A stretch of DNA of 30,257 bases from a virus: positions 1 to 30,257 of IMG/VR virus record IMGVR_UViG_3300021246_000073; one strand, given 5' to 3'. A program made the position numbers and the translations under genes. This document shows positions 1-30,257 of this stretch, piece after piece. The stretch's first letter is position 1. Each line of letters opens with the position of its first letter. The notes beneath the pieces were generated by a model, which was not told the origin of the DNA, did not search any database, and saw only the letters and a list, made by a program, of their open reading frames with translations.

Positions 1-278
1 TCATAATGCTATATAATAATGTTATCGTTTATTAATTTGTTTTTGTTTTATACACACTTGTTTGAGGCTATGTGTTACACCTCTATGTCTTAACATTCAT
101 TCAAATATTTAATTTATTACAGTATTCTCAGCAAATCATAACATTCATTACAAATAATGTAATTCACTTTTATAAAAGAGCGTGTTTTTTTATAACCCAC
201 TGAGAATAATGCAATAAATCTATATATATGTGTATGCGTTTTTATTACATCTTATATATATAAAAACAAAAAAGATGG
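1..278. other. Non-coding AT-rich region left of the leftward gene
   Basis: No credible gene is visible on either strand. The stretch contains an imperfect direct repeat (AACATTCATTCAAAT at about 92-106 and AACATTCATTACAAAT at 140-155). A perfect 9-bp inverted repeat pairs TATTCTCAG at 123-131 with CTGAGAATA at 200-208. A short hairpin, ATTACA-AATAA-TGTAAT, lies at 147-163 inside that inverted repeat. The right end is the terminator of the leftward gene. Its left limit is outside the window, so whether it separates convergent genes cannot be told. Confidence 0.6.
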
Positions 279-292
279 CTAATAAGCCATCT
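261..292 (-). terminator. Intrinsic terminator of the leftward gene
   Basis: Read on the minus strand, an 8-bp perfect stem (AGATGGCT at 292-285, AGCCATCT at 280-273) with loop TATT is followed by a T-rich tract, TTTTTGTTTTTA. The upstream stem arm is made from the last sense codons (Met-Ala-Tyr) and the loop runs into the TAG stop, so the terminator overlaps the end of the coding sequence. It is specific to the minus strand because the plus-strand exit side lacks a comparable U-tract. Confidence 0.85.
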
Positions 293-707
293 CTTTTGTC
301 CAGTCAAACGTAGACTTACGTTTTGCTGGTTTGGATTTCGCCTTAAGCGAATCCTTTGTGACTACCACACTTGGTATGTCACTGTTGCCCTCTTCTTGAG
401 GGTAACTTAACAGAAGCATGGATTCATCCATGTCTTCTGATTGAAATTCGAAGACTGGGATACTTCCCAGTTCAGAGAATTTTAATTCTTTGCTACGAAG
501 TAGAGATGAAATCTCTTTCGTGCAAACAACAATGGCTGATGTACCATCAGCCTTGGTTGCTGTCAATGCTACTGCTTTGTCAGCGTTCAAGAAATTCTTT
601 CTTGAACTTGGACGAAAATTACCATTTTCGCCAATCGCCTGATTCAACGAATCAGCGAAAGGAGTCATCGTAGATGTACTCCCTTCATAAATTTCAAAAT
701 GTGCCAT
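279..707 (-). CDS. Leftward hypothetical protein, 142 aa
   Basis: This is the only leftward gene in the window. I do not recognise the family. The protein starts MAHFEIYEG, has no signal peptide or membrane segment, is Ser/Thr-rich, and ends in a basic linker (KAKSKPAKRK, about residues 121-130) before FDWTKEMAY. Its DNA is visibly richer in G and C and uses more C-ending codons than the flanking late genes. That suggests high expression, a different origin, or both. It ends in a strong intrinsic terminator built from its last codons, and has a candidate minus-strand -7 box about 60 bases upstream of its start. Because it diverges from the late block it may belong to another temporal class, possibly early. 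That is inference; no function can be assigned from sequence alone. Confidence 0.75.
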   Translation of the reverse strand: MAHFEIYEGSTSTMTPFADSLNQAIGENGNFRPSSRKNFLNADKAVALTATKADGTSAIVVCTKEISSLLRSKELKFSELGSIPVFEFQSEDMDESMLLLSYPQEEGNSDIPSVVVTKDSLKAKSKPAKRKSTFDWTKEMAY

Positions 708-764
708 TTTAAATTTAATTAAATTAATTTATTGATTTAATGGTAGGGGACTACTGTCACTTAC

Positions 765-772
765 CAAATTTA
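765..772 (-). promoter_or_regulatory. Candidate -7 box for the leftward gene
   Basis: On the minus strand this reads TAAATTTG, a full match to the Bacteroidota -7 consensus TAnnTTTG, about 57 bases upstream of the ATG at 707. The nearest TTG on the same strand (798-800) lies 25 bases away, longer than the usual 19-21, so the -33 element is weak or absent. Confidence 0.4.
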
Positions 773-877
773 CTGTGGGGTTTCTATAGGAAGTGGTCAA
801 CCTATTCACACACACGATGGGTATAAAATTTTGGGAAAAAATTTTTTTTGGTCATTTGAAAAAAACGTTATAATTTT

Positions 878-891
878 GGTGGGTGGGTGGG
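878..891 (+). repeat. G-rich GGTGGGTGGGTGGG run
   Basis: Four consecutive G runs separated by single T residues (GG, GGG, GGG, GGG) stand out in a strongly AT-rich region. The pattern allows a two-tetrad parallel G-quadruplex, or an imperfect three-tetrad one. It lies on the plus (non-template) strand just upstream of the candidate late promoter. Confidence 0.7.
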
Positions 892-940
892 TTGATAATA
901 ATTTCTAACTAAATTAATTACAAGTTTAAAAAATTATATA

Positions 941-948
941 TATCTTTG
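941..948 (+). promoter_or_regulatory. Candidate -7 box for the rightward packaging operon
   Basis: TATCTTTG matches the Bacteroidota -7 consensus TAnnTTTG exactly. It sits 31 bases upstream of the first rightward ATG at 979. No convincing -33 TTG is present at 19-21 bases upstream (the sequence there is AATTAC), so a phage factor or an extended -7 may be needed. The expected transcript leader contains the motif TAAACCAAT at 956-964, shared with two other leaders in the window. Confidence 0.5.
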
Positions 949-978
949 TTTTAACTAAACCAATAAAGAGTATATAGA

Positions 979-1344
979 ATGTTAGTTCAAAAACTAAAAA
1001 AACAAGTTAAAGATGAGTTTGAAATAGCAGAGAAGTATTATGCTATTCTTTCAGATATAAACTCATTAGGTCTCACTCCTAGAGAAATTCAATTAGTTGC
1101 TTTTACAGCTATTAAAGGGAACATTACAAATGCTAATGTTAGAGAGGAATTCTGTAATAAGTATAAAACAACATCACCTACGATTAATAATATAATAAGT
1201 AAGCTTAAGAAATTAGGAGTGTTTATTAAAACTGAAGATAGAGAAGATGGTTATCCTAAGAAGGTGAAAGTTAATCCTGCTATTGTATTAGATTTTAAGA
1301 AGGATGTATTATTAGCAATATCATTAAAACATGAAATCAGCTAA
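979..1344 (+). CDS. Winged helix-turn-helix-like small protein
   Basis: This 121-residue protein opens the rightward block. Residues about 33-85 read like a winged helix-turn-helix: LTPREIQLVAFTAI, then NANVREEFCNKY, then a recognition-like helix TSPTINNIISKLKKLGVF, followed by a wing-like turn (KTEDREDGYPKKVKV). That layout fits a DNA-binding regulator or a terminase-associated DNA recognition protein. It overlaps the next gene by 14 bases, which implies translational coupling. Its place at the head of the packaging genes leaves open that it helps recognise the packaging site or controls the late block. The fold is inferred from pattern only. Confidence 0.75.
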   Translation: MLVQKLKKQVKDEFEIAEKYYAILSDINSLGLTPREIQLVAFTAIKGNITNANVREEFCNKYKTTSPTINNIISKLKKLGVFIKTEDREDGYPKKVKVNPAIVLDFKKDVLLAISLKHEIS

Positions 1345-1702
1345 TACACCTATTAAGGAATATATAATAAAAAAGATAGCTGTTAACAAGGTGACAGATA
1401 AATTGATTTCAGAAAAAACAATGGATCTTGTTATATCACATCAATTTGAATCAGCTATTAAAGCTATGATGACAAATAATACAGTGGAGATATCTGGATT
1501 TGGAAAGTTTCTTTTCAATTTTAAAAGAGCTCAAAAAGAATTAACTAAATACGAGAAGATTAGAGAACATTATATGTCTCTGTTGCAAGATGAATCATTG
1601 TCTGAAGAACAAAGAAAAACTCTAGAGGATAAGTTGGCAATTGCAAATGATGGAATAAAGAATTTAAAACCAAGAGTAGATGAATATATTTCAAATTTAT
1701 GA
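1331..1702 (+). CDS. HU/IHF-like DNA-binding protein with helical extension
   Basis: This 123-residue protein has the HU/IHF body. Residues 20-47 form the N-terminal helical part (VTDKLISEKTMDLVISHQFE), and 52-62 carry the hallmark VEISGFGKFLF strand, matching the IHF 'ISGFGNF' motif. The DNA-bending beta-arm with its RNPxTG tip is not recognisable. In its place residues 65-118 are charged and look helical (KYEKIREHYMSLLQDE, then SEEQRKTLEDKL). HU proteins are normally about 90 residues, so this is extended. crAss-like phages are known to encode IHF-like subunits. It overlaps both neighbours and ends with TGA, one of the few non-TAA stops. A role in shaping DNA for packaging or late transcription is inferred from context. 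Confidence 0.8.
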   Translation: MKSANTPIKEYIIKKIAVNKVTDKLISEKTMDLVISHQFESAIKAMMTNNTVEISGFGKFLFNFKRAQKELTKYEKIREHYMSLLQDESLSEEQRKTLEDKLAIANDGIKNLKPRVDEYISNL

Positions 1703-1973
1703 GGGTTGGAGAAATAATATTTTTCCTCCAGAGAAACTAAAAGAAGCCATCATTGAAACGTCAGCTTCTAGAATGGAGATATGTAACAATTGTGAACACA
1801 TCTCGACAAAACATAATACATTAAGAAAGGATGTGCATTGTACACATTGTGGTTGTACACTTGCAGCAAAGACTAAATGTCTTTCATGTGATTGTCCTTT
1901 AAAGAAATGGATCTCTGTAATTACACCACAACAAGAAGAACAAATGAAAAATCATGGAAGAGGAAAAGAATAA
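1680..1973 (+). CDS. Zinc-binding Cys-rich small protein
   Basis: This 97-residue protein carries eight cysteines in paired form: C35-x2-C38, C54-x2-C57-G-C59, and C67-x2-C70-x-C72, ending in CPLKKW. This is a typical double zinc-ribbon or knuckle arrangement seen in small phage and bacterial proteins. The N-terminus (MNIFQIYEGWRNNIFPPEKL) is helical, and the C-terminal tail is polar. The start overlaps the IHF-like gene by 23 bases and the end overlaps the next gene by 20 bases. The function is unknown; its location between a DNA-binding gene and the terminase genes suggests nucleic-acid or packaging-complex interaction, which is inference. Confidence 0.8.
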   Translation: MNIFQIYEGWRNNIFPPEKLKEAIIETSASRMEICNNCEHISTKHNTLRKDVHCTHCGCTLAAKTKCLSCDCPLKKWISVITPQQEEQMKNHGRGKE

Positions 1974-2238
1974 ATTTACGATAACAAAGATTCCTCTTGA
2001 ACCTTTAATAGAAATTCTTTTAAAGATATATGAATTAGGAATGGAATATATAGACATTGAAGGAGTAGTAGATAGTGATAATGTCAAAGATACAGTTAAC
2101 ATAAAATTCTGTAATGAATATATGGAAATTGATAAGACAGATGAGGATTCAATAAAGGGATATATTATAGGATATAATGATGTTGACCAAGATGATAGAA
2201 AACCCTTGTCTGATGATGATTTAAATGAATTAATATAA
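1954..2238 (+). CDS. Acidic hypothetical protein, 94 aa
   Basis: A small, strongly acidic protein ending in a DQDDRKPLSDDDLNELI tail. Residues 15-31 (PLEPLIEILLKIYELGM) look like an amphipathic helix, followed by a short alpha/beta stretch (YIDIEGV, then VNIKFCNEYM). There is no catalytic motif, signal peptide or membrane segment. The start lies inside the preceding zinc-protein gene, so translation is probably coupled. I do not recognise a function. Acidic proteins of this size beside terminase genes could be packaging regulators or DNA mimics, but no direct evidence favours either. Confidence 0.7.
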   Translation: MEEEKNKFTITKIPLEPLIEILLKIYELGMEYIDIEGVVDSDNVKDTVNIKFCNEYMEIDKTDEDSIKGYIIGYNDVDQDDRKPLSDDDLNELI

Positions 2239-2246
2239 ACTACATA

Positions 2247-2582
2247 ATGGCAGTAAGAAAGAATACATATATAGATGTAGAACTTGATTGGGCAGAACAA
2301 CAACTATCAAGTTGGAAAGAATATGTTGATGCTAATCCTCTACACACTCTAAAGGATAGAATAGAATGGAAGCCTACAGCTAAAGGAGGTGCTATGCCTA
2401 TGGTGATTGCATCTATTGAAGCTCAAGGAAAGTTTGTCCAAGAGACAATGAAAAACTATCTTGCTCTTTTAAAAGAAGTGGATGTTATGAGAGAAAAACA
2501 AGAAGCTAAGAAAGTGGAAACACGTGGTGGTGCAGAGCTTGGTAGTATGGCAGAGGACTTCTTAAAAGGTAGACAAAAATAA
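2247..2582 (+). CDS. Possible small terminase subunit
   Basis: This 111-residue, mostly helical protein lies directly ahead of the large terminase; its TAA stop shares a base with the next ATG (TAATG). The N-terminal part (DVELDWAEQQLSSWKEYVDANP, about residues 11-32) and a long helix at about 52-90 are followed by a charged tail ending FLKGRQK. Size, position and helical character fit a terminase small subunit, which recognises phage DNA and regulates the motor. No helix-turn-helix is clear, and small subunits of this phage group are poorly conserved, so the assignment rests mainly on position. It could instead be another accessory packaging protein. Confidence 0.55.
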   Translation: MAVRKNTYIDVELDWAEQQLSSWKEYVDANPLHTLKDRIEWKPTAKGGAMPMVIASIEAQGKFVQETMKNYLALLKEVDVMREKQEAKKVETRGGAELGSMAEDFLKGRQK

Positions 2583-4606
2583 TGGAAGGATTACAAAGTA
2601 TTGATTATAAAGATTGGTTTATAAATCAGAAGAGAGTTCCTCAAAAGGATTCAGATGAATATAAAGCATTCTATGCATTTCATAAACAACTATGTATTGA
2701 TGGTTGTACAATGGGAGGTGTATATATCAATCCTTTTTTATATTGGCATTTAAACTTCTGGAATACAGAGGTGGATGTTATAGATGATAGAGGTAGAATA
2801 TCACAGAAATATGCTAATCCATATCTACGTGATAATGAATGGGTTATAACAAACGAAATAGACAGAGCTCAAATAGAAAAGAAAGGACTAGTTATTCTAG
2901 GTATTAGACGTTTGGCTAAGTCTGTTATTGAGAGTTCATATATAGGTTGGGGAGCAACATTTGATGAGAACAGTCAGAACATTATTGCTGGATTAAATGC
3001 TCCAGATATAAAGCTGATTACAGATAAAATAGATAAAGGACTCAACTTTCTTCCTGAAGCATGGAGATGGCAGAGAGTTGAAGACAACTGGAAAAACCAG
3101 GTTACGTTAGGGATCAAGACAAAAGCAGGAGAGCGAATCCCCTTTTCTCAGATCCTTATTCGTAACTTGGATGGGGGGAATAATGAAGAAGCTATTGCAG
3201 GTACAAAACCTAGAAAGCTAATTATTGATGAGATAGGTAAGGGATCATTTCTTAGAGGTCTTCAGGCAGCAACACCAGGTTTTACAACACCATTTGGTTG
3301 GGGATGTTCTCCAATTCTAACAGGTACAGGTGGAGATATGCAAAACTTCATGGATGCAAAGAGTCTTATGTTTGACGTAGATAATTTTAATTTTCTTACG
3401 TACAATAATGCAAAAGATGAAAGCAGAGTGCATGGATTGTTTATTTCCCATAAGTATAGAATGGAAGCTAAAGAAGAATCTACACTAGGAGAATTTTTAG
3501 AACAACCAGCAGATTCAGAATTACATAATGTAAAAATGCTTGTTTCTAATTTAGAAAAAGCAGACAAGATTACAAATGATAATCTTGAAAGATTAAAAAA
3601 AGCTGGTGATAGACTTGCATATTTAAAAGAAAAAATGTATTATCCACAAGAGGTGGATGATATATTTCTGAATGAAGATACTAATATATTTGATATAGAA
3701 GCAGCTAAACGTCAGAAAGCCAGACTATTAGCACAAGAAAGAACAGGAACACCTGTTGTTTTATATGATGATGGAAATGGTGTCAAGCATGAGTTTACAG
3801 ATAAGCTTCCTATATCAAACTTCCCTCTGAAGAATAGTGACATGAAAGATGCTCCTGTAGTGATATATGAGTTTCCAATTGACACACCTCCTTATGGACT
3901 TTATGTTGCAGGAGTTGACCCTTACAGACAAGGAAAGTCTGCATATAGTTCATCTCTAGGATCTGTTTATATTTATAAACGAATGCATGCTATATCAGGA
4001 GAGAAATATCAAGATATGTTTGTAGCTAGTTATTGTGCTAGACCTGAAAAGAAAGAAACATGGGAAGAACAGGCAAGGTTATTGATTAAGTATTACAATG
4101 CTAGAACATTATGTGAGAATGACGAAATCTCTTTTATAGATTATATGATCTCTAAAGGAGATGCACATTATTTAGAGAGACAACCAGATTGGTTAAAAGA
4201 AATAGTTCCAAACACCACAGTTAGAAGGGATTATGGAATACATAGATCTGCTGAGAAAATACGAGACTTTCTACATGGATGTTTAAAGAAATATACAGAA
4301 GAAGTAATACACGTAGAGAAAGATGCTGATGGTAATGTTGTTTCTGAAACTAAGGGTATGTCTAAGATATTTGATCCTGTTCTACTTGAAGAAATGATAC
4401 AATATAATGAAGAAGGAAACTTCGATAGAATAATTGCTGCAGAATTAGCTGTATCTTTGGCAATGAAATTAAATCCTATAATGGGAAGAACAGGTGCAGC
4501 TGAAGATGCAAGAGTAACTTCGCTCTATTCTAAAAAGAAAAAAAATTCACTATTCTCTGAATCAAAGGGAATGTTTAATAGTAACAAACATAAAATGTTT
4601 AGATAA
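2582..4606 (+). CDS. terL: Terminase large subunit (packaging ATPase/nuclease)
   Basis: This 674-residue protein powers DNA packaging into the prohead and cuts the concatemer. The ATPase domain shows a Walker A-like loop GIRRLAKS at 107-114, a Walker B KLIIDE at 212-217 with its catalytic acid, and a coupling-type TGTGGD at 247-252. The C-terminal RNase H-like nuclease shows Asp446 in VAGVDPY, Glu512 in CEN, and Asp615 in FDRIIA, the usual three metal-binding acids. The length is typical of large terminases. The Walker A is a variant: Ala replaces the usual Gly before Lys-Ser. The stop codon is separated from the portal start by a single base. The identification is secure. Confidence 0.95.
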   Translation: MEGLQSIDYKDWFINQKRVPQKDSDEYKAFYAFHKQLCIDGCTMGGVYINPFLYWHLNFWNTEVDVIDDRGRISQKYANPYLRDNEWVITNEIDRAQIEKKGLVILGIRRLAKSVIESSYIGWGATFDENSQNIIAGLNAPDIKLITDKIDKGLNFLPEAWRWQRVEDNWKNQVTLGIKTKAGERIPFSQILIRNLDGGNNEEAIAGTKPRKLIIDEIGKGSFLRGLQAATPGFTTPFGWGCSPILTGTGGDMQNFMDAKSLMFDVDNFNFLTYNNAKDESRVHGLFISHKYRMEAKEESTLGEFLEQPADSELHNVKMLVSNLEKADKITNDNLERLKKAGDRLAYLKEKMYYPQEVDDIFLNEDTNIFDIEAAKRQKARLLAQERTGTPVVLYDDGNGVKHEFTDKLPISNFPLKNSDMKDAPVVIYEFPIDTPPYGLYVAGVDPYRQGKSAYSSSLGSVYIYKRMHAISGEKYQDMFVASYCARPEKKETWEEQARLLIKYYNARTLCENDEISFIDYMISKGDAHYLERQPDWLKEIVPNTTVRRDYGIHRSAEKIRDFLHGCLKKYTEEVIHVEKDADGNVVSETKGMSKIFDPVLLEEMIQYNEEGNFDRIIAAELAVSLAMKLNPIMGRTGAAEDARVTSLYSKKKKNSLFSESKGMFNSNKHKMFR

Positions 4607-4607
4607 A

Positions 4608-7193
4608 ATGGCAATAATTAGATATACAAAAGATGCTACCATTAGGTATGCATATTTGAACATATTCCCTGATCAGTTTAAAACTGAAAAGGAAAAAGAA
4701 GATGAAAGTTGGATTAAGAATACAATGGACTACTTCTCAAACAAAGCATATGCTGAATATGTAAAGAATAGAGATACGTTTGTAAAGAACTATGATCTTA
4801 TGAAAGGTATCCTTCGTATGGAAGATTTCTATCAAGAGCCTGATGTTAAGAGCTTTACAGAAATGCTACAAGCAGATCTTGAACTTCCCTCATATGTTAA
4901 ACATTATTCTATTGTCACCACTCCTGTTAATGAGTTAGTAGGAGAGATATCTAAACGTCCTGATACATTTAGAGTGAAAGCTTTTGATGATGATAGTCAG
5001 GCAGAAGAACTACAATTTAAAACAGACACTCTTCAAAAGTTTATTTTAAATAAAGCAAAGCAAAAGATTCTTGAAAAAGCTGCAATTGCAGGACAAGAAC
5101 CACCAGAGCCAGAAGAATTAGAACAAATGACAATTGATCAAATGAAAGATCAATTAGATTCATATACATCACAAGCTGAAAAATGGGCTAATCATGTTCT
5201 TACATGTCAGAAAGCTGAATTTAATTTAAAAGAAAAATCAGAAGATGCCTTTAGGGATATGCTAATATCTGCTAGAGAATTTTATCATATATATGAAGAC
5301 AACTCTAAAACTGGATTTAACATCGAAGTGGCAAATCCAAAGAACACTTGGTTTCTTACAACTCCTGATAGAAAATGGATATCAGATCCAACTGGGAGAG
5401 CTCAGGGAGCCTATGCTGCTGGTACAGTACAAGTTATGGAGCTTTCAGAGATCATTGAAAGCATACCAGATCTTACGAAAGAGGAGATTGACCACTTACG
5501 TTCATCCCTCCAAGACTATGGATTAATTAATGTACGTGAATCAAATTTAGGTAATCCTAATGCACCAGAAGGTATTGACTCTGTACAATATGATACATTT
5601 GATCCTCTTGTTCTTCAAACAAGAATGATGATTGAATCAGAGATGAAGGAAAACAATGATGGACTTAAAGACTTTTTAGGTCTTACCAATAATGTTAGCT
5701 CATTTGGATATAAATATGTTGTTGTTAGAAGTTATTGGATTTCTAAAAAGAAAATAGGTAAACTTATATATTTAGATGAATTAGGTAATGAGCAATCAAT
5801 ACTTGTTGATGAAAATTACAAATCAGGAACTATACCTACGCAACAATCATTAGAATGGGGATGGATTAATCAATGGTATCAAGGAACAAAAATAGGTCCA
5901 GATATATATCATATCAAGCCATTTAGATTATTAAACTACTGTCCAATAATAGGCACGACTTTTGAAGTGAAAAATACAGAAGCTAGAAGTCTAGTGGATC
6001 TCATGAAACCTTTCCAGGTTATATATAATGTATGTATGAACCAATTATATAAACTTCTAGAAAAAGAAGTTGGTAAGGTTCAGCTTATGTCATTAAGACA
6101 TGTTCCTATTCCTAAAGATGGAGATGCACAAGATGCTCTTGATATGTGGGAAATGGAAGCACGTAACAGAGGTGTGGTATTTATTGATGATAGTCCAGAG
6201 AACTTAAAAGCTCCTAGTTCATTCAATCAATTTACAGCTCTTGATCTTACACGTACGCAGGAGATACAAGCTAGATACACATTAGCTCAACAAATAAAAT
6301 CTGAGTGTTGGGAACTTGTAGGTATGTCAAGACAACGTATGGGATCTGTATCTGCATCAGAAAGTGCAACAGGTACTAATACAGCAATGCAGCAGAGTTA
6401 TTCTCAAACAGAACCATTGTTCATTGCACACGAATATGTAATGGGACAACTATATCAAGCCATTATTGATGCTGCTTTACATATAGCAAGTTCAAAACCA
6501 CAAAGTACGCTATCATATATTACATCAGAAGGATTGTCTGCATTTGTACAAGTGAATGGAGATGATTTAAAATTTAGAGATCTTAAAGTGTTCCCTACTA
6601 ATAGACCAGAAGACAAACAAATGTTTGATGAACTTAGAGCACTTGCACAACCTCTTATGCAAAATGGTGGTTCATTATATGATGTAATAGAACTATATAG
6701 TACTAAGTCTATGAGAGAAATGAAGAAAACATTCAAAGATCTTAGAGACAAACAAGAAGCTATGCAACAACAACAAATGCAACAGCAACAACAACAGATT
6801 GACCAACAAAATGAACAAGCTCAAGCTCAAATGCAACAAGCTATTCAAATGAAGCAAGCTGATCAAGCTCATGATGATTACCAAAGAGAACTTGATAGAT
6901 TGTCTAAAGAGAAGATTGCTATCATACAAGCTACAGGATTTGGTAACGTAGAATCAGAAGATGTTAACGCTAACACTATTCCTGATGTATTAGAAATGAG
7001 TAAACTTGCACAAGCTGAAAGTAAAGCTACTAAAGACTATGGATTGAAAATGGCTGACTTACAATCTAAAACTAAACAAGCTAATGATAAAATGTCTATA
7101 GAAAAAGAGAAGTTACAAGTGGCTAGAGAGAATATGGCAAATGATTTAGCTGTGGCAAAAGAAAATGCTAAAGGCAGAAATAAGTCAAAATAA
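4608..7193 (+). CDS. Portal protein
   Basis: An 861-residue protein immediately after the large terminase. The portal forms the dodecameric ring at one capsid vertex through which DNA passes. Size and position fit the long portals of crAss-like phages. The N-terminal region is mixed alpha/beta with a clip-like middle (around FRLLNYCPIIGTTFEVKNTE). A helical wing and stem precede a Gln-rich coiled tail from about residue 715 to 775 (repeated QQQ with interspersed Met and Ala), then a charged helical C-terminus ending AKGRNKSK. The Gln-rich, charged C-terminus is the expected barrel and internal core-interacting part. One base separates it from terL, so the two are certainly co-transcribed. Confidence 0.88.
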   Translation: MAIIRYTKDATIRYAYLNIFPDQFKTEKEKEDESWIKNTMDYFSNKAYAEYVKNRDTFVKNYDLMKGILRMEDFYQEPDVKSFTEMLQADLELPSYVKHYSIVTTPVNELVGEISKRPDTFRVKAFDDDSQAEELQFKTDTLQKFILNKAKQKILEKAAIAGQEPPEPEELEQMTIDQMKDQLDSYTSQAEKWANHVLTCQKAEFNLKEKSEDAFRDMLISAREFYHIYEDNSKTGFNIEVANPKNTWFLTTPDRKWISDPTGRAQGAYAAGTVQVMELSEIIESIPDLTKEEIDHLRSSLQDYGLINVRESNLGNPNAPEGIDSVQYDTFDPLVLQTRMMIESEMKENNDGLKDFLGLTNNVSSFGYKYVVVRSYWISKKKIGKLIYLDELGNEQSILVDENYKSGTIPTQQSLEWGWINQWYQGTKIGPDIYHIKPFRLLNYCPIIGTTFEVKNTEARSLVDLMKPFQVIYNVCMNQLYKLLEKEVGKVQLMSLRHVPIPKDGDAQDALDMWEMEARNRGVVFIDDSPENLKAPSSFNQFTALDLTRTQEIQARYTLAQQIKSECWELVGMSRQRMGSVSASESATGTNTAMQQSYSQTEPLFIAHEYVMGQLYQAIIDAALHIASSKPQSTLSYITSEGLSAFVQVNGDDLKFRDLKVFPTNRPEDKQMFDELRALAQPLMQNGGSLYDVIELYSTKSMREMKKTFKDLRDKQEAMQQQQMQQQQQQIDQQNEQAQAQMQQAIQMKQADQAHDDYQRELDRLSKEKIAIIQATGFGNVESEDVNANTIPDVLEMSKLAQAESKATKDYGLKMADLQSKTKQANDKMSIEKEKLQVARENMANDLAVAKENAKGRNKSK

Positions 7194-7265
7194 TAATTAA
7201 TTATAAGGGTTAAAAATATTAATGCTATATTATGGAAAAAAATCAACATAATTATTGAATTAATG

Positions 7266-7296
7266 TTTGATTATTAATATAACTGTTTTAGTTTTA
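7266..7296 (+). promoter_or_regulatory. Candidate Bacteroidota-type promoter for scaffold and capsid genes
   Basis: TTTG at 7266-7269 is followed after exactly 19 bases by TAGTTTTA at 7289-7296. That matches the Bacteroidota pattern TTTG-N19-21-TAnnTTTG except for the last base. The predicted start of transcription falls near the TAAACCAAT motif at 7306-7314, with the coding start at 7335. The 141-bp gap after the portal gene has no convincing terminator, so some read-through from the packaging genes is likely. Confidence 0.55.
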
Positions 7297-7334
7297 CATA
7301 GAATATAAACCAATTTTTTAAATACAACTACATT

Positions 7335-8591
7335 ATGGCTGATACAACAGATAATATATCTATGGGTAATTTTTCTATCCAAGATACAATGGAAATGGGT
7401 ATGGGTAACCAAGAATTGTTAAACGATTTGTTTGAACCAGAGACTGCTTCTAGTAATCCTGAAGATGTCACTGCAATTATTAAAGAAGCTAATCCACCTG
7501 CTGCACCAGTTGCACCAGAAAAACCAAAAGGTAAAACAATAACACCTCTTGAAGATGATGCTGATGATAATGAAAAAAATCAAGCGTCTATTGCTAACTT
7601 TTTAGGTGATAACGATGACGATGATGATGAAGAAGAAGAAACTAAAAATGTTTCAACTAACGCAACACCAAAAGCAGAGACTAACGAAGATGGTGATGAT
7701 GACGATTCATCAAATACTACACAATTTACAGCTTTAGCAAATGATTTGTTTAAGCTTGGAGTTTTTAGTGAAGATGAAGATGATGAACCAATTTCTACAC
7801 CTGAACAATTCCTTCAAAAATTTGAAGCAGAAAAGAAAAAAGGTGCTTCAGAAATAGTTCAAAATTTCATTGGGCAATTTGGAGAAGATTATCAAAATGC
7901 ATTTGAAGCCATATTTGTAAAAGGAGCTGATCCTAAAGAGTATTTTAGTACATATAATAATGTGGTTGGTTTTGCTGAAATGGATCTTTCTCAAGAGAAT
8001 AACCAAATTGCAATAATGAAACAAGCTTTAGCTGATCAAGGATTTGATGCTGAAGATATAGATACAGAAGTTGAAAGACTTCAAAATTATGGTGATCTTG
8101 AAAGCGTAGCTGCAAAACATCATAAAGTGTTGGTTAAAAAAGAAGCTCAGAAGTTGAATCAATTAGAAGCACAAGCTCAAAGAGAGTTACAACAAAAACA
8201 AGCTATTAAAAATCAATACATAAACAATGTTCAAGGTATACTTGAAGATAGATTAAAAGCTAAAGAATTTGATGGCATTCCATTAAATCCAAAATTAGTA
8301 AATGAATTACAAGATTTCCTATTAGTAGATAAATGGAAAACACCATCTGGAGAAACACTTTCAGATTTTGATAGAACTATATTAGATTTAAAAAGACCAG
8401 AGAATCATGCCATGAAAGTTAAAGTGGGATTGCTTCTTAAAATCTTAGAAAAAGATCCAACATTATCTACTATACAAAAAAGTGGTGTGTCTAAAAAGAC
8501 AGATCAATTATTTGGAGAAGTTGCAAGACAAGTTACAAAAGCTAAATCGTCAACATCTGCTCCAGCAAATAAAAATTCGTGGTTTCAATAA
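7335..8591 (+). CDS. Scaffold-like acidic head protein
   Basis: This 418-residue, very acidic protein lies directly upstream of the major capsid gene, the usual place for a scaffolding protein. The N-terminal third is disordered and charged, with an Asp/Glu tract at about residues 92-104. The middle and C-terminal parts are helical: a long Gln/Glu/Ala coiled segment at about 270-300 (NQLEAQAQRELQQKQAIKNQ) and a basic Ser/Ala-rich end (VTKAKSSTSAPANKNSWFQ). An acidic body with a basic C-terminal tail is what scaffolds use to hold capsid subunits during prohead assembly. No protease motif is visible. Scaffold is an inference from position and composition. Confidence 0.7.
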   Translation: MADTTDNISMGNFSIQDTMEMGMGNQELLNDLFEPETASSNPEDVTAIIKEANPPAAPVAPEKPKGKTITPLEDDADDNEKNQASIANFLGDNDDDDDEEEETKNVSTNATPKAETNEDGDDDDSSNTTQFTALANDLFKLGVFSEDEDDEPISTPEQFLQKFEAEKKKGASEIVQNFIGQFGEDYQNAFEAIFVKGADPKEYFSTYNNVVGFAEMDLSQENNQIAIMKQALADQGFDAEDIDTEVERLQNYGDLESVAAKHHKVLVKKEAQKLNQLEAQAQRELQQKQAIKNQYINNVQGILEDRLKAKEFDGIPLNPKLVNELQDFLLVDKWKTPSGETLSDFDRTILDLKRPENHAMKVKVGLLLKILEKDPTLSTIQKSGVSKKTDQLFGEVARQVTKAKSSTSAPANKNSWFQ

Positions 8592-8626
8592 ACAAATAAA
8601 TAATTAATAACTAAAAGAATAATAAA

Positions 8627-10192
8627 ATGTCAATTCAAACAATTCCTGGGTTAACTGGTTTTACTTATGCAAGAGTAGCGTCTATGGACAAACGTGCTGT
8701 AGGAAAACTTACTGACTCAAATCACTTGGAGTCTTTTCACTCCACAGAGCCAGCTGACTATGATAAAAAAATCATCAGCTTATATACCCAAAGTTCATTG
8801 TATAGCAATGATTTCTTGGATATGATTAACAAGAGTACACCATTCTACATCGACAATAATAGCGATGCATGGAAATGGCAAATTGCTGTACCTTACAAGT
8901 TTCCTAAGATTATCGACATCCCTCAAAGTCTAACAGACATTATTGAAGGTACAGGTAAACCAGGTATTGATGGTCAAGAATTCCAATTAGTATTAGATAC
9001 TAATGAGTTCTCTAAAAATGCTATTGTATCTGTAGGTTCTCGTCAGTATGGTCCAAGATTTTATGTAATCAAAGATCCAACTCCTTGGAATGCTGGATTC
9101 TTATATACATTCAATCTAGTTACAGATAATCCAGTTGTAGATTTCGTAAGTAGCCAATTTTTACAAGTTGGTACTGAACTAGAATTAGTTGATGCTGCTA
9201 TTGGTGAATTTGACCAAGACTTATTAGGATTACCAAGATTGGGTGAGCAAATCACTATGTTCGAATCATTAGGTTCTGCATATGGATATGAGCACAAAAT
9301 CACAGAATGGGCTGATGACAAAATGATGAAAGATGCTTCAGGTAAAGCTCTTGATATCTTAGTATATGCTCCACAAAGACGTAACCAATTACCTTTAACT
9401 CGTAATGATGTTAAATGGGAACCATTCATTGAGTTCTGGATGCGTAAATCTATGTTAGAATTAAAAGTTAAACGTATGATTTGGGCTAAACCAGGTACAG
9501 TTAAAACTGGTGGTGGTAAACAAGAATTGAAACGTACATCTGCTGGTGTTTATCACAGAATGCGTAACAATGGTAACTTAGTACAATATAATAGAGGAGA
9601 ATTCTCTGCTAACTTAATTCGTTCAGTATTTGGAGATCTTTTCTACAGAAGAGTGGATGTTAAAGACAGAAGAGTTAAAATGTACACTAACGAAGCTGGA
9701 TTCGATGTATTCCAACAAGCTTTGAAAAATGATGCATTGAATTCTGGTCTTACATTTATGGCAGATTCTGGAAACAGATATATGCAAGGTGAAGGACAAC
9801 ACATCACTTACAACTTTGCATTTGATGCAATGGTTACACGTGAGACTGGTCGTGTTGAATTAATTCACTTAAAAGAATTAGATTTACCACAATCTAACTT
9901 AGAGTTTGGACAAAACAAAAAATCTACTCCAGTATTCATGGTGTTTGACGTTTCTCCAATGTCTGATGGTTCAATGGTAAACAACATTAGAGAGGTACGT
10001 ATGAAAGGTGCACCTTCTATGACTTGGGGATACATTGATGGTACTCGTCACCACTTAGGTTTTGCTAAGTCTCAAGGTATGAGTTCAGCTAACAAATTCC
10101 CAGGATACGAAATCTGGATGAAAGACAGATGTGACGTATTCATTGAGGATCTTTCAAGAACTGTGTTGATTGAAGAAATCCCACAATTCTAA
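8627..10192 (+). CDS. Major capsid protein (HK97-type, crAss-like)
   Basis: This 521-residue protein builds the icosahedral shell. It follows the scaffold-like gene, has the expected size for a crAss-like major capsid protein, and begins MSIQTIPGLTGFTYARVASM without a membrane segment. Beta-rich stretches dominate, with a long central segment (about 270-290, FIEFWMRKSMLELKVKRMIW) consistent with the spine helix of the HK97 fold. Arginine is often encoded by CGT, whereas other genes here mostly use AGA, which fits very high expression. The leader is AATAATAAAATG without a Shine-Dalgarno. A structured RNA-like segment follows the stop. Assignment rests on context, size and codon use; I did not see a diagnostic short motif. 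Confidence 0.85.
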   Translation: MSIQTIPGLTGFTYARVASMDKRAVGKLTDSNHLESFHSTEPADYDKKIISLYTQSSLYSNDFLDMINKSTPFYIDNNSDAWKWQIAVPYKFPKIIDIPQSLTDIIEGTGKPGIDGQEFQLVLDTNEFSKNAIVSVGSRQYGPRFYVIKDPTPWNAGFLYTFNLVTDNPVVDFVSSQFLQVGTELELVDAAIGEFDQDLLGLPRLGEQITMFESLGSAYGYEHKITEWADDKMMKDASGKALDILVYAPQRRNQLPLTRNDVKWEPFIEFWMRKSMLELKVKRMIWAKPGTVKTGGGKQELKRTSAGVYHRMRNNGNLVQYNRGEFSANLIRSVFGDLFYRRVDVKDRRVKMYTNEAGFDVFQQALKNDALNSGLTFMADSGNRYMQGEGQHITYNFAFDAMVTRETGRVELIHLKELDLPQSNLEFGQNKKSTPVFMVFDVSPMSDGSMVNNIREVRMKGAPSMTWGYIDGTRHHLGFAKSQGMSSANKFPGYEIWMKDRCDVFIEDLSRTVLIEEIPQF

Positions 10193-10202
10193 TAAACATC
10201 AG

Positions 10203-10322
10203 CCTATTCAGGCGACAATAGGAAAAGAATTCCCCTCATCCTCCCAGAGGGGAACCTTTTCAAAAGAGTGATGAATATAGACCACATGTTTATATTGCAT
10301 TCCTTTCGATAGGACCACTCTT
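10203..10322 (+). ncRNA. Structured intergenic RNA element after the capsid gene
   Basis: Three consecutive foldable units fill the gap after the capsid stop. The first is a 6-bp hairpin, CCTATT at 10203-10208 with AATAGG at 10217-10222. An alternative pairing, GCCT/AGGC, exists at 10202-10205/10210-10213. The second is an 8-bp hairpin, TTCCCCTC at 10230-10237 with GAGGGGAA at 10247-10254. The third is a three-way junction closed by AAGAGTG at 10264-10270 and CACTCTT at 10316-10322. Inside it are a 9-bp arm with one bulge (10271-10279 with 10291-10300) and a short TCCT/AGGA hairpin (10301-10304 with 10311-10314). No good U-tract follows the strong hairpin, so a plain terminator is unlikely. 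It could be a processed leader, an RNA-stability element or a small RNA. The pairing is seen; the function is unknown. Confidence 0.5.
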
Positions 10323-10356
10323 CAAATTATAAACCAATTATTAATTAAACTACATT

Positions 10357-11328
10357 ATGGGCAAGTTAGGCAAAATTTCTACAATCAAGAAAGACTATTC
10401 AAATAATACACAATTGCAGACAATGCAAAGTGAGCTTTCAAGAAACAACATGACAAGAATTCCTGGTACAGGAGTTTTCAAATATCCTTATAAGGAATTA
10501 GATGGTCAGTACAGAACAGGGTTAGATCCAAATGCTTCTTATATTAAGAGAATTTCAGATCCAACAGAAAGAGAAATGGAGATGGAAAGAGTTACAAAAC
10601 TTCGTGAGAAGTTAGAATCTGCATTAGGAGATATTGACCTTGGACCAAGATCTAAATTTTGGAACTATGGATTATCTACTTCTACAGATGATGTTACTCA
10701 CGTACAATCTGTAAAATTATTAGATGGAGATAACTATTTTGATCTTAGCGTTCCTTTTCAGGAATTAGCATTTTCATGGTTAAGAGTTCATCCAACTATT
10801 GCAAGTTCTTATCAAGCTTGGGAAAGAGGTGAATATGCTGCAGATATACAATTCTACGTTGTTGATGAAGACATTGAAAGTGGAATAGTATTTAAGAAAA
10901 AACAATTGATTAATAAAGCAATTGTTAAGTTTGATTCTATGACTCCTGAGAAAAAACGTAAAGTTGCAAGACTTTTAGGACTTCCAGTTACAGAAGATAC
11001 TAAAGAAGAGATTGTATATAATCAAGTAGATAACATGTTAAAACAATCAGAATTCAAATCTGGATCATTCCAAGGTTTAAATCCTGTTGAAGTATTTAAC
11101 AGATTTGCTGATATGAAAGAAAACTTGTTACATATTAAAGATTTAGTTAAACAAGCAATTAATCATTCTGTATATAGAATCAAACCAACTGGTAAGGTTT
11201 ATGAAGGAGATTATGAAATTGCTTCAGATGAGGAAGCATTAGTTAAATTCCTTGCAGATGATGATAATCAAGAAGATTTAATTGTTCTTGAACAAAAATT
11301 AAAAACAAAAAAAATAGCTGCTGTATAA
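10357..11328 (+). CDS. Putative head or neck structural protein, 323 aa
   Basis: I do not recognise a named family. The protein is soluble, with a basic N-terminus (MGKLGKISTIKKDY) and conserved-looking central segments rich in aromatic residues (GPRSKFWNYGLS at about 97-108, FSWLRVHPTIASSYQAWERGEYAADIQFYV at 143-172). Acidic helices near the C-terminus are followed by a basic tail, KLKTKKIAAV. Residues about 198-225 (KKRKVARLLGLPVTEDTKEEI) look helix-rich. It sits between capsid and connector genes, so an auxiliary capsid or neck role is likely. Its leader repeats the TAAACCAAT and AACTACATTATGG segments of the scaffold gene leader. The specific role is not known. Confidence 0.7.
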   Translation: MGKLGKISTIKKDYSNNTQLQTMQSELSRNNMTRIPGTGVFKYPYKELDGQYRTGLDPNASYIKRISDPTEREMEMERVTKLREKLESALGDIDLGPRSKFWNYGLSTSTDDVTHVQSVKLLDGDNYFDLSVPFQELAFSWLRVHPTIASSYQAWERGEYAADIQFYVVDEDIESGIVFKKKQLINKAIVKFDSMTPEKKRKVARLLGLPVTEDTKEEIVYNQVDNMLKQSEFKSGSFQGLNPVEVFNRFADMKENLLHIKDLVKQAINHSVYRIKPTGKVYEGDYEIASDEEALVKFLADDDNQEDLIVLEQKLKTKKIAAV

Positions 11329-11352
11329 CATAGTATCTAAAAAACATAAAAA

Positions 11353-12084
11353 ATGATTCAAGTAGATAGTTTATTATATAAGATTGATCAAAGACTAAAT
11401 AAGCTATCTACTAATGAACATCAACAGATTCAGCTTGAAGATAAGATCTTGGCTCTTAATGAAGCTCAGATTAAATTGATAAAGCAAAAGATTGATAACA
11501 TTAGTACTGTTAGCCAAATGGGTCTTGATTCATTTAAAAAACGTTACGAAGATTTACAAAGTCTTGTAATAGCGTACGATGATGGGCAACTTCCATTAAC
11601 ATTAAAAAATGCAGAATTAAATCAATGGAAAGCAAATATTCATGATCTAGTTCCAAAATATATGTTCTATGTAGATTCATATGTTTTAGCTGATAAAGGA
11701 AGATGTAAGGATAGAAAGATTTGGATTAATAGAGATCTTGCAAAGCATGGTGATTTACAATTCATTTTGAATAACACACATTACAAACCAAGCTTTGAAT
11801 ATCAAGAAACATTTAACTTTCTTGCTTCAGATGAAATAAGTATATTTACAGATGGAACATTTATTCCTAAGAATATAAATATATCATATATGAGATACCC
11901 TGTGTATATAAATAAAGCAGGTTATATAATGTTCGATGGACAACCATCCTTTGATCAAGATTGTGAATTAGAAACATATCTAGAAGATGAATTGTTAGAT
12001 TTAACAGTACAAAATCTAGCAATGTATACAGAGAATCAATCTGCTGTTCAAAATGCAGCATATAGGATTCAAACAAACGAGTAA
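11353..12084 (+). CDS. Putative connector/ring protein
   Basis: This 243-residue protein has an N-terminal coiled-coil (residues about 1-60, with LNKLSTNEHQQIQLEDKILAL). The globular C-terminal part contains NISYMRYPVYINKAGYIMFDGQPS (about 175-198) followed by acidic residues and a final helix (LEDELLDLTVQNLAMY). The pattern of a beta-strand with Tyr-x-Arg-Tyr-Pro, a short 'x-G-Q-P-S' turn and an acidic helix recurs in Bacteroidota phage head-tail connector proteins that I know of. The two ring proteins further right end in a similar strand-then-helix arrangement. It probably sits below the portal as an adaptor or ring. Assignment is moderate and based on pattern and position. Confidence 0.55.
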   Translation: MIQVDSLLYKIDQRLNKLSTNEHQQIQLEDKILALNEAQIKLIKQKIDNISTVSQMGLDSFKKRYEDLQSLVIAYDDGQLPLTLKNAELNQWKANIHDLVPKYMFYVDSYVLADKGRCKDRKIWINRDLAKHGDLQFILNNTHYKPSFEYQETFNFLASDEISIFTDGTFIPKNINISYMRYPVYINKAGYIMFDGQPSFDQDCELETYLEDELLDLTVQNLAMYTENQSAVQNAAYRIQTNE

Positions 12085-12109
12085 ATTTTTAACTTAATAA
12101 ATAAATAAA

Positions 12110-13243
12110 ATGGCAGATTTTTCATTAACTACGTTATTCGTAGTTCCCAGTGGCGTTAACATCGCTAGTCCTGGTACATTAACACAAGATCTTAATGGAA
12201 ACATTGGTGAAGTAGGATTTTTTAATCCAAATTATGTAGCTGTAAATGATACAACTATTGATAACTTTCCTTATTTCTATGTAGCACAAGGTAGAATTAA
12301 CACTTATCTTCAAGGAACAAAACGTTCTGACAAGATTGCAGGTTGCCTTAGTGGTACTTGCAAATCAAATGTAATTGAAGCTTACAAAGTAGAAGGATGT
12401 CCAACTCCAGTAAATCAAATTACTCAAGTTAGTGACTGGAATGTTCGTTGTGGTGATGTTGTTACATTAACACTAAGAGGATTCTCTTCTTATCTTAACA
12501 CATTGTATTTCAATGGATTCACACGTTCAGTAACTGTACAAGCACCTTGTTGTGATTGTGGTGGTGACCCATGTGATACTGTTGATACAAATGCATTAAT
12601 CAATCAGTTTATTGCTAAATTAGAAGCACAAGCTCCTGGTAATAATCCTGACAACATTCACTTAACTCAGTTCTATACATTTACAAATGTAGGTGGAACT
12701 ATTTTACAAATTGAAGGAAAACCATTAACTGCATATGGACAACCATGTGACGTTGCTGCATTCCCATTCGAGTTTGATAGACTTTGGTTTAGAACTTTTG
12801 TATACAGTGGTCCTGCAACTACAGCTGACTTTATTGTTGCTGATAATTGTAACATTGTTGCTGAAGCAGTAATTACACAAGAATCTAACTTTGCTAGAGG
12901 ATTGTCTACAGAAATTGCTCAATTAGAGAAAAACTTCTATAGCTACCAAGCAGGTTACTTGAAACATTTATACAGAATAGCTGGTTACAATGGTAACTTC
13001 GAAAGCTGGGTTACTCCTGGTGCTACTTATGATACTTACTACATTAAATTTAATGAGTATGGTAAAGGTGCTTACAACTGGGGTGATTACATCACAGAAG
13101 ACTCTACAGTAATTATAGCTGCTGTTTCTGGTTCAAATGAATCTGATGATGTAAATGATATTTTAGCTGCTGCACTTGGAGATGAGTTCTTCACTTCATC
13201 TGGAGATTGTATCACTACTACATCTACTACTACTGGAGCATAA
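12110..13243 (+). CDS. Abundant-type virion protein of unknown fold
   Basis: This 377-residue protein starts MADFSLTTLFVVPSGVN. It is beta-rich, with a cysteine-dense centre (CLSGTCKSN, then APCCDCGGDPCD, about residues 77-160) and a C-terminal Ser/Thr tail (ITTTSTTTGA). It uses CGT arginine and C-ending codons more than most neighbours, as the capsid gene does, which suggests high output. A strong intrinsic terminator follows it. The gene order and the absence of any tape-measure gene argue against a contractile or long tail tube. A head decoration or fibre, or other abundant virion component, is more likely. The protein resembles, from memory, proteins of uncultured aquatic phages without assigned function. 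The role is not known. Confidence 0.7.
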   Translation: MADFSLTTLFVVPSGVNIASPGTLTQDLNGNIGEVGFFNPNYVAVNDTTIDNFPYFYVAQGRINTYLQGTKRSDKIAGCLSGTCKSNVIEAYKVEGCPTPVNQITQVSDWNVRCGDVVTLTLRGFSSYLNTLYFNGFTRSVTVQAPCCDCGGDPCDTVDTNALINQFIAKLEAQAPGNNPDNIHLTQFYTFTNVGGTILQIEGKPLTAYGQPCDVAAFPFEFDRLWFRTFVYSGPATTADFIVADNCNIVAEAVITQESNFARGLSTEIAQLEKNFYSYQAGYLKHLYRIAGYNGNFESWVTPGATYDTYYIKFNEYGKGAYNWGDYITEDSTVIIAAVSGSNESDDVNDILAAALGDEFFTSSGDCITTTSTTTGA

Positions 13244-13266
13244 TTAGTAGAATAATATTAACTATT

Positions 13267-13299
13267 AAAGGGAAGGAGATAAACTCCCTTCCCTTTTTT
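13267..13299 (+). terminator. Intrinsic terminator after the 377-aa virion gene
   Basis: A 10-bp stem (AAAGGGAAGG at 13267-13276 with CCTTCCCTTT at 13287-13296) is extended by two further pairs with one bulged C. The upper arm closes on ATAAA, and a run of T follows to 13299. It lies 24 bases after the preceding TAA and just before the next start at 13316, so the fibre cassette is at least partly separated from the capsid genes. Confidence 0.85.
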
Positions 13300-13315
13300 A
13301 TTAAAATAAAATAAT

Positions 13316-13888
13316 ATGCCATCATTAAACTTAGATATTTTAGTAGTTCCTACGTATAACACATTAACTCTTGGAGTTATTGATGCTTCTACATATCCAA
13401 CTACTCCCCCTTCTGTAACATCTCCAACAATAGAGATAACTCCTCCTGGATTTAATGTTGCAATTATTCCTTTTGATGTTGATAATTTTAATATCTTTAC
13501 ATCAGCAAATTTAGGAATTTCATCAGCAGGGACTAGTCAACCTCTTCCTGATGGTGTATATCACTTAAGATATTCCATTGCACCTGCATATGCAAACTTT
13601 GTAGAAAAATCTATAATGCGTACAGATCAAATTCAAGAAAGATTTGATGAAGCATTTATGAGACTTGATATGATGGAATGTGATAGTGCAATTAAAACAC
13701 AATCTAAAGTGGAACTAAATTCCATATATTTCTTTATTCAGGGAGCAATTGCAGCAGCTAATAACTGTGCAATAGTAAATGCAAATAAACTATATAATCA
13801 AGCAGATAGAGCATTAACAGCTTTCATAAAAAATAATTGTGGATGTTCTGGTAATAATTATATAAACAACTTTAATATTATTAAATAA
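13316..13888 (+). CDS. Conserved structural protein, 190 aa
   Basis: The protein starts MPSLNLDILVVPTYNTLTLGVIDAST and has two parts. The N-terminal half, residues 1-105, is beta-rich and Pro/Thr-rich (TPPSVTSPTIEITPPGFN) and resembles an Ig-like or fibre-attachment fold. The C-terminal half is helical (RFDEAFMRLDMMECDSAIKTQS, then ELNSIYFFIQGAIAAANNCAIVNANKLYNQADRAL) and ends in a Cys-containing tail (NNCGCSGNNY). No enzymatic motif is present. It is the first gene after a terminator and the head of the fibre cassette. It is probably a virion protein that carries or organises fibres; similar ORFs with this exact style occur, to my memory, in uncultured aquatic phages. Confidence 0.75.
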   Translation: MPSLNLDILVVPTYNTLTLGVIDASTYPTTPPSVTSPTIEITPPGFNVAIIPFDVDNFNIFTSANLGISSAGTSQPLPDGVYHLRYSIAPAYANFVEKSIMRTDQIQERFDEAFMRLDMMECDSAIKTQSKVELNSIYFFIQGAIAAANNCAIVNANKLYNQADRALTAFIKNNCGCSGNNYINNFNIIK

Positions 13889-13889
13889 A

Positions 13890-14009
13890 ATGGCAAATTG
13901 TAGAACTTGTGGTGCTAACGTTGGTTGTGGTTGTCAATTAAGAGATGGCTTGTGTGCAGCTTGTCGTGCTGCTGCATCAAAAGCATTAAAATTTTTTAGA
14001 TTATGTTAA
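13890..14009 (+). CDS. Cys-rich 39-residue microprotein
   Basis: The reading frame gives 39 residues with cysteines at 4, 7, 13, 15, 22, 25 and 39, in the order CRTC, CGC, CAAC, with a C-terminal FFRLC. The CxxC...CxC...CxxC layout fits a small zinc-binding knuckle or a disulfide-tied peptide. The start follows one base after the preceding stop, in the leader AAATAAAATGG used by other starts here. The end overlaps the next start by seven bases (ATGTTAA). Spacing and leader make it a real gene in the fibre operon. The function is unknown; a small assembly chaperone or structural cement is a guess. Confidence 0.72.
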   Translation: MANCRTCGANVGCGCQLRDGLCAACRAAASKALKFFRLC

Positions 14010-14335
14010 CACCTAGATTAACTAATTGTGCACAATGTGAAGATATATGTTCATTAATTGAAAGCATAGACTGCAAGGTTGCAGAGATGAGTGTTAGCTT
14101 ATACAACAATGTTGTATTTATGCTAAACAAATCTTTCAACCATGAAGTACTTTCTGATTTATTGAACTATAAACGCATATTGCAATATAAGGTTTGTAAC
14201 CCAAATTACGCAGGCCATTTCACTGTGAATATGATTGCTAGTAAAGTGAGAAGATTTACATCTGGATGTATCAAAGATTGTAGCTGTCGTACTTCTGGTA
14301 CAGGAATTACAACAACATCTACAACAACAATATAA
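14003..14335 (+). CDS. Small fibre-cassette protein with Thr-rich tail
   Basis: A 110-residue protein with seven or more cysteines, including CAQCEDIC near the N-terminus and CIKDCSC near residue 92, separated by a helical body (SLYNNVVFMLNKSFNHEVLSDLLNYKRIL). It ends in a Thr/Ser tail (GITTTSTTTI) immediately before the stop, like several neighbours. The start overlaps the stop of the microprotein gene, so translation is coupled. No domain is recognised. It belongs to the fibre cassette by position and tail style. Function is unknown, though a structural role is most likely. Confidence 0.7.
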   Translation: MLTPRLTNCAQCEDICSLIESIDCKVAEMSVSLYNNVVFMLNKSFNHEVLSDLLNYKRILQYKVCNPNYAGHFTVNMIASKVRRFTSGCIKDCSCRTSGTGITTTSTTTI

Positions 14336-14356
14336 ATAAAATAAACATAATATAAC

Positions 14357-15559
14357 ATGTCTTGTACAAATTGCTTTAATGGATGTGCTGAAACTGTCTC
14401 AGATCAGTGCGTAAAATATACAGGAATAGATGTTCCTGCTCTTGGTATTTCAACTGGTGATACTTTACTTACTGTTGAAAATGCAATTACAAACTTTCTT
14501 GTTCCAGCAATAAATGGTACAGGAATAAAACCTATTATAGATCCTAACATTATATGTAACATTGTAAAAAGTTATCTTCCTTCTTGTACTACATGTACAG
14601 GATTTACATTGAACGAAATACTTACAGCTATTGTAAAGACAGTGTGTGATCTTCAAGATCAAATAGATGATATTGATGCAACGCTTGCTACATTAAATGC
14701 TAATTATACAATACCAGTAGGACCTTCTCCAACATTTACACCATGTTTATCAGATGTTACAGCTTCTTCAGATACACATGATATTTTACAAGCTACTATA
14801 AATAAACTTTGTTCTTTAAATACAGCATTTAGTGCATTAGTTTCACAATTGAATGCAACTAATGTAACATCATTAAATGTAAATACATATATTTCTAACT
14901 ATTTAGCCAGTCAACCTTCAACTAATTCAGCTAGTGCTAGAATGGTTCCTTTTTGTCCTATTCCTTATTATGGACCATTATCTGGTTATCCAACTGCAAG
15001 CGATAGTCTTAGTTTAACAGGTCCAGGTATAGGATATTGGGCTAAGGTATATTTATGTAATGGTTTAAATAATACACCAGACTTAAGAGGAAGAGCTGTT
15101 GTTGGAACTACAGTTATGGGAAATAATACTTTTCCATCACAAACAAATCCTTGTGGATCATGTACAACATGTAGTAATCCATTATATGACTTAGGAACTA
15201 TAAAAGGAGATAATTGTATTACTCTTACAGTGCCTCAATTACCAAACCATACACACTTAAATACTGTTGGCACTGTTTTAACAGATCCTGAACATACACA
15301 TCTTTATACTGATGATATGAATGCAGAAGGTAAATACCCTTCTGTTTCACCTGGATTTCCAGTAGTACAACCAGCATATACACAAACAAGTAATGCATCT
15401 GGAACAGGAGATGGTGGTGGAAAAGTATATAAAACTGCTAGTTCACCTACAGGAATTACAGTAGTAACAACAATTACAAATGCTGCTACTGGTAGTGGAG
15501 ATGCTCATACTAACATTCAACCTGTAATAGCTCTTCATTATATAATGTACAAACCTTAA
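14357..15559 (+). CDS. Tail-collar-domain fibre protein
   Basis: A 400-residue fibre. The N-terminal half is Cys-rich (MSCTNCFNGCAETVSDQC) with a short coiled segment (LQDQIDDIDATL) and likely anchors it to the particle. The C-terminal part is a phage tail-collar domain, with WAKVYLCNGLNNTPDLRGRAVVG at about 226-248. It continues VPQLPNHTHLN and finally NIQPVIALHYIMYKP. The TPDLRGR and PNHTH segments and the QPVIALHYIMYK end are hallmarks of this family, in which histidines often bind metal ions in trimeric fibre tips. It probably acts at the virion surface in host recognition or fibre assembly. The next gene starts six bases after its stop. Confidence 0.85.
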   Translation: MSCTNCFNGCAETVSDQCVKYTGIDVPALGISTGDTLLTVENAITNFLVPAINGTGIKPIIDPNIICNIVKSYLPSCTTCTGFTLNEILTAIVKTVCDLQDQIDDIDATLATLNANYTIPVGPSPTFTPCLSDVTASSDTHDILQATINKLCSLNTAFSALVSQLNATNVTSLNVNTYISNYLASQPSTNSASARMVPFCPIPYYGPLSGYPTASDSLSLTGPGIGYWAKVYLCNGLNNTPDLRGRAVVGTTVMGNNTFPSQTNPCGSCTTCSNPLYDLGTIKGDNCITLTVPQLPNHTHLNTVGTVLTDPEHTHLYTDDMNAEGKYPSVSPGFPVVQPAYTQTSNASGTGDGGGKVYKTASSPTGITVVTTITNAATGSGDAHTNIQPVIALHYIMYKP

Positions 15560-15565
15560 TTAGAT

Positions 15566-16630
15566 ATGTGGCCATTCTTACCAAAAAAATGCAATTGTCC
15601 AGAAACTCCTACTAACACAGGAACATCATGTGATCATAGTGGTCTTACTACTAATGATTTAATATATGATGGTCCAAATGGAGTGTGTTCTAATGTTACT
15701 ACAGGAATGACAGTAACAGAAGCATTTCAACAATTAGATTATTTTATTTGCAGTATAGAGCTTACACAACACATATTAGATTTAATACAAAACAATCCAA
15801 ACTTATTTCCTAGTTTCAATACATTAGTTAATGGAGCAATTAATTGTAGTACAATAATTGCATGTGGTCCACCAACTACTACAACTACATCTTCTTCTAC
15901 ATCAACTTCCACTTCTACTAGTACATCAACAACATCAACTAGTACAAGCTCAACAACAACGACAACAACAACTGTTGCTCAAGCATGTTACGTATATGAT
16001 TTAACAGCAACAATTGATAATGCTAGCTTTACAGCAGAGCTGTGTTATGGAGGTGGTACATCAGGAGTGTTGCCTTTTATTGGAAGTACGTTTACAACAC
16101 CTTGTATTATAAATACATCATTAGCATTAACTGGTATCACTGCTGTTGCAACTTCTTTTGATTGTTCAACAACCACAACAACTAGTAGTAGTTCAACAAG
16201 TACAAGTACAAGCACTACAACTAGTACATCAACAAGCTCAACAACAACTACAACTACTACTGTAGAACCTACAACAACAACCACAACCACAACTATAAGT
16301 TGTGTAGCAGGAGATCTTTCTTTAACAAATGATACAGTTGCTGGTACTATTGTTGAAGTTTATGTAGCTTTTGGTATATGGTTTATAGCTACTGCTACTC
16401 CTGTACCACCTGGTAATATAACATATGTTGGAGCACAAGGTGGAACTAATGATGCTATTAGTGTAGACTTAACTGTATCACAAGTAAGTTGTATATCTTT
16501 ATATGTTAATTGTGTAAAAATAGAAAGTATAGAAGTGCCATCAACAGGAACTTATACTTTTGCAGCAACTAACATTCTTAATTCAGATTCTGTAACAATA
16601 ATATTAACAGAAACAGGAAGCTGTTTATAA
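15566..16630 (+). CDS. Thr-linker modular fibre protein, two beta domains
   Basis: A 354-residue protein with an N-terminal anchor module of about 100 residues (MWPFLPKKCNCPETP, then NDLIYDGPNGVCSNV, TVTEAFQQLDYFIC, NCSTIIAC). A Thr/Ser linker at about 104-136 leads to a small beta domain (about 140-200). A second Thr/Ser linker (about 201-243) leads to a C-terminal beta domain of about 110 residues ending TETGSCL. The anchor module is clearly paralogous to that of the next gene (SNDVVYQGPN, TVTEAIETIDGFIC, DCQTVWNC). This bead-on-string layout fits a virion surface adhesin. The linkers are candidates for O-glycosylation, which is known in Bacteroidota, but that is inference. Confidence 0.75.
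   Translation: MWPFLPKKCNCPETPTNTGTSCDHSGLTTNDLIYDGPNGVCSNVTTGMTVTEAFQQLDYFICSIELTQHILDLIQNNPNLFPSFNTLVNGAINCSTIIACGPPTTTTTSSSTSTSTSTSTSTTSTSTSSTTTTTTTVAQACYVYDLTATIDNASFTAELCYGGGTSGVLPFIGSTFTTPCIINTSLALTGITAVATSFDCSTTTTTSSSSTSTSTSTTTSTSTSSTTTTTTTVEPTTTTTTTTISCVAGDLSLTNDTVAGTIVEVYVAFGIWFIATATPVPPGNITYVGAQGGTNDAISVDLTVSQVSCISLYVNCVKIESIEVPSTGTYTFAATNILNSDSVTIILTETGSCL
15875..15973 (+). repeat. Thr/Ser codon repeat (first linker)
   Basis: About 99 bases of in-frame ACA/ACT/ACG and TCA/TCT/AGT/AGC codons encode an uninterrupted Thr/Ser linker. The tract is low-complexity and close in sequence to the other linkers in the window. Length changes in multiples of three would alter linker length without breaking the frame. 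Confidence 0.85.
16165..16294 (+). repeat. Thr/Ser codon repeat (second linker)
   Basis: A 130-base tract of Thr and Ser codons interrupted by Val-Glu-Pro (GTAGAACCT) in the same gene. Its first half closely repeats the first linker, including the TCAACAAC-type segments, which makes it a plausible site for slippage or recombination between linkers. Confidence 0.85.
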
Positions 16631-16648
16631 TTTTTAAATAAAAATAAA

Positions 16649-17311
16649 ATGACTTGTTCAAATAATATAACCCCTTGTGGATGTGGAAATAATCCATGTG
16701 GATGTGGAACTTCATCAAATGATGTTGTATATCAAGGACCTAATTTATCATGCACTGGTGTATCAAATTGTGACACTGTTACAGAAGCAATAGAAACAAT
16801 AGATGGATTTATTTGTGGACCAGGAATGGTTGAAACTATTATTAATAATATTATAAATAATATAAATCTATATAACCAGTTTACATCAATTGTAAATAAT
16901 ACAGTTGATTGTCAAACAGTGTGGAATTGTTACAATTCTAGTACAACCACAACAACTACTACTACAGGAGGCCCTGTCACTATATATACTTATGTAACAA
17001 CTTGTAATAGTTATACTTGGGATGTAACTGGGGATACTTATTTTGATTCTGATGAATACTCATACACTGAAGGAAATGTTACTAATATATTATATTTAAC
17101 AATTTGTTCTGGAACTGGTGCTCAAATTGAAACACAAACAATAAGTGCTCCTTCTCCTTATATTTGGCCTATAAATGGACTATCCTATACTGCTTCAGGT
17201 ACTTTTTCTTATGGTGGTATTGGACCTTGTGCAGATGGTGGAGCTACTTGTACATATTACTTAGAGTTAACAATAATAGATCCTACTACAACAACAACAA
17301 CAACTATTTAA
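16649..17311 (+). CDS. Thr-linker modular fibre protein with paralogous anchor
   Basis: A 220-residue protein. The N-terminus is Cys/Gly-rich (TPCGCGNNPCGCGTSS), followed by the same anchor module as in the preceding gene (NDVVYQGPN, TVTEAIETIDGFICG, a helix rich in Ile/Asn, then NTVDCQTVWNC). A Thr linker at about 97-107 joins a single beta domain of about 100 residues (VTIYTYVTTCNSYTWDVTGDTYFDSD...). The protein ends in Thr residues (IDPTTTTTTTI) right at the stop. A protein that stops inside a linker suggests loss of a further domain, or that the next gene once continued it. It is probably a virion adhesin or a fibre subunit, inferred from its modules. Confidence 0.75.
   Translation: MTCSNNITPCGCGNNPCGCGTSSNDVVYQGPNLSCTGVSNCDTVTEAIETIDGFICGPGMVETIINNIINNINLYNQFTSIVNNTVDCQTVWNCYNSSTTTTTTTTGGPVTIYTYVTTCNSYTWDVTGDTYFDSDEYSYTEGNVTNILYLTICSGTGAQIETQTISAPSPYIWPINGLSYTASGTFSYGGIGPCADGGATCTYYLELTIIDPTTTTTTTI
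16936..16968 (+). repeat. Thr codon repeat linking anchor and beta domain
   Basis: A run of ACA/ACC/ACT codons encodes about ten Thr residues between the anchor module and the beta domain. It matches the other linker tracts in codon mix. Confidence 0.75.
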
Positions 17312-17322
17312 AACCAAATAAT

Positions 17323-17616
17323 ATGACAGTATTAATAACCTTAACTACAGCAGGAACAGATTCAGGTCCTTTTGACCTTTATTCAGATCTTGATGGATAT
17401 ATATCAGCATTTGAGTCAGGAGTAGATAAAACTTTACTCCTGGCAGGATATCCATCATCTCTTGTTCCTGATTATACAACAATCATTAGAGTGAGATCAA
17501 ATAATGGATTATGTACAAATTATATTGATATTCCTGTGGCAGAACCAACGACAACAACCACCACAACTGTTGATCCAAGTACTACAACTACCACAACTAC
17601 TGGTCCAGTATTATAA
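17323..17616 (+). CDS. Small SGPF-domain protein with Thr tail
   Basis: The start is the ATG at 17323, directly after the previous stop and an AACCAAATAAT leader; a longer reading to 17164 runs inside the preceding gene and is not credible. The 97-residue product has one small beta domain (MTVLITLTTAGTDSGPFDLY, then SAFESGVDKTLLLAGY and TTIIRVRSNNGLCTNYIDI, residues 1-70), and then Thr linkers (EPTTTTTTTVDPSTTTTTTTGPVL). The domain is shared with the protein starting at 27325 (ITLTxAGxxSGPF). No more domains follow its linkers, so it looks like a module trimmed at its C-terminus. Function is probably structural or adhesive. Confidence 0.75.
   Translation: MTVLITLTTAGTDSGPFDLYSDLDGYISAFESGVDKTLLLAGYPSSLVPDYTTIIRVRSNNGLCTNYIDIPVAEPTTTTTTTVDPSTTTTTTTGPVL
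17545..17604 (+). repeat. Two adjacent Thr codon repeats
   Basis: Two Thr runs of about seven codons each, separated by Val-Asp-Pro-Ser codons, close the small SGPF-domain gene. They are copies of the same type of linker found in the other fibre genes. Confidence 0.75.
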
Positions 17617-17623
17617 TATAATT

Positions 17624-17652
17624 AACCTTGTTTTTGTTGGTTTAACAAGGTT
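17624..17652 (+). terminator. First of two tandem terminator hairpins
   Basis: A 9-bp perfect stem AACCTTGTT at 17624-17632 with AACAAGGTT at 17644-17652, loop of 11 bases, lies eight bases after the stop of the last fibre gene. It is followed by a short T-rich stretch that runs into the second hairpin. Confidence 0.75.
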
Positions 17653-17654
17653 TT

Positions 17655-17686
17655 CTTCCAGGGGCAACTCTGGAAGTTTTTATTTA
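17655..17686 (+). terminator. Strong terminator with GCAA tetraloop
   Basis: The stem CTTCCAG at 17655-17661 with CTGGAAG at 17670-17676 extends by a G-U and a G-C pair to close a GCAA loop at 17664-17667, a stable GNRA tetraloop. The T-rich tract TTTTTATTTA follows at once. This is a textbook intrinsic terminator that closes the fibre cassette. Confidence 0.9.
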
Positions 17687-17729
17687 TAACTATTTTAGTT
17701 ATAAAGAATTAGATCTATAACTAAAAAGA

Positions 17730-17762
17730 TTGTTAACTATAAAAACAATTTTTTTATCTTTA
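17730..17762 (+). promoter_or_regulatory. Candidate promoter for the metallophosphoesterase-tail operon
   Basis: TTG at 17730-17732 and TATCTTTA at 17755-17762 match the Bacteroidota -33 and -7 elements with one mismatch in the -7 box and a spacing of 22 bases, one over the usual range. It lies right after two terminators and 29 bases ahead of the ATG at 17791, which supports a new transcription unit. The TATCTTT core repeats that of the promoter at 941. Confidence 0.5.
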
Positions 17763-17790
17763 CAATATTTTTTAACTAATATGAATACAT

Positions 17791-18996
17791 ATGTCTGATA
17801 ATCAAAGCTTATTATATCAATTAGGGGAGCTATTATGCATGAAAAAAAGTAAGAAGTTCTATGCTCAAAGACTTGGAATAAGTGAATTTGAAGTTAATGA
17901 GTTATTGAAGGAGCTTAGAGAAAGTGACAATGTAGAAATAACAAACTATGCAAAAGAAAGAAAGGTAAATGTTGAGAAGGGTACATTAGAAAGCACAATC
18001 GTATCAGACTTTGATCCTAAAGATGATCTTGAATTAGCTGAATTACATAAGATAAACCTAGATAAATACATCATAACCAACTACTGGTCTAAGATGTTAC
18101 CAAGTGGAAAGTTCACTTCCTCAGTGTTTTCCAAGAAGAAAGAAGCAAAAGATTATTCTCCTGAAGACTTTGCTAAGTTTTTAGAAAACTACAAACCAAA
18201 ACAAATTAAATTAAATGTAGTAAAATCTACTATTAATACAGAAACTATTGATTTAGAAATATCAATAGCTGATTTTCATTTAGCTAAAAAAACATTAGAA
18301 GGTGAAAACATTCAAACAAAGAAAGAACAATTTTTATATGTATTAGTAGATTTATTAAGTAAAGCTAAAGCTTCTTTTGATATAAAAACTATTGTATTTC
18401 CAATATCAAATGATTTCTTTCATACAGATAATTACCAAAATCAAACTACAAATGGTACTCCTCAAGATGTTCTTACAGGATATGATAATGAATACGAAGA
18501 AGGATTTGATTTATTAGTTACAGCTATATCAATACTAAAAGCATATTCAGATAATGTTGAAGTGATTCTTGTACAAGGCAATCATGATAGAACTAAATCA
18601 TTTTATTTGGCACACGCTTTGGATGTATTTTTCTCAAATAACTTTAATGTTACGTTTCAAAGAGAACATTCAACAACAAAGGTTGTTATATTAGGAAATA
18701 CATTTATTGGTTATCATCATGGTAACTGTAAGATAGAAGATCTTCCTTTGTTATTTGCAACAGGTAATAATAGTGAAGCTTTTGGATGTTCTAAATATAG
18801 AGAGGTGCATACAGGAGATAAACATCACTACATGGCCAAAGAAGTCAAAGGAGTTAGAATACAACAAATGCCTAGCTTATCAGGAACTGATAGATGGCAT
18901 TTAGATAATAATTATATTAATAACATAAGAGCTGGAATAGCTACAGTGTATCATCCTGTTAAAGGACGCATTGCAGAATTTGAATCTCGTATATAA
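17791..18996 (+). CDS. Calcineurin-like metallophosphoesterase with N-terminal HTH
   Basis: A 401-residue protein. Residues about 23-44 (FYAQRLGISEFEVNELLKEL) resemble a helix-turn-helix. The catalytic domain shows the metal-binding signature in order: SIADFH at 158-163, ND at 207-208, QGNHDR at 262-267, GYHHG at 307-311, and TGDKHH at 341-346. These are the Asp, Asn and His ligands of dinuclear metallophosphoesterases, which cleave phosphomono- or diesters, including DNA or nucleotide substrates. It lies between fibre and neck genes behind its own promoter, so it is expressed late. A role in processing DNA ends during packaging or degrading nucleotides is inference; the substrate cannot be seen. 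An upstream ATG at 17781 is out of frame. Confidence 0.88.
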   Translation: MSDNQSLLYQLGELLCMKKSKKFYAQRLGISEFEVNELLKELRESDNVEITNYAKERKVNVEKGTLESTIVSDFDPKDDLELAELHKINLDKYIITNYWSKMLPSGKFTSSVFSKKKEAKDYSPEDFAKFLENYKPKQIKLNVVKSTINTETIDLEISIADFHLAKKTLEGENIQTKKEQFLYVLVDLLSKAKASFDIKTIVFPISNDFFHTDNYQNQTTNGTPQDVLTGYDNEYEEGFDLLVTAISILKAYSDNVEVILVQGNHDRTKSFYLAHALDVFFSNNFNVTFQREHSTTKVVILGNTFIGYHHGNCKIEDLPLLFATGNNSEAFGCSKYREVHTGDKHHYMAKEVKGVRIQQMPSLSGTDRWHLDNNYINNIRAGIATVYHPVKGRIAEFESRI

Positions 18997-19004
18997 TACA
19001 AAAT

Positions 19005-19733
19005 ATGTCAACAGGTAGAAAATTAGTATCAGATGTTAGAAGCACACACAAGTTGCTATCTACTGATTCTTTGATTACAGACAGAGCAATACTTAGTGAA
19101 ATAAGAAATAACTCTTTATTATTAATTAAGAGAGAAACAAACCTTAGAAAACTTTGGGCAACAGATACATTGTTCACTACAATTCCTTGTTTAGAAATGT
19201 GTGAAGTTCCTCTTTCTGAATGTTGTGATTATGTAGATGAATGTACAATAGCTAGAAGTAAAGAAAAGATTCCACGTATATCAGAAGGTAATTACCAATA
19301 TGTAATACAAGGAGTGTATTCTATCAATGCATTAGGAGGTCAAGGAAAGAAGCTAAAAGAAATATCTGTTAATAGATATATAAATCTACTAAAGCTTCCT
19401 ATTATAAAAAATGAAGCATACTTTTGGATTACCAATGGATATCTATATGTAAACAATCCATTATTGCAAGCAGTTAGATTTGTTGCATTCTTTGAAGAAG
19501 ATGTACATAATGATATTCTATATCCTGAAGATTGTGATTGTGGAAAGCAATATACACTAGAAGAAATATGTATAAATCCATTAGATAAAGAGTTTGCTCT
19601 TCCTGGATATTTAGAACAACAAGTGTTACAATTAACTTCTCAAAAGCTTCTATCTACATATTTTAATATTAAAACTGATATGACAGAGGATGGTGTAGAT
19701 GGACAAGCCCCTAATTCAAAAGCAACTAGTTAA
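19005..19733 (+). CDS. Putative neck ring protein
   Basis: A 242-residue protein without enzymatic motifs. The N-terminal third is helical and charged (TRKLVSDVRSTHKLLSTDSLITDRAILSEI-like order, residues 3-50). The central part is beta-rich with five cysteines (TIPCLEMCEVPLSECCDYVDEC at about 64-84) and an ITNGYLYVNNP strand at about 141-151. A short acidic, Cys-containing loop (PEDCDCG) and a final helix (PGYLEQQVLQLTSQKLLSTY) complete it. The strand-loop-helix ending and the position next to the IHF-like and second ring genes match the neck block of crAss-like phages, where such proteins stack under the portal. Ring assignment is likely, but the exact position in the neck is not determined. 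Confidence 0.65.
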   Translation: MSTGRKLVSDVRSTHKLLSTDSLITDRAILSEIRNNSLLLIKRETNLRKLWATDTLFTTIPCLEMCEVPLSECCDYVDECTIARSKEKIPRISEGNYQYVIQGVYSINALGGQGKKLKEISVNRYINLLKLPIIKNEAYFWITNGYLYVNNPLLQAVRFVAFFEEDVHNDILYPEDCDCGKQYTLEEICINPLDKEFALPGYLEQQVLQLTSQKLLSTYFNIKTDMTEDGVDGQAPNSKATS

Positions 19734-19736
19734 TAA

Positions 19737-20219
19737 ATGGCAAGAGTAAAGGTTGAATGGAGGAGTGCAAGCAAAGATAATTATATAGATTTTTGCTCAA
19801 AGAACCCAAATATTATTTTGACATTCAATGAATGGAGAAATATTATATATTCATTCAATGAAGAATATAAACAATACATATTAGAAACAGGAGAGAAAGT
19901 AAAACTTCCATTTGGATTAGGAGAGTTCTCCATAATCAAAAAGAAAAGAAAAAGAATAAATGATGTTAATGGTAGGGAGTTTATTAATCTTCCTATTGAT
20001 TGGCAAAAAACTAAACAGAAAGGAAAGGTTATATATAATTTCAATTACCACACAGAAGGATTTTTCTTTGGCTGGCAATGGTTTAAAAAAATAACTAGGT
20101 TTAGACATTCTGATCTTTGGTATTTTAAACCATCAAGAATAACATCAAGACTATTGTCTCACTATATAAAAGCTGATGATAAGTATAAAGACTTATACAG
20201 AGAATGGAACATTAAATAA
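19737..20219 (+). CDS. IHF-like protein of the tail/neck block
   Basis: A 160-residue protein with an IHF/HU-like core: TFNEWRNIIYSFNEEYKQYI at 29-48 (helices) and KVKLPFGLGEFSIIKKKRKR at 54-73, where GLGEF replaces the 'GFGxF' turn. The C-terminal half is basic and aromatic (FFFGWQWFKKITRFRHSDLWYF at 109-130) and is not part of the standard fold. crAss-like phages are known to carry IHF-like genes beside their neck genes, and this position agrees. It could bind DNA in the neck or tail or be a structural protein that re-uses the fold. The four-base gap to the ring gene and the eight-base gap to the next show co-translation. Confidence 0.78.
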   Translation: MARVKVEWRSASKDNYIDFCSKNPNIILTFNEWRNIIYSFNEEYKQYILETGEKVKLPFGLGEFSIIKKKRKRINDVNGREFINLPIDWQKTKQKGKVIYNFNYHTEGFFFGWQWFKKITRFRHSDLWYFKPSRITSRLLSHYIKADDKYKDLYREWNIK

Positions 20220-20227
20220 TAAAAACG

Positions 20228-21196
20228 ATGAGTTACTACTATAAATATAATTTTGTTAGTCCTGAACCAGTTTATGCCACTGTTAAAGAAGAGCTTAAAA
20301 GCTATTTTGATACAGGTGCAGTGGATGATCTTTTATTTCCAACATATCTTGACAAGTGCTTACAAAAACTTGGAAGAACAACATATGTTATTTCTGAAGA
20401 AATTTTATATATAGAAGACTTTGAAGCTAGACTTCCTGATAACTTTTATGCTGTAAGAGAAGCTTGGATGTTAGTTGAGATTCCCCAACTTCCATATCAA
20501 ACAGCTAATTCATTATATACACAAGCAGCGTCATCCACTACAATACAGATTGTTCCTGTAACATCAGGTGGAGTTCCTTGTACTAATGCTGAATGCACAA
20601 CAGGATGTCCTGAATGCATGCCAGAACTTATACAAGCTGTATATAAAACTAATCACCAAACAGCAAGAGCATTTAGACAATCATATCTTCTTAAGCCAGG
20701 TAATATATCTGCAAGAAGTAATTGCACTGTAGATTACTCTGATAATTGGGAATTCTATAAACAACCAGCTCCTGTAAATTCAAGTACGCCAGGATCAGCT
20801 GCATATGATTCATTTGATATTAGAGATAATAAAATTGTAACTAATTTTAGAAATGCAACAATACAATTAGTATTCTATGCTACAGAATATGATGAAGTTG
20901 GAAGTCAATTGATTCCTGATAACTATCGTATTAGAGAATACATAGAAGCATTTATTAAATACAAAGTATTTGAAATGCTTACCAATCAAACTAATGATGA
21001 AACGTTTAATCAGTTACAACAAAAGCTTGTGTATTACAAGCAGTTGTATGATGAAGCATTTATAATGGCAAGCATCGAAGTTAAAAAACAAGATGTATAT
21101 ACAAAACAAAGAAGAATAAAACAAGATCTTAATAGATTCAATATGTACGAACTTCCAAATATAACAAATCGTTATGGAAGAAGAAGAAATAATTAA
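20228..21196 (+). CDS. Neck ring/adaptor protein
   Basis: A 322-residue protein starting MSYYYKYNFVSPEPVYATVK. ARLPDNFYAVREAW at 67-80 and the later NATIQLVFYATEYDEVGSQLIPDNYRIREYIEAFIKYKVFEM segment (about 209-250) form the strand-then-helix pair of phage head-tail adaptor proteins: a beta strand before an acidic loop, then a helix. A Cys-rich insertion (C118, C123, C127, C130) may bind zinc. The C-terminus is a long basic helix (KKQDVYTKQRRIKQDLNRF). crAss-like phages have a comparable ring protein directly ahead of the nozzle gene, as here. Role: joining the portal rings to the nozzle. The fit is good but rests on pattern and order. Confidence 0.78.
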   Translation: MSYYYKYNFVSPEPVYATVKEELKSYFDTGAVDDLLFPTYLDKCLQKLGRTTYVISEEILYIEDFEARLPDNFYAVREAWMLVEIPQLPYQTANSLYTQAASSTTIQIVPVTSGGVPCTNAECTTGCPECMPELIQAVYKTNHQTARAFRQSYLLKPGNISARSNCTVDYSDNWEFYKQPAPVNSSTPGSAAYDSFDIRDNKIVTNFRNATIQLVFYATEYDEVGSQLIPDNYRIREYIEAFIKYKVFEMLTNQTNDETFNQLQQKLVYYKQLYDEAFIMASIEVKKQDVYTKQRRIKQDLNRFNMYELPNITNRYGRRRNN

Positions 21197-21198
21197 TC

Positions 21199-24100
21199 AT
21201 GGTAGATAATACATCTCAAGATAATACGCAAGGAGGAAACATTAAATCAGAATATAATGTTGCTTCAACAGGTTTAAATTTAGATAACACTGTTAATCAA
21301 GTACCTAAAGGACAATTGACATATGCATTAAATGCATCTGTTGAGAACTTTGACTCTTCATCAGTTAATTATCAAAATGAACCAGGTAATGAATTTTGTC
21401 TTCAGTTTCCTTCACAATTTATTTTGATAGGAACACATTTTATTCTTGAACAAAACAAACATATATTTTTTATAACTAATCCTGAAACAGGAGAATGTCA
21501 AATAGGATATATGGAGAACAATGATTGTGTTTATAGAATATTAGTTAGTGCACCATGTCTTGCTTTTAATATAAACTATCCAATACATAAAGTTGTACAT
21601 AAAATTACAAATTGTACAACAGAGTTATATTGGACAGATGGGTTAAATCCAAGAAGATATTTAGATATAAATAATATCCCTTATATATTACAATCTAATT
21701 CTAGTCTTTGTGATCCTGAATTTACTGATGAACTTGATTGCAACCAATTAAAATTACAACCTAATTTTAGTATTCCTGAATTAAAAATAGTTGATGTTAG
21801 AAATGGAGGATCTCTTCTTGCAGGTACATATCAGTTTGCTATACAATATGCTGATGCATCAGGTAATGAATACACTTCTTATTATTCAGTCACTAACCCA
21901 ACACCTATTGCTGATACAAGTATTACCACTCCAAATTTTAATTATGAAGTGGGTAGATCTATTGTTGTTAATATTAGTAACCTAGATTCAACAGGACAGT
22001 TTCAATATTTTAATCTTGCTGTAATAAAAACAATTAATAATATTCCTTCTGTTGAATTAGTTGGAACATATTTTATTGATCAAACAAATAAAGATATTAT
22101 ATATACAGGACAGAATCAAACACAAATAAGATTAACTATAAATGATATATTTTTAAAATATCCATATTATGATATAGCACAAGATCTTACATTTGTACAA
22201 GATATATTAATATGGGATAACCTTACATCTATAGATAGAATAAACTATCAATCTATTGCTAGTCAAATTGATTTAAAATGGCAGACATATAAACTTCCTG
22301 CCAATGAAAATTATTCAGATGAATTAAATGCTACAAATCTACGTGGGTATCTACGTGATGAAGTGTATGCATTTGAGATTGTATTCTTATTGAGAAATGG
22401 AAAACAAACAGATGGTTTTCATATTCCTGGAAGAGTGAAAGGTCCTAATGAAAATTATCCAGATGTACTTAACACAAATCCTGATTTCATAGGAGAGGGA
22501 ACAAGTGCTCCTTATTGGAAGATATATAATACAGCTTCTGTAACTGGAGTGGCTATCGATAATCCTATTGGAAATGCTACACCACATCAATATGGTGAAT
22601 TTGCTTATTGGGAATCAGCAGATCTATATCCATGTAATATAGATATTTGGGGAGATCTTGCTAATCAACCTATCAGACATCATAAGTTTCCAGATGTACT
22701 TGTAAGTCCAATAATTGAATCAGTAATTTTTACAAATATAAATAATATGGTTATGCAGAATGATTCTGTATTTCCTATTGGAGTTAAAATAGATCCTGAT
22801 CAAATTTATAATTTAATAAACACTTCTAATTTATCTCCTCAACAAAAATATGACATTGTTGGCTTTAAAATAGTAAGAGGAGATAGAGGAACAAATAAAT
22901 CTATTATTGCAAAAGGTATTCTTAGAAATGTTGGAACATATGAAAGAGAAGGGCAGTCATACTACTTCCCTAATTATCCATATAATGATGTACATCAAGA
23001 TCCCTTTTTAAATCAAGTGAATAATGCATGGAAACAAGAATGCGAAACTTGGAATCTTATAATAACTAGTTTAATAAAAGATCCTGATGGTGGACCAGAC
23101 TATGCAGAAGTAGAATATTTAAGTTGTGATAACAATAAACTCACAAGAGTAAAATATTATGAAGTTGGACAACAATATGTTTGTGGTATGACTAGACCTG
23201 TTTTTTATACAGGAAAAGGAAAAGCAGGATATGCCAATTATGATGTTTGGAAACTTGAATATGGTGGGGGAGGTTGTGCTGGATTTAGAGCTGAGTGGGA
23301 AGATATTTTTGAAGGTACAAAAAGTGACTGGATAGATGGATGGAATTTTGGAGTACCTGGAGATACTTATGTTCAGGTTGTAGTTGGTACAATTCCTAAA
23401 TGTATTCAGCATTGTACAGGTAGTGGTGGATTTTTTGGAAATACATGGGACTTTATCACTGGAGGTGGAGGAGGAGGATGTGATCCTGATATAACTAAGG
23501 TAGATGCACTAACTTTTAGAGTGGATGTTAATTGTCAAGATGATGTTCCTCAAAACAGCAATGCTAATGTTTCAGCACAATATAGACACGTATTTAATTC
23601 TCCTGAAACTTCTTTTGGACAACCTTTCTTAGGAGATATTCTTAAGCTTGAAAATGTAATATTTGGAAAAGGAATTGCACATTTTATTGAAGTTAAAAAG
23701 AATGCTAAATATAGATTACTCACAGAAGAGGCGCAAAGAGATGCATTAACTAGCTCAGTTAATGTTGCGTCAATGGTTGGTGGCTTTAATGCATCAGCAA
23801 TGTTCTCTGCATACCAATCATATTTAACAATTTATATTAATGGTATAACAAGAAAGAACTACGCATATTCATTTAACTCAATAGCTAATTATGATTATTG
23901 GGAATCAATAGATAATGGTCTTGGTATCAAACAAAGAAATATTGATATTGCACAATATCTAATTCCTGGAGTTCAATCTGTAGGTGATAATTATACTATA
24001 AATAATTATCAAAGAGAATCATCTGTATATATTAAAACAGTTGATAATGTTCAAGATGTAAATATTACATATTATGAATATAATGTATGTAACAATAATC

Positions 24101-27100
24101 CTGATATTAGTACTCCTACATTAGTCACTCCTCCATTTAAAGTTAATTACACTGATCATATAACAGGAATGACAGTTACAATAACACTTGTTGGAAACAC
24201 TTGCCAAACTGTTTTATCAACTACATATCCTGTAAAAATAGCTGGAGATCCTGATTATACAATTACATTAATAAATACATTTACAACAACATTAAATACA
24301 AAATTCCCATCATTACCATTACCAGATTTTAGTAACAACATGGTAATTAGTGGAAAAAGTTTTATAACTGACACATCAAGAATAACAATTGGAGAAACAG
24401 GAACTTGTGCCACTCCAGCACAAGACCAACCAATACAAGTTGTTTCTTATTATGCATCTATGAAAAATGATTTTATTAATCAATGGGGTCAAGTATATTC
24501 ATACGATACAGTTGATACAGGATTTCAAAGATTCAATAATGTACCTAGTACAAATAATACAATATTTGGTGGAGATACATTTATATCTAGATTTGCATTT
24601 AAAACAAAACTTCCATTCTTTATAGATAATAGAGTGAATGCTCCTGATGATTCAGATATATTCTATGATGAAATTGGTAACGTAGCTTATCCAAAGTATT
24701 GGCATTCAGCAAGATCTATTTTAAAAGATTTTGATGTTAAGAATACTACAATAATGACAAATATGATTTCATTCAAAGCTCATAACTTTGATTGTCCTAA
24801 TAGTCAACTTCCAGGTCCTCCAGATTCAAATCCTAATAGAACATATTATGATGGTAAATTCTATTTATTTGCATATGGAGTGCCTAATTTCTATTGTGAG
24901 AGTTCTTATAATGTTGATCTTAGACAAGCATTTAATAATAAAGAAGGTGACTTTTGGCCACATGTATCTACAAGTATTCCAGATGATTGGGTACAAGAAG
25001 ATTACGTATCAATAGCTAATGATAATACATATACTTACAATGTAACATTCTCTAAACAAAATAAAGAAAATACATTTACACATCTTCCTCCTGATTGGAC
25101 AACACAATTGTGTTATACAAATTTTCCATTTAGAGCAATCTATTCTGACACACAAAATCAAAATGCTGATGTGAGAGTGAATAACTGGTTAATCTATCGT
25201 CCTATATCATTATTTGATTTCCCTCAAAACTTTGGAAAGTTGACATCATTAGATGGTATACAAAACAAAGGAATATTAGCAAGATTTGAAAATAAATCAT
25301 TGTTGTACAATACAATGCTTACAATCAATACAAGCAATCCTCAAGCAGCTTATTTAGGAAATGATACATTATTTAAAGCATCTCCTCCAGTTGATTTTGC
25401 TGAAACAGATCTTGGATATGTAGGAAGCCAAAACAAAATGTTATTAAAGATTCCTCAAGGACAAATAACAGTGGATGCTAAGAGAGGACAAATCTTTTTA
25501 ATTTCTGGCAATCAAGCTGAAGATCTTTCTGCATTTGGCTCTGGAATGAATAGGTTCTTTACAGACCACTTAGCATTTGAAATACTTAGATATTTTCCTG
25601 ATAAAGAAGTGATAGTTAACAATGAAAGAATTGTAATTCCTGGAGTTGATACAGATAATAATTTTACAGGAGTGGGACTTCATGGAGTATATGATTCTAA
25701 ATTTGATAGAATTATACTTACTAAAATAGATTATATTCCAATAGATACAGATGTAAAATATGATTCTGCTACTAGAGAGTTTTATGTAGAAGAAACAATC
25801 AATGGTGTTGTAATTAGAACGCAAGTTTATTTAACAGACCCTGATTATTTCTGTAACAAATCTTGGACATTATCATTCAACTTCAACACTAAATCTTGGA
25901 TTTCTTTTCATAGTTATATTCCTAATTGGTATATAGCTGAAAACAATTTCTTTTATTCAGGCAGTAACAGTTGTTGTTCAGATATTGACGTAGATGCTGA
26001 ACAACAGTTTCAAGCATTAGTTGGAGATACAAATAAACTTGTAACAACTACCACTACATCTCCTCCAAAAGAAACTACAACCACTACTACTACAGAAACA
26101 ACATTAGGTTGTAATTTAGAAGGTGTTGTTATTGAAACATTATGTGAATTAATAGGAGATGCAATTATAACAGTTCCACCATCAACAACTACTACAGTGT
26201 GCGCAAGACCATCAGATTTACTTACATTCCAATTTTATGCAGGATATACAATTGATCCAGATCCACCAGTTATAAGTTCAGGTACATTAAATGATGCATG
26301 TAATGCTATTATTATTATAGCTGGTCAACCTTCTACTATAATATTAGATAGACTTCCAATACAATCATATTCTCTTAATTTAGGTCAAGTTGTATATAAT
26401 GGTCAATATGCTGATTGTACATTAGTTCCTGATGGATGGTATTTCACAAATGAAAGTTCATTTTTTGGAAATGTATATCATGTTGAGTCAGGTATAATTT
26501 CAGAAATAGGAAGTTGTTTATGTAATGATACAACAACGACAACAACTACACTTGTACCAAGTATAAAAGAATGTTGTGGAATTTTATTAAGCACAACTGA
26601 TAGCATTTATTATTATTCAGATCTTCCTGTGACTAAACTAAACATTTCTAACTTCAGTTCTACATATGGAATAGCTATGACAGCTAATTACTTGTGGAGT
26701 GTAACAACAGAATTCTTAATGTGGGATATTTCATTAAGTCCATTCAGTGCAACATTTAATACAGCAATTCCATTCCCAGGAGGATTTACAACTTCTTCAG
26801 GAATAGTTGCAATAGATGACTCAACATTAATTGCAGTAGATGATTCTGCTTCTTTACAAGATGTTGTAGAATTAGTTCTTGATTGTAATGTAACTCCTCC
26901 TGCATTTACTTCTACAGTTCAATTTAGTTTACAAGCAGATAGAACTGCTATAGGTAATATGTTATATACAACTAGTAATAGATTATTAGTTATTAATATA
27001 GATACTATATCAGGAGATAATTATATAACACAATATGATTATGCTACAGGTGTAATTGAGTTAGATTTGAATATAGGATCTATAGCTGCTACTACTATAC

Positions 27101-27321
27101 ATGAATGTAATTGTGATATATTTGTAATTGATACTAATAATGATATATACATAGTTAGTGCTACATCTATAACTTTTGCAGGAACTACAGATCCTGAAGG
27201 AATTCCATTTGTATCAGCAACACAGTTAAGAAGTTGTGTACCAAGTTCTTTAGTAGAACCAACTACAACGACTACATCAACATCATCTAGTACAACGACT
27301 ACCACAACAACAACTCCTTAA
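21199..27321 (+). CDS. Tail nozzle (muzzle) protein with Thr-linked C-terminal domains
   Basis: A 2040-residue protein, the largest here. Its N-terminal region carries GLNLDNTVNQVPKGQLTYALNA (about 26-47) and YWTDGLNPRRYLDI (about 144-157), a signature I associate with crAss-like tail nozzle proteins that follow the ring gene. The core runs to about residue 1610, Asn/Tyr/Asp-rich with many beta-strands. After that a Thr linker (about 1615-1635), a short segment, another linker (about 1661-1667), a beta domain (1668-1776), a linker (about 1777-1786), and a Tyr/Ser-rich domain of about 230 residues with repeated short strands (propeller-like) are followed by a final Thr/Ser tail at the stop. 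The C-terminal part is an apparent lineage-specific adhesin extension. The stop TAA is in frame with the next gene. Confidence 0.85.
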   Translation: MVDNTSQDNTQGGNIKSEYNVASTGLNLDNTVNQVPKGQLTYALNASVENFDSSSVNYQNEPGNEFCLQFPSQFILIGTHFILEQNKHIFFITNPETGECQIGYMENNDCVYRILVSAPCLAFNINYPIHKVVHKITNCTTELYWTDGLNPRRYLDINNIPYILQSNSSLCDPEFTDELDCNQLKLQPNFSIPELKIVDVRNGGSLLAGTYQFAIQYADASGNEYTSYYSVTNPTPIADTSITTPNFNYEVGRSIVVNISNLDSTGQFQYFNLAVIKTINNIPSVELVGTYFIDQTNKDIIYTGQNQTQIRLTINDIFLKYPYYDIAQDLTFVQDILIWDNLTSIDRINYQSIASQIDLKWQTYKLPANENYSDELNATNLRGYLRDEVYAFEIVFLLRNGKQTDGFHIPGRVKGPNENYPDVLNTNPDFIGEGTSAPYWKIYNTASVTGVAIDNPIGNATPHQYGEFAYWESADLYPCNIDIWGDLANQPIRHHKFPDVLVSPIIESVIFTNINNMVMQNDSVFPIGVKIDPDQIYNLINTSNLSPQQKYDIVGFKIVRGDRGTNKSIIAKGILRNVGTYEREGQSYYFPNYPYNDVHQDPFLNQVNNAWKQECETWNLIITSLIKDPDGGPDYAEVEYLSCDNNKLTRVKYYEVGQQYVCGMTRPVFYTGKGKAGYANYDVWKLEYGGGGCAGFRAEWEDIFEGTKSDWIDGWNFGVPGDTYVQVVVGTIPKCIQHCTGSGGFFGNTWDFITGGGGGGCDPDITKVDALTFRVDVNCQDDVPQNSNANVSAQYRHVFNSPETSFGQPFLGDILKLENVIFGKGIAHFIEVKKNAKYRLLTEEAQRDALTSSVNVASMVGGFNASAMFSAYQSYLTIYINGITRKNYAYSFNSIANYDYWESIDNGLGIKQRNIDIAQYLIPGVQSVGDNYTINNYQRESSVYIKTVDNVQDVNITYYEYNVCNNNPDISTPTLVTPPFKVNYTDHITGMTVTITLVGNTCQTVLSTTYPVKIAGDPDYTITLINTFTTTLNTKFPSLPLPDFSNNMVISGKSFITDTSRITIGETGTCATPAQDQPIQVVSYYASMKNDFINQWGQVYSYDTVDTGFQRFNNVPSTNNTIFGGDTFISRFAFKTKLPFFIDNRVNAPDDSDIFYDEIGNVAYPKYWHSARSILKDFDVKNTTIMTNMISFKAHNFDCPNSQLPGPPDSNPNRTYYDGKFYLFAYGVPNFYCESSYNVDLRQAFNNKEGDFWPHVSTSIPDDWVQEDYVSIANDNTYTYNVTFSKQNKENTFTHLPPDWTTQLCYTNFPFRAIYSDTQNQNADVRVNNWLIYRPISLFDFPQNFGKLTSLDGIQNKGILARFENKSLLYNTMLTINTSNPQAAYLGNDTLFKASPPVDFAETDLGYVGSQNKMLLKIPQGQITVDAKRGQIFLISGNQAEDLSAFGSGMNRFFTDHLAFEILRYFPDKEVIVNNERIVIPGVDTDNNFTGVGLHGVYDSKFDRIILTKIDYIPIDTDVKYDSATREFYVEETINGVVIRTQVYLTDPDYFCNKSWTLSFNFNTKSWISFHSYIPNWYIAENNFFYSGSNSCCSDIDVDAEQQFQALVGDTNKLVTTTTTSPPKETTTTTTTETTLGCNLEGVVIETLCELIGDAIITVPPSTTTTVCARPSDLLTFQFYAGYTIDPDPPVISSGTLNDACNAIIIIAGQPSTIILDRLPIQSYSLNLGQVVYNGQYADCTLVPDGWYFTNESSFFGNVYHVESGIISEIGSCLCNDTTTTTTTLVPSIKECCGILLSTTDSIYYYSDLPVTKLNISNFSSTYGIAMTANYLWSVTTEFLMWDISLSPFSATFNTAIPFPGGFTTSSGIVAIDDSTLIAVDDSASLQDVVELVLDCNVTPPAFTSTVQFSLQADRTAIGNMLYTTSNRLLVINIDTISGDNYITQYDYATGVIELDLNIGSIAATTIHECNCDIFVIDTNNDIYIVSATSITFAGTTDPEGIPFVSATQLRSCVPSSLVEPTTTTTSTSSSTTTTTTTTP
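26041..26102 (+). repeat. Thr codon repeat at the nozzle core boundary
   Basis: A run of ACA/ACT/ACC codons, interrupted by Ser-Pro-Pro-Lys-Glu and by a Glu, marks where the nozzle core ends and the adhesin-like extension begins. The codon mix equals that of the fibre cassette linkers 8 kb upstream. Confidence 0.8.
27258..27318 (+). repeat. Thr/Ser codon repeat at the end of the nozzle gene
   Basis: Glu-Pro then a run of Thr and Ser codons closes the nozzle gene, with Pro and the TAA stop immediately after. The next gene starts in the same frame four bases later. Confidence 0.85.
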
Positions 27322-27324
27322 GCC

Positions 27325-28191
27325 ATGTCAAAAACTATAATTGTAAAATTAACAAGAGCTGGAGCAACTTCTGGACCATTCACCATCACTGATAATTTTG
27401 GGAATGTGATAGCAACTGATGTTCCTAAGAAAACCTTAGTTAAAGGAACTACATTTATTGTAGACAATGCTGTAACTATAATATATATTGAATCAATAGG
27501 AAAGTGTTATTTAAAAAAAGCATTTCTTTTAGAATCATTTACTACTTCTGATATTTCAAATTCAACATTTGTACAAACAACAACAGCTTGTTTATGGAGA
27601 CACTTAACAAACATACAGATATATAATACATATTATGGAATCATACAACCATATATAATAGAATATCCTTTTGCTTATCAATACCAAGATGAGATCTTGC
27701 AGAATGTAAAAGACTATACTAAAGCATATGAATATCTTTCTATACCAGATGGTGTGTTTAATGATAATACAAGAATAGAGGTTGATAACAAATGGTTCAC
27801 GCATGCTATTCTTTATAATGGGCAACAGAGTTCTGGATTACTGGAACTTGTTCCTAAACCAAAAAATAATTTGCAAGCATACAATCAATATCCTATCTTT
27901 AACACAGATAGCAAAACAATCACATATACAAAGAGTGATAACTTCTATCAGTATAATACATTCTGGGCTTTAAACAAAAGTCCTTATATTCCTTTATTCT
28001 ATACAGGATGTGAAAGTCTTTCTATTGATAAAGTGATTAATCAAGAGAATATGGATTATTCTTCAAGAAGCTTTAAGAAAGCTCCTCTAAGAGCAAAAGA
28101 ATTAAAGGTGAGACATATTCTCCAAGATAATTGTACAACGCATTTAGTGAGTCAATTCATCCTGGGAGTAGCCCAGATTTCATACAAATAA
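27325..28191 (+). CDS. SGPF-domain protein after the nozzle
   Basis: A 288-residue protein. Residues 1-70 form the same small beta domain as the protein at 17323 (IIVKLTRAGATSGPFTI, then VPKKTLVKGTTFIV and IIYIESIGKCYLKKAF). The rest is a Tyr/Asn-rich structural-looking domain of about 200 residues with aromatic repeats (YAFQYQDEI-like, NKWFTHAILYNGQQSSGLLELVPKPKNN, FYQYNTFWALNKSPYIPLFYTGCES). It ends QISYK. It lies in the same frame as the nozzle gene, separated by one TAA and one codon, so a fused readthrough product is formally possible. Probably a virion protein of the tail tip; no enzyme motif is visible. Confidence 0.75.
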   Translation: MSKTIIVKLTRAGATSGPFTITDNFGNVIATDVPKKTLVKGTTFIVDNAVTIIYIESIGKCYLKKAFLLESFTTSDISNSTFVQTTTACLWRHLTNIQIYNTYYGIIQPYIIEYPFAYQYQDEILQNVKDYTKAYEYLSIPDGVFNDNTRIEVDNKWFTHAILYNGQQSSGLLELVPKPKNNLQAYNQYPIFNTDSKTITYTKSDNFYQYNTFWALNKSPYIPLFYTGCESLSIDKVINQENMDYSSRSFKKAPLRAKELKVRHILQDNCTTHLVSQFILGVAQISYK

Positions 28192-28193
28192 TT

Positions 28194-28895
28194 ATGAGAC
28201 ATTATTTATATAGACATATTAGACTTGACAAAAATGAACCTTTCTATATTGGAATTGGTACTAAACAACCTAGAACACATAATAGTCTTAAGTCAGAATA
28301 TAGAAGAGCTCATGAAACAAGTAGAAAAGAATCTTATATTTGGAATAACATAGTTAATAAAACTTCTTATGAAATAGAAATTCTTTTTGAGTCAGATGAT
28401 TATAATTTTATAAAAGAAAAAGAAATAGAGTTTATATCTTTATATGGTAGAATAAATAACAATACTGGAATATTATCTAATATGACTGATGGAGGAGATG
28501 GGTTTATAGGTTATATACCTAGTAAAGAAAAAATTGAAAAACATAAAATATTTATGACTGGTAGAAAACAGTCTCAAGAAGAAAAACAAAAAAGAAATGA
28601 ATCAAGAAAAGGATATATACATAGTGAAGAAACTAAACTTAAAATGTCTAATTCACATAAAGGTAAAAAAACTTCTAAAGAACACTTAGAAAAATTATAC
28701 AAAGGTCAAATCTTAGCTAATTCAAAACCTATCAATCAATATGATTTAGAGGGAAATTTTATAAAAGAATGGCAAAGTGCTACCATAGCAGCTAAGGAAA
28801 TAAATTTACACCCAACATCAATAAGACATTGTGTACAGGGTAAAACAAAAACTTCTGGAGGGTATATCTGGAAAGAGAAAATATCATACAAGTAA
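28194..28895 (+). CDS. Free-standing GIY-YIG homing endonuclease
   Basis: The ATG at 28194 gives 233 residues; a longer TTG reading to 28131 overlaps the preceding gene and lacks support. The N-terminal nuclease begins with YLYRH at 4-8, FYIG at 17-20, a Glu-rich helix (KEKEIEFISLYG, about 74-85), and NMTDGGDG at 96-103, all typical of GIY-YIG endonucleases. Two NUMOD3-like repeats follow (about 121-170: SQEEKQKRNESRKG, HSEETKLKMSNSHKGK), then a NUMOD1/IENR1-type DNA-binding end (YDLEGNFIKEWQSATIAAKEI, then GYIW). These enzymes cut DNA at a target site and spread by repair. It is not inside an intron and sits between two structural genes, as a typical intergenic insertion. Confidence 0.88.
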   Translation: MRHYLYRHIRLDKNEPFYIGIGTKQPRTHNSLKSEYRRAHETSRKESYIWNNIVNKTSYEIEILFESDDYNFIKEKEIEFISLYGRINNNTGILSNMTDGGDGFIGYIPSKEKIEKHKIFMTGRKQSQEEKQKRNESRKGYIHSEETKLKMSNSHKGKKTSKEHLEKLYKGQILANSKPINQYDLEGNFIKEWQSATIAAKEINLHPTSIRHCVQGKTKTSGGYIWKEKISYK

Positions 28896-28896
28896 A

Positions 28897-30257
28897 ATGA
28901 AAGGAAAAGTAAATTGCACATGTGGATGGTCATGGAACAAATCTGATTCTAGTAAGAAAGATATGTACATATGTCATGAGTGTGGAAGAGATAATAGCAA
29001 CAACATGAAGAATGGTGGTTGGCTGGATAACTATAATGACTCACAAGCTTCTGCTCCTGAGGGAATGGTTGGTGATGGATTCTCTAATGTAGGTAGAAAC
29101 TATTCTCCTGCATGGGGTGGACAGTTTGAAGAAGGAGGAGAAATCCCTAACGCTCAAAGTGGTAAAGCCACAAGAGCTGATAGTCTTGATGTATATAATA
29201 GAGCTTTAAAAATAGATGCTTATTATGATAATCTAAAAAAGAAAGGGTGGTATCCAAAAAGAGACATCTATCCTACTAGAAACATGACTTCAAAACAGCT
29301 TGAAGAAGAGATGAAGAAAGTTGATAAAGAGTCTAGAGAAACGTATAAAAAACAATCAAAATTCCCAAAAGGATCGAGCATTTTAAATTATACATATCCA
29401 AATGCAGATCCTAAAAAAGCTAATTTAAAAGCTTTAGCAGATCATATTGCATTAACTAAAGGCACTAGATATGCAAGTCAAGATAATCTTCCTTCAATTA
29501 TCGATCCTATGGCTCCTCAAACAGTCATAGATACTAGAATAATACCAAAAGAGAGAGTGCAATATGAGACTATAGAAGGAGTTAAGGCTGATGAATTTTA
29601 TAAGAAATATCCAAATCCTACAAAAGCACAATTTAATAAGTTTTATAAGGAAATGGAAAAATATAAAAAGTCAATGCCACCAAGTGGAACAGCTGTAAAT
29701 CTTTATAGATATGATCCTTTATCTGTTAAACCTTGGGACATGCTTACAGATGCTGAGAAAAAAGTAAGAGTTGAAAAGTATGGAACAGATGGTGTACCTA
29801 AAAGTTATATAGATAAAAATAAACCACAAGATAAACCAGATAAGACAGACAAGATAGTAGATAAGATAGATAAACAAAGACCTAAGGTAGAAGCACTACA
29901 ACCATTAGCACCACAAGGTGTAATTAGTGATTTTGATATCACTGCACAGTTACCAGTGATTAGACCTGAAGCAAGAATGCCTAAGTCTTTTGATGTAAAC
30001 TCTCAAAGACAAACTATGTCTGGACCAAGTGAGTATTATAATTATAGTGATGAAGGAGTTGATTTTAGTGATGCGTTTAGAGCTAAAGAATCTGCTGATG
30101 CGTACAATCAATATGTAAAAGAAAAATACGAAGAAGCTGCTAAGACAAACCCTAAAGCACAAAAGAGATTAGAACAGTTAATGCAGAATGTAGAGCTAAC
30201 TCCTCGTTATCAAATGGGTGGTAATGTATATCCAGTTAATTATGTTCCTCAAGCACA
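28897..30257 (+). CDS. Zinc-ribbon structural-type protein, partial at its 3' end
   Basis: The ATG at 28897 follows one base after the endonuclease stop, and the frame is open for 453 codons to the window edge. Residues 7-29 form a zinc ribbon (CTCGW ... YICHECGRDN with Cys 7, 9, 26 and 29). MKNGGWLDN follows, then a Gly-rich QFEEGGEIPNAQSG stretch (about 75-88), a charged helical middle, a Lys/Asp low-complexity linker (DKPDKTDKIVDKIDK, about 312-326), and near the window edge YQMGGNVYPVNYVPQA. Similar zinc-ribbon and GG-rich ORFs occur, to my memory, in uncultured aquatic phages. Position after the nozzle genes suggests a virion or ejected cargo protein, as crAss-like phages encode there, but this is inference. 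Confidence 0.75.
   Translation, partial: MKGKVNCTCGWSWNKSDSSKKDMYICHECGRDNSNNMKNGGWLDNYNDSQASAPEGMVGDGFSNVGRNYSPAWGGQFEEGGEIPNAQSGKATRADSLDVYNRALKIDAYYDNLKKKGWYPKRDIYPTRNMTSKQLEEEMKKVDKESRETYKKQSKFPKGSSILNYTYPNADPKKANLKALADHIALTKGTRYASQDNLPSIIDPMAPQTVIDTRIIPKERVQYETIEGVKADEFYKKYPNPTKAQFNKFYKEMEKYKKSMPPSGTAVNLYRYDPLSVKPWDMLTDAEKKVRVEKYGTDGVPKSYIDKNKPQDKPDKTDKIVDKIDKQRPKVEALQPLAPQGVISDFDITAQLPVIRPEARMPKSFDVNSQRQTMSGPSEYYNYSDEGVDFSDAFRAKESADAYNQYVKEKYEEAAKTNPKAQKRLEQLMQNVELTPRYQMGGNVYPVNYVPQA

Follow-up and report, generated by a model that had tools for sequence, protein, structure and literature searches.

What occupies the gap between the major capsid gene and the next head gene of a crAss-like phage, and what could a strongly folded RNA do at this boundary? 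The window, the whole 30,257-nt stretch of viral DNA analysed here, is a crAss-like phage fragment, as seen from its Crass_capsid and PHROG matches and from the terminase and portal genes upstream of the capsid gene. Two co-oriented genes bound the locus:

8627–10192, + strand: gene for the major capsid protein (521 aa, of the Crassvirales type), which matches Pfam Crass_capsid PF23898 at E = 1.5e-29 and the major head protein family PHROG 11589.
10357–11328, + strand: next head-region gene, 323 aa, in the position equivalent to crAss001 gp33.

Family searches with the 323-aa gene gave no match. The terminase places Leptolyngbya phage Lbo-JY46 as the nearest named relative (41%), followed by Cellulophaga phages (~32%); the capsid proteins of the window and Lbo-JY46 share 26%. 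The rest of the lineage consists of environmental contigs, hundreds of them in IMG/VR, and relatives are cited below by their L numbers. One of them, L253 (JACIXZ010000023.1), lies on a contig assigned to a Tissierellales (Bacillota) genome bin; the assignment could be a mistake in binning, or it could hint at the host.

The 164-base gap between the two genes folds with an energy of −40.6 kcal/mol, compared with −22.5 kcal/mol for shuffled sequences (z = −5.3), and 0 of 200 shuffles folded as well. All three folded units that the initial annotation had described in this gap are found in the sequence:

10203–10222, + strand: hairpin 1, CCUAUU/AAUAGG, lineage-specific.
10222–10261, + strand: conserved long hairpin immediately 5′ of the tRNA-like element, with stems of 6 bp and 8 bp separated by an internal loop.
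10264–10322, + strand: tRNA-like element, a three-way junction (covariance model R1, 67.3 bits, E = 7.5e-16; covariation).

Hairpin 1 is restricted to the nearest relatives, the closest of which (L001) carries CCUGUU/AACAGG; in most others its position is occupied by other modules, and it lies outside the conserved feature. The second hairpin had been described as an 8-bp GC-rich stem, which is present as the upper stem UUCCCCUC/GAGGGGAA at 10230–10254. Its extent had been drawn too short, missing a lower 6-bp stem, GAAAAG/CUUUUC, in which 10222–10227 pairs with 10256–10261 to give 14 bp in all. This long hairpin is kept in 122 of 122 relatives and is likely to stabilise the 3′ end of the capsid mRNA. 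UUUU directly after the hairpin occurs in 0 of 122 relatives, and the window gap holds no U-tract. The absence of a U-run rules out an intrinsic terminator, in agreement with the earlier reading of the gap as not a simple terminator, and the end of the capsid mRNA therefore needs another explanation.

The gap is modular in other relatives. Additional structured modules, common to relatives, lie between hairpin and junction in L013, L015, L018, L025, L053, L054 and L057; they include AGUGCC..GCACU, ACUUAGU..ACUAAGU and CUAAAGC..GCUUUAG, in combinations that differ between relatives. A recurrent hairpin with short closing stems and a loop like CC[C/G]UAAGAAC sits just after the capsid stop codon in L002, L009, L013, L017 and others; it is not in the window and resembles another conserved 3′ UTR module. 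HNH-endonuclease-like ORFs are inserted directly after the capsid stop codon in L378, L384 and L394 and at the leader of the next gene in L009, L039, L041, L062, L069, L080, L225 and L414; with several such insertions the AACCAA..AACTACAT leader occurs twice.

The 59-base three-way junction, with its 7-bp closing stem, bulged arm and small third hairpin, was confirmed at 10264–10322. Its anatomy is that of a reduced tRNA, composed of an acceptor-like stem, one short arm and a T-arm-like hairpin:

10264–10270, + strand: 5′ strand of P1, the acceptor-like stem of 7 bp (partner strand 10316–10322).
10271–10300, + strand: P2 arm with a conserved bulged G10297, in place of the D and anticodon arms.
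10301–10314, + strand: P3, a T-arm-like hairpin of 4 bp with the loop UUCGAU at 10305–10310.
10316–10322, + strand: 3′ strand of P1; the end of the T-like loop is 12 nt from C10323.
10322–10325, + strand: N-C-A-A tail in the register of tRNA N73-C74-C75-A76, with 3′ cleavage predicted next to C10323.

In the window, P2 consists of a 9-bp upper arm and 3 bp, with the bulged G10297 between them; across the family it is a variable arm whose bulged G lies three or four pairs from the junction.

The junction occupies the same site, between the major capsid gene and the 323-aa head gene, in 80 of the 80 closest relatives retrieved by an IMG/VR capsid search. The two strands of P1 change in concert, as AGAGUG/CACUCU, AGAAUG/CAUUCU, AGAUGG/CCAUCU and GAGAUG/CAUCUC in different relatives. 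Over 52 distinct sequences, the 17-pair structure leaves 93.8% of cells paired with 157 two-sided changes, compared with 30–42% paired and 13–32 two-sided changes for slid partners used as a control. The initial annotation had proposed looking for compensatory changes in related phages; in the junction they are clearly present, with both sides changing in 14 of the 17 modelled pairs. G-U pairs are frequent in P2, and their abundance favours an RNA over a DNA cruciform. The junction is thus real and strongly conserved at the RNA level.

With E-values no higher than 2.3e-9, a covariance model recovers the window and all 80 loci; it also recovers 53 further loci, the exceptions being one truncated contig and Lbo-JY46. 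All 15 long records (74–119 kb) contain a single convincing copy, always after the capsid gene, and no convincing second copy was found elsewhere in the genome. The element is always on the + strand, at the mRNA boundary that separates the capsid gene from its co-oriented downstream neighbour. A nucleotide search for it in GenBank phages was empty, and the corresponding gaps of Lbo-JY46, phi17:2, crAss001 and ProJPt-Bp1 do not contain it.

Comparison of 133 distinct elements reveals what is held constant. P1 is mostly 6–10 bp and P3 3–7 bp, and the joint between them is typically 0–1 nt, as between a T-arm and an acceptor stem. Direct measurement from loop to tail replaced automatic P3 parsing, which mis-registered ~15 of the 133. 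The distance from the P3 loop to the tail C is 12 nt in 93 and 13 nt in 37 of 132 elements (130 of 132 at 12–13 nt) and stays constant while P1 and P3 trade length. In tRNA, 13 nt (positions 61–73) separate the T-loop from C74. The loop begins UU[CU]R in 132 of the 133, followed by A in ~80% and then usually by U. Set against the T-loop motif, defined as U-U-N-R-A with a U-turn and a non-canonical U-A pair, UU[CU]R is nearly invariant in sequence, and position 5 is A in ~80%. The acceptor-stem and T-arm architecture with ~12-bp spacing is present, mostly with a 6-nt loop.

Most loops are hexaloops, one base short of the 7-nt T-loop, and the fifth base is not A in ~20%. The tail is R-C-[A/U/C]-A in most of the 133, position 75 being mostly A or U; bacterial RNase P prefers RCCA. 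The window element has no sequence match to tRNA, the tRNA covariance model RF00005 does not match it, and ARAGORN reports no tRNA in the window. A search of all 4227 Rfam families, riboswitches and ribozymes included, gave no match at gathering or permissive thresholds.

The likeness to tRNA is made concrete by what replaces the junction in other relatives. Complete tRNA-Met genes fill the slot in L382, L384, L392 and L398. L381, with a junction, and L382, with tRNA-Met, have near-identical neighbouring proteins and agree in the hairpin upstream and in the 3′ junction UACAAUUAUC. The slot of L204 holds a tRNA-shaped pseudo-tRNA (ARAGORN "tRNA-???", 6-nt anticodon loop) whose D and T arms look by eye like those of tRNA-Glu; L380 carries a degenerate tRNA-Thr and L394 a tRNA-like form. 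True tRNAs in the slot mostly place 13 nt between the T-loop and the C of C-W-A-A, the same register as in the element. Other relatives show intermediate shapes: a canonical T-arm, GUGG-UUCAAAU-CCAC, with a 7-nt T-loop within a 9-bp outer stem (L185); an acceptor-like stem, a single arm and a 5-bp T-stem capped by the 7-nt loop UUCGAUU (L395); and a single hairpin of ~12 bp, GGGGGUAGUUA-UUCGUU-UAACUACUUCC, lacking P2 (L388). Slot contents are thus graded from bare minihelix through junction and pseudo-tRNA to complete tRNA-Met.

When placed on a tree built from 72 neighbouring proteins, the seven rows with a tRNA or tRNA-like form in the slot (L382, L384, L392, L398, L204, L380 and L394) require seven separate changes, at least four of them forced by branches with at least 95% support. 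Further relatives carry both a junction and a tRNA-Met directly after it. L401 has a junction as well as a tRNA in an unfiltered search and hence stands outside the seven rows. The element is absent from about six lineages (L243, the L206 group, L405, L413 and others), corresponding to six changes, at least two of them forced, and is therefore dispensable. Its loss can be precise: L243 has a clean deletion in which the hairpin runs directly into the leader.

Other tRNA-like RNAs occur in these phages. L258 (1600–3000 of the record that also contains L012) encodes on its minus strand, at bases 430–822 of L258, a phage tmRNA gene predicted by ARAGORN, with an unusual 26-residue tag; L259 has a tRNA-like 3′ end similar to that of this tmRNA. 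Six loci (L255, L256, L257, L260, L261 and L262) encode tRNA-shaped RNAs of ~95–138 nt whose acceptor, D and T arms are normal and whose anticodon region is expanded, and similar RNAs lie on either side of the tmRNA in the record of L012. This could be another class of tRNA-like RNA, the second in these phages. The record of L185 (G016) has a cluster of ~20 tRNA genes at 13.6–15.6 kb; most relatives have few or none.

These observations are best accommodated by a tRNA-like processing site in the mRNA: RNase P and/or RNase Z would act on the junction and so separate the capsid mRNA from the downstream mRNA, a reading we consider probable. P1 stacked on P3 would mimic the 12-bp acceptor/T-arm helix with its T-loop and N-C-N-A tail, and the single variable arm P2 would stand in place of the D and anticodon arms. 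Host RNase P would recognise the element in the late transcript and cut on its 5′ side; in addition or instead, RNase Z or another enzyme with the corresponding 3′ activity would cut next to the N-C tail. The upstream product would be a capsid mRNA whose 3′ end lies close to the strong hairpin 10222–10261, and the downstream product an mRNA starting with an unstructured leader like that made from the late promoter of gene 7335. Cleavage, the identity of the enzyme and the effect on expression of the abundant capsid protein relative to its neighbour are what we infer from the shape and behaviour of the slot.

RNase P cleaves model substrates consisting of acceptor stem, T-stem and T-loop alone, and its ruler is the 12-bp distance from the T-loop to the 5′ end (PMC11143913). 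Decoding is not common to tRNA-Met, pseudo-tRNAs, junctions and the minihelix, whereas the acceptor/T-arm unit is; what selection maintains therefore appears to be recognition by processing enzymes. The exchanges point to cutting, because true tRNAs in the slot would be excised by the host anyway; as close relatives repeatedly swap the fold for a real tRNA, it probably marks a cut of the viral message by host tRNA-trimming enzymes. Against a processing site stand the lack of tRNA recognition by ARAGORN or Rfam, the hexaloop, the non-RCCA tail and the dispensability of the element.

The leader that would begin the downstream product has a twin ahead of the gene that precedes the capsid gene:

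7306–7334, + strand: twin leader of the 418-aa gene (gene 7335), preceded in relatives by a promoter-like CTTTG-N-TATACTTTTAC.
10323–10356, + strand: leader of the 323-aa gene, 34 nt, AAACCAA-N-AACTACATT-ATG.

The initial annotation had pointed out that this leader repeats motifs of another, and AACCAA-N-AACTACAT-ATG indeed precedes both gene 7335 and gene 10357. In many relatives, the promoter-like sequence ends 6–10 nt before AACCAA of the first leader, and the distance from the end of P1 to AACCAA of the second is mostly 7–10 nt. That the element occupies the position held by a promoter in the twin leader is suggestive only. The leader argument is circumstantial because AACCAA is gained or lost in both leaders together, irrespective of the element and also in lineages without it; a co-dependence of leader and element was rejected on this joint variation.

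The initial annotation had considered a processed leader, a stability element, a small RNA and translation control; the processed leader is favoured here. The main rival is an uncut tRNA-like stability element: remaining part of the message, the fold would protect either the 3′ end of the capsid mRNA or the 5′ end downstream against exonucleases. A tRNA fold would block exonucleases too, and the element adjoins a conserved strong hairpin between two virion-protein genes. However, a roadblock needs neither the constant 12–13 nt loop-to-tail spacing nor the UUCRAU loop and N-C-N-A tail, and the host excision expected for true tRNAs in the slot points to cutting; we hold this reading to be unlikely.

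Still less probable is that the element, as a degenerate or decoy tRNA, is maintained for the sake of an excised small RNA, for example one that occupies host tRNA-processing or -cutting enzymes, with mRNA processing as a by-product. Real tRNA-Met genes occupy the same slot, and the family has its other odd tRNA-like RNAs and tmRNA. Yet the element lacks both an anticodon and an arm to carry it, P2 varies freely, and the single copy always at the junction of capsid and next gene fits punctuation better than a diffusible product.

Translation control by a riboswitch-like or protein-binding cis-regulatory leader of the 323-aa gene would agree with the location of the element within the 5′ leader of that gene and with a P3 loop conserved as a binding site might be. 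We regard it as very unlikely: the 34-nt leader after the element is unpaired in the predicted fold, no alternative pairing with the start region exists, the arms vary freely, the element swaps with tRNAs of different identity, and Rfam gives no match. A new class of self-cleaving ribozyme, as a three-way junction with few invariant bases between two messages might suggest, is highly improbable, since the joining regions have no invariant core and replacement by a tRNA or by the bare minihelix of L388 leaves no space for a catalytic one. A hammerhead-like junction was rejected by eye, the expected core being absent.

A tRNA-like processing site at an mRNA boundary has organellar parallels. Plant mitochondrial t-elements are tRNA-like sequences at mRNA ends that are cut by RNase P and RNase Z and define the termini (PMC11658184). 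They share with the phage element the boundary position and the lack of a decoding use; however, they are clear tRNA homologues with typical tRNA-like structure, whereas the phage members mostly consist of acceptor, T-arm and one arm, and their cutting would be by analogy. In mitochondrial tRNA punctuation, tRNAs between messages are excised, releasing mRNAs (PMC8601606); true tRNAs likewise fill the phage slot in several relatives, but the phage has one mark per genome, usually a minimal non-decoding mimic. MALAT1-mascRNA offers a parallel in its unusual D and anticodon region (PMC11658184), although it forms a eukaryotic lncRNA 3′ end and has no homology to the phage element. The model substrates AT1 and pMini3bpUG show that acceptor stem, T-stem and T-loop suffice for RNase P (PMC11143913), and L388 is nearly such a minihelix; those substrates were designed, whereas the phage elements arose by evolution in nature and have a 6-nt loop and an N-C-[A/U/C]-A tail in place of RCCA. 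At the same place after its capsid gene, crAss001 has a hairpin, but only a terminator-like one with a U-tract and no tRNA-like element. The open-access literature yielded no phage precedent for tRNA-like punctuation. The principle is known from organelles; its phage setting, minimal form and repeated exchange with tRNAs appear new.

The presence of tRNA genes in phages has long called for an explanation, codon usage and escape from host nucleases being the usual ones. Message processing would be a third, directly testable because the slot takes differing tRNAs, anticodon-less mimics or nothing. We put at about even chances the wider proposition that a whole lineage punctuates its mRNA with a tRNA-shaped RNA, for which true tRNAs, pseudo-tRNAs, minimal junctions and a minihelix are interchangeable, that some phage tRNA genes may serve message processing and not decoding, and that nature has minimal RNase P substrates like those designed in laboratories. 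The element defines a new RNA family missed by annotation software, and if the processing reading is true, a phage could adjust the amount of capsid mRNA independently of its neighbours, with neither a terminator nor a promoter.
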